A stretch of DNA of 64,000 bases from Bacteroidota bacterium (GTDB taxonomy: Bacteria; Bacteroidota; Ignavibacteria; Ignavibacteriales; Ignavibacteriaceae). The notes under the pieces are model-generated. The model made no database searches, was not told the origin of the DNA, and was given only the letters and a program-made list of their open reading frames with translations. Within the stretch, counting starts at the first letter, position 1, and each line of letters opens with the position of its first letter. Positions 1 to 64,000 of the stretch are shown here, in pieces. The stretch covers positions 62,001 to 126,000 of the forward strand of contig JAIUOE010000009.1 of NCBI GenBank assembly GCA_020161395.1. The letters are read 5' to 3'. A program made the translations under genes and the position numbers.

Positions 1-912
1 AGACTTCTCGAAAAAATCGCTCCCGATGAAATTTACAATCTCGCTGCCCAAAGTCATGTGAAGGTTTCATTTGATGTCCCAGACTATACCGCACAAGTGG
101 ATGCGCTCGGAACATTGAGATTTCTCGATGCAATGAGAGAAACAGGCTTGAATGCCAAAACAAAATTCTACCAGGCTTCAACGAGTGAGCTCTACGGTAA
201 GGTTCAGGCAATTCCGCAGGACGAAAAGACCCCTTTCTATCCGAGATCGCCGTATGCGGTTGCTAAAATCTATGCCTACTGGATAATTGTAAATTATCGC
301 GAAGCCTATGACCTCTTCGCTTCCAACGGCATTCTCTTTAACCATGAATCTCCGAGAAGAGGCGAGACATTCGTTACAAGAAAAATAACCATGGCAGCGT
401 CAGCCATTGTGACAGGGAAAGAGAAAACTCTCGTACTCGGCAACCTCTCCTCAAAAAGAGACTGGGGTTTTGCTCCTGAATATTGCGAAGGGATGTGGAG
501 AATTCTTCAGGCAGAGAAAGCAGACGATTTTGTGCTTGCAACCGGCGTTACAAATACTGTAAGAGATTTTTGCAAAATGACATTTGCCGGACTTGGAATA
601 GAGATTGAATTTAAGGGTGAGGGTGTTGATGAAAAAGGTGTGATAAAATCAGTTGATGAAGATTACCTGAAGTCCCTCATCGGAAAATATACAACCAAAT
701 ATACAGGACCGGTAGATCTTTCGCAGTTAAAGCCGGGCAGAGTGGTTATCGAAGTGAGTCCAAAATATTTCAGACCTACCGAAGTTGACCTCCTGATTGG
801 CAACCCTGCCAAAGCTAAAAATGAACTTGGCTGGGAAGCAAAGACACAACTGGATGAACTGGTGAAGATAATGGTGAATGCTGATTTTGATTCAGCTCTT
901 AATGCGAGATAA
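1..912 (+). CDS. gmd: GDP-mannose 4,6-dehydratase, 5'-truncated by window edge
   Basis: This enzyme converts GDP-D-mannose to GDP-4-keto-6-deoxymannose, the first step to GDP-fucose and related sugars of surface polysaccharide. The frame is open from base 1, so the gene starts upstream; the missing part should hold the N-terminal GxxGxxG NAD(P)-binding loop. Visible are the NLAAQSHV segment, the STSELYG strand and the YAVAK catalytic Tyr-x-x-x-Lys, then the family segments [17 protein letters not shown] and [16 protein letters not shown], which are specific for this extended SDR. The C-terminal [17 protein letters not shown] segment is also typical. A strong hairpin terminator follows directly. 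The assignment is secure; only the start is missing. Confidence 0.95.
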
Positions 913-922
913 CAATTCGATA

Positions 923-969
923 TAGCTACGGGGGTGCTTACCTGTTGCACCCCCCCAAGCTATTTTTTG
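923..969 (+). terminator. Rho-independent terminator after gmd
   Basis: GGGGGTGC (930-937) pairs with GCACCCCC (947-954) around a nine-base loop. The stem is flanked by TAGCT/AGCTA complementary arms and followed by a run of six T (963-968). It lies 18 bases after the gmd stop codon. Confidence 0.85.
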
Positions 970-1067
970 CAAAGACCCTCTAACAATATAATTTCATTCA
1001 CTAACATTCTTGCCTGTAAAATCCGGGATGTCGCCCCCGACATCCCACGAAGATGGTTCCTTTTATC

Positions 1068-1205
1068 TTACCCTTGTTACCACTACCTGCAATTTAATGA
1101 TGGCATTTTTGCACACCCCAAAAGACTTCTGTTTGTTTACCCTTGTATCGATTACCTTTAAATTGCTGATGGTGGTTATACTCACCCCAAAAGACTTCTG
1201 ATTTG
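1068..1205. repeat. Two-copy imperfect tandem repeat, 69-bp period
   Basis: Copy 1 (1068-1136) and copy 2 (1137-1205) both begin TTACCCTTGT, share a middle (AAATTGCTGATGG against AATTTAATGATGG) and carry an identical 18-base block, CACCCCAAAAGACTTCTG, ending at 1131 and at 1200. The copies differ mostly in the middle. The function is unknown. Confidence 0.75.
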
Positions 1206-1290
1206 AATACCCTGGACGGAAATAATCATAATTACCGGGTGAAATATATGCGGGAGGGGTTACTGAAACGATTAATGAAACGGCACATTC

Positions 1291-1324
1291 TGAAAAAAGT
1301 TAATAAATTATCAAACTTTTTTCA
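1291..1324 (-). terminator. AT-rich inverted repeat, possible terminator of the leftward SARP-like operon
   Basis: TGAAAAAAGTT (1291-1301) and AACTTTTTTCA (1314-1324) form a perfect 11-bp stem with a 12-base loop, about 40 bases past the stop codon of the leftward gene ending at 1362. The stem is poor in G+C, so a terminator role is only likely. Confidence 0.45.
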
Positions 1325-1361
1325 TAAAATTATTGATTTTTAAGAGATTTTTGTTCGATTT

Positions 1362-3302
1362 TTAGTTTTTGAGGATCGTTTGAATGGAATGAGGGTATTT
1401 TTTCCCGTAAACAGTCTCATACTCTTTTTGGAAGGTCTGCCATGCCTCTTCCACCAAAGAATGCCTCCCAAGATGGAAAAGAGATCTCAATTTATACTTA
1501 AATGCCTCCTCGTTAGCAGGATCAAAAAGGTCTACGAACCCGGCAGTCTTGTTGCAGGCATGGAAATCTTTTGACTCATAAAGGTATGCACATCTCAAAA
1601 GGAGAATCTCCAATATCCGGTTGGAGAGTGCAAATCTTTCCCTCTCGGCCCAATCTGATTTTATCCCTTCGAGGATGGTTCCGCCCTTAATGATGCCCGT
1701 AAATTTCTCCATGACAACATCAATTGAAATTTTACCTTTTACTTCGAGCAGGCTGAAAAGTGAGGCAAGTTCTGCCATTTCATTGGTGACAGGTGGTGCC
1801 GTTGTCAACAAGACCCTGTCGTCATCTATCTCCAGTTTTACGCTGTCGAGCTTGTTAAGGGTTTTCCGAATTTTGGAAAAGGCAACATTTCTGTTGTTCT
1901 TAAGCTTCTCTTTCGGGATGTCCGACCATATTATCTTCTCGAGTTTTCTGAGCGGCACCGTCGGAGTCTTGCCAAATGTGGAATAGTAGAGGACTGCTGA
2001 AAATATTTCCTGAAGTTTGGGCGTAAGTTCAGACTGGATTTCAGACCCGTCCCTGTCTATCAGCCTCAAACCCCCAAAGAGGGTGATCAGGTTTTTTATC
2101 CCGGGTTTTATGTCATCAGGGAAAAATTCGCCTACTTGGTTCCCTGCTGTAACAGGTTCATTCTTCTTGTGTCTCAACCGGCGAATTATAATAAAGAGGG
2201 GAATCAGCAGGGCGACAATTCCTGCTCCCGTGTATGTTATCCATCCGGGATATTGCCTTCTTCCAGGCTCAGGAATCAGATTGAGCCTCTCCCGGTACTC
2301 TTTTTCGGTCATCGCAGGAAGATAGAGGGAGAAAGTGAGCAGTTTCTTTTCCGACTTTTCCAACGAACGAAGAACAGCATATAGTCTTTTGTAAACGGTA
2401 TCCAGTTTTACTGACACAAGGTCGAGACTGTCCATTTCGACAGGGAGCAGGTTTCCGGTTAAAATTCCGTTGGGCTTTTCTTCAAGTGCAGCTTTTCTGT
2501 TATTGGTATTTAGTCTGTAAAATGAAGTGACATCCTTTAGTCTCGAACTGTCGGGAAGAGGTGTCGGCTGCCAGTTGTAGTAATAGCTCATCTGCCAGCC
2601 GGGGTTCTCTATTTTAATATCAAGATCACCTTCGCTGTCGTATGCAGTACTTCCGGACACTTCGGTGAATTTCCATCTGTGCTTCAATTCGCCGTTGATG
2701 GTTAACTTCAAATCTCTAAGAATGAGATCCATGCAATCGCCGTCACGATACATCGAGCCGAAAATAATTTCAGATGCTGAACCCGGTTTCAGATACCTGC
2801 TCTCGGCTTTCTTCTGTAAACCGTCCAAAATTGCTGTGATACTTCCCCTGTTTTCATCGACTGAGAGTTTAAATGTAAACTTCCGGTGTTCGGTGAATTC
2901 AGCGAGGGGAACAGGAAAAGACAAAAGGACAAATTTGCCGTTTACTCTCAACTGGAGATTCACATTCGAAGAGTCCGGGTGATAGAGATAACGGAGAGCA
3001 AGCTGGTAAGAGCCGTTTTTTATCTCAAAAATGTTTGCGAACACTTTATTATACCAGACGGAAAATCCGAACTCGAGACCGAATTTCTCTCCGGAACCCG
3101 AAACATCCTCTTTCAGAATCGAAAATCTGGTTTTTTGGGAGTTTAAAAGTCGTATCTGTTTCCCGTCAAGACTCTGCAACTTGCTGTGATTGCCGTAAAA
3201 AAAGAGCCCGGGTTCCCGTGTCAGAGATGAATCGGTTGCGATGATCATGAATGAACAGACAACAAGGAAGAAAATGACGGTGACGATTGGTCGGTTATTC
3301 AT
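1362..3302 (-). CDS. Membrane-anchored SARP-like transcriptional regulator with exported LamG-like sensor
   Basis: The product has 646 residues. A signal-anchor (about residues 5-22) is followed by a concanavalin/LamG-like exported domain (about 30-245), a second membrane helix (about 354-374, followed by RRLRHKK) and a cytoplasmic C-terminal part. That part begins with LFGGLRL and contains LKNNRNVAFSKIRKTLNKL, a winged-helix 'trans_reg_C' signature as in SARP regulators, then a helical BTAD-like region to the end. The start at 3302 is preferred because ATG overlaps the upstream stop (ATGAATAA), which implies translational coupling; the longer open frame begins inside the upstream gene. It is the paralogue of the gene before it. 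The ligand and target genes are unknown. Confidence 0.7.
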   Translation of the reverse strand: MNNRPIVTVIFFLVVCSFMIIATDSSLTREPGLFFYGNHSKLQSLDGKQIRLLNSQKTRFSILKEDVSGSGEKFGLEFGFSVWYNKVFANIFEIKNGSYQLALRYLYHPDSSNVNLQLRVNGKFVLLSFPVPLAEFTEHRKFTFKLSVDENRGSITAILDGLQKKAESRYLKPGSASEIIFGSMYRDGDCMDLILRDLKLTINGELKHRWKFTEVSGSTAYDSEGDLDIKIENPGWQMSYYYNWQPTPLPDSSRLKDVTSFYRLNTNNRKAALEEKPNGILTGNLLPVEMDSLDLVSVKLDTVYKRLYAVLRSLEKSEKKLLTFSLYLPAMTEKEYRERLNLIPEPGRRQYPGWITYTGAGIVALLIPLFIIIRRLRHKKNEPVTAGNQVGEFFPDDIKPGIKNLITLFGGLRLIDRDGSEIQSELTPKLQEIFSAVLYYSTFGKTPTVPLRKLEKIIWSDIPKEKLKNNRNVAFSKIRKTLNKLDSVKLEIDDDRVLLTTAPPVTNEMAELASLFSLLEVKGKISIDVVMEKFTGIIKGGTILEGIKSDWAERERFALSNRILEILLLRCAYLYESKDFHACNKTAGFVDLFDPANEEAFKYKLRSLFHLGRHSLVEEAWQTFQKEYETVYGKKYPHSIQTILKN

Positions 3303-5856
3303 TTTTTGACTCGATGAATTCGCCAAAATTTTTACTGAATTCTTCCTTGTAACGGCGTTTGAACCCCCTGCGGAACGAGTTAAACTCTTTTTTCGCTTCG
3401 GGTTCCCTGCCAAGAAGCGTCAGGGACCGGAGCTTGAATTTAAGTACCTCCTCACCGAGGGGATCCTGAATCAGGATAATATCCGATATCTGAATACAGG
3501 TCTCATACTCCTGCCTGGTGTAGAAGGTATCCAGAATCCTCACTGATTTCCTGATGATTGCTGATACCATTTCGGTTCTCACTCCGGTTGCCCAGTCAGA
3601 ATGTATTTCAGCAAGGTACTCGCCTCGCGATACAATCTTAAGAAATCGGTTCAAATCGGGGTCCGACCAAAGGTTCAAATCCCTTCCCAACAGATCATTT
3701 ATCAACTTCTGTTCATTTATCATATCGGGAGGGAAAATAATTTTTACAGAATCAGATTCCGTAACAACTGTCATGTTGCAATTCGCCGTTATGAGAGAAC
3801 GCAATTTGGAGAATGCCACATTTCGGTTGTTTTTTATGTTCTCCGGAGGGATGTCCACCCACAAAATCTGTTCAAGTCTGCTGAAAAGTACCCCGTGCTC
3901 AGGGTTGGGTGTGGAATAATAGAGGATTATTGCAAACAGTTCCGCCAGTTTTGGAGTGAATCCTTCATCAACCCGCTCACCTTTGTCATTTACAATCGTC
4001 AGCCCTCCGAAGAGTGACACATACTTTTCCGCAGGATCATATCCCGATTCAGGAGTGCTTTCAGACTCCGCTCTTTTTTTCTTTCTCATTTTCATCAGGA
4101 AAAAGAAAAAAACAGCGGGAACCCCGATGAAAACAAGGATGATTGCGGAGTATTTGAGAATCCTGTTCCGTCTCTCAATCTTGAATGGAGTTGATGCTTC
4201 CTTCAATTCCATGAGTTCTTTATCAGTGAGTATTGGAGTCCTGATTTTATGAAATACAGGGATGGAATCGTTCTGCGACGCAGCGAAATTCCGGATATAC
4301 ACGATTTGCGTTTCATAATCGATATAAAGCTCATTAGGCACAAGCCCCTCCTTCTGTCCCGGCAGAGTGTCGCCCATGGCAACCATATTACTGTCGGAGA
4401 GGGAAAGATAGTAAATTCTGTTCAACCCTTTTTCATAGACTCTGCAGATTGAGTAAAACGCACTTTGATTTCTGTCAGCCCAGACAGCAAGATCGGTGGT
4501 AATCAGATTTTCGGGATTGTTCCATTTCCAGATTTTTTTCCAGGTCAAAGTCCTCAGGTCGAGTTCAAAGAGATCCCAAAGCGGGTGCTGTGCATCTTCC
4601 TGCCTGCCGGATTCCACTCCGATTCCACCGAATATATAGTAACGGTTTCTGTTAAGATTTTTCAGGATACTAAAGTAAGTCCCGGGGAGTGGTTTTTCTC
4701 CTTTTGTCAGGCATGTGTCCCATTTTTGAGTGTATTTGTCATACTTCAACAGAATATTTTTAAATTTATACCAGCCGTAGCCTCCATATAAATATACGGT
4801 GGTGTCCGTTTGGTCCACAAAGGACTGTCCCCCGTAGTGATGGCCGTCGGGTGTGATTTTGTCCATCTGCATCAAAAACCTGCCCGTTCTAAAATTCAGC
4901 ACACCGGGTTTGTCAGGATAGCCTGAGTGAGCAGAGATGAGGCTGTCGTTTTCCCTGAGCGGGCTTACCATAAAGAACTTAAAGTCATTCATAGGGTAGA
5001 CGATCTTTGTTCGGGTCTTGTTTCTCAGGTTATAAATCCGGATGCCATTTTTATCGATATGGATGTACTCTGGGGAGGGTGCTGCTCTTGGATAGATGTT
5101 GCTTTCCCGGTAGTCAGCAGAAATTGCAGGTTCCCAATAGAAATGTTTGTTTATAAGCCACTCACAGTTTTCTGTTTCGGCGTCCAAACCCCCCTCGCTG
5201 TCGTAAGCCAAACTTCCGGTCAGCTCGGTGAACAGCCAGTGATGCAGCAGATTACCCGCGGAACTGAACTTCAAATCCTTTAAAATCATTGGCAGACAAT
5301 TACCTGAACCGGGCTCTCTTCCAAATCTGAGGTCGAAACCCTCGCTTTTTTTGATCGATTTGAAAGAACCCTGTCTGCTGTTTCCGTCCATTTTCACCAG
5401 AATATTTCCGTTTTGCTCGTTTATTTCCAACAGAAAAGGAAACCAGTGCCCGTCATAAACCATGTCAACAGGCATGGAAAATGAAATACCCGTCTTTTTA
5501 CCATCCAGCAGCAATTCAAAAACAGCCGTTCTGTCGGTTCCTGCTGTTCTGTAGACGAATGAGATATGATACTTTTCTCCTTTAAGTGAAAAAACCTCCC
5601 CGCCGGTAGTGTTTTCCCAAAGGCAGAAGACGAACCCGATCGAGTATTTATCTCCCGGAAAAATCTTTTTCGATTTGGTGATGTGGAACAGTGACCTTTT
5701 TTCTTTTGGTAAAGGAATCCGGTTCAGAGGGGGAGTGGAAGTGAAGTGATAATTCCCTGAAAACTGCAGACCACTGTATCGGGTGGCATCCAAAGTCTGT
5801 GGATGCACCTGAAACAGCAAAACGATGACCAAAAATGCTGTGAAAATGGCCGGCAT
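3295..5856 (-). CDS. Membrane-anchored SARP-like transcriptional regulator with LamG- and Kelch-like sensor
   Basis: The product has 853 residues. A signal peptide (residues 1-20) precedes a LamG-like domain (about 25-240) that shares the 'LAYDSEG' and 'ILKDLKF' motifs with the next gene. A Kelch-like region follows (about 330-520, with VYLYGGYGW and YYIFGGIGV blades). A single membrane helix (about 567-590, ending in MRKKKR) leads to a cytoplasmic winged helix (SLFGGLTIV, IKNNRNVAFSKLR) and a BTAD-like tail. The layout is a one-component transmembrane regulator: exported sensor, one helix, DNA-binding output. It overlaps the following gene by 8 bases. The binding partner on the outside is unknown. 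Confidence 0.7.
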   Translation of the reverse strand: MPAIFTAFLVIVLLFQVHPQTLDATRYSGLQFSGNYHFTSTPPLNRIPLPKEKRSLFHITKSKKIFPGDKYSIGFVFCLWENTTGGEVFSLKGEKYHISFVYRTAGTDRTAVFELLLDGKKTGISFSMPVDMVYDGHWFPFLLEINEQNGNILVKMDGNSRQGSFKSIKKSEGFDLRFGREPGSGNCLPMILKDLKFSSAGNLLHHWLFTELTGSLAYDSEGGLDAETENCEWLINKHFYWEPAISADYRESNIYPRAAPSPEYIHIDKNGIRIYNLRNKTRTKIVYPMNDFKFFMVSPLRENDSLISAHSGYPDKPGVLNFRTGRFLMQMDKITPDGHHYGGQSFVDQTDTTVYLYGGYGWYKFKNILLKYDKYTQKWDTCLTKGEKPLPGTYFSILKNLNRNRYYIFGGIGVESGRQEDAQHPLWDLFELDLRTLTWKKIWKWNNPENLITTDLAVWADRNQSAFYSICRVYEKGLNRIYYLSLSDSNMVAMGDTLPGQKEGLVPNELYIDYETQIVYIRNFAASQNDSIPVFHKIRTPILTDKELMELKEASTPFKIERRNRILKYSAIILVFIGVPAVFFFFLMKMRKKKRAESESTPESGYDPAEKYVSLFGGLTIVNDKGERVDEGFTPKLAELFAIILYYSTPNPEHGVLFSRLEQILWVDIPPENIKNNRNVAFSKLRSLITANCNMTVVTESDSVKIIFPPDMINEQKLINDLLGRDLNLWSDPDLNRFLKIVSRGEYLAEIHSDWATGVRTEMVSAIIRKSVRILDTFYTRQEYETCIQISDIILIQDPLGEEVLKFKLRSLTLLGREPEAKKEFNSFRRGFKRRYKEEFSKNFGEFIESKNE

Positions 5857-5912
5857 TTTGATTATGAGTCCAATCAGTGAAAGGAAATATTTAAGGTGAC
5901 CCTAAATATAGA

Positions 5913-6746
5913 TTATTTCTTCGAGTTTTTAAAACCTCTAAGGATGATACTCCTCACTATTCCATTGAACAAAACATCGGGCAACAGCCTTCTCAGATAA
6001 AGAATTCCTTTTGAACCGACTGGATATCGAAGCTTCCAGCCGGGATCGGATGCGGCTTTTACAATTTTTTTCGCGGCTTTTTTTGCGGAAATTCCCGTGT
6101 TTCCGGCTGAATTCATGTTTTTGAAGGCTGTGGTGAAATAATCTTCATAGCCATCTCCCGGTTTGGGCTCGAGAATATTCATGGAACGGTCGTAGAAATC
6201 CGTTTTTACCGGACCCGGTTCCACGATCTTTATTTTGATATTGAAGGGGACAAGTTCATGTTGGAGTGACTCGGAAAATCCCTCCACAGCCCACTTTGTT
6301 CCATGGTAAAAACTGTAAAAGGGGAATGTAACCCTTCCGCCGACGGATGCAACATTTACTATCGTTCCGCTTTTTTGTTTTTTCATGTGCGGCAGCACTT
6401 CACCCGTCAGTCTTACGATTCCCATAAAGTTGGTGTCAAACTGCTTTCTTACAAGCTCCTCATGATAGTGTTCGAAGACGCCTGTAAGAGCGTAACCGGC
6501 ATTGTTGACCAGCACATCAATTCCTCCAAAATTGGTAACTGTGTATTCAACCGCTTTTTTCACTGATTCAGAATCGGTCACATCAAGATCAATAATGTTC
6601 ACCCGTCTTGCATCATGAAGAAGTGTCTTTCTCCCGGCAGCATTTCGCATCCCCGCAACAACGCTCCAGCCCGCTTCCGCAAAAAGTTTGCAGGCTTCAA
6701 GTCCGATTCCCGAAGAACTACCCGAAACAAGAACAGTCTTGCCCAT
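5913..6746 (-). CDS. SDR-family oxidoreductase
   Basis: This is a 277-residue short-chain dehydrogenase/reductase of the classical type. It shows the GSSSGIG dinucleotide-binding loop near residue 8, the NNAG motif near 87, a catalytic Ser in VASVGG and the Tyr/Lys pair in SFYHGTKWAVEG. The 'EPGPVKTDF' segment is standard for the class. The substrate cannot be read from the sequence. An AAGGAGC ribosome-binding site sits just before ATG. It is transcribed leftwards, downstream of nothing obvious, so it is likely a single-gene unit. Confidence 0.9.
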   Translation of the reverse strand: MGKTVLVSGSSSGIGLEACKLFAEAGWSVVAGMRNAAGRKTLLHDARRVNIIDLDVTDSESVKKAVEYTVTNFGGIDVLVNNAGYALTGVFEHYHEELVRKQFDTNFMGIVRLTGEVLPHMKKQKSGTIVNVASVGGRVTFPFYSFYHGTKWAVEGFSESLQHELVPFNIKIKIVEPGPVKTDFYDRSMNILEPKPGDGYEDYFTTAFKNMNSAGNTGISAKKAAKKIVKAASDPGWKLRYPVGSKGILYLRRLLPDVLFNGIVRSIILRGFKNSKK

Positions 6747-6924
6747 ATTGCTCCTTTTTAATTTGTCCTAAAAATGTTAAATTGGGGTTTGGGAATATCG
6801 CATTGGAAAATTTACCAAAATTGCACGCAAATATGATCAGAATCACACTAATTTACATCATTGAGAACAAAAACGGTGGTCGGTTGGTTAAACAATCAGA
6901 TTTAATAACCTTAAGAAAGACACA

Positions 6925-7923
6925 ATGAAAAAGATCGTTTACTTTTTACCTCTTCTTCTCTTTTTTGCAATATCGTTCGCATCTGATGCACCCGGTGTTC
7001 CTGTAGCTCTTGTCACGGGTACTGAGGGGTCGCCCGTAGTTGTAAACCCCGCAACTCAAACTGAAACAGCACTTCTGCAGGGAGCAACGCTTGAAGAAGG
7101 CGACATTGTTTCTCTCAACTCCGATTCAAAAGTAACAATCTATTTCATGGACGGAGAAATTGTAAATCTGATGCCAAAACAAAAACTTTTTGTGGGGAAG
7201 GAATCGGGGACTTCCAGACTTGACGACGGAAACGGACAGACCTCCGCTCTTCAGTCGGGAATTAACGCCATTTCAAGAAAAAATGTAAATCTAACCGCTA
7301 AAAACGACATCGACAAGGAACTCTCCTCCCCTGCAAGTTTCAGGGCTGAGGGTGTGATTCCAATAGCCCCTGCGGGACTTATCATCTCCGAGAATCCGGA
7401 ATTCACCTGGTATGATTCGGCATATACCGAAGCAACTCCCGTCGAAAAACAGTATGTCCTTCTCGTAATGGACTCAAAAAACAAAGAGGTCTTTCGCGGT
7501 ACGGTAAAAGGGATGACCAACACTCTTGTCAAATATACAATTCCGGGAGTGAGTTTTACTCAAACTGACTCAAAACAAAGATTTAAATGGGATGTGTATC
7601 CTCTCGGAAAAGAACCGAAACTCGGAGCAAGTTATGACCTCGCGGGGGTAATTATTGTTGCCGACAAGAAATTTACGGCTGATGTTAATGCTGCACTCGC
7701 CGATATCAATAAAAATGATAAACTTGACGAGCAAAGCAAACTCTTTCTGAAGGGACTTGTCCTCAAAGATTTCAAATGCTATTCTGATGCAATTGTCACT
7801 CTTGACAAACTCGGAAGTGACAGCAAAGTATCAAAAAACATCCTTGGTCAGAAAGCCTGGTTGTATGCCAGACTTGGAGCGAACGGATCATTTATGGTTA
7901 AAAAATACGCGGCAATACTTTGA
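6925..7923 (+). CDS. Exported FecR-like domain protein
   Basis: The product has 332 residues with a clear signal peptide (MKKIVYFLPLLLFFAISFAS). The following 100 residues resemble a FecR-type beta-domain: a 'valvtgteGsp... l.eGd.v.l...skvtiyfmdG....l.p' pattern with 'LEEGDIVSLNSDSKVTIYF'. A middle beta-rich domain (about 140-250) has 'ISENPEFTWYDS', as seen in exported proteins that describe a property profile, and the last 80 residues look TPR-like (LFLKGLVLKDFKCYSDAIVTL). It is not next to a sigma/anti-sigma pair, so a FecR signalling role is not supported. It converges with the next gene, leaving a 4-base gap. Confidence 0.6.
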   Translation: MKKIVYFLPLLLFFAISFASDAPGVPVALVTGTEGSPVVVNPATQTETALLQGATLEEGDIVSLNSDSKVTIYFMDGEIVNLMPKQKLFVGKESGTSRLDDGNGQTSALQSGINAISRKNVNLTAKNDIDKELSSPASFRAEGVIPIAPAGLIISENPEFTWYDSAYTEATPVEKQYVLLVMDSKNKEVFRGTVKGMTNTLVKYTIPGVSFTQTDSKQRFKWDVYPLGKEPKLGASYDLAGVIIVADKKFTADVNAALADINKNDKLDEQSKLFLKGLVLKDFKCYSDAIVTLDKLGSDSKVSKNILGQKAWLYARLGANGSFMVKKYAAIL

Positions 7924-7927
7924 TTGA

Positions 7928-9502
7928 TTACTTAAGAAGTGTCATCGCCTTGGTCTGACTGAAGAGGACACTGCCCCCCGTCTCTTTTGCGACGGCTCTG
8001 TAGAAATAAACCCCCGAATTTAAGGCGTTGGAAGAGAAGTTAATCTTCCTGACGCCTTTTTCATTTATACCCGAGTAGATTGTTGTGACAAACTCACCCG
8101 GAACGGTAAAAAGTTCGAGTGTCAGCTCACAAGCAACAGGCAGCACCACTTCGAAAACAGTATCGGAATTGAAAGGGTTGGGGTAGTTCTGACTGACCAC
8201 AAAACTGTTCGGCACCAGAACCTCCACACTGTTCACACCTGAATATTCATAAGTCCCGTCGTTATCAACCATTTTTAATCTGTATTCATATCTCGAAGGT
8301 TGAGGTTTTATATCGGTAAAAGAGTAATATTTGACAGAGTTGCTCTGTCCCGCTGCTTCAACTGAGCCGATCTGCATCCACTCATAGTCAGGCTTTCTTC
8401 GTTCAACAAAGAACGCATAAGAGTTAACCTCTGTCGCTGTTCCCCAGAACAGTTTAACATCCCCGTTTTCTTCCCTGATCTGGAAATAATTCAGTTCCAC
8501 AGGGAGGGGGTCTTCTCCAAAGGTGGAAATAATGGCGTTTGCCATCTTGTTCCAGCCGGTGATGTCATCCCTGAGTTTTGTTTTTTCCTGCTCAAGATGG
8601 AGGAATCTACCCGATGCAACCGAAGCGGAAGAGCTGCACGGACTGCTGCTGTTATTCAGATAGCGACCTTGAACATTCGTTAGCCCTGCAAGTTTTGTCC
8701 AGGAGGTGTTTACATGCATAAGCTCATAGGTCAAGGATGTGTCCTGCGCCTCGAGGTTGTTCATAAGTTCGGTCAGCCAGTCGGTTGAAGGAGTGTCTCT
8801 TGTGCCATTACTCATTATAACATATGGATCACCTGTGCCTTTTGTAAAACCGTGCAGTTGAATGGCAATCATGCCCGAAATCTGCTCATCAAAAACTTCT
8901 GTTGACCGCTGAAGAGCGGAAATCAGATTGTGAGGCTGATCCGATTTTCGGAATGCTTCATCGACTCCCGAACAAACTGTCGTTGTTCCGGCACATTCCG
9001 AGGCTGCCAATGAGTTGCATCTGTGCGTCCCTGAAATGTAGAAACCCCTTGCGCCTGCCTGCTTAAAGACATGAATTCCCTGCTTCCCTGTATTATAATC
9101 GTATTTGGGATGTGGTGACTGGATAAAAAGTTTCTGCCGGAGGGGATTTGGATTTAAGACTACAGTGCCCCAATAGTTTGAACCTGTGTCCTTCTTCTCG
9201 AGGAAGTAATATTGCTTGTCGGGGTTGGGTTCCGTATCCATGAAAGAAACCACTTCATAACCTATGGAATCGGCAATTCCATGGGCTGTCGAGTAATTCC
9301 CGGCGAACATCGCATTCAGAGCCCGTTCCCAGATATTCATCTGCTCGGAAGTCGGCTCAACATAAACACCGTGCGGTGTCGTATCCGGAAGCACCGAAAT
9401 CAGATTGTTAAAATAGGTTATCAGATTGTCACTTTTGTTAACCTGTGCAGAGACATTCAGGCACAGCAATACTGCGACAACAAGGGTTGTGGATATTCTC
9501 AT
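7928..9502 (-). CDS. T9SS-sorted secreted protein, possible amidohydrolase/peptidase-like domain
   Basis: The product has 524 residues with a signal peptide (MRISTTLVVAVLLCLNVSAQ). The central domain (about 90-340) has conserved-looking metal-ligand-type segments: SPHPKYD, SGTHRCNS, IQLHGF and a late RFLHLEQE. This arrangement recalls N-formylglutamate amidohydrolase-like or related zinc hydrolases, but I cannot assign it firmly. A fibronectin-like stretch (VELNYFQIREENGDVKLFW) precedes the C-terminal sorting domain (NYPNPFNSDTVFEVVLP ... NSGVYFYRAVA), which marks it for type IX secretion and surface anchoring or release. The catalytic function is unknown. Confidence 0.6.
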   Translation of the reverse strand: MRISTTLVVAVLLCLNVSAQVNKSDNLITYFNNLISVLPDTTPHGVYVEPTSEQMNIWERALNAMFAGNYSTAHGIADSIGYEVVSFMDTEPNPDKQYYFLEKKDTGSNYWGTVVLNPNPLRQKLFIQSPHPKYDYNTGKQGIHVFKQAGARGFYISGTHRCNSLAASECAGTTTVCSGVDEAFRKSDQPHNLISALQRSTEVFDEQISGMIAIQLHGFTKGTGDPYVIMSNGTRDTPSTDWLTELMNNLEAQDTSLTYELMHVNTSWTKLAGLTNVQGRYLNNSSSPCSSSASVASGRFLHLEQEKTKLRDDITGWNKMANAIISTFGEDPLPVELNYFQIREENGDVKLFWGTATEVNSYAFFVERRKPDYEWMQIGSVEAAGQSNSVKYYSFTDIKPQPSRYEYRLKMVDNDGTYEYSGVNSVEVLVPNSFVVSQNYPNPFNSDTVFEVVLPVACELTLELFTVPGEFVTTIYSGINEKGVRKINFSSNALNSGVYFYRAVAKETGGSVLFSQTKAMTLLK

Positions 9503-9587
9503 GGGATTACAATTATTTGATTAAAAGCGATTAATTAAGCTAATAAATTTTCTTTGCCCCTCCGGTTAAAACCGAAGGCTATTGTTT

Positions 9588-9660
9588 CATACTTCAAACA
9601 TCAAAAATTCATACTTCAAACTTCAGAAATTCATCCCTCAGCCTTCAAAATTCAGCCTTC
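9588..9660. repeat. Low-complexity 'cttcaaac' repeats
   Basis: Degenerate repeats of TTCATACTTCAAACATCAAAAATTC type fill the gap between the T9SS protein and the HAD hydrolase. The same words recur near 19316, 40336, 47467 and 47590. Confidence 0.6.
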
Positions 9661-10303
9661 ATTTAAGTTCTTCCACAAAGTCATTTATGCTGTCAAAGAC
9701 AGGGACACCTGCGGCAAGTAGTCGCTCTTTTGTCTGGTGCCCTGAAGCAGTAAGGATGCAGTCGATGCCCATCTCCTTTGCCACTTCATAATCATGCAGC
9801 GTGTCGCCCACCAGCACTGCCGATTTTTTGGCATCACCAAGTCTGTTTATCAGATCGAGTCCGAGTTCCAGCTTGCTGTGTGCATACACATCACCGAGGC
9901 CGTGAATCTCTTCAAAATAGCCCGTCAGACCGTGTTTCTCCACCACATCAAGAAGTTCTTTTTTTACATAAGCAGAAAGGATGTACTGTTTGATGCCGTG
10001 TCCCGCCACTTTTGAAAGCACCGTTTCCACCTGCTCGAAAAGATCCATTTCGTGGCGGCGAACTTCGTAGGTATCAGCCCATTCCTTCCCTATAATTTCG
10101 AAGGGGTGCTTCCCAAAATCAACACCCGCAGCCCTGTAATATTCCTTCACCGGGAAGGTAAATATCTCCCTGTACCTGTCAAATGTGAGGCGGTTGTAGC
10201 TGTTTGCCTCCAAAATGTTGTTTATTATATCAAGACAGACATGAACATCATTAAAAAGTGTCCCGTTCCAGTCCCATATAACATGTGTGTAGTGTTTGAG
10301 CAT
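9659..10303 (-). CDS. HAD-family phosphatase (phosphoglycolate-phosphatase-like)
   Basis: The product is a 214-residue HAD-superfamily hydrolase. Motif I is WDWNGTLF, with the nucleophile Asp and the second Asp replaced by Asn, a variant known in one subfamily. An alpha-helical cap (about residues 18-85) follows, then motif III around KKSAVLVGDTLHDYEVA with the metal-binding Asp. The C-terminal DFVEELK is near normal length. Substrates are probably small phosphomonoesters, but none can be named. Its last bases overlap the low-complexity repeat stretch. The next gene upstream is a nucleotidyltransferase on the same strand, 16 bases away, so co-transcription is likely. Confidence 0.85.
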   Translation of the reverse strand: MLKHYTHVIWDWNGTLFNDVHVCLDIINNILEANSYNRLTFDRYREIFTFPVKEYYRAAGVDFGKHPFEIIGKEWADTYEVRRHEMDLFEQVETVLSKVAGHGIKQYILSAYVKKELLDVVEKHGLTGYFEEIHGLGDVYAHSKLELGLDLINRLGDAKKSAVLVGDTLHDYEVAKEMGIDCILTASGHQTKERLLAAGVPVFDSINDFVEELK

Positions 10304-10319
10304 TAACTTCTATTCTTTT

Positions 10320-10616
10320 TCATACAGTTATGATTGTCTGAAAGATTGAACTTGCCAGTTGAGGTTTTATTGAATCCCGCATGACCAGGTCAACTTTGAT
10401 ACCGAGTGAATCAGAAAGAAAATTTTCCAACTCCATATACTTGAAGAGTCCTGGTGTATTTTCAAATGAAACAAGTAAATCCAAGTCACTTTGTCTGTTT
10501 TCCTCACCTTTCGCATACGAGCCGAAAACCTCAATGCTCTTAACTGCAAAACGGGAAGTAAGCACAGGCTTTAATTCCTGTAGTGTCTGCAATAACTGCT
10601 TGATATCTTTTTTCAT
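10320..10616 (-). CDS. Minimal nucleotidyltransferase (MNT) domain protein
   Basis: This is a single-domain protein of about 98 residues with the polymerase-beta nucleotidyltransferase signature GSYAKGEENRQSDLDLLVSF: GS, then a paired DxD that binds metal. The 'FLSDSLGIKVDLV' tail is typical of MNT proteins, which often pair with HEPN toxins and adenylylate them. No HEPN gene is adjacent here. The longest frame overlaps the GroES-like gene; starts at 10616 or 10622 are both near an AGG in AACAGGTTAT, so the exact start is uncertain. It may belong to the GroES-like/HAD transcription unit. Confidence 0.75.
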   Translation of the reverse strand: MKKDIKQLLQTLQELKPVLTSRFAVKSIEVFGSYAKGEENRQSDLDLLVSFENTPGLFKYMELENFLSDSLGIKVDLVMRDSIKPQLASSIFQTIITV

Positions 10617-10641
10617 AAACATATAACCTGTTTTAATAGAA

Positions 10642-11034
10642 TTACACCATGAAGTCATCACGGATCAGCAGAAGAATTGCTGTCTGTGGTACGATTACGA
10701 GCCTTTCCCGGTCATACTCTATCTCAATGGCATCTTTTTTCAGATAGATTGCCATGTCGCCTTCGCGTGCCTGAAGACCGATGTACCTTGTTGAATCCTT
10801 CTCTTTCCACGGTTCATCGTCACCCGGCATCGCAATAGGGTAGCCGGGACCCGTCTTCAGAACATATCCGCTCTGAACTTTTTCCCGCTCAGTAACGCCC
10901 GGTGGAAGGTAGAGTCCGCCGTGGGTTCTTCCTTCGTCTTCAACAGGCTTCACGAGAACTTTGTCGCCAACCACGATAAATTTCTGCAAGTCTCTCAAGT
11001 ATCCCGCCGATCTTTTAGTTTCTGTTCCATACAT
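10642..11034 (-). CDS. GroES-like co-chaperonin family protein
   Basis: The product has 130 residues and carries the Cpn10 fold pattern: FIVVGDKVLVKPVEDEG, GGLYLPPGVTE, VQSGYVLKTGPG, and a final MAIYLKKDAIEIEYDRERLVIVP. It is longer than usual GroES (about 95 residues) because of an N-terminal extension and an insert (PWKEKDSTRYIG). No groEL gene is nearby, and the mobile-loop region is atypical, so it may be a divergent paralogue rather than the housekeeping co-chaperonin. It lies about 25 bases upstream of the nucleotidyltransferase and about 30 downstream of the endonuclease gene. Confidence 0.8.
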   Translation of the reverse strand: MYGTETKRSAGYLRDLQKFIVVGDKVLVKPVEDEGRTHGGLYLPPGVTEREKVQSGYVLKTGPGYPIAMPGDDEPWKEKDSTRYIGLQAREGDMAIYLKKDAIEIEYDRERLVIVPQTAILLLIRDDFMV

Positions 11035-11065
11035 TTTAGGTTTCTTTCCGAATTCTTATATAGTC

Positions 11066-12718
11066 CTACTTCAGCATCACCAGTTTTTTGGTTGAAGTGT
11101 AGCCATCCGCCTGCATTCTGTAAAAATAAACACCTCCGGGCAGATTTGACGCATCAAATGTCACAAAGTGGTCGCCGGGAGCTCTTTCTTCATTGACCAA
11201 AACTGCAATTTCGTTCCCCGTCACATCATAAACTGCAAGTTTCACAAAAGAAAGTCCACCCGTAACATTCGGTACCGTAAAGCCGATTTTTGTTTCGGGA
11301 TTAAACGGATTTGGATAATTCTGCAGAAGAGCGAAGCTGTGGTTCACTGAAGCCGGTGATTCGTTGTCATCAATTCCTGTCCCAATATCGCTGACTCCCT
11401 TAATCACACCTGAGAAATTCCCGCCGTCACTGTTGATGTCCATCAGTCCCGCAAAGTTTCCTGTGGCGGTTGGCTTGAATGAAACCATTACTTCAACTGC
11501 AGAATTGGCGGCAATCTGAACGGGCAGATTCACAAACCTAAACGCAGGATTGCTGATCGATCCCAATGCAATAGTGAGGTTTTTGTTGCCTGAATTAACA
11601 AGCCACATCGAAACGAAAGCCGAATCGTTCACATACACCGTGTCGAAAACCACACCTTTTGGATAGACATTCAGTTTTGCTGACGGTGTTGCCGAGGTGT
11701 TATTTATAAAACTGTAAACACGGTCAATAAATTCAGGGTGATCGATCAACGGATTTTTCTTCCCCTGGTAAAAAGCGATTGCCGTGTTGCGAAGTCTCTC
11801 TTTTGTATCCACCGTATCGGTCCTGTTCCAGATTCTGAAGGTCGACTCCTGAGCAGCCGTCAGATAGCTCTGATAGTTTGTCGGGTATCTGAGAATAAAA
11901 TAGAGCATCGAGCGGGCTACATTTCCCTTGTGCACATCCCTTGGTTCGAAGACTGTGGTTGCACCATTCAAGCCGAGTTTGCTTCCGCCGCCCGTCCAGC
12001 TCACACCACTTGTAACCACGCCGAAAGGATAATTGCTTCTTGTGTTGTTTGCGGTAGAATTGGTCGGATAGAGATGGTAAATGTCTGATCTCATCGGCTC
12101 CGCCTGCGAAAAGGTTCCCTGGGGCCAGGTATGCTCAGTATCGAAACCCAAACCCTGGGCAATGGTTCTCGTGGCAGCCTTGATTTTAATTCCTGTATAG
12201 ACGCACTCAATTGTGTCGCCGGGTTGTTTATCGATATTTTCAAACATCCTGTCTCTGCCCGAATTGTAGCCGAGTGAAGTGTGGTTGATAACCAGTGCGT
12301 TGAGAGCTGTCTTCAGGTCTGCATCGTATTTGTCGAAAGTGGTGCTTTGGTAGCTGTCGCCTGTGGATCCCGATCCCGTAAGCTTGATGGTGTATGAGGC
12401 GGAGCTGTCATCAGTATAAAAAGCGAGGAATGATCTGTTCGTAACATTCTGTACGGGAGCGTAACTGACCGTTATCAGAGCACTGTCTTTGCCGTTAATC
12501 GTAACCATTGTGTCACCTGTGGAAAACACACCGAGAAGTGATACCGCTCTGACAGTTTTCGCTGAAGTAAAATGATTCACAAGATAAAATGAGTTAACGG
12601 CACTGCTCTTGAGCACCGTAAGAGGGAACACCAGTTCCTTTACAGTGGAACTTATCTGCGCCTGAGATGCATTCACAAGCAAAAAGGAAAACAATGATGC
12701 GAAAAGAATTTTTTTCAA
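11066..12718 (-). CDS. Secreted endonuclease I-family nuclease with T9SS sorting domain
   Basis: The product has 550 residues and a signal peptide (MKKILFASLFSFLLVNASQAQ). An N-terminal beta-rich domain (about 20-125) is followed by the endonuclease I nuclease domain (about 130-345) with the signature FDTEHTWPQG (His-Trp-Pro around the catalytic His) and YHLYPTNSTANNTRSNYPFG. A second beta-sandwich (about 350-450, 'SGNKNLTIALGSISNP') precedes the sorting domain NYPNPFNPETKIGFTVP ... GGVYFYRMQADG. It probably degrades extracellular DNA or RNA for nutrients or matrix remodelling. The start is standard ATG. Confidence 0.85.
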   Translation of the reverse strand: MKKILFASLFSFLLVNASQAQISSTVKELVFPLTVLKSSAVNSFYLVNHFTSAKTVRAVSLLGVFSTGDTMVTINGKDSALITVSYAPVQNVTNRSFLAFYTDDSSASYTIKLTGSGSTGDSYQSTTFDKYDADLKTALNALVINHTSLGYNSGRDRMFENIDKQPGDTIECVYTGIKIKAATRTIAQGLGFDTEHTWPQGTFSQAEPMRSDIYHLYPTNSTANNTRSNYPFGVVTSGVSWTGGGSKLGLNGATTVFEPRDVHKGNVARSMLYFILRYPTNYQSYLTAAQESTFRIWNRTDTVDTKERLRNTAIAFYQGKKNPLIDHPEFIDRVYSFINNTSATPSAKLNVYPKGVVFDTVYVNDSAFVSMWLVNSGNKNLTIALGSISNPAFRFVNLPVQIAANSAVEVMVSFKPTATGNFAGLMDINSDGGNFSGVIKGVSDIGTGIDDNESPASVNHSFALLQNYPNPFNPETKIGFTVPNVTGGLSFVKLAVYDVTGNEIAVLVNEERAPGDHFVTFDASNLPGGVYFYRMQADGYTSTKKLVMLK

Positions 12719-12858
12719 CGCGTGATACTCGATAATTATTTAAAAAGGTAACCTTAAATATAAGAGTATCGTACTAATAAATGAAGGCTGATGGCTGATG
12801 GCTGAATTCCCCCCGTTTCTTATCTTTACATCAACAATCATTCACTTTTTACGGAATC

Positions 12859-13734
12859 ATGACAGACTACCCCTTTTGCATTGCATTAACAAGGATCACC
12901 GGAATAAATGACAGGAAAAAGGCGAACATAGCCCGATTCTCCGACCGTGTCGAGGACAGCACCTCCCTCAAAAAGGCGATTAAGGAAGTTGATCCGCTGT
13001 TTCTTGTAAAAGAAGAGGAGCTGGATGCTGCATATCTGCAAGCCGTAAAAAATATTGAGTTTCATCTTGAGCAGGGAGCGGGATGTGTCTCGTTTTGGGA
13101 TGATGGTTATCCTGAAATGCTTCGAACCATATCTGACCCGCCATTAATTCTCTATTTTATGGGGGATCTTTCGGTGCTGAATGCTTCGCCCGGGGTTGCT
13201 GTGGTTGGTACCCGGGAGCCCACGGAATTCGGAAGGGAAATGGCATTTCTGGCAGGACAGGTGCTCGCCTCATCAGGTTACACCGTTGTTAGTGGCCTCG
13301 CCCGCGGGTGTGACACAGCCGCACATCAAGGCTGCATTTCCGACCGTGGTAAAACCGTCGCCTTCACCGGACACGGATTGCAAACCATTTATCCCCCTGA
13401 AAACGGCGAACTCGCTCTCGAAATCAGCGGGACCGGCGGATGTGTCGCCACCGAGTACCCATTTGGAATCAAACTCTCACCATCCAATCTGAAAGCAAGG
13501 AACCGCCTTCAGTCCGGCTCCTCAATCGCCACCGTAATCATCGAATCCGACCTCAAAAGCGGTACCATGTACACCGCAGAATTTGCCCGCATCCAAGGGA
13601 AAAAACTCTTCGTCCTCAACCACCCCGATGACAAACGATCCCCCATGTCAGAAGGCAACAGAAAACTCCTCGCAGAAGGATATGCGATTGCAATCAGCCC
13701 CGAGGAGATTGAGACCTTGGGGGAGAGGGTTTGA
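12859..13734 (+). CDS. dprA: DprA/Smf-like DNA-processing protein
   Basis: The product has 291 residues. DprA binds incoming single-stranded DNA during transformation and loads RecA. The Rossmann-like core is clear: VAVVGTREPTEFGREMAF, then VVSGLARGCDTAAHQGC, TVAFTGHGLQTIYPPEN and the late LFVLNHPDDKRSPMSEGN. Family members usually read GSR at the first motif; here it is GTR. The N-terminal part is short and lacks a recognisable helix-hairpin-helix or SAM region, and no winged helix follows the core. It is the gene before the restriction-modification island, whose acquisition DprA might have favoured (inference). Confidence 0.85.
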   Translation: MTDYPFCIALTRITGINDRKKANIARFSDRVEDSTSLKKAIKEVDPLFLVKEEELDAAYLQAVKNIEFHLEQGAGCVSFWDDGYPEMLRTISDPPLILYFMGDLSVLNASPGVAVVGTREPTEFGREMAFLAGQVLASSGYTVVSGLARGCDTAAHQGCISDRGKTVAFTGHGLQTIYPPENGELALEISGTGGCVATEYPFGIKLSPSNLKARNRLQSGSSIATVIIESDLKSGTMYTAEFARIQGKKLFVLNHPDDKRSPMSEGNRKLLAEGYAIAISPEEIETLGERV

Positions 13735-13843
13735 AGCTTCTTTTAATAGTTCGTAAGTAGCCTAATTTCCTTCTTTATAATTTCTCACAAACCTTAATTC
13801 CCCACTACAGTGGGTGGCAAACTTGGCCACTTACAGTTATCTT

Positions 13844-13861
13844 TCTATACTATAGTATAGA
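13844..13861. promoter_or_regulatory. Perfect 18-bp palindrome, predicted controller-protein operator (C-box)
   Basis: TCTATACTATAGTATAGA is a perfect palindrome 27 bases upstream of the controller gene start. Its CTATAG-centred core resembles operators recognised by small XRE controllers of type II restriction-modification systems. A GATAAT -10-like hexamer overlaps its right end (13860-13865) and no good -35 box is seen, as expected of an activator-dependent promoter. Binding by this protein is inferred. Confidence 0.65.
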
Positions 13862-13888
13862 TAATACTAACCATTTGAATAAAGCTAA

Positions 13889-14116
13889 ATGATATCAGAA
13901 CAAAAGATTCTTAATGTTTTTGCAGAAAATGTCCGCTTTTTTCGCAAAAAAATGCAAATATCCCAGGAAGAGCTCGCCTTTAGAGCCGGAATACACAAAA
14001 ACTATATCGGTATGATCGAACGAGCCGAAAGGAATTCCACGCTGGTAATCCTGGAGAAGATTTCTTCGAGCCTGGGAGTTGGATATGATGATTTGTTGAC
14101 CGAGAGAAAGGATTGA
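13889..14116 (+). CDS. XRE-family controller (C) protein of the R-M system
   Basis: This is a 75-residue helix-turn-helix protein: SQEELAFRAGIHKNYIGMIERAERNSTL contains the HTH, and ISSSLGVGYDDLL ends the domain. Its size and its position directly upstream of a methyltransferase and endonuclease are those of C proteins, which delay endonuclease expression until the host genome is methylated. The 18-bp palindrome upstream fits autoregulation. The methyltransferase begins 82 bases downstream. An alternative is a transcriptional repressor with no activating role; the placement makes the controller role more likely. Confidence 0.8.
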   Translation: MISEQKILNVFAENVRFFRKKMQISQEELAFRAGIHKNYIGMIERAERNSTLVILEKISSSLGVGYDDLLTERKD

Positions 14117-14198
14117 TCTCTGCCCGCATTAGAATACAATATTCTGAATAGTAGCGCGTACGGGATTCGTACCCGTTGATTCTGCCTCTGAGATAAAT

Positions 14199-15320
14199 AT
14201 GACAAGCCATAAAAAAACAAAGAAGATAAGTATGCAAGGTGTAAAGATTCCTGTACCCAAAGAAGCAGTTGTGAAAAAAGTTGAAGTTACAAGTGATTGT
14301 GTAAGTGAACCATCACACGCATATGCGGAACTGTTCGATGACTTGCAAAAGGTTCCTTTCCCTCCTCCTGTAAATCCGAAATTCAAATTTATTGACTTGT
14401 TCGCAGGGATTGGTGGAATACGAATGGCGTTTCAAAACTCCGGCGGGGAGTGCGTCTTCAGTTCCGAATGGGACAGATTTTCACAGATTACCTACAAGGA
14501 AAATTTTGGTGAGATACCTTATGGGGATATCACAAAGATACCTGAGGAATCCATTCCTGATCATGATATACTTACGGCGGGTTTCCCCTGCCAGCCTTTC
14601 TCGATTGCCGGTGTTTCAAAGAAAAACAGTCTCGGACGAAGTCATGGCTTTCTTGATGAAACCCAGGGTACATTGTTTTTTGACATCGCCAGAATTTTGC
14701 AGGCAAAACGACCAAAAGCCTTCCTTTTAGAGAATGTTAAAAATCTCATCAGTCATGATAAAAAGCGGACTTTTCAAGTTATCTTAAAAACACTTTCCGA
14801 GCTCAACTATTCTGTATTTTACAGGGTTATGGACGGAAAACACTTTGTCCCCCAGCACCGTGAGAGAATAATGATTACGGGGTTTAACAAAGATTATTAT
14901 CCGGAATTAAACATCTTTGAATTTCCACTTTTGCCGGTTGCAAATAAAAAACTGGGTGATATCCTGGACAAGGAACCAAACCCAAAATATACATTATCAG
15001 ACAAACTGTGGAATTATCTTCAGGATTACTCGGCGAAACATAAACTAAAAGGAAACGGCTTTGGCTTTGGTATAGCCGATTTGGATGGAATATCAAGGAC
15101 GCTAAGTGCAAGGTATTATAAAGACGGTTCTGAAATATTAATCCCGCAACACGGCATTAATCCTCGAAGATTGACCCCAAGAGAATGTGCCAGATTACAA
15201 GGATTCCCTGATGAGTTTATCATTCCGGTCTCAGACAATCAGGCTTACAGACAGTTTGGTAATTCCGTCGTTATGCCCCTCATTCAGGCAGTCGCACAAC
15301 AAATTATGAAATATATATAG
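14199..15320 (+). CDS. DNA (cytosine-5) methyltransferase, predicted EcoRII/Dcm-type
   Basis: The product has 373 residues with the ordered motifs of 5-methylcytosine methyltransferases: I ([10 protein letters not shown], about 64-73), IV (GFPCQPFS, catalytic Cys131), VI (ENV, 178-180), VIII (QHRER, 219-223), then the target-recognition region, and X ([10 protein letters not shown]) at the C-terminus. It transfers methyl from S-adenosylmethionine to C5 of cytosine. Together with the adjacent EcoRII-like endonuclease and Vsr it is predicted to methylate CCWGG, although the recognition region itself does not let me prove the site. An alternative start is ATG at 14232; the first ATG at 14199 is kept. 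Confidence 0.92.
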
Positions 15321-15329
15321 AAAAATCAT

Positions 15330-16502
15330 ATGGATGAGCTAACTTCCAAGGCAATCAAGAGTACGACAGAAAGCGAAATAACATTTTGTCGCTTTATAAC
15401 AGCGAACGATACGGGAGCCAATGGTGCACACCAGTCCGGCTATTACATGCCAAAAAGTGCCTGGCCAATGTTTTTTACAGAACCGGGAATTCTAGGATCA
15501 AATAAAGATATCAACATCTCCATCCTGTGGCAGGAAGATTTTAGAACAACGAGCCGGTTTATTTACTACGGTACGGGCACAAGAAATGAATACCGGTTAA
15601 CGAGATTTGGAAAAGGGTTTCCTTTTCTTTCTGACGATAGAGTGGGAGACCTGCTTGTGATCTGTAAAATGACTGCGAATGATTACAAGGCATTCGTTAT
15701 TTCGGGAGATGAAGAGATCGATGAATTTTTCAATGCGGCCGGTATCTCAAGTACTGAGACAAATAAAATAATCCCGAAAATGGAGGTTAAATCTCCTGAT
15801 GAAGAATTGTCCGGCATGTTTGATTCATACATTAAAAATCTTACAGTTGATTTCCCTTTCACAGAAGAAGTTGCCCGGACCGCCCAAAATTGCTATAATA
15901 AGGTGTTTTCAGTATCCTCTTCTGATATAATGAGGAATCCGGATAACATTATCCTTTCCTGGTTAAATACCGAATATGATTTATTCAGACAAATTGAGGT
16001 GTTCAGATATACTCCAAGAATTTCGAATCCATTTTCATCTGTGCAGGAACTCGTTGAGTTTGCCAACACAGTATTGAACCGAAGGAAAAGTCGTGCCGGA
16101 AAATCCCTTGAACACCACCTCTCAAAAATATTTGATATCCATCAAATCAGTTATTGTGCACAATGTGTAACTGAAAGTAACAGCAGACCTGATTTTATAT
16201 TCCCCACAATCGATCTATACAGACAATCTTCCATCGGGAGCAACAAAATCGCCTTTCTTGCTGCGAAAACCACCTGCAAAGACAGATGGCGTCAGATACT
16301 TGGTGAAGCTGAGAAAATTCCTGTAAAACATCTGTTCACTCTTCAGCAGGGTATCTCAGTTAATCAATTGGAGGAAATGGAAAGATCCAAAGTACAGCTT
16401 GTAGTACCCAAACAATATATCAGCAGTTTCCCAAGGCCGTATCAAGATAAAATCTGGACACTTTCAAAGTTCATTGGTTATGTGGATGAGAAGATCAAAT
16501 AA
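15330..16502 (+). CDS. EcoRII-family type II restriction endonuclease
   Basis: The product has 390 residues, close to EcoRII's 404. It aligns by eye to EcoRII along its length: ITANDTGANGAHQSGYYMP and RNEYRLTRFGKG in the N-terminal effector (B3-like) domain, then ANTVLNRRKSRAGKSLE, PDFIFP and AAKTTCKDRWRQILGEAEKI in the catalytic PD-(D/E)xK domain. E261, D288, K313 and E326 fall where EcoRII's active-site residues would be. EcoRII is a type IIE enzyme that cuts before CCWGG and needs a second site. The gene starts 9 bases after the methyltransferase stop. The exact site here is inferred. Confidence 0.93.
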   Translation: MDELTSKAIKSTTESEITFCRFITANDTGANGAHQSGYYMPKSAWPMFFTEPGILGSNKDINISILWQEDFRTTSRFIYYGTGTRNEYRLTRFGKGFPFLSDDRVGDLLVICKMTANDYKAFVISGDEEIDEFFNAAGISSTETNKIIPKMEVKSPDEELSGMFDSYIKNLTVDFPFTEEVARTAQNCYNKVFSVSSSDIMRNPDNIILSWLNTEYDLFRQIEVFRYTPRISNPFSSVQELVEFANTVLNRRKSRAGKSLEHHLSKIFDIHQISYCAQCVTESNSRPDFIFPTIDLYRQSSIGSNKIAFLAAKTTCKDRWRQILGEAEKIPVKHLFTLQQGISVNQLEEMERSKVQLVVPKQYISSFPRPYQDKIWTLSKFIGYVDEKIK

Positions 16503-16571
16503 TTTCACTGATACATGTCATTCCAATCTTACTTCGAAGTTTACATAACGAAAATCTTTGTGTGATTCGTC

Positions 16572-16991
16572 ATGGACATTTGGACTAAAGAAAAAAGAAG
16601 CTCTTGTATGAGCAAAATCAGGGGGTCCAACACGATTCCTGAGAAAACACTGCGATCTGCCCTTCACAGAGCGGGTTTCAGGTTCCGGATTAATGTAAAG
16701 AAATTACCCGGCAAACCGGATATCGTTCTGAAAAGGCATAATCTGGTAATTTTCGTTCACGGCTGTTTTTGGCACCATCATGAGGGATGTAAGAATGGAA
16801 ACTTTCCAAAATCCAACAAGGAGTTTTGGCATAGCAAGATCACCAAAACGATGGAAAGAGACATGCAAAATGTTCAAGACCTCATTTCTGCTGGATGGAA
16901 TGTACTGACTATATGGGAATGTGAGATTGAGAAAAATTTGAATGTTGTTTTAAAGGCAGTTGTTGAAAAATCAGAAATAGATACAAAATAA
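16572..16991 (+). CDS. vsr: Very short patch repair endonuclease
   Basis: The product has 139 residues with full Vsr features: MSKIRGSNTIPEKTLRSALH, KLPGKPDIVL, HGCFWHHHEGC and the late WNVLTIWECEIEK. E24, D50, H63 and H68 match the E. coli Vsr catalytic/metal residues E25, D51, H64 and H69 with a one-residue offset. Vsr nicks at T:G mismatches made when 5-methylcytosine deaminates, in the CTWGG context of Dcm sites. It therefore protects against mutation by the neighbouring methyltransferase and independently supports a CCWGG target. The HNH remnant follows 12 bases downstream, so the two were probably one transcript. Confidence 0.93.
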   Translation: MDIWTKEKRSSCMSKIRGSNTIPEKTLRSALHRAGFRFRINVKKLPGKPDIVLKRHNLVIFVHGCFWHHHEGCKNGNFPKSNKEFWHSKITKTMERDMQNVQDLISAGWNVLTIWECEIEKNLNVVLKAVVEKSEIDTK

Positions 16992-17003
16992 AAGAGGCGA
17001 GAA

Positions 17004-17221
17004 ATGAAACCTTGGGATAGAGATCAAACACTGGTTGCGTTAAACCTGTATTGCAAAATCCCCTTCAATTTAGTGTCTTCGAAACACACCGAAATCGTCC
17101 GAATAGTGAAAATACTGGATAGATTCACCAACTCAGTAAAATAAAAATTGGCAATTTTGGGAGTTTCGATGACAATCTTAAGCGTAAAGATATCGTTGAT
17201 CCCGAACTGCATTACACTTGA
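17004..17221 (+). pseudogene. Frameshifted, truncated HNH endonuclease remnant
   Basis: The first 46 codons from ATG 17004, with a good GAGGCGAG ribosome-binding site, read MKPWDRDQTLVALNLYCKIP and continue in the style of an HNH endonuclease family ('RDETILALNLYCKIPFG...'). A stop occurs at 17142-17144. The next frame then reads KIGNFGSFDDNLKRKDIV, which matches the same family's following segment ('KLANFxxFD...RGI'), and ends at 17219-17221. The catalytic HNH domain is absent. This is a decayed gene of the same island, probably an additional restriction nuclease once transcribed after vsr. Confidence 0.8.
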
Positions 17222-17351
17222 AATTTTCAAGTAAAAGTGGAGTAATTTAATCTGAATTTACCCGGTATTTCACGAAACCCGATGGAACAAAAAACATTTA
17301 CCAAAGTGTAACTGCTTTAATAACAACCATTTATTATAAGGAATCAAACTT

Positions 17352-17822
17352 ATGAAAAACAACTCTCTCGTTCGCTTGTTCACATTCCCTATGTTTATTT
17401 TTGTTGCCTTTCTCTCCGTGAATATCTATGGACAGGCACTTGTTACATCCGATGATATTAAGATAGGGGGAGTAAAACTTGGAATGTCGCAGGAAGATGT
17501 TACGGGCATGCTTGGCAAACCGGAATCGAAATCGGTTGATGTGTTGGGATTGCTTTGGAAGTTTGAAAAGCCTGCAATGAAAGTCTACTTTAATAAAAAA
17601 GGAAAAGTTACCCTTGTCAGCTCCAAAGACCCTTTAACAAAAGTCAATGTAAATGGCAAAACATTTAAAATTTCTGACAGTCTTGCTGATGTTAAAAAAA
17701 TCCTCGGTGAACCTTACCAGGAAGATAAGTTTGGTGATTCCATTGAACTCTACTATATCGATCAAGGACTGACAGTTACCATATATAAAGGTAAAGTATC
17801 AAATGTTATGCTGGCTGAATGA
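17352..17822 (+). CDS. Exported SmpA/BamE-like tandem-domain protein
   Basis: The product has 156 residues with a long signal peptide (to about residue 29, ...SVNIYGQ). The mature part has two similar units. The first is IKIGGVKLGMSQEDVTGMLG (about 35-54) with a PES-LLWKF continuation. The second is FKISDSLADVKKILGEPYQEDKFG with SIELYYIDQGLTV. Each resembles the SmpA/OmlA (BamE-like) fold: a short helix, 'lG.P' and two strands. Two tandem copies suggest a small periplasmic or outer-membrane-associated binding protein rather than BamE itself. It is a single-gene unit after the R-M island. Confidence 0.6.
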   Translation: MKNNSLVRLFTFPMFIFVAFLSVNIYGQALVTSDDIKIGGVKLGMSQEDVTGMLGKPESKSVDVLGLLWKFEKPAMKVYFNKKGKVTLVSSKDPLTKVNVNGKTFKISDSLADVKKILGEPYQEDKFGDSIELYYIDQGLTVTIYKGKVSNVMLAE

Positions 17823-18177
17823 GTTTTCGGTGCTCCTCAATTTTTTGCCTCGAAGTTCAATACAATTAGCGATCCTGATCTGACATTTTGATCATTTTTA
17901 AAAGGACGCAGGTCCGTCCCGGCGGACCAGGTACACGCAGATTCGACATGCCGAAGGCATCCCTTCGGGAGATGTTCGCTCAGGGGTTTAATGGTTCCAC
18001 AGATTTCACAGATTAAACACAGATTCCACGGAAGGGATTTTCAGCGCTTTATAATTTCAGCCTTCATCCATCATCGCTAGGCGGATTCATAACCGACTTC
18101 CTCTTGCAATCCAAAAAAAATATTTATATTGTTCCTGACTGAAAAATTTATTATTTAAACCCTCTGAAAGTCAAATT
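17823..18177. other. Intergenic region with 'cacagatttcacagatt'-type repeats
   Basis: No gene is seen. It contains a 6-bp hairpin GGTCCG/CGGACC (17911-17928), a short inverted repeat around ATGCC-GAA-GGCAT (17949-17961), and repeats of ACGCAGATT / CACAGATTTCACAGATTAAACACAGATTCCACGG type (17930-18030). The last type recurs near 19360-19450, 40130 and 47510. A weak TTCAGCCTTCATC word recurs as well. Confidence 0.6.
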
Positions 18178-19317
18178 ATGTCATCTTACTCGACTTCCCA
18201 ACTCCAGACAAAAGTTATTCCCCCCATCACCTCAATCGAAGCGATTACGGTGAGTCTTCCTTTTGTGACGCCTTTTTCGATCAGTTCTTACACATGGACT
18301 TGCAAGGAGGCACTTCTGATAAAGATATCGAGCGGGGAAGTGTCGGGATGGGGAGAGTGTGTTGCTGATCCGGATCCGTTTTACAGTCCCGAGACCACGG
18401 TTTCGTGTATGCACATAATTAAAGAGTTTGTTTTACCGGTTTTGAGGCAGGGGATGAGCTTTGCCGAGTTTGAAACAGAGATGCGACACATCCGGGGGAA
18501 TATGATGGCAAAAGCTGCCGTCGAGAATGCATTGCTCGATCTAATTGCGAGAATTGATGGGGTGCCTCTCTATAAAATGTTTGGATTTGAACCGAAAAGG
18601 ATAATGTCGGGAATAAGCATTGGGATAAAGGATTCCATTCATGAGTTGCTTGCGGCTGTTCAGGAGGCGGTCGATCTTAAGTATCACCGGGTGAAAATGA
18701 AAATCAAAAAGGGGAAGGATATCGAGTGGGTTGCTGCGGTTCGGGAGAGTTTCCCTTCATTGCAGTTGATGGTGGATGCAAATGGTGATTATTCACTCGA
18801 TGATATCGCCCATCTTGGCAAGCTCGACAGGTTTGGTCTTACGATGATAGAGCAACCCCTTTCATATAGTGACATTTATTTTCACTCAAAGCTTCAGCGG
18901 GAACTGGAAACTCCCCTCTGTCTCGATGAGTCGATTCATTCATTCGAAGATGCAATTACGGCAGTGGAACTGGGTTCATGCCGGATCATCAACATCAAGG
19001 AGGGGCGTGTCGGCGGCATGGCAGAGGCGGTAAGAATTGCGAATTATTGTCAGCAAAACGGAATTCCTGTCTGGTCGGGTGGCATGGATGAAACAGGTAT
19101 CGGACGGGCTTTCAGTATCCACCTTCAGACTGCACCGGCTTTTACTCTTCCCGGCGACACTTCCGAAACCAAAAGATATTTTAAGGAAGATATCGTCTCA
19201 CCCGTTGTAACGCTTGATGATGAGGGATTTATTGCCATCCCCGATGGTCCCGGAACAGGGGTGACGGTCGACGAAGAGATGGTGAAGAAATATGAAGTTG
19301 GAAGGCAGAAAATTTGA
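18178..19317 (+). CDS. menC: o-Succinylbenzoate synthase / N-acylamino-acid racemase-like enolase-superfamily enzyme
   Basis: The product has 379 residues of the muconate-lactonizing subgroup of the enolase superfamily. Visible are the first catalytic Lys pair (KMKIKKGKD, about 177-185), the three metal ligands Asp (VDANGDYS), Glu (IEQPL) and Asp (CLDESI), and the second catalytic Lys (IINIKEGRVGG). GGMDETGIGRA is typical of OSBS/NAAAR-type members. OSBS makes o-succinylbenzoate in menaquinone synthesis. No other men genes lie in the window, so the racemase role cannot be ruled out. The first ATG follows a spacer with no strong ribosome-binding site. Confidence 0.8.
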   Translation: MSSYSTSQLQTKVIPPITSIEAITVSLPFVTPFSISSYTWTCKEALLIKISSGEVSGWGECVADPDPFYSPETTVSCMHIIKEFVLPVLRQGMSFAEFETEMRHIRGNMMAKAAVENALLDLIARIDGVPLYKMFGFEPKRIMSGISIGIKDSIHELLAAVQEAVDLKYHRVKMKIKKGKDIEWVAAVRESFPSLQLMVDANGDYSLDDIAHLGKLDRFGLTMIEQPLSYSDIYFHSKLQRELETPLCLDESIHSFEDAITAVELGSCRIINIKEGRVGGMAEAVRIANYCQQNGIPVWSGGMDETGIGRAFSIHLQTAPAFTLPGDTSETKRYFKEDIVSPVVTLDDEGFIAIPDGPGTGVTVDEEMVKKYEVGRQKI

Positions 19318-19460
19318 AGTTTGAAGTCAGAGGTTTGAGGTATGAAACAGGTTTTGGGTACGCAGAGACACGCGGATTTGACGGATTAACGCAGAGATTA
19401 ATTAATGGTTACGCGGATTCCACGGATTGAGCACAGATTTCACGGAGAGAAATGGAAACG
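19311..19460. repeat. Low-complexity 'tttgaagt' and 'acgcggattccacgg' repeats
   Basis: The gap after menC holds AAAATTTGAAGTTTGAAGTCAG-type words, then degenerate ACGCAGAGACACGCGGATTTGACGGATTAACGC units and CACGGATTGAGCACAGATTTCACGGAG. They overlap in type with the repeats at 17930-18030, 40130-40160 and 47510-47530. Confidence 0.6.
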
Positions 19461-19576
19461 GATGAGATGATCAGAAGGCGGACTGTAGGATACGGGTATT
19501 ATAATTTTTAAATTGTATGAAAAAATTACAAAACTTAGGGATCGGACAACATTTTCAAATCCACCCCGGAGGAAAA

Positions 19577-19912
19577 ATGAAGCGATTATTATTCATCACC
19601 ATTGCCCTGCTGTTTGCTGGGAAAATTGAAGCACAAAAAATCTATTCGGTTGACTACCAGAGTCAGGCGGATGTGAAGGTATTTGTAGTCGATTACGAAA
19701 GTCAAGCAGACCTGAAGGTTTACAAAGTGAAGTATGAAAGCCAGGCGGGTAAAAACGACGGGAAGTGGTACTTTGTAAAGTATCAGAGTCAGGCGGATGT
19801 GAAGATATACTTCGTTGATTACGAAAGCCAGGCTGACCTGAAGATATATTTCGTGGATTTCGAGAGTCAGGCCGGCTGGAGAAACAAAGACAAAAAACAC
19901 CTTCTGTATTGA
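19577..19912 (+). CDS. Exported SQA-repeat protein, DUF6150 / 7(1) septoil knot type
   Basis: The protein has 111 residues: a signal peptide (MKRLLFITIALLFAGKIEAQ), then six short repeats each with the pattern xYxVDYxSQAD/G (KIYSVDYQSQAD, VKVFVVDYESQAD and so on). The fourth follows a small insert, KNDGK. The repeats resemble DUF6150 proteins, which NCBI names '7(1) septoil knot domain'. No enzymatic role is known to me. The ATG at 19577 has a CCGGAGGAAAA ribosome-binding site 5 bases upstream; the longer frame from 19517 would add a hydrophilic leader and is less likely. It lies 9 bases before pirin, so co-transcription is likely. Confidence 0.7.
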   Translation: MKRLLFITIALLFAGKIEAQKIYSVDYQSQADVKVFVVDYESQADLKVYKVKYESQAGKNDGKWYFVKYQSQADVKIYFVDYESQADLKIYFVDFESQAGWRNKDKKHLLY

Positions 19913-19921
19913 GAGGAAACG

Positions 19922-20812
19922 ATGAGCAAAATTGATTTTATTATCCCTGAGAGGAAAGCCGATATCGGAAATTTTGCAGTAGGCAGATTGCTGCCATTCA
20001 GAGAAAAACGGCTTGTCGGTCCTTTCATCTATATGGATCACATGGGTCCCGCTCTCCTTTCACCCGGTGAAAATCTCGATGTGGGTCCACATCCACATAT
20101 TGGACTTTCCACCCTTACCTACCTTCTTGAAGGTACGATTATGCACCGGGACTCGCTCGGTACCGAGATAGAAATTAAACCGGGAGAGGTGAACTGGATG
20201 ACGGCGGGGGAGGGGATTGTCCATTCGGAGAGAACCCCGGAGTATCTTCGTGGTGGTGAGAAATCATTACATGGTTTGCAAATCTGGATAGCTCTGCCAA
20301 AAGAGCTGGAATCGACCACACCCGATTTTTTCCATGCTGGAAAGGAAGAAATTCCCGTTTGGGAAGAGGGTGACATCGAATTCACACTGATTGCCGGTGA
20401 AGGATCCGGGAGGAAATCAACAGTGCCTGTTTACAGCAAATTGTTCCTGATTCAGGTCAAAAACAAGGAAAAAGCGCTTCTCAAACTGAAAGATAAACTG
20501 TTCGGTGAGGTCGGACTCTACATCCTTGATGGCGGGATCACATACGATGGAGTTCGATATGACCCCCGTCAGATGCTTGTATTTGAGAAGAACGATATTG
20601 ATGAGATGGAATTGTTGCCTGACAGCACGATATTCATTCTGGGAGGCGAACCATTCCCCGAAGGAAGAAAAATCTACTGGAATTTTGTAGCCACAGAAGA
20701 AAAACTGATCGAGGAAGCTGCTGAGAGGTGGAGAAACATGAAATTCCCGCCGGTTCCAAATGATGACGGGTATATCCCTCTTCCCGACGCAAAATTCAGG
20801 ATAAGGAAGTAA
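19922..20812 (+). CDS. Pirin family protein
   Basis: The product is a 296-residue two-cupin protein. The N-terminal cupin has the metal-binding pattern HPHIGLSTLTYLLEG (His-x-His), a following HRDSLG, and GEGIVHSE with the His/Glu ligands, then LHGLQIWIALP, as in pirin-type iron dioxygenase-like proteins. The C-terminal cupin runs to about residue 250 and is less conserved. Pirins act as quercetinase-like enzymes or regulatory proteins; the activity here is not determinable. The ATG at 19922 follows a GAGGAAAC ribosome-binding site. The septoil-knot gene ends 9 bases upstream, so the two genes probably form one unit. Confidence 0.9.
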   Translation: MSKIDFIIPERKADIGNFAVGRLLPFREKRLVGPFIYMDHMGPALLSPGENLDVGPHPHIGLSTLTYLLEGTIMHRDSLGTEIEIKPGEVNWMTAGEGIVHSERTPEYLRGGEKSLHGLQIWIALPKELESTTPDFFHAGKEEIPVWEEGDIEFTLIAGEGSGRKSTVPVYSKLFLIQVKNKEKALLKLKDKLFGEVGLYILDGGITYDGVRYDPRQMLVFEKNDIDEMELLPDSTIFILGGEPFPEGRKIYWNFVATEEKLIEEAAERWRNMKFPPVPNDDGYIPLPDAKFRIRK

Positions 20813-20828
20813 GGAGCCTTGCTCTCCA

Positions 20829-21098
20829 TCAATAATGATATCTGCATTGCAGGAAGTTTATCTTTGTTTGTGAAACAAGATAAACGAGGCGATGTTCCTG
20901 TGTTATTCTTCGGGACCAGATATTGGGTCCCAGATATTTCAGGGGTTCAGGTTTGCCGGGTCCTGTGAACGGGTTTTTCATAACATTCTCGATCAAGTCG
21001 AGAATTTTGAGTGCTACCCGCCGGTCGATTTTTACCCATTCGGCGAGTTCCTCTCTGAATCGGGAATGGAAGGCACATTCCAAAGGCTGATCACTCAA
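20829..21098 (-). CDS. yoeB: YoeB/Txe-type endoribonuclease toxin
   Basis: The product has 89 residues of the RelE/YoeB superfamily. It shows FREELAEWV, NPFTGPGKPEPLKYLG, SRRITQEHRLVY and the C-terminal CRYHY, the last also found in E. coli YoeB. The catalytic Arg and His near the C-terminus are conserved. YoeB cleaves mRNA at the ribosomal A site after release from its antitoxin. The start codon overlaps the antitoxin stop by 8 bases. It converges with pirin. Confidence 0.92.
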   Translation of the reverse strand: MSDQPLECAFHSRFREELAEWVKIDRRVALKILDLIENVMKNPFTGPGKPEPLKYLGPNIWSRRITQEHRLVYLVSQTKINFLQCRYHY

Positions 21099-21369
21099 GC
21101 CCGACTTCCTTTTTCAATTCCTCGATCGACTGGGCAGGGATTTTGTCCGCCAAAGCATCGGCTATAGCTTCCATCAATCGTTCCGCATTTTTTGGTGATC
21201 TGAGGAGGTGAGCCGTTTCGAGAAGCGAATTCAATTCCGATTCGGAGATCAGTGCTACATTATCGGCATTTCTTCGGTTGATGATTACCACTTCGTTATT
21301 TTTTGCAACGGTATCAAGAATCGTTGCGAGGTTTTCTCTCGCCTGCGTGTAGGTATAAACAGATGACAT
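21091..21369 (-). CDS. yefM: YefM/Phd-type antitoxin
   Basis: The product has 92 residues. The N-terminal half (SVYTYTQARENLATILDTVA) is the Phd/YefM DNA-binding fold, and VVIINRRNADNVALISESELNSLLETAHLLRSP is the conserved central part. The C-terminal helix is expected to neutralise YoeB. A TTGTACA-N7-TGTACAA operator lies 15 bases upstream of the start codon, consistent with autoregulation by the YefM-YoeB complex. Confidence 0.92.
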   Translation of the reverse strand: MSSVYTYTQARENLATILDTVAKNNEVVIINRRNADNVALISESELNSLLETAHLLRSPKNAERLMEAIADALADKIPAQSIEELKKEVGLE

Positions 21370-21383
21370 AATAAAGCTCCAAA

Positions 21384-21404
21384 TTGTACAGAGTTAATGT
21401 ACAA
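21384..21404. promoter_or_regulatory. YefM-YoeB operator
   Basis: TTGTACA (21384-21390) and TGTACAA (21398-21404) form an inverted repeat with a 7-base spacer GAGTTAA, just upstream of the antitoxin start. TGTACA is the core element of the E. coli yefM operator (established for that system); binding here is inferred from the match. Confidence 0.75.
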
Positions 21405-21447
21405 CTTAATTTATCAAATTACAAGACACAAAGAGAAATCAACAGCC

Positions 21448-22638
21448 CTACCCCTTAATCACAGCGAGGGGTTTCAGCGAAATGACAGGTTCCACGAGAT
21501 CCTGCTGGTTTGCCATCACTTCGTCTATGTCTTTGTAGGCACCGGGGGCTTCGTCGAGGTCGCGGCGGGAGCGGATTGCATGGATGATTCCTTTTTTCTC
21601 GAGTTTGCGGGTTTCCTTGTCGATATCGAGTTCACGCTGGGCTTTTTTACGGCTCATTTTTCTTCCGGCACCGTGTGAGCAGGAATTAAAACTTTTTGGA
21701 TTCCCCTTCCCTTTCACAATGTAACTTGTGGTACCCTGACTTCCGGGGATTATTCCCGTGGTCTCATTATCCGCAAATGTGGCACCTTTTCGATGTACCA
21801 TCACCTTTTCACCGTAGTGTTCTTCACCTATGGCGTAGTTGTGTGCTATGTTGATCATCTCATCAAATGAGCAGCCCGTAACATGTGAAAAAACATCTTT
21901 AATTCGCTCCATCATAAGTTTGCGGTTTGCAAGTGCGAATTCGACGCAGTAGTTCATTTCGCGGAGATACTGTTGTCCTTCGTCGCTGTTCAGATAGAGA
22001 AAAGCGAGATCATGTTTTTGCGGAACGGGGCTTTTCCATTTCTCATTCAGTTCCTTGGCGAGTTTGTTGTAATGTTCTGCAACTTTTAGACCGATGTTTC
22101 GGGAACCTGAGTGAATCATTATCCAGATATGTCCATCCGAACCCTGCTGAATCTCGATGAAATGATTCCCTCCACCGAGGGTACCGACCTGTGAAAGCGC
22201 CGCCTCATACTCCCGCACAACAACAGGATATTGTTTCAGGGTGAAGTGTTGCGGCTCGCGGGGCATGTGTTTCTCATCCTGTCTTCGGCTGTGGTGTGAA
22301 AATCCCGTCGGTATCAAAGACCTTATACCGCCGTGGTATTCGGCACTTCCCCCCAAAATCTTTTTAATTGTTTCGGTAGAGATGGAAGTAAGAGAGGTTT
22401 TCAGGGCGCACATTCCACAGCCGATATCCACACCAACGGCATTGGGCAACACCACACCTTTTGCGGCAAATACACCTCCTATGGGGACTCCAAATCCCTC
22501 GTGGCTGTCAGGCATGATTGCGATATGCTCGAAGGCATAAGGATGGTTCGCCAGGTTTTTTGCCTGTTGAAGCGCACCATCCTCAATGTCGTTAAGCCAA
22601 AGAAAGATCGGAAGTTTTTCGGTTGAAATTGTTCTCAA
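21448..22638 (-). CDS. rtcB: RtcB RNA-splicing ligase
   Basis: The product has 396 residues, near E. coli RtcB's 408. RtcB joins 2',3'-cyclic-phosphate RNA ends to 5'-OH ends using GTP and Mn2+. Diagnostic motifs are DSHEGFGVPIGGV, VGVDIGCGM (metal-binding Asp/Cys), GGGNHFIE, SGSRNIG and CSHGAGRKMSR, which contains the guanylylated His. The residues expected for metal binding and GMP transfer are all present. The gene precedes yefM-yoeB on the same strand with an operator between them, and is close to the ribonuclease toxin, which may or may not be meaningful. Confidence 0.93.
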   Translation of the reverse strand: MRTISTEKLPIFLWLNDIEDGALQQAKNLANHPYAFEHIAIMPDSHEGFGVPIGGVFAAKGVVLPNAVGVDIGCGMCALKTSLTSISTETIKKILGGSAEYHGGIRSLIPTGFSHHSRRQDEKHMPREPQHFTLKQYPVVVREYEAALSQVGTLGGGNHFIEIQQGSDGHIWIMIHSGSRNIGLKVAEHYNKLAKELNEKWKSPVPQKHDLAFLYLNSDEGQQYLREMNYCVEFALANRKLMMERIKDVFSHVTGCSFDEMINIAHNYAIGEEHYGEKVMVHRKGATFADNETTGIIPGSQGTTSYIVKGKGNPKSFNSCSHGAGRKMSRKKAQRELDIDKETRKLEKKGIIHAIRSRRDLDEAPGAYKDIDEVMANQQDLVEPVISLKPLAVIKG

Positions 22639-22644
22639 TGTTGT

Positions 22645-24654
22645 TTAATTATCCAGTGTAATCTTTATCAGACTCATGTATCCGCCTCCAAAAATGGTTT
22701 TTTTGTCAGCGAATACAAATTTGTTCAGATAGTTCATAGTGTATGTGGGTTCCCATGTCTTTCCGCCGTCTTTGGTTCTGTAAACGAATCCGGGAGAGAG
22801 GGGGGCTCCGTAAACCCGAACCATCCAGCCGTTTAGCGGGTCTGAAAATCCGAGGAACTCGATCAACTCGTATGGCGGCAGGAATGGGAGATTTTCCCAG
22901 GTTTTTCCGCCGTCCGAGGTTCTCGACATAACTCTTGAAGTGTCGTTGATATTGGAAACATACCAGCCGTGGAGCGGATCAACAAAGGTCAGGTTCGACG
23001 GCATTGTTTGCCCGTAGAGGATATAATCTTCCCATGAATCACCACCGTCAGTCGTTCTTTTTATGAACACAGTCGGAAAAGACTCCGGTGGAGCGCCGGG
23101 GAGAACCATAGTGCCAAGCACCCAGCCGTTTTTATCATCGATGAACTGCAGGTCATACAGATCAAATTCCTTTACCGTGTATGTAACCAGGTCTTTCCAT
23201 GTTTTTCCACCATCAACAGACTTGATGACAGATTTGTTATCGAGCTCTATTACAGTGGCAAACATGGTGTTTGGATTGGTGCTGATGATTTTCTGGGCAT
23301 ATCCTTTAAAGACGAGTGGTGAGGATGTCCATGTTTCGCCACCATTGCCTGTCCGGTAGATTGTACCACTACCATCATCACTTCTCAGGATGGCGAGCCC
23401 CTCTCTGGTATTAAAAAATTTAATCTGATCGATGTAGCTGAATTTAGCTTCAAAAGACTGCTTCCAGGTGTAACCACCGTCGACGGTTTTTATTACCCCC
23501 TTGTTGTTGGAAGCGAAACCTGTTTTTGCATCAGGGAAAGCCAGGGTTGTAAAATTATTGTCAAGTCCTTCTGCAAGCTGTTTGAATGAATTGCCGCCAT
23601 CGGTTGTTCTGTAAATTTTTGGGGTTAGGAACCATAAGCCGGGGAGCAAGATGCCGTTGTTTTTATCGAAGAACCCGATTCTGCTGATACCGGTCTCGTC
23701 GGCTGACCAGGTCTTTTTCCAGGACTTTCCACCATCATCAGTTCTGAGGAGGTCACCTCTCGAAGTTTCGGAATAAGGATTTGATTTGATAACCCAGCCT
23801 GTTTTATTATCCATAAACCAGATGAAATGTGGTTCCTTACCTTCGTTGGAAGTTGCAGACATTGGCATATCGATCGATGTCCAGGTTGCACCCGCATCAA
23901 CGGTTTTGAGTATAACCATTTTCGAAGTGGTTTTATCACCTTTTTTTACGGGGACATCGGCAACTGCGAATCCGGTTTTGGCATCAGTAATGGAGAATCC
24001 GGAAATACCAAGGTCTTGAGGAGTTTTCACTACGCTCCATGTCGCTCCGCCGTCTATGGTTCTGTAGATGTTGTCGTTGTTGCTGCCGTCGTTCACTTTT
24101 ACAGTGGCAATTCCAATTTTTGGAGTGAAGAAGCGGAAATCAGCGGGGTCGATCTTGAGAGCAGCATTTCTTTCTTTCCAGGTGGCACCCCCATCGGTTG
24201 TAGCCCAAAGCTGAATAACGGGCTCAATTTCATTTTCCGAAATTTCTTTGCTGCCGAGCAGGAAGCCATTTTTTTCATCAGTAAACTGGACCTTTTTCAG
24301 ATAGAAAAGCTTGCCGATTTGTTGCGATTTCCATGTTTTCCCTCCGTCAGTTGTCGATTGCAGATTCTGGTTCCAGGAAGTGAGGAAGATTTTGTCGGCA
24401 TCGATTGCATAAATGGAAGTGTACCAGATATCCTCACCCGTCTTTAATGTCAGCCAGGTTTTCCCTGCATCGGTGGTTTTTAGAACGGTTCCCAGTGTTC
24501 CCGATGCCCATGCGGTGTTTTTATCCACCACTGCGATATCGGTCATTACGCTTGCGGTCGGGGTCGGGCTAAGGTATTCAACTCCCTTTTGTCCGAACAG
24601 CGGAGAGAGAGAAAGAGTTAAAAAGAGAAACAGGGAGAAAAAATTTCTTGACAT
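22645..24654 (-). CDS. Secreted YCF48/BNR beta-propeller protein
   Basis: The product has about 669 residues. A signal peptide (MSRNFFSLFLFLTLSLSPLFG) is followed by a long series of YCF48/BNR-type blades, each built around TTDGGKTW or TVDGGYTW (for example near residues 40, 85, 150, 270 and 310). It ends at TMNYLNKFVFADKKTIFGGG without a T9SS sorting domain. The start at 24654, after an AAGGTAAC site, is preferred because the 14 residues upstream are hydrophilic and precede the signal peptide. The ligand is unknown. Confidence 0.8.
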   Translation of the reverse strand: MSRNFFSLFLFLTLSLSPLFGQKGVEYLSPTPTASVMTDIAVVDKNTAWASGTLGTVLKTTDAGKTWLTLKTGEDIWYTSIYAIDADKIFLTSWNQNLQSTTDGGKTWKSQQIGKLFYLKKVQFTDEKNGFLLGSKEISENEIEPVIQLWATTDGGATWKERNAALKIDPADFRFFTPKIGIATVKVNDGSNNDNIYRTIDGGATWSVVKTPQDLGISGFSITDAKTGFAVADVPVKKGDKTTSKMVILKTVDAGATWTSIDMPMSATSNEGKEPHFIWFMDNKTGWVIKSNPYSETSRGDLLRTDDGGKSWKKTWSADETGISRIGFFDKNNGILLPGLWFLTPKIYRTTDGGNSFKQLAEGLDNNFTTLAFPDAKTGFASNNKGVIKTVDGGYTWKQSFEAKFSYIDQIKFFNTREGLAILRSDDGSGTIYRTGNGGETWTSSPLVFKGYAQKIISTNPNTMFATVIELDNKSVIKSVDGGKTWKDLVTYTVKEFDLYDLQFIDDKNGWVLGTMVLPGAPPESFPTVFIKRTTDGGDSWEDYILYGQTMPSNLTFVDPLHGWYVSNINDTSRVMSRTSDGGKTWENLPFLPPYELIEFLGFSDPLNGWMVRVYGAPLSPGFVYRTKDGGKTWEPTYTMNYLNKFVFADKKTIFGGGYMSLIKITLDN

Positions 24655-24761
24655 AAAGTTACCTTTTGAGTTTGGTGACGATGAAAAAGGGTTCATTAAA
24701 ATCGATTATAAAGCCAGGGAAAAGTTGAATTTCCAAGTCGTAAGTTATACTTTTTAAAACA

Positions 24762-24804
24762 AAAAAGGTTGCTCAATAGTTGAGATTGAGACAACCTTTT
24801 TTTG
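24762..24804. terminator. Hairpin terminator with T-tail on both strands
   Basis: AAAAAAGGTTG (24762-24772) pairs with CAACCTTTTTTT (24793-24804), so the hairpin has T-rich tails in both directions. It lies between the leftward propeller gene and the end of the giant surface protein gene and can terminate the latter. Confidence 0.8.
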
Positions 24805-24870
24805 TTCGGAATTTAAGCCTGAGTCAATTTAATTCATAAATAATAGCTCAAAACTCATAAGCAGCCTCTT

Positions 24871-27800
24871 CTACTTCAGCAGAATAAGTTTTCTGGTCTG
24901 GTTATACTCGCCTGAAATTATTCTGTAAAAGTAGATTCCAGAGTTCAGCGCCGAGGCGTCGAAATTAACTCTGTATGAACCTGCTGATCTGAAGTCATCC
25001 ACAAGTACTGCCACTTCCCTTCCGAGAGGATCGAAAACGCTCAACTTTACATTTCCTGATTTTGGCAGGTTAAATGCGATTGTAGTTGACGGGTTGAACG
25101 GATTCGGGAAATTCTGCAGAAGTTCAAACTGTGTCGGAATCCCGGAATCTTTTATATCTGTGGCACCGCAGTCGGGGGTGGTGATGCATATGGTATCACT
25201 GTGGCAGCAATAGTTATAAACAGTATCTCCCGGTACAACGGTCGTAAAAATCGCAGTCTGGAAACAGAGAGATGTATTTGGAGCAATTCCGGTTACAATC
25301 AAACTGTCAAACGGTGATACCTGACCCGGCAGGATGGAGACATTATTCACGAGGGTTTTCGAGAATGTTACTCCGGGTGCTGTCGGATGAATACCGTATC
25401 CTGTTGCAATAATGTTTGAATTGTTTTGCACACGGAACTTGAGCATGAATGAGCCGTTTGCTCTGCAGGTCAGGGTTTGGTCAATAATCTGCGAGCAGTC
25501 GTTATCGGGCGGAACAGTCGGGGTGCAACTGAACTGAAGAGTGTCGGTACACATCACCACACCGTTTTTCATCCATCTCACAACAATTTTCTGGATAGGG
25601 TTAGTATATTGCGAGATGCTCATATTCAGGATGTTGTTGTATGTCCCTGTTCCAATTCCGGTGGAGATCGGCATTTTCACGAGTGTAATGCTGTTGTTGG
25701 GCCATACATTTGTGAAGCCCCAGCCAGTAGTTGAAGCTGTGAAGTTTGTGAAAACTCCGCCTGAGATCAGCTCAAACTGTACACTCGAGAAGACCATTGT
25801 GCTGTTGTTGAAGAGAGATATGTCGTACGAACAATTCTTTGGGTTTCCGACAGCACTTACTCCAAGCGAATCGCAGAAAGTGTAACAATCGGGGATAACT
25901 ACCGTAATTGAACCATAACACCAGCAGCAACCGTCAGAACTTGTGAACTTCACTGAAAGTCTTACGGTATCACCAACTGAAGCACCTGAAATCAGCACGC
26001 TTTGAAGTCCCGAGATTGAACCGGGATTGACAGGTGGTGTAAGGGTTACATTCGATGGATTCACTGTAACACCTGATGGAGAGACAACCGTATATTGAAG
26101 GGTCTTCATATCGAAGCCCGCATCATTTCTGAATCTGAATTTCAGAATCGGATTTCCATCATTACAGATTACAGTATCTTCAAGAATTGTCGTGCACGAA
26201 ATCTGGCAATTTAGCGATACAGTATCGGAGCAGGCAATGTTACCTGAGGTATCGATCCAGTTTACCACAACAAACTGGGGAGAGGTAACATAGAGGAGCG
26301 ACATGTTGAAGAAATTGTTCAGGTTGCCGCCCGGTACAAGTCCTGAAGGAGGTGTAAAGATGTTGTTTCCTGAAGTGAACCAGTTTTGGAAGTTGGTTCC
26401 CAAGCCTGTTCCTGTGGTAAACTGGTTTGGAGCGAGACACAAAATCTGTATTGATGCGATTCCCGGAAGATTCGCAGGTTGATTCAGACTTAGCGCCCAC
26501 TTGCAATCGTCGGGATTTGTCCTCACTGCTGTAGCCGAGAGGGAATCACAATGGAGAGTGGCTCTCATATTCCCGAAATTAACATTTTCGAGTTGCTGTC
26601 CTGCCGCAAGTGTTACAGAATGAGTTCCCGGGGCTGCGGGGAAAGTCTGAACCCATCCCGGTTGCTGCACTTCTGATACAGTATAGTTTCCGGCGGGGAG
26701 ATTGGTAAAACAGTAGTCGCCGTTGGCATCAGTCACAGCATAGGGAACTGTAGCGATTCCAAGTCCGATCTGCCACCCCGGGAGACCCGGTTCATTTAAA
26801 TCCATTATACCATTTCCGTTCAAATCGTTGAATTTGGTTCCGCAGATTGAAGCGTTGTTTGGTGGAACGGTATCTGTTGTTCCGCAGATCTGTACATTTT
26901 TATGGATGGCAAACGAGGGAGACATCGGGTTGCTCCCCACAGACGACCAGGGATAGATTCTCATTTTGAATGTCTGTCCATTGGGTACCAGAGCTCCACC
27001 GGGAATTGTCTGGTTAAAAGTTTGTGTCGTTGTGTTTAAATAACTAAAAGTGCTTCCCAACTGGAAAGTATTCGACCAGTTGTTAACCGTATAATAGACT
27101 TCCCCCTGCAGGATATTTAAATTTGTTGTGAGTGGATTGTCAGAGTAGTTGAATGAAACACTGTTCACTGTCAGGCTGTGCCCGGGTGTTGGTGAGACTG
27201 TAAATTCGATATACCGGTTATGATCGCGGTTACCTGCGGGCCAGCCGGCAGTTCCCAACCAAAGCCTCTGCCCGTTGATTGTGTAAGGGAGAAAGACTGA
27301 CATAAAGGGTGCCGAGGTGCCCGGAGACAAAGCCTCCGGTGTGGCGGATATATTTCCTGAGATAGTGGAAACAGATCCGTTACTTAGCAGATTCCATGTA
27401 ACACAGGTGGAAGTTGGTGGTACATAGGGGTTTGATTCACCGCATATCTGAACACTGTTGTGGATTGCAAACGAAGGGCTCATCGGACTGCTCCCGACAG
27501 GAGAGTAAGGATATATTCTTACTGAAAATTGTTGTCCGACGGGTACAACAAGACCGCCCGGAATAGAGACATTAAATGTCTGCATTGCAGTATTAAGGTA
27601 GAAGAGTGTTCCTCCAAGTTGTGTGCTCGATGACCAGCCATCAGTGGAGAAATAGACTTCTGACTGAAGTATGTTGAGATTTGTAGTCAGGGTGTTGTCA
27701 CCGTAATTAAAGCCCACACTGTTCACGGTAAGTTGGTTACCTGCAGTGGCTTGCAGGGTAAACTCGATGTACCGGTTAGGGTCACGGGCTCCGGCTACCC

Positions 27801-29001
27801 ATCCGGTGTTTCCCACCCAAAGACGCTGTCCTGTCGAAACATATGGTGTAAAAACGGACATAAATGGAGCCGATGTACCGGCGCCAATAACTTCAGCCGA
27901 TGCTGTCATGTTAGGGGCTGTTGTAGTAACCGCTCCAGAGTTAAATAAATCCCAGGTTGTACAGGTATTAACCGGACATGAAAGTGTTTTTTTGTAAACC
28001 CCTCCGAAAGTGCCCGCAAAAACATGCGTTGGAGTCGAGACCATTGCTGTCACAGAGGTGTTAGTAAGTCCCGAGTTGTCACCCGCCCAGGTTAGTCCGT
28101 TATCAGTGGATTTACTTATACCTCCGAGGTTGGTTGCGCCTGCGTAGATATCCGTTCCGCATGTAAGAGCGAAAGCATCAACAGACCCGCCGGCGACGAA
28201 AGTCCATGATGCACCTGCATCTGTTGATCTGTAAATCCCGCCTCCGATGCTTCCGGCAAAAAGAGTTGAACCGACTGAAATGAATCCGCGGATATCGAGG
28301 GATAATATCCCCGAGTTTGCAGCTGCCCATGTGGCACCATTATCGGTTGATTTAAAGACTCCCCCGGTTGTGCCGGCATAAATCGCCGATCCGGTCCCGT
28401 AAAGTGCCCAGACATTCAGATTACCCAGTCCGGTATTCGATTGTGCCCAGGTGTTTCCATTGTTGTTTGAGATGTAGATACCACCACCGATCGATCCGGC
28501 GAAAAGTGTAGTGCCGGAAGTTAATAAACAATGAAAGCTTCCCGATTGCAAAAGGCTCCAGTTCCATGAGGGTCCGTTTGCCGATCTGTAGATACCCCCT
28601 GAAAGTGTAACGACGAATATATCGCTGCCGCTTGTGGTGAAATTCCTGGCGGTCAGAGTGGTCAAACCTGTATTTTCACCGTTCCAGTTTACACCGTCAT
28701 CGGTACTTCTTAGTACTCCTGCATTTGTAGCTGCAAAAAGGTTTGTTCCGTCATAGAACATTCCGTTGATGGCTCCGGTGAGATTGGTTTGCTGCCACTG
28801 AGCAACTCCGGGCGAGACGAGGAGGACAAAGAGGAGCGGGATAAAAATCAGCTTCGGGGTTAGATTCGCCTTTTTCTCTTCAGGTGGTGAACCCGTGTCT
28901 TTTCCCCGTCTGATTATGATAACAGGTGACGATGACCGTTTTGCCTCTTTTTCTCCATTGGATCGTGAGAAAAAGTTAATAACTGTCTGTAAAAAACTCA
29001 T
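24871..29001 (-). CDS. Giant T9SS-sorted surface protein with SdrD B-like domain
   Basis: The product has about 1376 residues. A roughly 42-residue charged N-terminal extension precedes a hydrophobic helix (LIFIPLLFVLLVSPGVAQ), so the signal is internal. The N-terminal part (about 60-360) is BNR-like blades (STDNGATW). Two related beta-domains follow (about 380-560 and 565-735, sharing SAPFMSVF and RDxNRYIEFT). An SdrD B-like domain (FNDLNGNGIMDLNEPGLPGW) precedes Cys-rich beta repeats and the sorting domain NFPNPFNPSTTIAFNLP ... GIYFYRIISG. The start at 29001 has an AAGGAGTG site; the frame from 29034 would add 11 residues. Confidence 0.8.
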   Translation of the reverse strand: MSFLQTVINFFSRSNGEKEAKRSSSPVIIIRRGKDTGSPPEEKKANLTPKLIFIPLLFVLLVSPGVAQWQQTNLTGAINGMFYDGTNLFAATNAGVLRSTDDGVNWNGENTGLTTLTARNFTTSGSDIFVVTLSGGIYRSANGPSWNWSLLQSGSFHCLLTSGTTLFAGSIGGGIYISNNNGNTWAQSNTGLGNLNVWALYGTGSAIYAGTTGGVFKSTDNGATWAAANSGILSLDIRGFISVGSTLFAGSIGGGIYRSTDAGASWTFVAGGSVDAFALTCGTDIYAGATNLGGISKSTDNGLTWAGDNSGLTNTSVTAMVSTPTHVFAGTFGGVYKKTLSCPVNTCTTWDLFNSGAVTTTAPNMTASAEVIGAGTSAPFMSVFTPYVSTGQRLWVGNTGWVAGARDPNRYIEFTLQATAGNQLTVNSVGFNYGDNTLTTNLNILQSEVYFSTDGWSSSTQLGGTLFYLNTAMQTFNVSIPGGLVVPVGQQFSVRIYPYSPVGSSPMSPSFAIHNSVQICGESNPYVPPTSTCVTWNLLSNGSVSTISGNISATPEALSPGTSAPFMSVFLPYTINGQRLWLGTAGWPAGNRDHNRYIEFTVSPTPGHSLTVNSVSFNYSDNPLTTNLNILQGEVYYTVNNWSNTFQLGSTFSYLNTTTQTFNQTIPGGALVPNGQTFKMRIYPWSSVGSNPMSPSFAIHKNVQICGTTDTVPPNNASICGTKFNDLNGNGIMDLNEPGLPGWQIGLGIATVPYAVTDANGDYCFTNLPAGNYTVSEVQQPGWVQTFPAAPGTHSVTLAAGQQLENVNFGNMRATLHCDSLSATAVRTNPDDCKWALSLNQPANLPGIASIQILCLAPNQFTTGTGLGTNFQNWFTSGNNIFTPPSGLVPGGNLNNFFNMSLLYVTSPQFVVVNWIDTSGNIACSDTVSLNCQISCTTILEDTVICNDGNPILKFRFRNDAGFDMKTLQYTVVSPSGVTVNPSNVTLTPPVNPGSISGLQSVLISGASVGDTVRLSVKFTSSDGCCWCYGSITVVIPDCYTFCDSLGVSAVGNPKNCSYDISLFNNSTMVFSSVQFELISGGVFTNFTASTTGWGFTNVWPNNSITLVKMPISTGIGTGTYNNILNMSISQYTNPIQKIVVRWMKNGVVMCTDTLQFSCTPTVPPDNDCSQIIDQTLTCRANGSFMLKFRVQNNSNIIATGYGIHPTAPGVTFSKTLVNNVSILPGQVSPFDSLIVTGIAPNTSLCFQTAIFTTVVPGDTVYNYCCHSDTICITTPDCGATDIKDSGIPTQFELLQNFPNPFNPSTTIAFNLPKSGNVKLSVFDPLGREVAVLVDDFRSAGSYRVNFDASALNSGIYFYRIISGEYNQTRKLILLK

Positions 29002-29132
29002 AAAACACTCCTTGTTTTGTTGCAAGTTGCACACTCCGTCTTACAATTAAAACAGAGAGACAACGAACGGAGTGTTTCAGTTAGTTAAAGGGGTATGAGA
29101 GGAAATTAACGGGGGGAAGTATTGCCCGGTGT

Positions 29133-32100
29133 TTAACCTCCCGTTAATTTGTAGAGCGAGGAAGGAAGTGAAATAACCACTTCCGTCCCCTGAGATTCGG
29201 GCTTTTTACCTCCAAGGTCTTCGAACAGGATTGGTTGTGGAATCTCCATTTTTGAGCTAAGCAGGCGTAACCTTTCTTCGACAATCTCGATACCTTTAGA
29301 GATATGATCAGCTTTTTTGTTCATTTTTGCCTGCTGAATGCCGACTCCGTTATCGGTAATTTTGATAATCAGAGCCGTGTCTGTTTCTTCATGCATCTTA
29401 ATATTTTCAAAATTGAAGGAGACAGTCAATTCTCCTTTTCTGCCCGAATCGATTATGCCGTGCCAGAGGGAATTTTCAACAAAGGGCTGGATGATCATAT
29501 TTGGAATCATCAGAGTCGCCGGGTTAATGTCATCACCTGTAATTATCTCCCACACAAATTTGTCTCCAAGCCTCAGTTTTTCCAGATCGAGATACAAACT
29601 CAGCCTGTATATCTCTTCAGAAAGGAGGATAAAACCACTTCCGGCAGTCTCGAGATTTTTTCTCATCAGGTTTGCCATGGTTGCTATGTAGTTGTTGGCT
29701 TCCTCGTTTCTGTTGCTGTTGATAAGATACTGAACGGAATTGAGGGAGTTAAAAACAAAATGAGGATTCATCATCGCAGAGAGTGCCTGATGCTTCAACT
29801 GATTAATTCTTTCCGTGAGATCCAGTTGTTCCCTGCTCCTCTTTCTTTGCAGATTGAGTTCCCAGCGAAGGATGAGGGGACCAGATACCAAAAAGAAAAC
29901 TGCGATGATAACTTTGAACCAGATTGACTCGAAAAATCCCGGGCGAATAGTAAATTTGAGTGTTGCCGGTTTCCCCCAGTCTCCGTTGATATCCCTCGCT
30001 GAAACCTCCAGTTGATATTCTCCGTGGGACAATGAGACCGCGTTGATAAAATCGTTGTCAGTTTCAACCCACTCATCTTCCAACCGGTATCTGTATTTAA
30101 CTGAACCGGGAGAGGAATAATTTAGTGCTGAAAATGAGATTAAAAGGTCGTGATAATCCCTCTCAAGTTCAAAGAGATCATTGCCGAAAAAGGATTTCCC
30201 TCCCGACCTCACCTCAGTAAAAACAACATCACATTTTGGTGCGGAATAACTTTCAAGATAATTGAGATCGATTACCGAAACTCCACCGCTGGTTCCGACA
30301 TCCAGTCTGTTTTTATCTTCGTCGTATAAAAGACAGAACACCTCGTTTGAGCCCAGTCCCCTGAACCGGTTAAAGACTTCTATTTTCGAATTGTCGTATA
30401 AAAACAATCCCCTGAGGTTACCAATCCAGATTCTCCCTTTTTTGTCAGTGACTACAGAGGTGGATGAGGAGAGGTCGTATCCGCCAATGCTGGCATAACT
30501 CCTCATTTTCCCGCTTGACAACTCATAATATGCTATCCCTTTGTCTGATGCGAACCAGATTTTATCCCGCCCGTCATTCCATATCCAGTTGATCCTGCTG
30601 TTTAGTATTGAATCGCCGTCAAAAAACATTTTGCTAGCGACCGGTCTGCCACCCGTAAACTTAATTTCTCTTACCATGCACAAACCGGCACCTGTGGCGA
30701 TCCAGATATTCCCAAGACGGTCTTCCACTATATCATTGATACGGTTCACACTTTCTTTCTCGCCGAAGACAGGAAAAAAAAGAGTATCAAGGTCTTTTTT
30801 GTTGAAGTCCGGTTTCACATATATGATATTACCTCCGTAGCCGAACAGATACAGCCCCGATGAAGTTTTGCAGAAGGAAGTATAATTGACAAGATTGATA
30901 ACTTTGCCTGCAGATGTTGCGCTTTTGATTCCCCTTGAGCCGAAAACACCACACACAAACACCTGATCATCATAAAACTTTACATTGTAGATATATTCAT
31001 TTGTGGTGGCATTTGCGCGGGTCTCAATTCTTTTAAATCCCTCACCTTCGAAGACATTCAATCCGTCGAACGATGCGACAAACAACCCGAGAGTTTTATC
31101 CCTTGCTATAAAATTTATGTTATTGTTGCTCAAGCCGTCGGACTCGTTATACCGGGAGACATACAGATTATTCAGGCAGAAAACCCCTTTCCCGTGAGTG
31201 CTCACCCACAGGTTGCCCTGAGAGTCTTCAAGGTATCCATTGACATGGGTATTCCGGAGACCGAACTTTTTTCCCATATCGATTACCTTTTTCTCTCCGT
31301 TTTTAATCATGTAAAAACCGGCATTTAAAACAGAGAACCAAAGATTATTTCTGCTGTCACAAAACAGTTCCACAACTTCAGCAGAAATCACATCCGGGCT
31401 GATACTGTAAGTGTTTATAACCGAATTGTTGGATATTTCGTAAATCTTTCCTTTCCCGCCGACAAAGAAACCGCCATCTTTTTTTATAAAAAGAGAGAAA
31501 AACGGCTCATCAGGTAAGCCGGAGATGTTCTTTTTTGCAAAAATTCCATCTTTTAGAGTGAATAAACCCTGCTTTGCAGCCACGAGGAAACCCCCTTCTT
31601 CCATTGAAGCGATTCTTTGGACTGCCGGTGGATTCGTCATTATGGATAATGCACTTTTTCCTCTTTTTGAGTCTCCATCAACCACAAAAATCCATCCTGC
31701 GTTTTTGTAGGCATACAGTTTTTGCGGATTCTTCGAAAAGGGTTCTGTCAGTAAATAAGTTATGGCGAACTGCTTCCCTGCGGGATATCGAAAGAAATTG
31801 TCAATCTTCCCGTTTTTAATAATATTTATGCCGTTCTCATAAGTGGCGGCATAGATCTCTCCTTCACGCCCCAGTGCGAGAGAGACGATAGAGTTTGCGT
31901 TCAAACCGTTCTTGCTGTCGAAAGAGACAAAATGCTTTCCGTCGAATCTGCTCAACCCCTGAAGGGTGCCGAACCACATAAATCCTTCCTTGTCCTGCAT
32001 CATACTGAAGACTGTTGAGGAGGCGAGTCCCTCGTTCGAGGTGTAGTGATAAAAGGGAGGGGTCTGTGCTTTCAGAATCAGCGACAGGCAGAAAAGTATT

Positions 32101-32135
32101 AAACTTCCGGCAAGATTTCGCGTAAAACCTGTCAA
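29133..32135 (-). CDS. LytS-type sensor histidine kinase with ligand beta-propeller
   Basis: The product has 1000 residues. A signal peptide precedes a long set of propeller blades of the Reg_prop/ligand-binding type (DKEGFMWFGTLQGLSRFDG, DSQGNLWVSTHGKGVF). A Y_Y_Y-like domain (about 650-735) precedes one membrane helix (about 740-760) and a short coiled region. The cytoplasmic His_kinase domain has ALSAMMNPHFVFNSLNSVQ with the phosphorylated His, and the C-terminal HATPase has GIIDSGRKGE and ITDNGVGIQQ. It phosphorylates the response regulator encoded just upstream, whose stop codon overlaps this start codon (ATGA). The ligand is unknown. Confidence 0.9.
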   Translation of the reverse strand: MTGFTRNLAGSLILFCLSLILKAQTPPFYHYTSNEGLASSTVFSMMQDKEGFMWFGTLQGLSRFDGKHFVSFDSKNGLNANSIVSLALGREGEIYAATYENGINIIKNGKIDNFFRYPAGKQFAITYLLTEPFSKNPQKLYAYKNAGWIFVVDGDSKRGKSALSIMTNPPAVQRIASMEEGGFLVAAKQGLFTLKDGIFAKKNISGLPDEPFFSLFIKKDGGFFVGGKGKIYEISNNSVINTYSISPDVISAEVVELFCDSRNNLWFSVLNAGFYMIKNGEKKVIDMGKKFGLRNTHVNGYLEDSQGNLWVSTHGKGVFCLNNLYVSRYNESDGLSNNNINFIARDKTLGLFVASFDGLNVFEGEGFKRIETRANATTNEYIYNVKFYDDQVFVCGVFGSRGIKSATSAGKVINLVNYTSFCKTSSGLYLFGYGGNIIYVKPDFNKKDLDTLFFPVFGEKESVNRINDIVEDRLGNIWIATGAGLCMVREIKFTGGRPVASKMFFDGDSILNSRINWIWNDGRDKIWFASDKGIAYYELSSGKMRSYASIGGYDLSSSTSVVTDKKGRIWIGNLRGLFLYDNSKIEVFNRFRGLGSNEVFCLLYDEDKNRLDVGTSGGVSVIDLNYLESYSAPKCDVVFTEVRSGGKSFFGNDLFELERDYHDLLISFSALNYSSPGSVKYRYRLEDEWVETDNDFINAVSLSHGEYQLEVSARDINGDWGKPATLKFTIRPGFFESIWFKVIIAVFFLVSGPLILRWELNLQRKRSREQLDLTERINQLKHQALSAMMNPHFVFNSLNSVQYLINSNRNEEANNYIATMANLMRKNLETAGSGFILLSEEIYRLSLYLDLEKLRLGDKFVWEIITGDDINPATLMIPNMIIQPFVENSLWHGIIDSGRKGELTVSFNFENIKMHEETDTALIIKITDNGVGIQQAKMNKKADHISKGIEIVEERLRLLSSKMEIPQPILFEDLGGKKPESQGTEVVISLPSSLYKLTGG

Positions 32136-32878
32136 ACCGATCTCAATCCCGATTTGATTTTCTTTACAAATTCAGCGGCTTTTCTGCGGGAAACTTCAAC
32201 TTTGCTGCCATCGGACATCCTTACCCATCCGCCATCGGTAACTGAATACTCTTTAACGCATTTCAGGTTGATGATGTGTGACTTGTGAACCCTGAAAAAG
32301 AGAGATTCAGGGAGAGAATCTTCAAAATCCTTAAGTGTCTTCGAAACTATTCTGCATTTTCCCTCCCTGAGGTGGACAACTGAATAGCTTCCTTCAGCCT
32401 CAAGCCTTATAATCTCATTCAGATCGATTATGTTAAATCCATGGGTATCCGGGATGACGAGTTTTTCCTCCTCAAAATAAGGGGCATTTTCCCCTTCTTT
32501 TTTCTTCAGTCCGATCAGTTTTTTAACAGTCAGTTTTAACTCTTTGATGTTAACCGGCTTCAGCAGATAGTCAACCGCTCCCGCTTTTACAGCTTTTATT
32601 CCGTAATCGGCATAAGCACTTACGAACACGACCATAAATTCGCGGTCATCGAATTCACCCAAGAAATCGAAACCGTCGAGAACGGGCATGTTGATGTCGA
32701 GAAATACCACATCAGGTTTGAATTCCTGAACGAGTAACTTTGCCTCAACGGTCGAATCCGCAGTGCCCGCCACCCTGATTTCAGGGCACCAGTTCTCGAT
32801 TATCATCCTCAGATTTTCTCTGCCGTGAAATTCATCGTCGACGATAATAGCGGTTAGAACAGGATTTGGCTGCTCCAA
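32132..32878 (-). CDS. LytTR-family response regulator
   Basis: The product has 248 residues. The N-terminal receiver domain shows the acidic pair DD at 14-15 and the phosphoacceptor D61 in PDVVFLDINMPVLDG, then VSAYADYGIKAVKAGAVDYLLKPV. The C-terminal DNA-binding domain (about 145-248) is LytTR: IIRLEAEGSYSVVHLREG, RVHKSHIINLKCVKEY and KVEVSRRKAAEFVKK. It forms a two-component pair with the sensor kinase that overlaps its stop by 4 bases. Target promoters are not visible in the window. Confidence 0.93.
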   Translation of the reverse strand: MEQPNPVLTAIIVDDEFHGRENLRMIIENWCPEIRVAGTADSTVEAKLLVQEFKPDVVFLDINMPVLDGFDFLGEFDDREFMVVFVSAYADYGIKAVKAGAVDYLLKPVNIKELKLTVKKLIGLKKKEGENAPYFEEEKLVIPDTHGFNIIDLNEIIRLEAEGSYSVVHLREGKCRIVSKTLKDFEDSLPESLFFRVHKSHIINLKCVKEYSVTDGGWVRMSDGSKVEVSRRKAAEFVKKIKSGLRSV

Positions 32879-33340
32879 AAGGCACCTCGACTGCTTTCTG
32901 TGAAAAAAAGGATTTTACGATTAGAATTTATCCAAAAGTATTATAATTTCTACTCACTATTATAAAATACATTTCGCATGAGTATGATTTATTGAAATTT
33001 ATCACCTTTCTTAGTTATACATTCTTCCTGTGTCGAGGCTTAAAGTAATTCCCCATAAAAAGCGGGAGGCTCATAATTAGTCCCCACCCCGACTCATATG
33101 AATCCCCCCCCCTTAGACTACAACATCCGTGAAAAGTCGTCGAACATTAAATGCGATGTCAAAGAATTTTATTAGCTTAAGAATAGCTTTTTTAGCATTT
33201 TATTGATTCCCAATGGTGTCTTGCTTTTTCAGCAACAAGCTGGACATTGATTTTTATGCAAAATGATTTCTGGAGAATAAAATCTGGAAATTCAGGTTTT
33301 ATTTGATAGAACCACAATTATTTGAAAAGGAAAGAGGCCG
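32879..33340. other. AT-rich intergenic region without features
   Basis: I see no gene, only weak hairpins (for example TTGCT-TTTTC-AGCAA near 33224). An AAAGGAAAGAGG ribosome-binding site at the end serves the DUF3800 gene. Confidence 0.5.
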
Positions 33341-34183
33341 ATGTATTTTTTCTATCTGGATGAGTCGGGGGAGAAAAACCCTGCTGTTAAAAAAGACGAA
33401 CCATTTGTTTTACTTGCGTTAGGTTTGCATGAATATCAATGGAGGAAATTTGAAGCTAAAATTAATGATAAAAAACTTCAATTAATCAAAAGAATTTATG
33501 ACACTGAAGGTGTAAAATTAGAACTGGCAGATGCTGAAATTCGCTCTTCTGATGTTAGAATCCCCAGAAACAGAAGAAATCATTCCTTCTTAAAATATTT
33601 GACAGAAGATGAGTTGAGTCAGCTGATTGATTTGTTTTACAGCCAATTCGAAGAAAACCATATAACAATTTTTTCTGTGGTAGTAGATAAAAGCAAAATA
33701 CAAACTTATCTTGATTTGGAAAAACTGTTTAAGAAGGTTTATGAATTATTGTTGGAGAGGGTAGAAAACTTCTTAAATTCGGAACATCCAAAGCAAAATT
33801 CAATATTTGTTTTGGATAACACAAATAAACAGTTGAACCGAAGTATTGCCATGAAGCATTCCTTTTTTCTTAGAGATGGGACATCTGCTAAAGTTAAAAT
33901 AAAACATGTTATCGAAATTCCTTTCTTTGTAGAGAGCTACTTGTCAAATGGAGTCCAACTTGCAGACCTTTGTGCATACAATGTTTACAGAGCATTTCTG
34001 GATCAAAACAGTTCTTATCCCTTCTTCAAAAAGATTTTACCCTACTATCACAAGAATAAAAACAGGAGAGCTGATAAAATTGAAGGACTAAAAGTATTTC
34101 CGGAAGATAACAGATGGGCTGATTTTATAAAAGAGGTTGAAAAAGAAAGAGCCCTGATTCTCTCGAACCGGGCTCAAAAATGA
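33341..34183 (+). CDS. DUF3800 domain protein
   Basis: The product has 280 residues. The N-terminal MYFFYLDESGE (Asp/Glu) and the late VESYLSNGVQLADLCAYNVYR (with the VQLADLCAY part) are DUF3800 signatures. The acidic residues at both ends suggest a metal-dependent nuclease-like fold, but the function of the family is not established. The base composition is more AT-rich than the neighbours', suggesting recent acquisition. The stop codon TGA is followed at once by a compact structured RNA candidate, and the last codons themselves lie in a hairpin (GAGCCC/GGGCTC). Confidence 0.85.
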   Translation: MYFFYLDESGEKNPAVKKDEPFVLLALGLHEYQWRKFEAKINDKKLQLIKRIYDTEGVKLELADAEIRSSDVRIPRNRRNHSFLKYLTEDELSQLIDLFYSQFEENHITIFSVVVDKSKIQTYLDLEKLFKKVYELLLERVENFLNSEHPKQNSIFVLDNTNKQLNRSIAMKHSFFLRDGTSAKVKIKHVIEIPFFVESYLSNGVQLADLCAYNVYRAFLDQNSSYPFFKKILPYYHKNKNRRADKIEGLKVFPEDNRWADFIKEVEKERALILSNRAQK

Positions 34184-34233
34184 CGTCCAGCCCCCAATGA
34201 AGGGGTATCGAGCCTGCTCGGAGGCACTGGACG
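34149..34233 (+). ncRNA. Candidate structured RNA at the 3' end of the DUF3800 gene
   Basis: P1 is CGTCCAG (34184-34190) with CTGGACG (34227-34233), a perfect 7-bp stem. It encloses hairpin CCCC/GGGG (34192-34195 with 34202-34205, loop AATGAA) and hairpin GCCT/AGGC (34212-34215 with 34222-34225, loop GCTCGG), giving a three-way junction. A preceding 6-bp hairpin GAGCCC/GGGCTC (34149-34175) lies in the last codons. There is no T-tail, so a plain terminator does not explain it. RNA motifs next to DUF3800 genes have been reported; membership of this one is unproven. Confidence 0.55.
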
Positions 34234-34660
34234 ATAAAAGCATTTCAAATATACTAATTTTTTCAAATCAATTCAACATAATAATTCAGTTTTCCACGCG
34301 GAATGACAATACGAAGAGTTAAGTGGTTTTTCTATCTGCTTCCTTTCAAAAGTAATCATGACAATTACTTCCCTCACTAAAACGCCATTTCACCCTTTGG
34401 AATTAATTCTTGGAATTCTTCTCAGCGCAAATCTCCCCAGTTGATATCTTCGTTGTATCTCACAGATATTCTCATTCCCCTCTGCCCAAAGCTTCCCAAT
34501 CTTTGTGTACTGAGACCGCTGAGGCTGGTCTTCATGTCTGAGTGTTTCCTATAAAATAAGTTCAGGAATCAATCTACACTCGTTTGTGCAAAAAACCTGT
34601 TGCTTGAAAATAGAAAAACCCTTATTTTAATAATGAAAGTTTTTATAATTTGGAGAGACT
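34234..34660. other. Intergenic region with no recognised gene
   Basis: I see no gene or structure here beyond an unclear minus-strand open frame of about 50 residues without a start codon. A ribosome-binding site (GGAGAGACT) for etfB is at the end. Confidence 0.4.
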
Positions 34661-35548
34661 GTGTTTAAATCCATTGTTTTAGTGAAGCAGGTTCCCGATA
34701 CCGCAAATATCTCGGGAAGTGTAATGAAAGAGGACGGAACCGTCAACCGTTCGAAGCTCCCTGCAATATTTAACAACGAAGACAGGGTAGCCATCGAGTT
34801 TGCCCTTCGTATTAAAGAAAAATTCGGCGGGACCGTTACTGCTATCACCATGGGACCGCAGAGAGCGTCTGATATACTAAGAGAATGCCTCTATATGGGT
34901 GCCGATTCTGTTTATCTGATAAGTGACAGAAAATTCGCCGGTGCTGATACACTCGCCACATCTTATGTGCTTAGCGAGGCAATAAAAAAGATCGGCAGTT
35001 TCGATTTTATTTTTGCCGGAAGACAGGCGATTGATGGCGACACCGCTCAGGTTGGTCCTCAGACAGCCGAAAAACTCAATCTCCCGCAGGTTACTTATGT
35101 GGAAGAAATTCTTGAAGTTTCGAATACCCACGCAAAGATTAAAAGAAAAATAGACGGTGGTTACGAAATCGTAAGGGCTAAACTTCCCGTTTTGCTGACA
35201 GTTCTTAAGGATGCCGCCGAACCAAGACCATTCAGTGCAAAAAGAGTGATGGCATACAAGGGAGCAAAATCCCTGATGGATCTCGAAAAAATGACAGAGG
35301 GAAACAGTCTTCTCTACACAGATAAACTCCAGCATGAATACGAAGAAAAGAATCTCTTCATCCCCACACTTACAATGGATGAACTGGGGCTCGACCCCGA
35401 ACGCTGCGGCATCAAAGGCTCGCCAACAAAAGTTCACAAAGTGGATTCTGTGGTTCTTGGCGGTGGAAACCACATCAGAGTGGAGCCGACAAAAGAAGGG
35501 CTCGAGAAGCTCGTAGATCAACTTTTAGCCGATCACATTTTTGGATAA
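34661..35548 (+). CDS. etfB: Electron transfer flavoprotein subunit beta
   Basis: The product has 295 residues, with GTG as start codon and a GGAGAG site 6 bases upstream. EtfB, with EtfA, carries electrons from acyl-CoA dehydrogenases to the quinone pool. The family signatures are VLVKQVPDTA at the N-terminus, NEDRVAIEFALRIKE, VTAITMGPQRA, the LRECLYMGADSVYLISD segment and FAGRQAIDGDTAQVGPQ. It is the first gene of an operon with etfA and an acyl-CoA dehydrogenase, 4 bases before the etfA ATG. Confidence 0.95.
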   Translation: MFKSIVLVKQVPDTANISGSVMKEDGTVNRSKLPAIFNNEDRVAIEFALRIKEKFGGTVTAITMGPQRASDILRECLYMGADSVYLISDRKFAGADTLATSYVLSEAIKKIGSFDFIFAGRQAIDGDTAQVGPQTAEKLNLPQVTYVEEILEVSNTHAKIKRKIDGGYEIVRAKLPVLLTVLKDAAEPRPFSAKRVMAYKGAKSLMDLEKMTEGNSLLYTDKLQHEYEEKNLFIPTLTMDELGLDPERCGIKGSPTKVHKVDSVVLGGGNHIRVEPTKEGLEKLVDQLLADHIFG

Positions 35549-35552
35549 GACA

Positions 35553-36569
35553 ATGAAAAAAAAGAACGAAATTTGGGTTTTTGTTGAAGTCAGGAACGGT
35601 AAACCCGCCGATGTGAGCCTCGAACTTCTCTCCAAAGGGAACAAACTTGCCGCTATCACAGATTCAGTGTTAAAGTCAGTTGTAATCGGTGACAATGTAA
35701 GACAAATTGCAGAAGATACATTTTTATACGGAGCCTCCGAATCGATTCTCGTGGATGACCCCGCACTGAAATATTTCAGAACACTTCCATACGCTCGAGT
35801 ATTGAACAATCTTATTTCCGAAAGACGACCAAGAATTGTGCTTTTTGGTGCCACCGTAATCGGAAGGGATATCGCTCCCAGAGTCGCATCCTTCACAAAA
35901 AGCGGACTGACGGCTGACTGCACCGACCTGCAAATCTCCGATGTAAAATATCTGAACCAGGAATACAAGGAACTGTTGCTGCAGATCAGACCTGCTTTTG
36001 GCGGAAACATCATCGCAACAATTATCACTCCCGACACCGAGACCCAGATGGCAACGGTGAGAGAGGGTGTTATGGAGATGCACAAAGTTGACAACCCACA
36101 CCCTGTAAAGATTGAGAATGTAAAGTTTGTTCCGACAGAAGAAGATGACCTTGTTGAGGTGTTGGAGCAGCACATTGAAGAGAGCAAAGTGAACCTGAAA
36201 GCAGCCCCCATAATCGTTTCAGGCGGTTACGGACTCGGAACCAAAGAAAATTTCAGACTCGTTGAAGAACTTGCCCACACCATCGGGGGTGAAGTGGCGG
36301 GAAGCCGCGCCGCTGTGGATGCAGGATTTATCACTTCTGAAAGACAGGTAGGTCAGACCGGTGTTACGGTACGACCCAAACTTTATATCGCAGTAGGTAT
36401 CTCGGGTGCAATTCAACACCGTGCCGGAATGCAGGAAGCTAAAAAGATAATCGCCATCAACAGCGATCCTGACGCCCCAATATTTGATGTAAGTCATTAC
36501 GCAATTGTCGGCGACGCCACACAGGTGATCCCGAAATTTATTGAAGTTTACAAGAGCAAGTTGAAATAG
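35553..36569 (+). CDS. etfA: Electron transfer flavoprotein subunit alpha
   Basis: The product has 338 residues. The C-terminal FAD-binding domain is diagnostic: GGYGLGTKENF, ASRAAVDAGFI, RQVGQTGVTVRP, YIAVGISGAIQHRAGM and AINSDPDAPIFDV. The ATG at 35553 is chosen over a TTG four codons upstream. It lies 4 bases after etfB and 8 before the acyl-CoA dehydrogenase gene, so all three are translated together. Confidence 0.95.
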   Translation: MKKKNEIWVFVEVRNGKPADVSLELLSKGNKLAAITDSVLKSVVIGDNVRQIAEDTFLYGASESILVDDPALKYFRTLPYARVLNNLISERRPRIVLFGATVIGRDIAPRVASFTKSGLTADCTDLQISDVKYLNQEYKELLLQIRPAFGGNIIATIITPDTETQMATVREGVMEMHKVDNPHPVKIENVKFVPTEEDDLVEVLEQHIEESKVNLKAAPIIVSGGYGLGTKENFRLVEELAHTIGGEVAGSRAAVDAGFITSERQVGQTGVTVRPKLYIAVGISGAIQHRAGMQEAKKIIAINSDPDAPIFDVSHYAIVGDATQVIPKFIEVYKSKLK

Positions 36570-36577
36570 GAACAAAC

Positions 36578-38308
36578 ATGGCAAATTATTTTACCGACAA
36601 TGTCGATATTCAGTTTCACTTCAACCAGTTTGGTACCGATGATGTGAAAGAGATTATTCAGATTAGTGAAGAAGATTACAAGGAATCACTCCATTATGAC
36701 TATGCTCCTGTTTCATTTGAAGATGCGATGGAAAATTACAGGGCGGTGCTGGAAGTGGTGGGAGATCTTGCAGCCAATTTTATTGAAGCCCGCGCGGCAG
36801 GTGTTGACGACCAGGGTGCCATTTTCAAAGATGGCAAGGTAACATATGCCGACGGTACAAGAAAAAATCTTGAGCAGCTTGCTCAGGCTGACCTGATGGG
36901 TATGATCCTCCCCAGGAAGTACGGCGGATTAAATTTCCCCTTCTTTATTTATCTCGTCTCTGTGGAAATGATCTCCAGGGCTGACGCCTCCCTGATGAAT
37001 CTTTTTGGATTGCAGGATATCGCAGACACTATCAGGAAGTTTGGAGATGAGGAACTTGCTCAGGAATTTCTTCCAAAGTTCTCGACCGGTGAATATACAG
37101 GTGCAATGGCACTTACAGAACCCGATGCCGGCAGTGATCTGCAGGCAGTAAAGCTCTCCGCATATCAAAATGAAAAAGGGGAGTGGTTCCTTCGCGGTGT
37201 AAAAAGATTTATCACAAACGGCAACGGTGAAGTGCTGCTCGTTCTTGCAAGAAGCGAAAGCGGTTCCAGGGACGGTCGCGGTCTCAGCCTTTTTGCCTGC
37301 TACGGTGATGAAACCGTAAAAGTCAGAAGAATTGAGCACAAACTCGGTATCCACGGCTCACCAACTTGTGAACTTCAGTTCAACGATACCCCGGCAAAAC
37401 TGGTTGGTACCCGAAGAATGGGACTAATTAAATATGTTTTAGACCTTATGTTTCGTGCCAGAGCAGGAGTTTCTGCGCAGGCTCTCGGCATCTCCCAGGC
37501 AGCTTATGAAGAAGCCCTGAAATACGCTAAAGAAAGGGAACAGTTCGGCAAACCGATCATTAATCTCCCTGTGGTCACCAATATTCTTATGGATATGAGG
37601 ACCACTCTCGAGAGCAACAGGTCTCTTCTCTATTCAACCGCGATTACGGTTGATCTGAAAGAAAAACTTGAAGAAGTGATCGATAAGCTGAAAAAAGAGG
37701 GAAAACCATTCGCTGAAGTGAATGCGAGACTTAAATATGTCACCAGAGTTGCAAATCTGCTCACTCCGATGGCAAAGTATATCGTTACTGAATCTGCCAA
37801 TAAAATCACTTATGATGCACTTCAGATTCATGGCGGAACAGGCTACATGAGAGAATTCAAGATCGAACGACTCGCCCGTGATGCAAGGATTACAAACATC
37901 TACGAAGGAACTTCCCAACTACAGATTGTCGCAGCTTCCTCAGGTGTTTATGCCGATGTGCTCGCAGAGTACTTCGATAAAAAGGATGCAAAGGTTTATG
38001 ATGCCGGACTTACAAGACTGCAGAATTTTCTTAAGGAAATAAGGGCCGTCTTTAACGAATGTGTCAAATATGTTCAGGATAAAAAAGATCCCGTGTTTCA
38101 GGAAGTGGCTGCCAAAGACCTTGTGGAACTCTACAGCTACATTTACACAGGCTATCTGCTGCTCGACGAGGCTGAAAAAGAGTCCCGTAAACGGTTTATT
38201 GCCAACAGATTTATTATTAACGCACTTTCACACGCCAAGAGAAACGCTGAATCGATAAAGGATGAACTCTTCTCAGACCTTCTTCATTCAGACGAAATCT
38301 TAATCTAA
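36578..38308 (+). CDS. Acyl-CoA dehydrogenase family protein
   Basis: The product has 576 residues, longer than the usual 380 because of a C-terminal helical extension (about 425-576) found in some membrane-linked family members. The core has ALTEPDAGSDL, RFITNG, GTRRMGL, the FAD-contact RAGVSAQALGISQ, KEREQFGKPI, QIHGGTGYMREF and IYEGTSQLQ, where the Glu of YEGT is the catalytic base. It oxidises the first step of fatty-acyl-CoA beta-oxidation or an analogous acyl substrate and hands electrons to EtfAB. The substrate chain length is unknown. Confidence 0.93.
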   Translation: MANYFTDNVDIQFHFNQFGTDDVKEIIQISEEDYKESLHYDYAPVSFEDAMENYRAVLEVVGDLAANFIEARAAGVDDQGAIFKDGKVTYADGTRKNLEQLAQADLMGMILPRKYGGLNFPFFIYLVSVEMISRADASLMNLFGLQDIADTIRKFGDEELAQEFLPKFSTGEYTGAMALTEPDAGSDLQAVKLSAYQNEKGEWFLRGVKRFITNGNGEVLLVLARSESGSRDGRGLSLFACYGDETVKVRRIEHKLGIHGSPTCELQFNDTPAKLVGTRRMGLIKYVLDLMFRARAGVSAQALGISQAAYEEALKYAKEREQFGKPIINLPVVTNILMDMRTTLESNRSLLYSTAITVDLKEKLEEVIDKLKKEGKPFAEVNARLKYVTRVANLLTPMAKYIVTESANKITYDALQIHGGTGYMREFKIERLARDARITNIYEGTSQLQIVAASSGVYADVLAEYFDKKDAKVYDAGLTRLQNFLKEIRAVFNECVKYVQDKKDPVFQEVAAKDLVELYSYIYTGYLLLDEAEKESRKRFIANRFIINALSHAKRNAESIKDELFSDLLHSDEILI

Positions 38309-38323
38309 CCAAGGAGACAGACC

Positions 38324-38533
38324 ATGGATAAACAAAGAAATTACTTCAAGATCTATGATGATGAAGGCATTAAAAGCTACTTCAAAACCAACCTCACTTA
38401 CGAGGAGATCGAAAAGTTGAAAACCGACTTTGAACAAAATCATCAGGAATTCTACAATAACGACTTTATCAAATTCCTGAAAGACAAAGATGCCTCGACA
38501 GAGGAGATTGAAGTTCAGGCTATTTATTATTGA
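38324..38533 (+). CDS. Small unknown protein of the fatty-acid oxidation operon
   Basis: The product has 69 residues with an AAGGAG site before ATG and lies 15 bases after the acyl-CoA dehydrogenase stop. It is charged and helical, with KIYDDEGIKSYFKTNLTYEEIEKLK and a Phe-rich middle, and has no signal peptide or known domain. Being last in the operon and well spaced, it is likely real. Its partner, if any, is unknown. Confidence 0.65.
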   Translation: MDKQRNYFKIYDDEGIKSYFKTNLTYEEIEKLKTDFEQNHQEFYNNDFIKFLKDKDASTEEIEVQAIYY

Positions 38534-38775
38534 GAGACTTGAGAAACCTGAGAGACTCGAGAAACCAGAGTATCTGAGAGACTTGAGAGACTCGAGAAAC
38601 CAGAGTATCTGAGAATCATTTAAGTTTATTATCTTTGGCTCTTAAAATTACAAAAATAGATTGCTGTAAAAGCGGTTATCACTCAGTTACTCAAGTCACT
38701 CGGATACTCAAGTTTCTCAAGTACTCGAGTCACTCGAGTCTCTCAAATCACTCTTACAAAATTTGAAAGATACAT
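38534..38775. repeat. Low-complexity 'gagacttgagaaac' repeats in opposed orientation
   Basis: GAGACTTGAGAAACC units with a tandem AACCAGAGTATCTGAGAGACTTGAG pattern occupy 38533-38618. CACTCGGATACTCAAGTTTCTCAAG, the reverse-complement style, occupies 38680-38757. The two halves can pair to give a long imperfect stem with a central loop. The region separates two operons on the same strand. Confidence 0.6.
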
Positions 38776-40002
38776 ATGAAAGATCACGAAAACATCAATT
38801 TTGAATCGAAATGTGTTCATGCAGGCATTGATGAGTATGAGTTTGGGGCGGTAGTTCCGCCGATTTACCAGACATCAACATTTAAGTTTAAATCCGCACA
38901 GCATGGTGCCTCGCTTTTTATGGGTGAGGGCAAGGGACACATCTATACAAGAATGAGCAACCCGACAGTTGAAGCGATGGAAGATTCTGTTGCAGCGCTC
39001 GAGGGGGGTGCCAAGGCACTCGGATGTGCAAGCGGTATGGCAGCAATAAATACTGTTTTTGCTACCTATCTCTCTGCAGGTACCCATATAGTATGCTCGC
39101 AGGCTGTTTACGGACCGACAAATACCCTGCTGAAGACCGTTTTCTCAAGATTTGGCGTTGAAACAACATTTGTTGATACGACCGATATTGCTGCAGTAAA
39201 AGCTGCAATGAAAGAAAATACAGTTTTGGTTTATGTGGAAACACCCGGAAATCCCACACTCGCAATCAGCGATTTGGCAGAGATTGTAAAAATTGCACAT
39301 GAATACGGTGCAAAAGTTTGTGTTGATAATACATTCATGTCGCCTGCACTTCAAAGACCATTCGAATTTGGGGTTGATGTTATTATTCATTCCATGACGA
39401 AATTCCTTAACGGACATGCAGATGTGGTTGCGGGAATTGTAGTTGTAAAAGATGCTGCTGATTATACACCACTTAAGAAAGTGTTGAATCAGACGGGTGG
39501 CGTTATCGATCCTTTCAATTCATTCCTTGTGCACCGCGGAATTAAGACACTCGCCATCAGAATGGAAAGACACTGCGAAAACGCTCAAAAAGTGGCTGAA
39601 TTCCTTGAAAAACACGATATGGTTGAGTCTGTTACTTTCCCCGGATTGCGTTCACATCCTCAATACTTTACAGGATTGAAACAGCACAAAGGGCACGGAG
39701 GTATGATTACATTCGAACTGAAGGGTGGCTATGATGCCGGTGAAATCATGATGAATTCCGTCAAACTTTGCCAGCTCGCGGTAAGCCTCGGAGGTGTTGA
39801 ATCACTTATTCAGCATCCCGCAAGTATGACCCACTTCTCGATGGGACCCGATGCCCGCAAAGAAGCCGGAATCACAGAAGGCATGGTAAGATTGTCAGTT
39901 GGTATCGAAAACCACAAGGATATCATAAAAGACCTTGAGCGCGCCCTCTACGAAGTAGGCGAAGCATTGAATGTAAAACAGGAAAAGAATCTCTTTAGAT
40001 AA
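38776..40002 (+). CDS. PLP-dependent cystathionine/methionine gamma-lyase-family enzyme
   Basis: The product has 408 residues of the Cys/Met metabolism PLP family. Visible are TSTFKFKSA, YTRMSNPTVEAMEDSVAALEGG, the PLP-binding region CASGMAAINT and the Lys in HSMTKFLNGHAD. The VYGPTNTLL segment has Pro at the site where methionine gamma-lyases carry a catalytic Cys, so methionine gamma-lyase itself is less likely than cystathionine gamma-lyase/synthase or a homocysteine desulfhydrase-type enzyme. It is a single-gene unit with a downstream hairpin terminator. The exact substrate is unclear. Confidence 0.88.
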   Translation: MKDHENINFESKCVHAGIDEYEFGAVVPPIYQTSTFKFKSAQHGASLFMGEGKGHIYTRMSNPTVEAMEDSVAALEGGAKALGCASGMAAINTVFATYLSAGTHIVCSQAVYGPTNTLLKTVFSRFGVETTFVDTTDIAAVKAAMKENTVLVYVETPGNPTLAISDLAEIVKIAHEYGAKVCVDNTFMSPALQRPFEFGVDVIIHSMTKFLNGHADVVAGIVVVKDAADYTPLKKVLNQTGGVIDPFNSFLVHRGIKTLAIRMERHCENAQKVAEFLEKHDMVESVTFPGLRSHPQYFTGLKQHKGHGGMITFELKGGYDAGEIMMNSVKLCQLAVSLGGVESLIQHPASMTHFSMGPDARKEAGITEGMVRLSVGIENHKDIIKDLERALYEVGEALNVKQEKNLFR

Positions 40003-40032
40003 TCTTTTTCTGCTATAAAATCTTATTCACTG

Positions 40033-40071
40033 ATACACATCCTGATTTTTCGGGATGTGTATTTGTGTTTT
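40033..40071 (+). terminator. Hairpin terminator after the PLP lyase
   Basis: ATACACATCC (40033-40042) pairs with GGATGTGTAT (40053-40062), loop TGATTTTTCG, followed by TTGTGTTTT. It lies 31 bases past the stop codon. Confidence 0.7.
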
Positions 40072-40369
40072 AGGGGCGATGGGTGCGCAGGGGACGCAGA
40101 GGGGTTTTTTTTAATTGAACACGGATGAGACGGATTAAACAGATTATCACGGATGGGGATTTTGAGCCATTGTGCGAAAAGCTATTAGCTATGATCTATG
40201 AACTGACCTGAAAGAGCCCTTGTGCGAAAAGTTATTAGCTATTATCTATGAACTGTGAGCTGCCTCGAAGTAATTCATAAACCGACAAAAATAATATCTG
40301 ATGCTTAAGAGAAAACCCCTGTGGCAACAGGTTTTTCAAACCTCAAACTTCTGACCTCAAACCTCAATA
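40072..40369. repeat. Intergenic repeats: 50-bp direct repeat and low-complexity words
   Basis: There is a two-copy direct repeat of about 42 bases (copy 1 GAGCCATTGTGCGAAAAGC... at 40164-40205; copy 2 at 40214-40255), period 50. GGTGCGCAGGGGACGCAGAG and CACGGATGAGACGGATTAAACAG repeats lie at 40080-40165, and CAAACCTCAAACTTCTGACC words at 40336-40370. No gene is seen. Confidence 0.7.
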
Positions 40370-41011
40370 TTATAGCGTTCCAAACACCCTGTCGCCGGCA
40401 TCACCCAAGCCCGGGACGATATATCCTTTTTCATTTAAGCCTTTGTCCAGAGAAGCGGTATAGATAGCTACATCGGGATGATCGTTCAGTAGTCTTTTTA
40501 CACCTTCGGGAGCCGCAATGATGGAAGCGAGGATAATATTATTTGCTCCGCTGTCTTTCAGGATATTTATTGCTGCGGATACACTTCCGCCGGTTGCGAG
40601 CATCGGATCGAGGATGATTACAAGGGAGTGTTCAAGGTTCTTAGGGGTTTTGTAGTAATATTCGATAGGCTCGAGGGTTTCTTCGTTTCTTTTTAAGCCG
40701 ATGTGTCCCATCTTTGCCTGAGGGAGGAGCTGCAGGAAGGCGTTCGCCATGCTTAGTCCGGCTCGTAAAATAGGTACCAGTACTATCTGGGTGGCTATTT
40801 TCTTCCCTTTGGTGGTTTCAAGCGGAGTTTCCACTTCCACTTCCCTCATTTTAATTTTTGGACTGATCGCAATGCAAAGCGAGTAGGCTATGCGGTCGAG
40901 GGCGTTACGAAAATCGCGTTGAGGAGTCTCTTTATCACGAAGATAGGTGAGATCTCTCACTACCAGATTATTGCTGACAACAGTAAAATTATCCATTTTT
41001 CTTCCGTTCAT
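40370..41011 (-). CDS. upp: Uracil phosphoribosyltransferase
   Basis: The product has 213 residues. It makes UMP from uracil and PRPP in pyrimidine salvage. Visible are PILRAGLSMANAF, the PRPP-binding loop DPMLATGGSVSAAI and the C-terminal VPGLGDAGDRVFGT typical of Upp. The start at 41011 is supported by an ATGA overlap with the upstream gene's stop (41008). The pair is translated together. Confidence 0.95.
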   Translation of the reverse strand: MNGRKMDNFTVVSNNLVVRDLTYLRDKETPQRDFRNALDRIAYSLCIAISPKIKMREVEVETPLETTKGKKIATQIVLVPILRAGLSMANAFLQLLPQAKMGHIGLKRNEETLEPIEYYYKTPKNLEHSLVIILDPMLATGGSVSAAINILKDSGANNIILASIIAAPEGVKRLLNDHPDVAIYTASLDKGLNEKGYIVPGLGDAGDRVFGTL

Positions 41012-41406
41012 TTGATCTTTAAGGCTGTTTGATCATCGATTAATACTTTAATAAATTTTATTCCGACAAAAATTACCACCGCGAAAATCAGGAAATTGAA
41101 AAGCCAGGCAAAGAGAAGTGCTCCCCAAAAGTAGCTCAGCATCGAAAGTGTATAAAGCGCAACCACTGAAATGTAAAGGGGAATAAATCTTTTGCGTACA
41201 GGGAGGCTTGAGTCGGGGTTAAAAAAAGAGCCGTAGAAATAAAGTTTTTGCTTGTCTATGGGGAGTTGAAAATCTCTTTCAGGCAGGTTGTCAGCAATTC
41301 CTTTGTTTTTTCGATATGCCCGAAAAGCCAAATAAATTGCGGAGAGCATCAAGAGGCTCAGAAAGGCGGTGGTAGTAAAAATTATTACATCGGTATCAAG
41401 GATCAT
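41008..41406 (-). CDS. Small integral membrane protein of unknown function
   Basis: The product has 132 residues with about three membrane helices: residues 6-27 (VIIFTTTAFLSLLMLSAIYL), about 75-92 and 95-117 (GALLFAWLFNFLIFAVVIFV). Between them is a cytoplasmic loop with KNKGIADNLPERDFQLPIDKQ. I do not recognise the family. It overlaps the upp start by 4 bases, so it is coupled to uracil salvage; a uracil transporter role is not supported because it is too small. Confidence 0.6.
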   Translation of the reverse strand: MILDTDVIIFTTTAFLSLLMLSAIYLAFRAYRKNKGIADNLPERDFQLPIDKQKLYFYGSFFNPDSSLPVRKRFIPLYISVVALYTLSMLSYFWGALLFAWLFNFLIFAVVIFVGIKFIKVLIDDQTALKIK

Positions 41407-41511
41407 CAGAGTATTCGGGCTAATTTCTTTTTATAAATATCATCAAAATGCACCTGCAAAGATAAGTAAAATGAGATTCTTTCTATAAAACAAGCAAATA
41501 GTGAGCGGGAA

Positions 41512-41976
41512 TTAATTCCTTCTCATTCTAATAATTTCATTAAACTCTTCCTCTTTTACGGGGAAGACTGACAACCTGTTCCCTCTTTTGATTAAAAGGA
41601 TATCCTTTAAAGCAGGGTTTTCCTTTATCTCCTGAAGTGTGACAAGCCGGGGAAATTTCTCAACCAGTTTAATGTCGACCATTATCCAGACAGGTTTATC
41701 GGGCGTTGAATCCGGGTCAAAATAATTTGAATTTGGATCGAAGGCGGAAGTGTCGGGGTATCCTTCCCGTACCACTTCACACCATCCGGCGACACCCGTC
41801 GGGTCTGTGCTGCTGTGGTAAAAAAGCACCTTGTCACCATTTTTCATCGAGTCACGGAGAAAGTTTCTCGCCTGATAGTTGCGAACCCCGTCCCAGCAGG
41901 TTGTCTGAAGAGGTGAATTAGCGAGATCATCAATGGAAAAGACATCAGGTTCAGATTTTACAAGCCAGAAGTTCAT
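41512..41976 (-). CDS. EVE domain-containing protein
   Basis: The product is a single-domain EVE protein of 154 residues, in the PUA-like superfamily that reads modified bases. It shows FWLVKSEPDVFSIDDL, CWDGVRNYQARNFLRDSMKNGDKVLFYHS and GVAGWCEVVREGYPD, the full family pattern. EVE proteins bind 5-methylcytosine or related modified bases in DNA or RNA; the role here is not known. The ATG overlaps the upstream gene's stop (41973-41976, ATGA), so it is cotranscribed with a secreted DUF1579-type protein. Confidence 0.93.
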   Translation of the reverse strand: MNFWLVKSEPDVFSIDDLANSPLQTTCWDGVRNYQARNFLRDSMKNGDKVLFYHSSTDPTGVAGWCEVVREGYPDTSAFDPNSNYFDPDSTPDKPVWIMVDIKLVEKFPRLVTLQEIKENPALKDILLIKRGNRLSVFPVKEEEFNEIIRMRRN

Positions 41977-42539
41977 TGTTTTCTCCTGAATTCGGCATTT
42001 ATATACGATTTATACGAGCGATCCGGGAGTAAAAAGTCGACTTCATATTTGATGAGTGAATCACCTTCAAAGTCGTAGATTATTCGAAACATCTGATCTT
42101 CACGGGTTACATAATCCATACTGCTCCCTTCAAAGATGAATTTTTGATCATCTTTTTTGAAATCACCGTAAGCATTAATTGCGAAATTTCCGAGTTCGTC
42201 CATTGAGTAGAGAGTGTATTTCTGAAGCCGTACATCGTAACCGAGGTAAGCAATTGAAGTTATTGACATGCCAAAAGCGATGTTTTGTGAACGGGATTCG
42301 AGAAATCTGCCACCGAGTACAATCTGATTTCTGCATTCTCCTGTCCCCTTAAGTGATTTTTCTCCTTCTGTGTCGAAGAAAAATTCAATCTGCACATCCC
42401 ACTCACCTTCAAAAAGGGAGAGTTTTTCATGTTCTTTCTGAACAAGGGTCAGTTCTTCAAGAGTTGTCCATTTATTGGATTGTGAGAATGCCGTCGATGC
42501 AAACAATATTAAAAGGAAAAGTAATTTGTCGTATTTCAT
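41973..42539 (-). CDS. Exported DUF1579-like protein
   Basis: The product has 188 residues from the ATG at 42539, with a signal peptide (MKYDKLLFLLILFASTAFSQ). The first 13 residues of the longer frame are not needed. The mature part has the DUF1579-type pattern LSLFEGEWDVQIEFFF, GGRFLESRSQ and YLGYDVRLQKYTLYSMD. These domains are found in lipid- or stress-related proteins, without a firm function. It overlaps the EVE gene by 4 bases. Confidence 0.75.
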   Translation of the reverse strand: MKYDKLLFLLILFASTAFSQSNKWTTLEELTLVQKEHEKLSLFEGEWDVQIEFFFDTEGEKSLKGTGECRNQIVLGGRFLESRSQNIAFGMSITSIAYLGYDVRLQKYTLYSMDELGNFAINAYGDFKKDDQKFIFEGSSMDYVTREDQMFRIIYDFEGDSLIKYEVDFLLPDRSYKSYINAEFRRKQ

Positions 42540-42582
42540 TCTGCAAATATTTTGTTTTTCGTAATGCAAATATACCAATAAT

Positions 42583-42621
42583 AAAAAAGAGGTTGTCCAT
42601 TTTCATGAACAACCTCTTTTT
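42583..42621 (-). terminator. Hairpin terminator upstream of the T9SS propeller stop
   Basis: AAAAAAGAGGTTGT (42583-42596) pairs with ACAACCTCTTTTT (42609-42621), which has T-rich tails on both strands. On the minus strand it ends the gene whose stop is at 42651. Confidence 0.8.
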
Positions 42622-42650
42622 GAATTATGATTTATGAGTTTAACTCACAA

Positions 42651-44159
42651 TTATTTCATTAAAATCATTTTTTTGGAAGAAGTGAAGTTTCCGGCTTTGA
42701 TGGTGTAGATGTAGGATCCACTGGAAAGTTTAGCAGCATCAAAAGCTATCGAATGATTGCCGGCTTCCTGTTTCCCGTTTACAAGGGTAGCAACTTCGGT
42801 ACCCATAACATCATAAACCTTTATAACAACATTGGAAGCTTCAGGAATTCTGTAGGAAATCGAAGTTGTCGGATTGAACGGATTGGGGTAGTTCTGATCG
42901 AGTGCGTAGGAATTCACCATGGCAACATCAACTTCAACTTCCTTTGAGTAGGCAGATGTTCCGTCGAGATCGATTTGTTTCAGGCGATAAGTGTATTTAC
43001 CTGCCTGAAGATTGGCATCTGTGAAGTTGTAATTGTGAACAATGGTTGAAGTACCGTTTCCGGCTACGAAAGCTACTGAAGAATATTCAGTGCCGGCAGC
43101 TTTTCTTTCGATTTCGAAACCTTTGTTGTTTGCTTCGGTGGCAGTGCTCCAGTCAAGAACGACTGAACCATTGCTGGAGGAAGCAGTAAATGAAGCGAGT
43201 TCAACAGGAACTGCGGCTCCATAACCTTTTGTGATGGCTCCATTGCTTCTTACACCCCAAACTGCTGTTCCGGTGCGGGCTTTTGTGATATGGTAGTAGC
43301 TTCCGGCAGTAGCAGTGTAGGCAGTGGTCCATGCAGTACCATTGTTAGTGGAAGCATAGATAGAGGTTGCCTGTCTGGTTACCCACCAGTTGGAACCTTC
43401 ACCCGTGATACCGCTGATATTACCTGATCCGGGAACGGTAAGAGCTGACCATGTTGTGCCACTGTTGGTGGTTGCCATAAAGTTTGAACCACCCGTTAGT
43501 CCAACAGTTGGTGAGTTGAACCACACCGTGTATGAATTAACCTGACCTGTGGTAGGCTGAGCTGTCCAGTTGGCTCCAAAATTGGTAGAGTACCATATTT
43601 TAGTTCCGTTGGTACCGAACCAAACATTGGTACCTGACATAAAAAGACCGTTATTCCATCCGGCAAAACCCTCTGACGGGAGGTACATTCCTGTGGAATC
43701 CCAAAGAGTACCACCATTAGTGGTGCGGAAAATTGTCCATCTGCCACCTACAGGGTCGCCATAGAAAATTCCTGTGTTGGCATCAGAAAACCATATACCA
43801 TCACCGAAACCGCCGGTTTGGTTCAACTGGGTAACCCATGTTGTTCCACCGTTTGTGGTTTTGTAGATGTATGTTCCTGTGGCAGGGGAGGTGGTGATGT
43901 AGCAAATATTTGCATCTATTGCAAAAACTGCATAGACATCCTGATTAGCGATTCCGGCACCGCCGACATTTGCCCATGTTGTTCCGCCGTCAACAGTACG
44001 GAGTACGATTCCGGCAGCTCCGCCAACCCAGCAAACCTGATCTGTAGGTGCGGAAGCGGAATAAAGTGCGCCTGTAACGCCTGAGGTCTGCTCTACCCAT
44101 TGAGCATTAGCCACAGAAAACAAAACCACGAGAAGAAAAAGAAGTCGATAGGATCTCAT
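42651..44159 (-). CDS. T9SS-sorted YCF48-like beta-propeller protein
   Basis: The product has 502 residues with a signal peptide (MRSYRLLFLLVVLFSVANAQ). YCF48-type blades of TTNGGTTW / TTNSGTTW type run from about residue 45 to 310. A fibronectin-like stretch (VELASFTASSSNGSVVLDW) and the sorting domain NYPNPFNPTTSISYRIP ... GSYIYTIKAG follow. The sorting domain directs type IX export and surface attachment. The target is unknown. A terminator closes it downstream. Confidence 0.85.
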   Translation of the reverse strand: MRSYRLLFLLVVLFSVANAQWVEQTSGVTGALYSASAPTDQVCWVGGAAGIVLRTVDGGTTWANVGGAGIANQDVYAVFAIDANICYITTSPATGTYIYKTTNGGTTWVTQLNQTGGFGDGIWFSDANTGIFYGDPVGGRWTIFRTTNGGTLWDSTGMYLPSEGFAGWNNGLFMSGTNVWFGTNGTKIWYSTNFGANWTAQPTTGQVNSYTVWFNSPTVGLTGGSNFMATTNSGTTWSALTVPGSGNISGITGEGSNWWVTRQATSIYASTNNGTAWTTAYTATAGSYYHITKARTGTAVWGVRSNGAITKGYGAAVPVELASFTASSSNGSVVLDWSTATEANNKGFEIERKAAGTEYSSVAFVAGNGTSTIVHNYNFTDANLQAGKYTYRLKQIDLDGTSAYSKEVEVDVAMVNSYALDQNYPNPFNPTTSISYRIPEASNVVIKVYDVMGTEVATLVNGKQEAGNHSIAFDAAKLSSGSYIYTIKAGNFTSSKKMILMK

Positions 44160-44356
44160 ATGAGGTCTCCTTATATAATTTACAGCCCGGAAATGCCTTG
44201 ATTATGTGACATTTTTCGAACTGTCAAATAAATGTAGCTAAAGTTATCCAAAAAAATAGTAATAACAAAGAGGAAAATTGTTTTTTATTTAAAAATACCT
44301 CTGCGAACGGATTAATGTTAAATTATTCACGATTGCTATATTTGAGGTAACGAATC

Positions 44357-46219
44357 ATGGAAATTAAAATGAACGGTATTGCAAAATCAGTAACGGCGCT
44401 CGCACTCGTTCTTTTGACGATGTCTGCTTTTGCCGGTAATGGAGACTCTCTAATGGCGAATAAAGCTGAATTTGTGCCTGACTGGGCAAAAGATGCCGTC
44501 TGGTATCAGATTTTTCCTGAAAGATTTAGAAATGGCGACAGGAAAAACGACCCGACACTTCAGGATATTGACGGGGCATACCCGCATGATATTACATCTC
44601 CCTGGAAAATAAGTCCATGGGGATCCGACTGGTATGAACTTCAGCCGTGGGAAAAGGAAAACGGTAAAGATATCTGGTTCAATCTGCAAAGAAGAAGATA
44701 CAGCGGTGACCTTCAGGGAGTTCTCGAAAAACTCGGGTATCTGAAAGACCTGGGGATAAATGCAATTTATTTCAATCCTTTATTCATGGCACCTTCACTT
44801 CATAAATATGACGGGGCTACATTTCATCATATAGACCCGACTTTCGGACCCGACCCTGAAGGGGACAAAAAACTGATAGCCTCGGAGGTATTTAATGACC
44901 CTTCGACCTGGAAATGGACATCGGCAGACAGACTTGCCCTGCAGATTATTCAGCAAGCTCATGAACTCGGAATAAAGGTGATTTTCGACGGAGTTTTCAA
45001 CCATATGGGGTTAAAATCACCCGCTTTCATGGATATCGTCAAAAATCAAAAAAACTCTCCCTACAAAAACTGGTTCGCAATAAAATCTTTCGCTGATCCT
45101 GAAAAAGGGACAAAATTCGAATATGACGGCTGGTTTAATGTAAAGGAACTCCCAGAAATAAATGAGGATGAGAACGGAATTGTCGCCGAACCGAAAAAGT
45201 ATATCTTTGATATCACAAAAAGATGGATGGACCCCAATGGTGACGGGAATGTCTCTGACGGTATCGACGGCTGGCGGCTCGATGTGGCTTTCTGTGTTAA
45301 GCATCCCTTCTGGAAAGACTGGAGAAAGCATGTCAAATCGATAAACAGTGAAGCCTACCTCACTGCAGAGGTGATCGACTCGATCAAGGTGATCAAGCCT
45401 TATCTCGAAGGCGATGAATTTGATGCCGTGATGAACTACAATTTCGGTTTCGCTTGCGCTGACTGGATTATGGCGGAAAAAACCGGAATATCAACCTCTG
45501 AATTTGATAAAAAACTTGAAAAATTGAGGAAAGCATTCCCGGCGGGGGTCGAATATGTCCAGCAAAATCTGTTCGGAAGTCACGACGCCAACAGGATCGC
45601 CTCACACGCAATGAATGCAGATCTGGGACGATACAGCGACTGGGGTAAATGGTACGGTATTTCGTTCGCCGGTAATTCAAATTATTTCACAGGAAAACCA
45701 TCCCCCGAAGCATTCAAAAAGCAGATGCTCTTTGCCATTTTGCAGATGACTTATGTAGGTGCACCGATGGTTTACTATGGCGACGAAGTCGGGATGTGGG
45801 GTGCCAACGATCCTGATTGCAGAAAACCGATGCTTTGGGACGATATTGAATATCAACCCGAGGTTTACAATCCAGACGGAACCAAGAGAGCCACTCCCGA
45901 TGAAGTCAGTATAAACCATGATCTTCTGAAGCACTACAAAAAACTGATTACGATAAGAAATGCCCATGCATCACTCCGTAGAGGCAGCTACAAAACCATA
46001 AAAGCTGATGACGAGACGGGTGTTTTTGGGTTCGAAAGAAAATTTGAGAACGAGGAAGTGATGGTCTTCCTGAACAATTCACCGGAAAAAAGATCATTCC
46101 CCGTGTTAAGGGGAGGGAAGTACCTTGATGTTCTCAACGGTAAGGAGGTTTCGTTTTCGGCTTCTTATAATCTGCTCGAGATACCACCGATGTGGGGAGT
46201 CATCCTGGTTAAAAAGTAA
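44357..46219 (+). CDS. Secreted GH13 alpha-amylase family hydrolase
   Basis: The product has 620 residues. An N-terminal signal peptide (to about residue 30) is followed by the catalytic GH13 barrel with the four conserved regions: DGVFNHMG, GWRLDVAFCV (nucleophile Asp), LTAEVID (general acid Glu) and FGSHDANRIAS. The N-terminal WYQIFPERFRNGDRKNDP and SPWGSDWYELQPWE suggest a cyclomaltodextrinase/neopullulanase-type member acting on short alpha-glucans. The C-terminal beta-domain (about 540-620) is short. It likely degrades external or periplasmic malto-oligosaccharides. No sorting domain is present. A GAGG site precedes the ATG. Confidence 0.9.
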   Translation: MEIKMNGIAKSVTALALVLLTMSAFAGNGDSLMANKAEFVPDWAKDAVWYQIFPERFRNGDRKNDPTLQDIDGAYPHDITSPWKISPWGSDWYELQPWEKENGKDIWFNLQRRRYSGDLQGVLEKLGYLKDLGINAIYFNPLFMAPSLHKYDGATFHHIDPTFGPDPEGDKKLIASEVFNDPSTWKWTSADRLALQIIQQAHELGIKVIFDGVFNHMGLKSPAFMDIVKNQKNSPYKNWFAIKSFADPEKGTKFEYDGWFNVKELPEINEDENGIVAEPKKYIFDITKRWMDPNGDGNVSDGIDGWRLDVAFCVKHPFWKDWRKHVKSINSEAYLTAEVIDSIKVIKPYLEGDEFDAVMNYNFGFACADWIMAEKTGISTSEFDKKLEKLRKAFPAGVEYVQQNLFGSHDANRIASHAMNADLGRYSDWGKWYGISFAGNSNYFTGKPSPEAFKKQMLFAILQMTYVGAPMVYYGDEVGMWGANDPDCRKPMLWDDIEYQPEVYNPDGTKRATPDEVSINHDLLKHYKKLITIRNAHASLRRGSYKTIKADDETGVFGFERKFENEEVMVFLNNSPEKRSFPVLRGGKYLDVLNGKEVSFSASYNLLEIPPMWGVILVKK

Positions 46220-46238
46220 AAAGATTTCCCGAGAGCGG

Positions 46239-46267
46239 CGGAGCCACAGGTGAAGAGGGTGGCTCCG
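46239..46267. other. 9-bp hairpin between amylase and phosphatase genes
   Basis: CGGAGCCAC (46239-46247) pairs with GTGGCTCCG (46259-46267) around an 11-base loop. There is no T-tail, so it may be a weak terminator or an RNA element. Confidence 0.5.
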
Positions 46268-46387
46268 ATGCTGCAGGTCCTTTATCGTTGATTTCCGCCG
46301 TTTGTAACCTGTTCCCGGCAGCAGATCATTATTTAATTTTGACCGCGTGATTTTTCCGTAATTTTGTTCCTTAATCAGGAAAGCTAA

Positions 46388-47479
46388 TTGGCAAAAATAT
46401 TTTCAAATCTCTACAAACTTTACACAAGCGACCTTAAAGACGGTGATGTCCAGCGGCTGATACGGTCGGAGGCACCCGAAGTTTACCAGTTTTATCTGGA
46501 GAGTGCAAAAAAGCGAAACTACGCCAAGATGAATAAAGAGCAGAAGACTTTTGCTCTCATAAAGGATATAATTTACGCTTTTTTAAGCAAGCTCTCACCG
46601 GTAAGAAGAATTGCATTCTCACTCGCATTTGTCATTTTCTTCTATGCATACCTTGCAAATCTGTGGTTTTGGGCAGGTCTCTCATTTTTAACAATAGTTG
46701 CACTTCTTGCCTTCGAGGTAGCTGAAAAACTTACAGCCGCCAACGAACTCGACATCGCGAAAGGCATTCAGGAAGAGTTAATTATGAAGGAACCTCCTCA
46801 ATATGAAATGCTTCAGGTGGCATCCTACTCAAAACCTGCAAAGACTGTCGGAGGAGATTTTCTCAACTGGTTCCACCTCAACCATGAAAAGAAAAGGCAT
46901 CTTTACCTTCTCGGCGACATTTCCGGGAAAGGGATGCTTGCGGCTCTCTATATGGTTCGGGTTCACTCTCTGTTGATGTATCTGACGAAGGAAGAGGAGA
47001 ACTCCCGCAACATCCTCGTGGAATTAAACAAAGTATTGAATGCCATTTTTAAACCGGGACTTTTCTTTACCGCTGCCGGAGTAGAAGTGGAAAATGAAAA
47101 TGAATTGAAACTTTTCAGAGCCGGGCATATGCCGTTTGTTCATTATGATGCCGAAAAAAAGGAAGTGTCGCAGATAAAACCTGACGGCATCGGAATAGGA
47201 ATGAGGGACAGGGGAATCTTTGAAAAATCACTTAATGAGCATTCTGTAACTTTAAAACCCGGTGACATACTTTTGGTCTATTCCGACGGTCTGAACGAAG
47301 CCGTCGATGAGCACGGGCACGAATATGGCACTCAACGGATCGAGAAAAACCTCCTCAAGTGCACTGATAAATCTGCCGAAGAAATCCTCCAAATGTTCAT
47401 CCGCTCGGTCAATAATTTTACATATAATGTTCCCATGAGAGACGACATCACAATCCTGGTTATGAAGGCTGAAGTCTGA
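46388..47479 (+). CDS. SpoIIE/RsbU-type PP2C serine phosphatase, membrane-anchored
   Basis: The product has 363 residues with a TTG start and an AGGAAAG site. Two membrane segments (about 75-118: AFSLAFVIFFYAYL and LSFLTIVALLAF) precede the cytoplasmic SpoIIE phosphatase domain (about 140-363). Conserved parts are YSKPAKTVGGDFL, LLGDISGKGMLAALYM, GHMPFVHYD, VYSDGLNEAVD and PMRDDITILVM. These phosphatases act on STAS/anti-anti-sigma proteins in partner-switching stress pathways. No anti-sigma or STAS gene is adjacent. It may form a unit with no neighbour. Confidence 0.9.
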   Translation: MAKIFSNLYKLYTSDLKDGDVQRLIRSEAPEVYQFYLESAKKRNYAKMNKEQKTFALIKDIIYAFLSKLSPVRRIAFSLAFVIFFYAYLANLWFWAGLSFLTIVALLAFEVAEKLTAANELDIAKGIQEELIMKEPPQYEMLQVASYSKPAKTVGGDFLNWFHLNHEKKRHLYLLGDISGKGMLAALYMVRVHSLLMYLTKEEENSRNILVELNKVLNAIFKPGLFFTAAGVEVENENELKLFRAGHMPFVHYDAEKKEVSQIKPDGIGIGMRDRGIFEKSLNEHSVTLKPGDILLVYSDGLNEAVDEHGHEYGTQRIEKNLLKCTDKSAEEILQMFIRSVNNFTYNVPMRDDITILVMKAEV

Positions 47480-47646
47480 TGTCAGAAGTTTGAGGTTTGA
47501 AGGGGACGCAGATGCACGCAGATTAAACGGATTTACGCTGAGGAAGATCTGATTACTTATTTGAAATAGTTACAATAAGAAATCAGACCTTCCAAAAATC
47601 CACTTCAAACTTCAAACCTCAAACCTCAAACTTCAAAAATTCATCC
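47480..47646. repeat. Low-complexity 'cttcaaacctcaaac' and 'acgcagatt' repeats
   Basis: After the phosphatase, GAAGTTTGAGGTTTGAAGG and CGCAGATGCACGCAGATTAAACGG words are followed by a run of CTTCAAACTTCAAACCTCAAACCTC at 47591-47645. The same families occur at 9588, 19316 and 40336. Confidence 0.6.
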
Positions 47647-49134
47647 CTATTTAATCACAGTCATCTTTTTTGTGATCGAGTTTCCATTTGATGAGAGGGT
47701 ATAGAAATATACTCCGCTTGTCAGTCCCGTTGCATCAAAATTCACTGAGTGGTTTCCTGATTCGAACATACCGTCTGCAATTACTGCAATTTCTTTTCCT
47801 GTTACATCATAAAGAGTGAGTTTTGCATTTCCCTGATTCGGGAGAGAAAACTTTATAACAGTTGACGGATTAAACGGATTTGGATAATTCTGCTCCAGTG
47901 TGAAACCTTCGATTGCTCCTGAACCGTCATCAACTCCTGCATGTGTCCACAACTGGGCAATAAATGCGTTCGGTACAGCGTCAAAGTTGCTCGTCAGGTT
48001 TCCACCCATAAAAATGATTCCGGAATATTGCTGCTGTTCGGTGATATACAAAGACCTGGAGGAGTAATAAGGCCAGTGATCGAGTATTACATCTGAAACA
48101 GGGAACACAATGGTTGATGTAAACTGATGGAAGAAAAATGGTATACTCACATGATTCTTCCCTTGGGGATCGGTCCATATTTGCGGGATCATCACCAGAT
48201 CATTTACCCGGGTATCAATAATTGGAGAAAGATACAGATATGTAAAGCCGGTGCCTGTCTGGCTTATCGGAAGTGATGGGACGATTACTTCGAATTGTTT
48301 TGTAACCGGATCAACAGTAAAGACTCTCCAGCCTTCACCATTCTGAAATTTTCTGGCAAGAAAGACATATTTACCGTTCGAGAGTTTTTTGTGTTGCATG
48401 TCTTCGCCAAAATCGGTTACCACCCTGTAATCGGGATCGTCTGCAAAAAGATTGTCACGGATTTTAGTAAATGTATTGGTTGCCGGATTGTACTCCTCAA
48501 CTGCTCCGGAAAACAAACCGCCATAGACTCCCCAGCCGCCGAACATGATGGCACCACCGTCGGAAGTCGGTACAAAAGTAGGATAAGCCCGTGGTTGATT
48601 CAGATTGCCGGTAAGAGTAACCTGATTAGTTGCCAGATCGATAACCTCGCCGACTGCCGCTGCAACATCGCTGTACCAGCATCCCGCAACTAACACTTTT
48701 CCGTTTGCAAGCTGGACACCGTTAGCCATTGTACGGGCATTCAGGAGGGCTGGTCCTGCGGCACTTTGCAACAGATTCGGGTAAACCCTTTCGGTTGTGC
48801 TGAGCTGACCCACTCCCAGATCGGAAGACATCCCACCGATCAGGAGGCAGGTGGAGTCACTGAGATGCACTATTCCGGTCGCATCTCTGAAGTCTGTGAG
48901 GGTGAAGTTTGCCCAGGCAGAGTCGTTGTGTGCGACTGAAGTTACTGTGTTCATTCGAGTAAAACCTGAGGAGTGACCACCTATTGCGAGGTAGAGTCCG
49001 CTTGAAGTGGCTACGGTCTGGCTGTTCATTCGAGGGAATGGCATGTCAGGCAGTGATTGTTTTGTAACCCCCTGTGCAGAGGTTGAAACAACCATCATTG
49101 AGATGGCGACAAAAAAAGAGAAAAAAGTCTTCAT
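47647..49134 (-). CDS. T9SS-sorted Kelch/galactose-oxidase-like beta-propeller protein
   Basis: The product has 495 residues with a signal peptide (MKTFFSFFVAISMMVVSTSA). Kelch-type repeats include YLAIGGHSSGFT, CLLIGGMSS, LANGKVLVAGCWYSDV and GAIMFGGWGVYGG. The C-terminal sorting domain is NYPNPFNPSTVIKFSLP ... SGVYFYTLSSNG. The propeller is probably a ligand-binding surface domain. I see no copper-radical active site. Confidence 0.85.
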   Translation of the reverse strand: MKTFFSFFVAISMMVVSTSAQGVTKQSLPDMPFPRMNSQTVATSSGLYLAIGGHSSGFTRMNTVTSVAHNDSAWANFTLTDFRDATGIVHLSDSTCLLIGGMSSDLGVGQLSTTERVYPNLLQSAAGPALLNARTMANGVQLANGKVLVAGCWYSDVAAAVGEVIDLATNQVTLTGNLNQPRAYPTFVPTSDGGAIMFGGWGVYGGLFSGAVEEYNPATNTFTKIRDNLFADDPDYRVVTDFGEDMQHKKLSNGKYVFLARKFQNGEGWRVFTVDPVTKQFEVIVPSLPISQTGTGFTYLYLSPIIDTRVNDLVMIPQIWTDPQGKNHVSIPFFFHQFTSTIVFPVSDVILDHWPYYSSRSLYITEQQQYSGIIFMGGNLTSNFDAVPNAFIAQLWTHAGVDDGSGAIEGFTLEQNYPNPFNPSTVIKFSLPNQGNAKLTLYDVTGKEIAVIADGMFESGNHSVNFDATGLTSGVYFYTLSSNGNSITKKMTVIK

Positions 49135-49451
49135 GGTTATATTCCTTCCTTCAAAATCTTCGAATTCCTTGTGCGAACGATGATGAAAACCGCATCAGGC
49201 AATTTGAACCAACTGCTCGTGAATCAAGAAGTATGCCAAACGGAAAATCTGTTTCCCGTTGATTACTTTATAAAATTCCCGTATATCTCTCATTTAATAG
49301 AAAAAATTTTTCATTTTTAAGAAATTTGTATTTAAATGGGTTACCGAAACAAAATAGAACCGCCTGTACATTTTAAAGCAGGGGAATCGATTTCTTTCTT
49401 ATTTTCGAGAGTTAAAAAATTTTCAATTTAAACCACCAAGAGAAAAGCTTT
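49135..49451. other. Intergenic region between two divergent propeller genes
   Basis: No gene or clear structure is seen. It is AT-rich near 49300-49340 and should hold the divergent promoters of both neighbours. Confidence 0.5.
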
Positions 49452-52400
49452 ATGCGTTTAAAACTCATCCAATTGTTCTTGATCCCGCTTCTCGTGACCG
49501 GTGTACTTTTCGCACAGGACGAAGAGAAAGAGAAAAAAGACCCTCTTCAAAAGGAAAACTTCAGTGGATTGAAATGGCGTAACATCGGACCCGCACTTAC
49601 GAGCGGGAGAATCGCCGATTTTGCCATAAACCCGAAAAACAACAGCGAATATTTCGTAGCCGTTGCCAGCGGACATGTGTGGAAAACCACGAATGCAGGC
49701 ATCACATTCGATCCTGTATTTGAAAATCAAGGAGCCTACTCGATCGGATGTGTAACCCTCGATCCCAATAATCAGCATGTGGTTTGGGTTGGTACAGGTG
49801 AAAACAACCACCAGCGCGCACTCGGTTATGGAAACGGTGTTTACAAATCGGTTGACGGTGGCAAGTCGTGGAAAAACATGGGTTTGAAAGATTCCCGTCA
49901 AATTGGCGATATAGTTATAGACCCCCGAAATTCAAATATTGTCTTCGTTGCTGCTGAAGGATCGGTCTGGGGACCCGGCGGTGAAAGAGGCCTCTATAAA
50001 ACCGTTGACGGTGGCAAAACATGGAAAAAAGTGCTCGAGATCAGTACAAACACGGGTGTCAATAATGTTACATTCGATTCCCGAAATCCTGATATCATGT
50101 ATGCCACTTCGGAGCAGAGAAGAAGACATGTTTACGGAAAGATTGGCGGTGGACCCGAATCTGCTGTTTATAAATCAGAGGACGGCGGAGAGACATGGGA
50201 AAAGATTATGAAGGGGCTTCCCTCTGTGCATCTTGGCGGTATGGGAATCGATATTTCTCCTGTTAATCCTGATGTTTTGTACCTGATTGTGGAAGCAGCC
50301 GAAAATCAGAGCGGATTTTACAGAAGCACCAACCGTGGGGCAACCTGGGAGAAAATGAGCGATTATGCCTCCTCAGGACAATATTTCAACGAGATTTACT
50401 GTGATCCAAAGGATGTCGATAAGGTTTATTCGATGGAAGTGGTTTCCCGCGTTACCACTGATGCAGGAAAGACCTGGGTTGCACTCGGAGTAGATGACAG
50501 ACATGTGGATGATCACGCCCTTTGGATAAATCCTTCAAACACAAACCACCTTTTAATAGGTGGGGATGGCGGTATCTACGAGTCTTTTGATGGCGGAAAA
50601 CTTTGGGACTTCAAAGAAAACCTTCCCGTTACTCAGTTTTATCGCGTTTTTGCTGATAATTCTGCTCCCTTCTATAATGTTTACGGCGGTACACAGGATA
50701 ACAGCAGCATGGGAGGACCCTCACGCACACTCAGTTCTGACGGCATTGTAAACTCCGACTGGTTTATTACCAACGGAGGCGATGGTTTTTGGTCGGCTGT
50801 CGATCCTGAAAATCCCGACATTGTTTATGCGGAGTCACAGTATGCAGGAATGGTCAGATATGATAAAAAAAGCGGTGAAGCAATCGATATCAGACCTGAA
50901 CCCGGAAAAGGTGAAAAAACTTACAAATGGAACTGGGATACCCCTCTTTTTATCAGTCCTCATAAAAATACACGGCTCTACACCGCTGCAAATATGGTGT
51001 TCAGGACCAATGACAGGGGTGACAACTGGGAAGTGATCAGTCCCGACCTGACAACGGGAATCGACAGAAATTCTTTCCCCGTTATGGATAAATACTGGGG
51101 AGTGGATGCGGTTGCCAAAGACCGTTCGACTTCACTTTTTGGAACGATTGTTTCACTTGCAGAATCCCCCGTAAAAGAGAATCTTCTCTATGCAGGCACT
51201 GACGACGGACTGATTCAGATCACCGAAGATGCAAAGACCTGGAGCAAGGCTGGTTCCTTCCCCGGAGTTCCTGAATACACTTATGTAAGTGATGTCCTTC
51301 CTTCACGATTCAATGAGAATGTGGTTTATGCCTCCTTCAACAACCACCTGCGGGATGATTTTAAACCCTACATCCTTAAGAGTGAGGATAAAGGGAAATC
51401 GTGGAAACCAATTTCTGCCTCACTTCCTGAAAACGGCTCTGTCTGGAGTATTGCGGAAGATTTTGAAAATCCAAATCTCCTTTTTGCGGGTACCGAGTTC
51501 GGATTTTTCTTCACCGTGGACGGTGGTAACAAGTGGATAAAGCTCCAGAACGGCCTGCCTGATATCCCCGTGAGAGATATCTTCCTTCACAAGCGGGAAG
51601 GTGATATTGTAATTGCGACCTTCGGCAGGGGATTTTATATTCTCGACGATTACACGCCGCTCCGAAGCGTGACAAATGAACTGCTACAGAAAGATGGACA
51701 CATCTTTGGTGTCAGGGACGGCCTGATGTTCATCGAGATGGCGGGCAGATACGGGACTGGCAACACTTACTACAAAGCACCAAATCCCGAGTTCGGTGTA
51801 AATATCACCTATTACATAAAGGAAGTGCCGAAAACCCTCAAGGAGATCCGGAAGGCAAAAGAAGCCGACCTGTTTAAGGAAGGGAAGCCGATACCGATAC
51901 CGACTGACGCGGAACTTGATGCCGAACAGCGTGAGGTCGCGCCGTATCTCCTCGTGTGGATCGAGGATGAAACAGGACAGATTGTGAGAAAACTCACGAA
52001 ACCTGCCACAAAAGGAGTTAACAGGATCAACTGGGATCTAAAACATCAGATGATTACGAATCTGAAAGTCGATAAGTTCAACTCGAACATGAAGACGCAA
52101 AGTTCCAACCTCGTGATGCCAGGAAAATTCACCGCCACCATTTTCATGGTAGACCGTGAGGGTGTATCTCCACTTGCGGATAATGTTGAGTTCAAGGCGG
52201 AAGCTCTCCGGAACACGACTCTCCCCGCCGTCGACAGAGCGGAACTGGTGAAATTTCAGTCTGATGTGCGCGAACTTTCGCGGATTGTACGCGGCACTTA
52301 TATTTACCTGACCGAACTGATCGGAAAAGTTAACGCTCTTAAGCAGGCGGCACTTTACTCACCAAGTACGGGTTATGAGCCTCTTCGCAGGGTTGACAGG

Positions 52401-52709
52401 ATACTGGACACTCTCAATACGGTGCTTCTGAAATTCGAGAGGAAATCGAATTTCCCAAGTGCGGAAGAGAATCCACCATCTCCGGTTACTATCAACGAGA
52501 GGCTTAACACACTGCTTTGGACGCACTGGCGTTCGACCTCAGGCGTCACAAAGAACGAGAGGGTTGCCTATGATGTTCTGAAATCGGAATTCCCTCCTCT
52601 CTATGAGATCATCAAGAGGATGGCCGAAGTTGAAGTCAGAAAACTCGAAGACGAGCTTGACTCCTTCGGAGGTTATCTCACCCCCGGAAGACTCCCCGAG
52701 CTGAAGTAA
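49452..52709 (+). CDS. Large exported VPS10/BNR beta-propeller protein
   Basis: The product has 1085 residues with a signal peptide (to about residue 21). The first 730 residues are successive BNR-type blades: TTNAGITFDPV, SVDGGKSWKNM, TVDGGKTWKKV, SEDGGETWEKI, STNRGATWEKM and others, as in sortilin/VPS10-like and xyloglucanase-fold proteins. A C-terminal alpha/beta region (about 740-1085) contains WIEDETGQIVRKL, GVNRINWDLKHQM and a helical tail. The layout is that of exported 'glycosyl hydrolase-like' proteins of Bacteroidota; no catalytic residue is evident. There is no T9SS sorting domain. A terminator follows at 52728. Confidence 0.8.
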   Translation: MRLKLIQLFLIPLLVTGVLFAQDEEKEKKDPLQKENFSGLKWRNIGPALTSGRIADFAINPKNNSEYFVAVASGHVWKTTNAGITFDPVFENQGAYSIGCVTLDPNNQHVVWVGTGENNHQRALGYGNGVYKSVDGGKSWKNMGLKDSRQIGDIVIDPRNSNIVFVAAEGSVWGPGGERGLYKTVDGGKTWKKVLEISTNTGVNNVTFDSRNPDIMYATSEQRRRHVYGKIGGGPESAVYKSEDGGETWEKIMKGLPSVHLGGMGIDISPVNPDVLYLIVEAAENQSGFYRSTNRGATWEKMSDYASSGQYFNEIYCDPKDVDKVYSMEVVSRVTTDAGKTWVALGVDDRHVDDHALWINPSNTNHLLIGGDGGIYESFDGGKLWDFKENLPVTQFYRVFADNSAPFYNVYGGTQDNSSMGGPSRTLSSDGIVNSDWFITNGGDGFWSAVDPENPDIVYAESQYAGMVRYDKKSGEAIDIRPEPGKGEKTYKWNWDTPLFISPHKNTRLYTAANMVFRTNDRGDNWEVISPDLTTGIDRNSFPVMDKYWGVDAVAKDRSTSLFGTIVSLAESPVKENLLYAGTDDGLIQITEDAKTWSKAGSFPGVPEYTYVSDVLPSRFNENVVYASFNNHLRDDFKPYILKSEDKGKSWKPISASLPENGSVWSIAEDFENPNLLFAGTEFGFFFTVDGGNKWIKLQNGLPDIPVRDIFLHKREGDIVIATFGRGFYILDDYTPLRSVTNELLQKDGHIFGVRDGLMFIEMAGRYGTGNTYYKAPNPEFGVNITYYIKEVPKTLKEIRKAKEADLFKEGKPIPIPTDAELDAEQREVAPYLLVWIEDETGQIVRKLTKPATKGVNRINWDLKHQMITNLKVDKFNSNMKTQSSNLVMPGKFTATIFMVDREGVSPLADNVEFKAEALRNTTLPAVDRAELVKFQSDVRELSRIVRGTYIYLTELIGKVNALKQAALYSPSTGYEPLRRVDRILDTLNTVLLKFERKSNFPSAEENPPSPVTINERLNTLLWTHWRSTSGVTKNERVAYDVLKSEFPPLYEIIKRMAEVEVRKLEDELDSFGGYLTPGRLPELK

Positions 52710-52727
52710 TTCAATCCGGATAATTTT

Positions 52728-52771
52728 AAGGCTGCACCTTTTGAATCAAAAGAAGGGTGCAGCCTTTTTTT
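52728..52771 (+). terminator. Strong hairpin terminator
   Basis: AAGGCTGCACC pairs with GGTGCAGCCTT around a loop (TTTTGAATCAAAAGAAG), followed by six more T. It lies 19 bases after the stop of the large propeller gene. Confidence 0.9.
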
Positions 52772-52852
52772 ATGGAAATCATTTTTACTAAAAATTTTGC
52801 GATAAATAATGTATATTGTAGTGTAACGCAAAAAAATATTGGAAACATTGCA

Positions 52853-53662
52853 TTGATAAAGAACCGTTTGAATCACTGGATTGAGAAACTACAGTCTTTT
52901 GGCCGATATTCTTTCACTCTGGAAGAAGCAAGATCAGAATTTGTTGCTCTGTCTGATGAGGCTGTGCAAGCCACAATATCCCGCTTAGCGATAAAAAAGA
53001 AAATACGGTCGGTGTTCCGTGGATTTTACATTATTCTCCCCCCGCAATATGCAGGTATGGGAATACTGCCCCCTTCATTATTCATCGACGACCTGATGAA
53101 TTCGCTCCACCGTTCCTATTATGCAGGATTGCTAAGTGCTGCCGGATTTTATGGATCTTCCCATCAAAAACCTCAGGAGTTTTTTGTTGTTACGGAATTC
53201 CCGGTACTCCGAAATACAGTTACCGCCGGGATAAAAATTAATTACCTGAGCAGAAATGAGATTAATAACCATTTCTTGAGACGCCTAAAAACTGATTCAG
53301 GCTATATTACAGTTTCTTCACCCGCCCTGACCGCAATCGATTTGGTACAATACAATCACAGAATTGGAGGACTTAACAGGGCATCAACTGTTTTGAGTGA
53401 ACTCACAGATGCTTTTAATTTGAATGACTTTTCAAGTGACTTACTCAATTATTCGACAGTCTCAACCATTCAGAGATTGGGATATATCCTTGAAGAAGTG
53501 CTCGATCAGAGTGAAATTGCACAAAAGATATTTGATGGAATAAAAAACTCCAATCGCAAATTTCAGCAAATCCGTCTTAATCCGGCGAAAGATGTCAAAA
53601 AAAGAGTTGTCAATAAAAAATGGAACATAATTGTTAATATGGAGATAAACCCGGATCTATGA
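52853..53662 (+). CDS. abiEi: AbiEi-type antitoxin of a type IV toxin-antitoxin system
   Basis: The product has about 269 residues. AbiEi antitoxins begin with an LxxWIEKLxxxGRYxFTLEE motif; here it is LNHWIEKLQSFGRYSFTLEEA, about 6 residues after the chosen TTG start, which has a TTGGAAAC site 8 bases upstream. The longest frame (from 52757) would start inside the terminator stem. The core FRGFYIILPPQYAGMG and the FIDDLMN motif are typical. The C-terminus (STVSTIQRLGYILEEVL) matches the rest of the family. It overlaps the abiEii start by 4 bases (ATGA). Confidence 0.82.
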   Translation: MIKNRLNHWIEKLQSFGRYSFTLEEARSEFVALSDEAVQATISRLAIKKKIRSVFRGFYIILPPQYAGMGILPPSLFIDDLMNSLHRSYYAGLLSAAGFYGSSHQKPQEFFVVTEFPVLRNTVTAGIKINYLSRNEINNHFLRRLKTDSGYITVSSPALTAIDLVQYNHRIGGLNRASTVLSELTDAFNLNDFSSDLLNYSTVSTIQRLGYILEEVLDQSEIAQKIFDGIKNSNRKFQQIRLNPAKDVKKRVVNKKWNIIVNMEINPDL

Positions 53663-54447
53663 TACCAAAAGCTTACATTACAGAATGGTCTAACTTCGTG
53701 CCTTGGAAAGCAAACGAGCAAGTCGAACAGGATCTGGTGACATGCCGGGCTCTGCTTGAAATCTATTCCGATGAGTTCCTGGCTAAAAGTCTGGCATTTA
53801 GAGGTGGAACGGCTTTGCATAAGCTTTTTTTAGCGCCCCAGATGAGATACTCGGAAGATATAGACCTGGTACAGATTAATGCCGGTCCCTTTGGTGAGAT
53901 AGCTGACAGGATTGCCTTGAGACTTGGCTTTTTAGGAGTTCCGAAAAGGTTAAGGAAAGAGAATAATTTTACCTTGTTGTTTAGATTTGAATCGGAGTAT
54001 CCACCGGTTCAGACTCTTAAGTTGAAAGTGGAAACAAACTGCCGGGAACATTTTACCGTCACCGGATTCAATGAAGTCCCCTTCGCTATCAATTCAAGAT
54101 GGTATTCGGGAAGGACAAACATTGTTACCTACCATTTAGAGGAACTTACAGCGACAAAACTTAGAGCCCTTTACCAGCGAAGTAAGGGGAGGGATTTATA
54201 TGATTTGTATAAAGTTCTAACAATGCATCCTAATTTGGATTACATTAAAACACTTGAAATATACTATCACTATATGAAGTTCACAGTTGAGCCGCCTTCA
54301 AAAAAGAAATTTACGGATAATCTCACCGATAAAATGCAGGATTCCGATTTTCTTGGTGATACGACTGCGATCCTCAGTCCAAGTGAGAAATATGATCCTG
54401 TGCAAGCCTTCCTTTTAGTGAAAAAACATTTCCTCGAGAATCTCTGA
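53659..54447 (+). CDS. abiEii: AbiEii-type nucleotidyltransferase toxin
   Basis: The product has 262 residues. It is a polymerase-beta-fold nucleotidyltransferase of AbiEii type, with FRGGTALHKLFL, RYSEDIDLVQI (two metal-binding Asp), TNIVTYHLEELTATKLRALYQRSKGRDLYDLYK and the final YDPVQAFL. Type IV AbiE toxins add nucleotides to cellular targets or otherwise inhibit growth, with GTP preference reported, and confer phage-infection abortive death. It is the second gene of the pair, overlapping abiEi. Active-site residues look intact. Confidence 0.9.
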   Translation: MIPKAYITEWSNFVPWKANEQVEQDLVTCRALLEIYSDEFLAKSLAFRGGTALHKLFLAPQMRYSEDIDLVQINAGPFGEIADRIALRLGFLGVPKRLRKENNFTLLFRFESEYPPVQTLKLKVETNCREHFTVTGFNEVPFAINSRWYSGRTNIVTYHLEELTATKLRALYQRSKGRDLYDLYKVLTMHPNLDYIKTLEIYYHYMKFTVEPPSKKKFTDNLTDKMQDSDFLGDTTAILSPSEKYDPVQAFLLVKKHFLENL

Positions 54448-54491
54448 CCGATATTCCGTAATTTTGCATAATTGAAAAGGAGAAATTTGTA

Positions 54492-55088
54492 TTGAAAAAT
54501 GACTGGAACGCCCGGTTTGGAGTTGAAGAATTTGTGTACGGGAAAGAGCCCAATGCCTTTTTTAAGGAGGAAATTGACCGTCTGAAGCCGGGGAGGATAC
54601 TTCTTCCTGCCGAGGGAGAGGGGCGAAATGCTGTCTATGCTGCAAAAAAAGGGTGGGAAGTTGTCTGTTTCGACTGGAGTGATGAAGGAAAAAAGAAGGC
54701 TGACAAACTCGCTGAAATGGAGGGAGTGAAGATAAATTATTTCGTTAGCGAAATTTCCTCTTTTGATTATCCGTCCGGAGAATTCGACGCTGTGGGGCTT
54801 GTTTTTGTACATTTGCCGGAGGAAGAAAGGGAAGAACTCCATAAAAGTGTGATCAAAACCCTGAAACCCGGTGGGAAACTGATATTCACAGCTTACGATA
54901 AAACCCAGCTCGGGAAATCATCGGGAGGACCAAAACAGATCGAACTGCTCTATTCCCTCGCACAGATTGTCGAAGATTTTATCGATCTCGAGTTTGATAT
55001 TTTCGCAAAAGAAACAGTTGAACTTAGTGAGGGAAGGCTGCATGCCGGCAGTGCCGATGTGATAAAGTTTTCCGGTATCAAAAAATGA
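54492..55088 (+). CDS. Class I SAM-dependent methyltransferase (TehB-like)
   Basis: The product has 198 residues with a TTG start after an AAAAGGAG site. The AdoMet loop is ILLPAEGEGRNAVYAAKKGW, followed by FDWSDEGKKKADKLA, FDAVGLVFVHLP and KPGGKLIFTAY. It resembles TehB/thiopurine-type methyltransferases; the substrate is unknown. It overlaps the following glycosyltransferase start by 4 bases, so the two belong to one translated unit. Confidence 0.85.
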   Translation: MKNDWNARFGVEEFVYGKEPNAFFKEEIDRLKPGRILLPAEGEGRNAVYAAKKGWEVVCFDWSDEGKKKADKLAEMEGVKINYFVSEISSFDYPSGEFDAVGLVFVHLPEEEREELHKSVIKTLKPGGKLIFTAYDKTQLGKSSGGPKQIELLYSLAQIVEDFIDLEFDIFAKETVELSEGRLHAGSADVIKFSGIKK

Positions 55089-56341
55089 AAAAAGTTCTCT
55101 TTCTTACATATTACTGGCCCCCGTCAGGGAAGGCATCCCTCCACTGGCCTCTTAAAATGATAAAGTACCTGCCCGAGTTCGGTTGGCAGCCTGCCGTCCT
55201 GACTGTGGAGGATGAATCTTTCATGCAGAAGGATGAATCGATGGAGAAAGAGATTGATCCTTCTCTTACCGTAATCAAGACTCCTTCTATCGAACCGTTT
55301 GAATTTTACAAAATTTTCACCGGCAAAGGTAAGGACGCACAACTCGTTGCCTCGGAAACCATCTCAAAGGAAAACAAGAGTCTGGCTCACCGGATTTCAT
55401 TGTGGATCAGGATGAACCTTTTCATTCCCGATGCAAGGATTGGCTGGTATCCTTTCGCAGTAAAAGCCGGAAACAGGCTTCTTCGTGATGAAATTTATGA
55501 TGCCGTAGTTTCAATTGGTCCACCACATTCGGTACACCTCGCCGCTGCCAAAATTGCAAGGAATGCAAACATTCCGTTTTATCCCGTGTTTATCGATCCC
55601 TGGCTTAACATTGCCTACTACAAAGGGCAATCGAGGAGTAAACTTACGGTAATGATTGACGGGTGGCTCGAAAAGAGGACACTGGAAAAAAGCCGCAGGG
55701 CTGTTTTTGTCACCGAAACCTCCCTTGCTGATTATGTATCAAGCTATCCTTTCCTTAAGGAAAAGGGAAGGGTTCTTCACTGGGGCTTTGATGAGGAGAA
55801 GTTTGCCGGATTTAAACGGATCAAAAAACTGGGGGATGAAAGAGTACTGCTCCATTCGGGCAACATTTTCGATTTTCAAAATCCCGAGAAGCTTTGGGGT
55901 TACTTAAAACAGAAAATAGATTCTGGAGAAAATTTCAGGGTCTGGTTTACGGGAACTGTAAGTCCCGGTGTCAGACGGTCAATTTCGGAAGCAGGGCTCG
56001 ATGACCGCACCTCGTATCTTGGATTCCTTTCCTACGATGAAATGCTCGAAGTGCTTGCAAAAGCCGATTTTCTTTTAGTCTGTGCAATGGAAAAACGACA
56101 CTTCCCCGGGAAGCTGTTTGAGTATTTAAGGACGGGAATTCCCATTCTCGCATACGGCGATGACAATATTGAAGTGGAAGGGGTGATTAAATCAGCTAAT
56201 GCAGGGATGATGCTTCCGTTTTCAGCGGACGGTTCAGAATTTTTTGAAAAAGTTGAATCATTCAAAACCGACCTCAACATGATAAAAAACTTTGACAGAA
56301 AAGTAATAGCAGGAAAATTGAGTCTGATTCTCGGGGAGTGA
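55085..56341 (+). CDS. Glycosyltransferase family 4-like protein
   Basis: The product has 418 residues with a GT-B fold. The N-terminal half has LTYYWPPSGKASLHWPL, and SIGPPHSVHLAAAKIARN is the donor/acceptor-region signature of the family. The C-terminal half has LLHSGNIFDFQNPEKLWGYL, SYLGFLSYDEMLEVLAKADFLLV and KRHFPGKLFEYLRTGIPILAYGD, the typical sugar-nucleotide-binding E-rich motif. It probably adds a sugar to a surface polysaccharide; the sugar is unknown. Confidence 0.85.
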   Translation: MKKVLFLTYYWPPSGKASLHWPLKMIKYLPEFGWQPAVLTVEDESFMQKDESMEKEIDPSLTVIKTPSIEPFEFYKIFTGKGKDAQLVASETISKENKSLAHRISLWIRMNLFIPDARIGWYPFAVKAGNRLLRDEIYDAVVSIGPPHSVHLAAAKIARNANIPFYPVFIDPWLNIAYYKGQSRSKLTVMIDGWLEKRTLEKSRRAVFVTETSLADYVSSYPFLKEKGRVLHWGFDEEKFAGFKRIKKLGDERVLLHSGNIFDFQNPEKLWGYLKQKIDSGENFRVWFTGTVSPGVRRSISEAGLDDRTSYLGFLSYDEMLEVLAKADFLLVCAMEKRHFPGKLFEYLRTGIPILAYGDDNIEVEGVIKSANAGMMLPFSADGSEFFEKVESFKTDLNMIKNFDRKVIAGKLSLILGE

Positions 56342-56454
56342 ACCTCTTTAAATAGCGTCATCCATTCTCCCTTTCATTTCTTGTTTATTATACTTATTTT
56401 TAATTATTGTTAAAATGAATTACTTACAAATCAAATAAATACCGGAGATAACCC

Positions 56455-56862
56455 ATGAAAAAGCTGATATTTTTAGCTTTGCCCCTTTTCATCCTTTTTG
56501 CCGCTTCCAATCTTAACGCACAGGATGCTTCAAAGAAAAATCACCATACGGAAAAAGACAGCACAAAAAAAGAAGCCTGCTGCTCGACCGACTCAACTAA
56601 ATCAGGTGACTGCTGCTCTGAGTCAAAAGACGCACACAACCATGACATGGGAAACAAAGAAGACAAATCTGTAAAAAAAGTATGGAACAGTGTATGTCCT
56701 GTTACAGGAGAAGCAATTGAACCCGGTGCACCAACAGTTGAACACGATGGAAAACTTGTAGCTCTCTGCTGTAAAGGATGCGTCTCAAAATTCCAGAAAG
56801 ATCCTGCCAAGTTTCTTAAGACCCTCGATAAAGACGGTAAAGCGCTGAAAAACAAATCGTAA
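56455..56862 (+). CDS. Exported Cys/His-rich metal-binding (YHS/TRASH-like) protein
   Basis: The product has 135 residues with a signal peptide (MKKLIFLALPLFILFAASNLNAQ). The linker after it has ACCSTDSTKSGDCCSES and HNHDMG, possible metal-chelating stretches. The C-terminal domain is of the YHS/heavy-metal type: VWNSVCPVTGEAIEPGAPTVEHDGKLVALCCKGCVSKFQ, with the CCKGC cysteine pair. It may bind copper or another soft metal in the periplasm. An ACCGGAGATAACCC site precedes the ATG. Confidence 0.8.
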   Translation: MKKLIFLALPLFILFAASNLNAQDASKKNHHTEKDSTKKEACCSTDSTKSGDCCSESKDAHNHDMGNKEDKSVKKVWNSVCPVTGEAIEPGAPTVEHDGKLVALCCKGCVSKFQKDPAKFLKTLDKDGKALKNKS

Positions 56863-56877
56863 AATTTCGATTTTCAC

Positions 56878-56916
56878 AAAAAAAAGAGGCTGTCTCATTC
56901 GGGGCAGCCTCTTTTG
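56878..56916. terminator. Bidirectional hairpin terminator
   Basis: AAAAGAGGCTG pairs with CAGCCTCTTTT, with A/T tails on both strands, between the metal-binding protein and the leftward outer-membrane gene. Confidence 0.8.
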
Positions 56917-56936
56917 TTTTAAAGAAAGGTTATTAT

Positions 56937-58106
56937 TTAGAATACATTATACTGAAGTGTAACCGCTGTCCGGAAGTCGGTCACTTTCAAAAGACCGCTT
57001 CTGTTAAGTGAAGAAGTGATGCCAAGGTTGATGTTGTTTTCGAGGTAGAAAATAAATCCTGCCGAAATTGCATGATCGACATAACTGTCTTCGTTCAGAG
57101 GGAATATCACAGTATTTCTCTTTATATAATTCAACTGATATCCGGCAACAAAGTTAATTTTGTTTCCGAGTTCATAGAAGTAGTCAACACCTGCGGTAAC
57201 AATTACCGTTTTGAAGAATGTTGAATCAAACGGGGTATTCATGTTCGCATATGCGTTGATCTGTGAATTCCAGCCGATTGGATTGGAGAATCTTCCGCCT
57301 AACGACAGAGCAGGTGAATTGGTGGGTGATTTATCCCTGGTTGAAAGATTGAAAAGAACACCGGCGGTTACATCCCATCCGAAGAATCTTTCATTTACTC
57401 TTTCGTTGATGCCTTTAAGAACCTGTTGTGTTCTGAGGATACCAATAGCTCCAAGTGCGCCGCCCTGTAACAATCCTGTTGCCCTCATCTCTTTTTCGAT
57501 ATCTTCATACCAGTTTTTCTCGTAGGTGTCACCAAAAACACCACGATATTCCTGTTCTCTTTCAATGATGTTGGCGATTTTGATCATGGTCTCTTTTGGG
57601 AGTCTGGTCGAAATAACGCCTTCTTTCAAAAGGTGATCTTCAATTCTGACCGCTTTTGCGAGGGCTGTTGCATTTATATAACGACCGTAACCACCGCCGA
57701 CAGTAAGGTTTGATTCAATCTGTTTGAAAGTGTTGGCATGACGGAGATCCATTGCGCCAAATCCGAACCAGTCTTTATCATCTGCGATGTACTTCCTGAT
57801 ACTTGGTCTGATGCTGATATCGTGGCTGTATTCTTCAAATGTTTTTCCTGCCGTTGCATCAATATCGATGAAGTAAGCGAAAGGAAGAGAAGAATAGAAA
57901 TATCTGAAAAGACCGCTTGCCTGTGCTGTGTTTGAATTTACATGTGTCGTCGCAGAGTCAGTTGTCTGGGCGAAATTGTAACTTCCGTTAAGGCGGAGAA
58001 TCTTTGCCCGGCTGATCGGGACTTTGTAGTCCTGAACAGATACATTCTGGGCAAATGAGGTGCCTGCAATTACAACGATAGCAAAAAATGTAACAATTAG
58101 TCGCAT
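56937..58106 (-). CDS. Putative outer-membrane beta-barrel protein
   Basis: The product has 389 residues with a signal peptide (MRLIVTFFAIVVIAGTSFAQ). Alternating beta patterns run through the protein (for example LTVGGGYGRYIN, YFYELGNKINFVAGYQLNYIKR), and the C-terminus ends TAVTLQYNVF with a terminal Phe, a barrel-assembly signature. A helical insert with EREQEYRGVFG (about 190-215) suggests a domain between strands. I do not recognise the substrate or family. Confidence 0.6.
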   Translation of the reverse strand: MRLIVTFFAIVVIAGTSFAQNVSVQDYKVPISRAKILRLNGSYNFAQTTDSATTHVNSNTAQASGLFRYFYSSLPFAYFIDIDATAGKTFEEYSHDISIRPSIRKYIADDKDWFGFGAMDLRHANTFKQIESNLTVGGGYGRYINATALAKAVRIEDHLLKEGVISTRLPKETMIKIANIIEREQEYRGVFGDTYEKNWYEDIEKEMRATGLLQGGALGAIGILRTQQVLKGINERVNERFFGWDVTAGVLFNLSTRDKSPTNSPALSLGGRFSNPIGWNSQINAYANMNTPFDSTFFKTVIVTAGVDYFYELGNKINFVAGYQLNYIKRNTVIFPLNEDSYVDHAISAGFIFYLENNINLGITSSLNRSGLLKVTDFRTAVTLQYNVF

Positions 58107-58164
58107 TTTGGCTCCTTTTATATGTTAATGAAGATTAATAGATTAACTTACAAATATTTCCGAC

Positions 58165-58340
58165 AAAATGCAAATAAGAACCTCAGAGATACGGAACCTC
58201 AGAGATTCAGCACATCATTTTAGTCGGGATACTGAAGTTCTGAGGTTCTGAGGTTCCGAAGTTCTCATCTACTGAAGTTTCGAAGTTCTGAAGCTCTCCC
58301 GTGTTCTGAGGTTCTGAAACTCCGGGGTTCTGAAGTTCTT
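58165..58340. repeat. Low-complexity 'gttctgaggttc' repeats
   Basis: Repeats of GAACCTCAGAGATACGG and TTCTGAGGTTCTGAGGTTCCGAAGTTCTC type fill the gap between the barrel and the metallopeptidase genes. The unit is different from the 'ttcaaac' family but similar in style. Confidence 0.6.
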
Positions 58341-58825
58341 TATATTTTTATTGAGTCTTCCTGAGCGGGCGTCAGATTGTGAATTGAGCTGAGGCTCAGT
58401 TTTATTTTCTGCTTCCAGTCGGCACCGTATTTATCGAGGATCGATTTGAAGGCGATAAAGTCGGGTTTTCTTATTTTAAAATCGTAGTCACCCGTTTTTT
58501 CATTCATAATCGGCAGAATATGAAGCAGTTCATGGTGCATAAGGATGTATCGTTCTGCCTCATCAAGAGCTGTCCAGAGATCGAGGGAGACTTCAACTAT
58601 GTAATCAAAGCCGGAGAAGAATCTCAATTCGGGGCTTGTTTTGAAGGTTTTGCTCGGCACGGTTTTCGATATGTTGGGGCTCACAAGAAGGTAAGCCACC
58701 TGTGCGGGCATAATGTCGAGTTTCTGTTCGGTAATCACTTTATTTGCAAGAAATTTTAATTCTTCCGATTCTTCATATTCCCTTTTTTTAGGTTCCTTAG
58801 AAGGTTGGTCTTTAAAATCAAACAT
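58340..58825 (-). CDS. Putative metallopeptidase (HExxH) protein
   Basis: The product has 161 residues. The catalytic-type motif is YILMHHELLHIL: two His around Glu, matching HExxH zinc metallopeptidases, with a conserved PDFIAFKSILDKYG segment downstream. PhageMetallopep-type proteins have a similar composition. No signal peptide is present, so it acts in the cytoplasm. It lies 16 bases downstream of the aldo/keto reductase gene on the same strand. The end lies in repeat sequence, so the last codons could be repeat-derived. Confidence 0.65.
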   Translation of the reverse strand: MFDFKDQPSKEPKKREYEESEELKFLANKVITEQKLDIMPAQVAYLLVSPNISKTVPSKTFKTSPELRFFSGFDYIVEVSLDLWTALDEAERYILMHHELLHILPIMNEKTGDYDFKIRKPDFIAFKSILDKYGADWKQKIKLSLSSIHNLTPAQEDSIKI

Positions 58826-58840
58826 TTGTATAATTCTCCT

Positions 58841-59812
58841 TTACTCTGAAAAAACTGATTTTACAAAATTGAATTCATCCTCGGTGAGGGGTTTGTCTGC
58901 AGCCGAGAGGTTGACCTTTACCTGTGCGAGATTTCTGAATCCCGGAATAACTGCAGCAACTGAATTGTATTTCAAAAGATATTGAAGTGCAACCCGGGCG
59001 AGGTCTTCCGAAGTGTTGCCAAACTCTTTTTTGAGGGCTTCAATTTTTGGCTCAAGTTTTGCAAGGTTTTCAGCCGAAAATCTTGGGGCATTTGCACGGT
59101 GGTCACCCGGTTCAAATTTAGGCGGGTTGTCTTTTGAATATTTTCCAAGAAGAAGTCCCTGGGCTACAGGTCCGAAAGCAACAAATGAAATTTTGTGTTC
59201 TTCCATTGTCTTGGCAGTCGGGGTTCCTTCCACGAGATATTTATCATCAATGGCGCTCGCGGAGCTCTGGAATGCTTCGGGTTTTATTTTTGGACCAAGG
59301 GTTGCAAACCGCTCGTGTGAATATGAGGACAAACCGATTACTCTGATTTTGCCTTCTTCTTTCAGTTTATACATCATTTCAACAGCGTCATCGAGGTAAA
59401 CATCGTCTTTCCCGAAATCACCGTGGTGGAAATAGTAGAGGTCGATAAAATCCCTCTTGAGATTGATGAGTGATTGTTCACACTGGTGGCGGATATGGGC
59501 AGGTTCGTAGGCATGGGCTGCGGTTCCTTTGAACCATCCGATTTTTGTGGCGATGGTGATGTCATTTACTCGCTTGCCGAGAATTTTGGAGAGCATTCTT
59601 TCAGCTCTGCCATTTCCGTAAACATCCGCATTATCGAAATGGGTGACACCATTGTCAATGGCATAGTTTATAGCGTCCGCCACTTCATTTTCATCTACAT
59701 TCGCCCAACCGTTCGGGGTGCCGTCAACCCAGTTCAAACCACCGAGTGTCCAGCAACCGAGACTGATTTCAGAGATTTTCAGGTCGGACTTGCCAACTTG
59801 TCTTGATTTCAT
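58841..59812 (-). CDS. Aldo/keto reductase
   Basis: The product has 323 residues. The active-site Asp and Tyr are in THFDNADVYGNGRAERML (DxxxxY), the Lys is in TIATKIG, and the His is in DLYYFHHGD, the standard tetrad. NADPH-binding parts (IPGFRNLAQVKVNL) are near the C-terminus. The substrate is unknown. It is followed on the same strand by the metallopeptidase gene. Confidence 0.9.
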   Translation of the reverse strand: MKSRQVGKSDLKISEISLGCWTLGGLNWVDGTPNGWANVDENEVADAINYAIDNGVTHFDNADVYGNGRAERMLSKILGKRVNDITIATKIGWFKGTAAHAYEPAHIRHQCEQSLINLKRDFIDLYYFHHGDFGKDDVYLDDAVEMMYKLKEEGKIRVIGLSSYSHERFATLGPKIKPEAFQSSASAIDDKYLVEGTPTAKTMEEHKISFVAFGPVAQGLLLGKYSKDNPPKFEPGDHRANAPRFSAENLAKLEPKIEALKKEFGNTSEDLARVALQYLLKYNSVAAVIPGFRNLAQVKVNLSAADKPLTEDEFNFVKSVFSE

Positions 59813-60001
59813 TTTGAATCCTTAAATTTTAATAACCAATAAGCAAAGATAAGAAATAAGGGACTCTGAAAGAGAACGATTTGGGGGTGTTGGTCGCCGG
59901 AATTGTGTAATTTATCTAATTAATTTTTTATAAAAGGTAAAAAGTTTTTATTTTGCGTTCCATATTATTTTTAATAATCATCATTACAAAAGTCTGGCAA
60001 A

Positions 60002-60865
60002 ATGATCAAATTAGGATTGGTAACATGCCGGGAATACCCGGAACTTACAGAGGATGATCAGCTTCTGATCCCTGCATTTAAAGAAAAAAAGATAATAGCG
60101 AAACCGGTTATATGGAACGATGGACCCCTCCCTCCAAACGAGTATGATCTTCTGATTATCAGATCCCCGTGGGATTACTATCTTTCCACTGCTGAATATA
60201 TTTCCTGGATGAATAAAGCCAACGCTGCCGGTTATAAAATTCTGAATAAACCGGAAATCGTCAAGAAAAACCTTCACAAGAGCTATATCAAGGAATTACA
60301 GAGAAGAGGTGTGCTTACTGCCGATACGATGTTTATTCCAAAAGCCAGTATTCTGAAGCTGGAAGAGGTTTTTGAAAGAAAACGGTTCAAGACGGTGGTG
60401 ATAAAACCTGCAATTTCTGCCGGTGCCTTCGAGACCTATCTTGTTCACCGGGATGAGGCAACCGAGTATAACGCAATTGCTGCCAAAATCCTCGAGTTCT
60501 CCGACCTGATGATTCAGGACTACATTGAGGAGATTGAAACCAAAGGAGAGTATTCTCTGGTATTCTTTAACGGTGAATACAGTCATGCCGTCCTGAAGAC
60601 GACCGCCCCCGGTGAGTTCAGAACACAACTGGAGTATGGCGGTATTGTGGAATCAATCAAACCCTCCGCTGACATGATCGATATGGCTTACGAGATAAAC
60701 GATGCACTCGGTTTCGACACTTTATATTCAAGAGTGGACGGGATAATGACCAAAGACGAGTTTAAAGTGCTTGAACTCGAGATGTTTGAGCCGTGTCTTT
60801 ACTTCTCTTACAATGAAAAATCGGTTAAAAGGTTTGTCGAAGCCGTTATCGAACGGATAGGCTGA
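60002..60865 (+). CDS. ATP-grasp domain protein (RimK/glutathione-synthetase-like)
   Basis: The product has 287 residues. The N-terminal part has IWNDGPLPPNEYDLLIIRSPWDYYL; the ATP-grasp core has FKTVVIKPAISAGAFETYLVHRDE (phosphate-binding), DLMIQDYIEEIETKGEYSLVFFNGEYSHAVLKT and DEFKVLELEMFEP for Mg2+ binding. It ligates a carboxylate to an amine or thiol; the substrate is unknown. The longer neighbours do not suggest a pathway. Confidence 0.85.
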   Translation: MIKLGLVTCREYPELTEDDQLLIPAFKEKKIIAKPVIWNDGPLPPNEYDLLIIRSPWDYYLSTAEYISWMNKANAAGYKILNKPEIVKKNLHKSYIKELQRRGVLTADTMFIPKASILKLEEVFERKRFKTVVIKPAISAGAFETYLVHRDEATEYNAIAAKILEFSDLMIQDYIEEIETKGEYSLVFFNGEYSHAVLKTTAPGEFRTQLEYGGIVESIKPSADMIDMAYEINDALGFDTLYSRVDGIMTKDEFKVLELEMFEPCLYFSYNEKSVKRFVEAVIERIG

Positions 60866-60937
60866 TTTTAATCACTCTTTTTTTACGGCGGTTTAAGTAA
60901 ATTTCATACTCGATTTCCCAATTATCGGAACAGAAGT

Positions 60938-62227
60938 TTGAAATTACTTATACCGCTTTTTTTATTCGCTTTTACACTCTTTCCCCAAAATTTTAAGTGG
61001 ACGAAACTCCCTGTCCCCACTCATAAAACCATAAATTCAATCTCGTTTATCGACAGTCTCTACGGATTTGCTGCCGGCGACACCGGTCTTGTGATGAAAA
61101 CGACCGATGGGGGCAGTTCGTGGCAGGTGCAGACACTTCCCCGAAACAAGGATATAAGCGATATCACATTTGTGAGCAAAACAACGGGGTATGCAGTCGC
61201 TCTCGATTTTGAATCATCCCCTTTTGGTACACTTTTTTATAAAACAACCGACGGCGGTGATTCCTGGGTGGAAAGCAGATACAGAGGCGACGAGGTCTAT
61301 TTTGTTTCACTTCATTTTCTCGACTCGCTTCGGGGGTGGACGAGCGGACTTGAAGGTAAAATTGCCTGCACCACAAATGGTGGTGATGAATGGATTCCTG
61401 CACTGAACGACACGAGTGAGTTCACAAACTTCCCTGTTCTCGGTTTTTCATTTTATACCGACACACTCGCCTTCGCTTTTGGAGGGCATATAGATATTGC
61501 CGGAGTTGTCTGGAAAACCACGAATGCGGGTGGTTACTGGAAATCGCATGGAGTGGGACCTGAGCCGATACGGGGGTTGATTGTATTTGACAGTCTCAAT
61601 CTCATCGGAATTGGTGGTGATTTTGAGTACGGAACCGCAGTTGTAAAATCAACAGACGGAGGGGAAACCTGGGATTACAGAAGCCTTGATGTTTTCGGAG
61701 TGCCCTACGGACTCTCTTTCCGGACTGACACTGAAGCGTGGGTACCTCTCGGTTTCGCACAAAAACTCCTCTATACCCCGGATAAAGGGACAGTTTGGCT
61801 GGAATACTCCGCCCCTGACAGCGGTATTCTTTATGACATTCAGTTTACCGATTCCCTGACAGGCTACACAGCAGGGAGAAACGGTTATTTTGCAAAGTAC
61901 AGCAGGAGTATCGTCGGGATAAAGGAAGATATCCCCCTTTCATCCTTTGAAACATTCAAACTTGGTGAAAACTACCCGAATCCTTTCAATCCCGTTACTG
62001 TAATACCCGTAACCCTTGCAGAACCCGCACAAATTACCCTCACGGTTTATGATATCAGAGGAAGGGAAACAGGCTTTGCAGTCGAAGGAAATTACGCTGC
62101 AGGTTATTATGAATTTAAGTTTGATGCCGGAAGAGCATCTTCGGGTGTCTATTTTTACAAATTAAATGTGGTGACTGCCGCGGGTAAAAAGTACTCTCAG
62201 GTAAAGAAAATGGTGGTTAACAAATGA
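60938..62227 (+). CDS. T9SS-sorted YCF48-like beta-propeller protein
   Basis: The product has 429 residues with a TTG start and a signal peptide (to about residue 17). Blades have TTDGGSSWQVQ, TTDGGDSWVES, TTNGGDEWIP, TTNAGGYWKS and STDGGETWDY. The sorting domain is NYPNPFNPVTVIPVTLA ... SGVYFYKLNVV. It overlaps the start of the P450 gene by 4 bases, so the two are translated together although functionally unlike. Confidence 0.85.
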   Translation: MKLLIPLFLFAFTLFPQNFKWTKLPVPTHKTINSISFIDSLYGFAAGDTGLVMKTTDGGSSWQVQTLPRNKDISDITFVSKTTGYAVALDFESSPFGTLFYKTTDGGDSWVESRYRGDEVYFVSLHFLDSLRGWTSGLEGKIACTTNGGDEWIPALNDTSEFTNFPVLGFSFYTDTLAFAFGGHIDIAGVVWKTTNAGGYWKSHGVGPEPIRGLIVFDSLNLIGIGGDFEYGTAVVKSTDGGETWDYRSLDVFGVPYGLSFRTDTEAWVPLGFAQKLLYTPDKGTVWLEYSAPDSGILYDIQFTDSLTGYTAGRNGYFAKYSRSIVGIKEDIPLSSFETFKLGENYPNPFNPVTVIPVTLAEPAQITLTVYDIRGRETGFAVEGNYAAGYYEFKFDAGRASSGVYFYKLNVVTAAGKKYSQVKKMVVNK

Positions 62228-63534
62228 ATATTCACGATTTACCCGGTTACAAGGGGGCTGCATTTCTAAAAATTCTTCCAAAACTCTATCGGGATCCTCT
62301 TGGGACGCTGAGCGATATCGTCGCCGGGGGTGAGAGAGTAATTCCATTCAAGTTCGGGAAGTATATCCTTTTTCTTGTGAACGACCCTTCAATCCTTCGT
62401 CATATCCTAAAAACAAATTACCGGAACTACCCAAGAGGGAAATCGCTGAAGGGCATCTTCCCGCTCCTTGGGAAGGGCTTGTTCACAAGCGATCACGACC
62501 TCTGGGTCAGGCAGCAAAAAAATCTGACACCTGCATTTCACACCAAAAATTATGCGGAGTTCGAACAGATAATAAGAGAGGAGACAGGGAGATTCTGCTC
62601 TGACCTCGAAGCCATTTCGAAGCAATCCGGCAATGTCGATATGCAAAAAGAGTTTAAAACTTTGATGCTCAAAATTCTGGCGAAGGAGATGTTCTCTCCT
62701 GATTTGAAGTTTGAACCAGAAACCATCATCGCAAAGCTTGACGCCGTGCTCGACTATACGAGTATAAAAGGGGAATTGATAAGAAATGTCGTTTCGGGTG
62801 TAAAGGGGCTGTTTGGTCTTCGCTACACTCCTCCACTCTACTACACTGAATCGTTGAAATATCTTGAAGATTTTGTCGCGGAATTTTTCGGCAGAATAGT
62901 GAAAAATGAATTGCGACCGGGAGCCCTCACTTCCATCCTGAAGGAATTAAAAGAGCAGGGCGAGATCGACGATACCCAGGTGCGGGATGAAATTATGACA
63001 TTTCTTTTCGCAGGTTTTGATACCGTGGCAGAGGGGCTTTCCTGGAGTCAGTATCTTATCTCCACCAGTCCCGGCACAGACGAAAAGATTATTTCGGGAA
63101 GCGAATCACGCTGGCTTGGTGCTGTGATAAATGAGGCACTGCGGCTTTATCCCCCTGCATGGGCGTTTTACAGAATTGTTACCGAAGATGACGATATTGA
63201 CGGGCTCCACTTCCCTGCAAAATCGTATCTGATGATCTCACCATATCTGTTACACAGAACACCAAAATACTGGGAGAATCCGCATTTATTTAACCCCGAA
63301 AGATTTGTAGAAGAGGATCAGCCCGAGGTGAACCACTTCCACTACATACCCTTCGGTCAGGGTCCCCACATCTGCACAGGAAGAAGAATAGCAATGTTCG
63401 AGATGCATCTGATCCTCTCAATCATCACTCCCAAATTCCGATTCATTTACACGGGGAAAAATCCACCCGAGGCAGATCCCGGAATAATAATGAAAGCAAA
63501 GGATGCTCTCCTCTTCAAAGTTGAGATGAGATAA
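62224..63534 (+). CDS. Cytochrome P450
   Basis: The product has 436 residues of class-I-like bacterial P450 layout. The I helix is EIMTFLFAGFDTVAEGL with the AGxDT oxygen-binding motif, the K helix ExxR is NEALRLYP, and the heme-ligand loop is FGQGPHICTG (Cys near residue 380). No ferredoxin or reductase gene is adjacent. The stop codon overlaps the next gene's start by one base (TAATG). The fatty-acid-like context with CFA synthase suggests a lipid substrate (inference). Confidence 0.92.
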   Translation: MNIHDLPGYKGAAFLKILPKLYRDPLGTLSDIVAGGERVIPFKFGKYILFLVNDPSILRHILKTNYRNYPRGKSLKGIFPLLGKGLFTSDHDLWVRQQKNLTPAFHTKNYAEFEQIIREETGRFCSDLEAISKQSGNVDMQKEFKTLMLKILAKEMFSPDLKFEPETIIAKLDAVLDYTSIKGELIRNVVSGVKGLFGLRYTPPLYYTESLKYLEDFVAEFFGRIVKNELRPGALTSILKELKEQGEIDDTQVRDEIMTFLFAGFDTVAEGLSWSQYLISTSPGTDEKIISGSESRWLGAVINEALRLYPPAWAFYRIVTEDDDIDGLHFPAKSYLMISPYLLHRTPKYWENPHLFNPERFVEEDQPEVNHFHYIPFGQGPHICTGRRIAMFEMHLILSIITPKFRFIYTGKNPPEADPGIIMKAKDALLFKVEMR

Positions 63535-64000
63535 TGAGCGAAAACGAGAAAATAAGGCGGGTAATCTCCCTGACAACGGGTAACAGTCTGAAAAACGGAT
63601 TCATGATTCAGTTTCCCGATGGTGAAATGTGGAACCCCGTCCCCGATTCGGTACCCGGTTTTACACTTAAGCTGAAATCAGCGGGTTCATTGAAGAATAC
63701 GATCTTTCCGCCGACGGAATTGAATGTAACCGAAGCATATCTTTTTGACGAGTTTGACATCGAAGGTGACCTTTTTTCAGTTTTTGAAACTGCCTACGAG
63801 TTGTCCGGGGTAAAGAGGGGGCATTCCGAAAATCTCAGTCTCCTCCTCAAAATTCTCTCCCTGCCTTCAAGTCCCCGAAAGAAAGAGAAAAACTTCGCCA
63901 GGAGGATGTCGGGTCAAGCCCACTCTCTCGAGAGGGACAAAGATGCCGTCTCATATCATTACGATATGTCCAACGATCTCTACAAACTCTGGCTCGATCC
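63534..64000 (+). CDS. Cyclopropane-fatty-acyl-phospholipid synthase family protein, cut by window edge
   Basis: The first 155 codons are visible. The N-terminal part (MSENEKIRRVISLTTGNSLK) is not conserved, but SYHYDMSNDLYKLWLD near residue 140 is the start of the CFA synthase domain ('SYHYDxSNDFYxLWLD'). CFA synthases transfer a methylene from S-adenosylmethionine to unsaturated phospholipid chains. It shares a TAATG overlap with P450, so both belong to one operon. The AdoMet and active-site regions lie outside the window. Confidence 0.85.
   Translation, partial: MSENEKIRRVISLTTGNSLKNGFMIQFPDGEMWNPVPDSVPGFTLKLKSAGSLKNTIFPPTELNVTEAYLFDEFDIEGDLFSVFETAYELSGVKRGHSENLSLLLKILSLPSSPRKKEKNFARRMSGQAHSLERDKDAVSYHYDMSNDLYKLWLD

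Follow-up and report, generated by a model that had tools for sequence, protein, structure and literature searches.

Here, we show by comparative sequence analysis that a covarying RNA element goes with one clade of DUF3800 genes, both within the host family and in two remote lineages, and that it also occurs by itself in phages. The element lies in the window, by which we mean the whole 64,000-nt stretch of Ignavibacteriaceae DNA that was analyzed, at the 3′ end of a gene that a sequence-only reading had named DUF3800. Pfam bears out that name, the 280-aa protein matching PF12686 at 61.6 bits against a gathering cut-off of 21. The same reading had described a sense-strand, tail-less structured RNA at the stop codon. 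The structure is real, conserved, and covarying, and the strand given to it was probably wrong: a minus-strand sRNA gene convergent with DUF3800 is favored by hairpins that resemble terminators, by promoter-like sites, and by some of the phage contexts. The features of the locus, in window coordinates, are as follows.

34184–34233, minus strand: structured RNA core, a three-way junction (fold; covariance model R1 built without the window; 17-member covariation)
34184–34190/34227–34233, 34192–34195/34202–34205, and 34212–34215/34222–34225, minus strand: helices P1, P2, and P3, respectively
34149–34175, minus strand: terminator-like hairpin of the putative sRNA, within the last DUF3800 codons (fold; also in L022; one-mismatch scan)
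34140–34148, minus strand: T-tract TTTCTTTTT, after that hairpin (sequence)
34248–34276, minus strand: promoter-like site TTGAAT-17-TATATT, expected start ~34241 (9/12 matches; weak alone)
33341–34183, plus strand: DUF3800 gene, 280 aa, predicted RNase H2-like from the model of a relative (PF12686, E 1.8e-16)
32939–34585, no strand: segment with gene and RNA, missing from the close relative G184, which has ~64 bp there (blastn; GC content)

A covarying three-way junction beside one DUF3800 clade and in phages

On the plus strand, the TGA stop of the DUF3800 gene occupies 34181–34183, and a perfect 7-bp stem begins at the very next base. It closes a 50-nt junction with two inner hairpins, each of 4 bp with a six-base loop (34192–34205 and 34212–34225). 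The geometry given by the sequence-only reading is thus exact on the plus strand, and the separate hairpin said to overlap the last DUF3800 codons is also there. The 85-nt fold is better than 200/200 shuffles on either strand (z −3.63 plus, −3.66 minus); the 51-nt core alone gives z −2.81 on the plus strand (3/200 shuffles as good) and −3.01 on the minus strand (2/200 as good).

A protein scan of genome contigs yielded two relatives, one in a Deltaproteobacteria MAG (L001, 40% identity) and one in a Dehalococcoidia MAG (L002, 37%), each with a similar RNA element at or just past the DUF3800 stop codon; the element overlaps the stop in L001 and begins after a gap beyond it in L002. RNA core patterns were then sought in viral contigs, the route by which the phage copies were found; the window-type P2 pattern gave no match in those contigs. 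R1, a covariance model of L001, L002, L005, and L008 with the window left out, scores the window element at 31.0 bits (E 4.8e-7 over 195,579 bases). Because a model built without the window still finds it, the element is more than chance. Over 97 relatives, R1 matched in three genomes, and the best match (G401, locus L022) directly follows a DUF3800 gene that shares 69% identity with the window gene, so that a DUF3800 gene was re-found from the RNA alone. Under the strict filters of that 97-genome search R1 missed the window copy, which a second model that includes the window, R2, recovered. R2 found the RNA in five of 294 genomes of the class of L002 (one strong, four weak) and in one of 282 genomes at E ≤ 1e-5.

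The final set comprises 17 distinct sequences. Four are bacterial, from the host, the family relative, and the two MAGs, each at the 3′ end of a gene of one DUF3800 clade; the other 13 are in phage contigs. Several of the phage sequences are kin (L063 and L064 are close relatives, as are L010, L013, and L072), and L009, L012, L067, L071, and L073 were left out as repeat phage copies. That a structured RNA is tied to the DUF3800 gene, as had been proposed, is upheld by its recurrence next to the gene in all four bacterial copies and by its covariation in homologues. No R2 match was found near other, distant DUF3800 genes (L049, L050, L052–L057, and L062), which ties the RNA to one clade only. 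The window RNA is single-copy, as it is per genome overall except for a weak second match in G453 (18.9 bits, ignored). G453, the genome of L002, has three DUF3800 genes (C15:10088–10696, C77:2881–3540, and C120:46079–46624), and the C77 gene alone has this RNA. In L007 and L008, ~40 nt on the 5′ side of the RNA (minus frame) are alike, so that some members may have a longer RNA on that side.

Other candidates were set aside. The R1 matches in G412 and G416 (23.1 and 22.3 bits) were dropped as chance and the R2 matches in G608, G666, G700, and G722 (24.9–28.1 bits) were dropped as well, all six with no DUF3800 relative by tblastn in the flanks retrieved; the G666 match (L043) has all three helices, and calling it chance is a judgement. 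L046 lacks P1, and the pattern matches L011, L014–L017, L019–L021, L065, L068–L070, L075–L077, and L079 by eye lack P1 and the flanking anchors. E-values among these dropped sequences were 0.00085 (L020) and 0.011 (L011) with R1, and 0.00027 (L068), 0.0038 (L076), and 0.02 (L075) with R2. A hairpin followed by a T-run, with a core-like stretch inside, is present at L075:5569–5601 and L076:6276–6308 and was judged a chance or remote resemblance. Four Blast leads (H6, H7, H18, and H19; L080–L083) re-scored at 15.9 bits or less and are without P3.

Covariation in homologues, named by the sequence-only reading as a test of the element, is present. In the model-fitted alignment of the 17 sequences, 93.5% of 217 cells are paired. 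Both sides have changed in 8 of 13 pairs, a count reached by 4/500 shuffles, and 41 cells carry both-side changes (0/500 shuffles as many). The covariation score is 0.492 versus 0.150 in shuffles (0/500 as high), and slid versions of the structure score at most 0.118; the 17 further pair types were reached by 29/500 shuffles. Because that alignment had been fitted to the structure, the P1 arms were re-taken by position: a sequence anchor fixed the 5′ arm, and the point at which the model match ends fixed the 3′ arm. Arms taken in this way form a mean of 5.65 of 6 Watson–Crick pairs within sequences versus 3.46 across sequences; 0/20,000 permutations were as high, and the result is the same with only the 13 distinct arm pairs. 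P2 varies in step (TGG/CCA, GGG/CCC, CCCC/GGGG), as does P3 (GCC/GGC, GCT/AGC).

Strand, putative promoter, and putative terminator

Transcription is very probably from the minus strand. The element would be a ~100-nt sRNA gene convergent with DUF3800, a reading that is supported, not proven, and that draws on the terminator-like hairpin with its T-tract and on the promoter-like site just upstream on the minus strand. Such a gene would run from that site (~34276–34248) through the 50-nt three-way junction and a short linker to the terminator-like hairpin in the 3′ end of DUF3800; the minus-strand consensus of the core is P1-U-P3(GCC..GGC)-UYGAUA-P2-G-P1′.

The earlier statement that the element has no T-tail holds for the plus strand and fails for the minus strand, on which the hairpin at 34149–34175 runs into UUUCUUUUU. 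In L022 the hairpin and T-tract are the same as in the window, the phage copy L018 has a perfect terminator, and L002 has, by eye, a strong hairpin with four T. Our own scan, which permits one mismatch, found a terminator-like hairpin within 30 nt on the minus frame in 3 of 17 sequences (window, L022, and L018) and two more beyond 50 nt (L066 and L072), and on the plus frame found such a hairpin with a T-tract in 0/17. A stricter scan of 33300–34700 returned none on either strand, which counts against a minus-strand sRNA and is explained by that scan requiring an unbroken stem.

In the minus-frame reading, the window, L001, L002, and L066 each have a promoter-like site with 9/12 matches directly upstream of the RNA; sites as good arise in a fraction of 0.205, 0.005, 0.015, and 0.020 of mononucleotide shuffles, respectively, and the window region holds seven promoter-like sites versus 4.1 expected. 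In the other 13 of the 17 sequences, nothing notable as a promoter precedes the RNA on the minus frame, a point against the minus-strand gene. On the plus frame there is one notable match, in L002 (8/12; 0.015 of shuffles). Wobble pairs, five of which fit the minus strand and three the plus strand, do not settle the strand. Phage ORF directions were judged by eye from ORF lists, with ORFs overlapping the RNA left out. The flanking ORFs run with the minus frame on both sides in L005, L006, L010, L013, L072, and L074, with the minus frame on one side in L018, and in mixed directions in L007 and L008; a neighboring ORF on the plus frame in L063, L064, L066, and L078 speaks against minus-strand transcription. 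On the minus-frame reading, the L066 RNA (7369–7423) faces a 320-aa ORF (7387–8349, minus strand) and overlaps its 3′ end, as in the window; that ORF has no PHROG match.

The DUF3800 protein, its genomic setting, and the phage copies

A predicted DUF3800 domain is reported to have an RNase H fold with a rearranged catalytic site, according to an excerpt of PMC10910872. An RNase H2-like fold for the protein studied here is supported by our models with low confidence. For the model of the L001 relative (mean pLDDT 64.6), Foldseek ranks 1–12 are all RNase HII/HIII/H2 (E 0.007–0.2), and VIA-align ranks 1–17 are RNase HII/HIII/H2 at Z 7.4–9.8, of which values below 8 can reflect a common arrangement. 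The window protein model (mean pLDDT 63.5) has RNase HII at Foldseek ranks 1–3 (E 0.06–0.12). At a mean pLDDT of 63–65, neither model had a Foldseek match at E ≤ 0.001, and the protein alignment, searched by sequence against the PDB, gave no match. Acidic residues that do not vary among the three proteins, D7, E8, E66, D116, D159, and D209 among them, may be catalytic. In the window protein, Pfam finds no domain other than DUF3800, hence no TnpB or IscB domain, and the uncharacterized phage family phrog_38260 of PHROGs matches all three proteins. None of the three (0/3) matched a PADLOC model, which weighs against a defense pair.

Gene and RNA appear to form a mobile unit. The 1.65-kb segment that holds them has a GC content of 35.2% versus 43.2% and 45.3% in its flanks, and it is absent from G184 even though the ETF protein there is 99% identical. 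Homology between the window and L030 is limited to 33340–34239, from the start codon through the end of the RNA, and the neighbors of L030, a macro-domain gene and a hydrolase, differ from those of the window. The DUF3800 clade is rare, occurring in 4/294 class genomes at E ≤ 1e-15 (two of these distant), in 1/282 in the phylum of L001, and in 1/395 in a phylum sample at E ≤ 1e-10. In L001, DUF3800 and the RNA lie directly before an HsdR-type gene (1254–4064, plus strand; HSDR_N, E 1.1e-26), a defense-type neighbor. The end of a 91-aa ORF before DUF3800 in L001, which has no Pfam match, presumably resembles an HsdS tail. Insertion of a nuclease gene into an hsd region is not without precedent, to judge from the title of a reference listed in PMC12409349.

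No DUF3800 gene accompanies the phage copies as far as searched. PF12686 is absent from the seven phage records tested and tblastn of three DUF3800 proteins against the phage loci gave nothing at E ≤ 0.01, all of these records being fragments. Across the 124,331 bases of the 13 phage loci, ARAGORN found four tRNA genes, whose distances from the RNA are 4, 4, 190, and 274 nt. When placed at random, all four fell within 300 nt in 0/20,000 trials, with about three independent cases, L013 and L072 being related. In these two, the minus-frame RNA is followed after 4 nt by tRNA-Trp on its own strand; in L007 the tRNA is on the other strand. ARAGORN found no tRNA in the window and, with default settings, called none over the element in any of 16 loci; relaxing the threshold gave low-scoring matches that overlap the element in L074 and L078. 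P1 is followed by ACCA in 5/17 sequences (L005, L010, L013, L072, and L074) and by TCA in 7/17 (window, L022, L001, L002, L006, L007, and L008), and the remaining 5/17 fit neither. The position of the RNA in phages varies, between head genes, near an integrase, or elsewhere. In L078 the RNA (9827–9879) lies between an integrase ORF (10116–11390) and a stretch resembling a tRNA 3′-end, as at an attachment site.

Possible roles and relation to known systems

The reading that we favor, by analogy, is that gene and RNA make up a mobile protein–RNA pair. The RNA would bind the nuclease in trans and hold it in check, much as happens in type III toxin–antitoxin systems or AbiF/RCd22. If the RNA were lost during infection, the nuclease would be set free, and the phage copies, some of which lie beside tRNA genes, would act in trans as mimics to prevent its release. 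That the window RNA is an antitoxin restraining an RNase H2-like nuclease is possible, and we propose it tentatively. The broader hypothesis of a toxin–antitoxin or defense role gains from the RNase H2-like model, the HsdR-type neighbor in L001, the standalone phage copies, and published precedents. Against it, what the phage copies do may have nothing to do with DUF3800. A still wider proposal, which we regard as rather unlikely, is a new class of protein–RNA abortive-infection module that pairs an RNase H2-like nuclease with a convergent, tRNA-sized RNA antitoxin. Standalone copies in unrelated phages, several near tRNA genes, would then be counter-defense mimics, and the DUF3800-VI RNA would mark a sister module with its RNA moved upstream. 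The DUF3800 RNAs would form one antitoxin superfamily with an acceptor-like stem, often followed by ACCA, ACCG, or TCA.

The RNA could instead be a working part of the nuclease, as guide, scaffold, or activating cofactor, with DUF3800 and RNA together an effector ribonucleoprotein. We consider this unlikely. The strict adjacency of RNA and gene in 4/4 bacterial copies and the RNase H2-like model fit it, and DUF3800 proteins in some CRISPR loci have been proposed, in parts of PMC10910872 and PMC12669027, to act in interference or crRNA handling. However, no conserved guide-like stretch follows the RNA, the window–L030 homology ending at 34239, and an effector does not account for phage copies without the gene as far as searched. 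The phage RNA could also have come first, as a small RNA with a role of its own near tRNA genes, and bacteria would then carry DUF3800 with a copy of that RNA so as to sense or cleave the phage form during infection. We find this quite unlikely. In its favor, 13 of the 17 copies are in phage contigs, none of the four phage-locus tRNA genes is more than 300 nt away, and two copies are 4 nt ahead of tRNA-Trp in the minus frame; but the core-pattern search of a viral collection biases the share of phage copies, the RNA positions vary, and no phage function is known.

It seems improbable that the element is, as the sequence-only reading had it, a plus-strand 3′-UTR element acting in the stability or termination of the DUF3800 mRNA. 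Its start right past the stop in the window, its overlap with the stop in L001, and three wobble pairs would suit such an element. The gap beyond the stop in L002, the lack of a plus-frame T-tract in 17 of 17 sequences, and standalone phage copies that need no such gene all argue otherwise. A conserved core with freely varying stems is a pattern seen in small ribozymes and ligand-binding RNAs, and the short three-way junction, with its conserved core and with P1 and P3 free to vary, shares it. An RNA of that kind, linked to DUF3800 only indirectly, is nonetheless very improbable given no Rfam match where searched and the absence of one fixed gene type behind the element.

The RNA is of a kind already known, DUF3800-associated structured RNAs, and its family falls outside Rfam 15 matches where searched. 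The window gave 0 matches at gathering and none at E ≤ 5 in 33000–34700; L001 and L002 gave none at E ≤ 3, L005, L006, L008, and L010 none at E ≤ 10, and L007 none at the gathering score. These scans covered the window, L001, L002, L005–L008, and L010. The element may be identical to a published motif absent from Rfam. Weinberg 2017 is reportedly the main paper on DUF3800 RNA motifs, and motifs named I and IX appear in an excerpt of PMC11701678. The portions of the DUF3800 literature examined give no tested function for the protein. DUF3800 has been linked to unexplained RNAs, and the present locus combines a compact gene–RNA pair, a close relative in which the site is empty, covariation, and phage copies that stand free of the gene, which makes the function of DUF3800 RNAs testable with two small parts.

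The nearest likeness is to DUF3800-VI (RF02915). A protein search of plasmids returned four records at 24–26% identity, all with DUF3800-VI directly upstream of the gene (29.8–44.7 bits; two of four above the gathering score of 35) and in the order RNA, terminator-like hairpin (by eye), gene; L056, the one phage record matched by the protein search, has no DUF3800-VI match. Both RNAs are three-way junctions, DUF3800-VI being ~52 nt, beside a DUF3800 gene and followed by a terminator-like hairpin; after the closing stem come ACCA/ACCG in DUF3800-VI and ACCA in some members of the present family. They differ in core sequence and in placement, DUF3800-VI being upstream and co-directional and the window RNA 3′ and convergent.

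TnpB and IscB are encoded by genes of RNase H-type fold with an RNA overlapping the 3′ end. The window locus likewise pairs a gene of predicted RNase H-type fold with an RNA at its 3′ end, but the protein has PF12686 only and the RNA reads best on the opposite strand. According to the available part of PMC12373285, RCd22 RNA of C. difficile (abiF RNA motif, RF03085) neutralizes the toxic AbiF protein by binding, in cis and in trans, and that gene-associated structured RNA with its protein resembles the window pair. There, however, an Abi_2 protein is preceded by two RNA motifs with read-through, whereas the window has DUF3800 and one convergent RNA. Type III antitoxins are described in the same excerpt as upstream repeats; the window RNA is single-copy, downstream, and convergent, with no upstream repeats, which tells against an antitoxin of that type. 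ToxIN also differs in its tandem RNA repeats and probably in its ToxN-type protein, the DUF3800 models resembling RNase H2 at low confidence, and the mimicry step for the window RNA is one that we infer only. As a precedent for a phage-borne RNA copy silencing a bacterial protein–RNA system, phage PhiTE produced RNAs that mimic the antitoxin ToxI (pseudo-ToxI), as reported in an excerpt of PMC3475682. Should the present RNA serve phages as a mimic, it would add a further example of pseudo-ToxI-type RNA mimicry.
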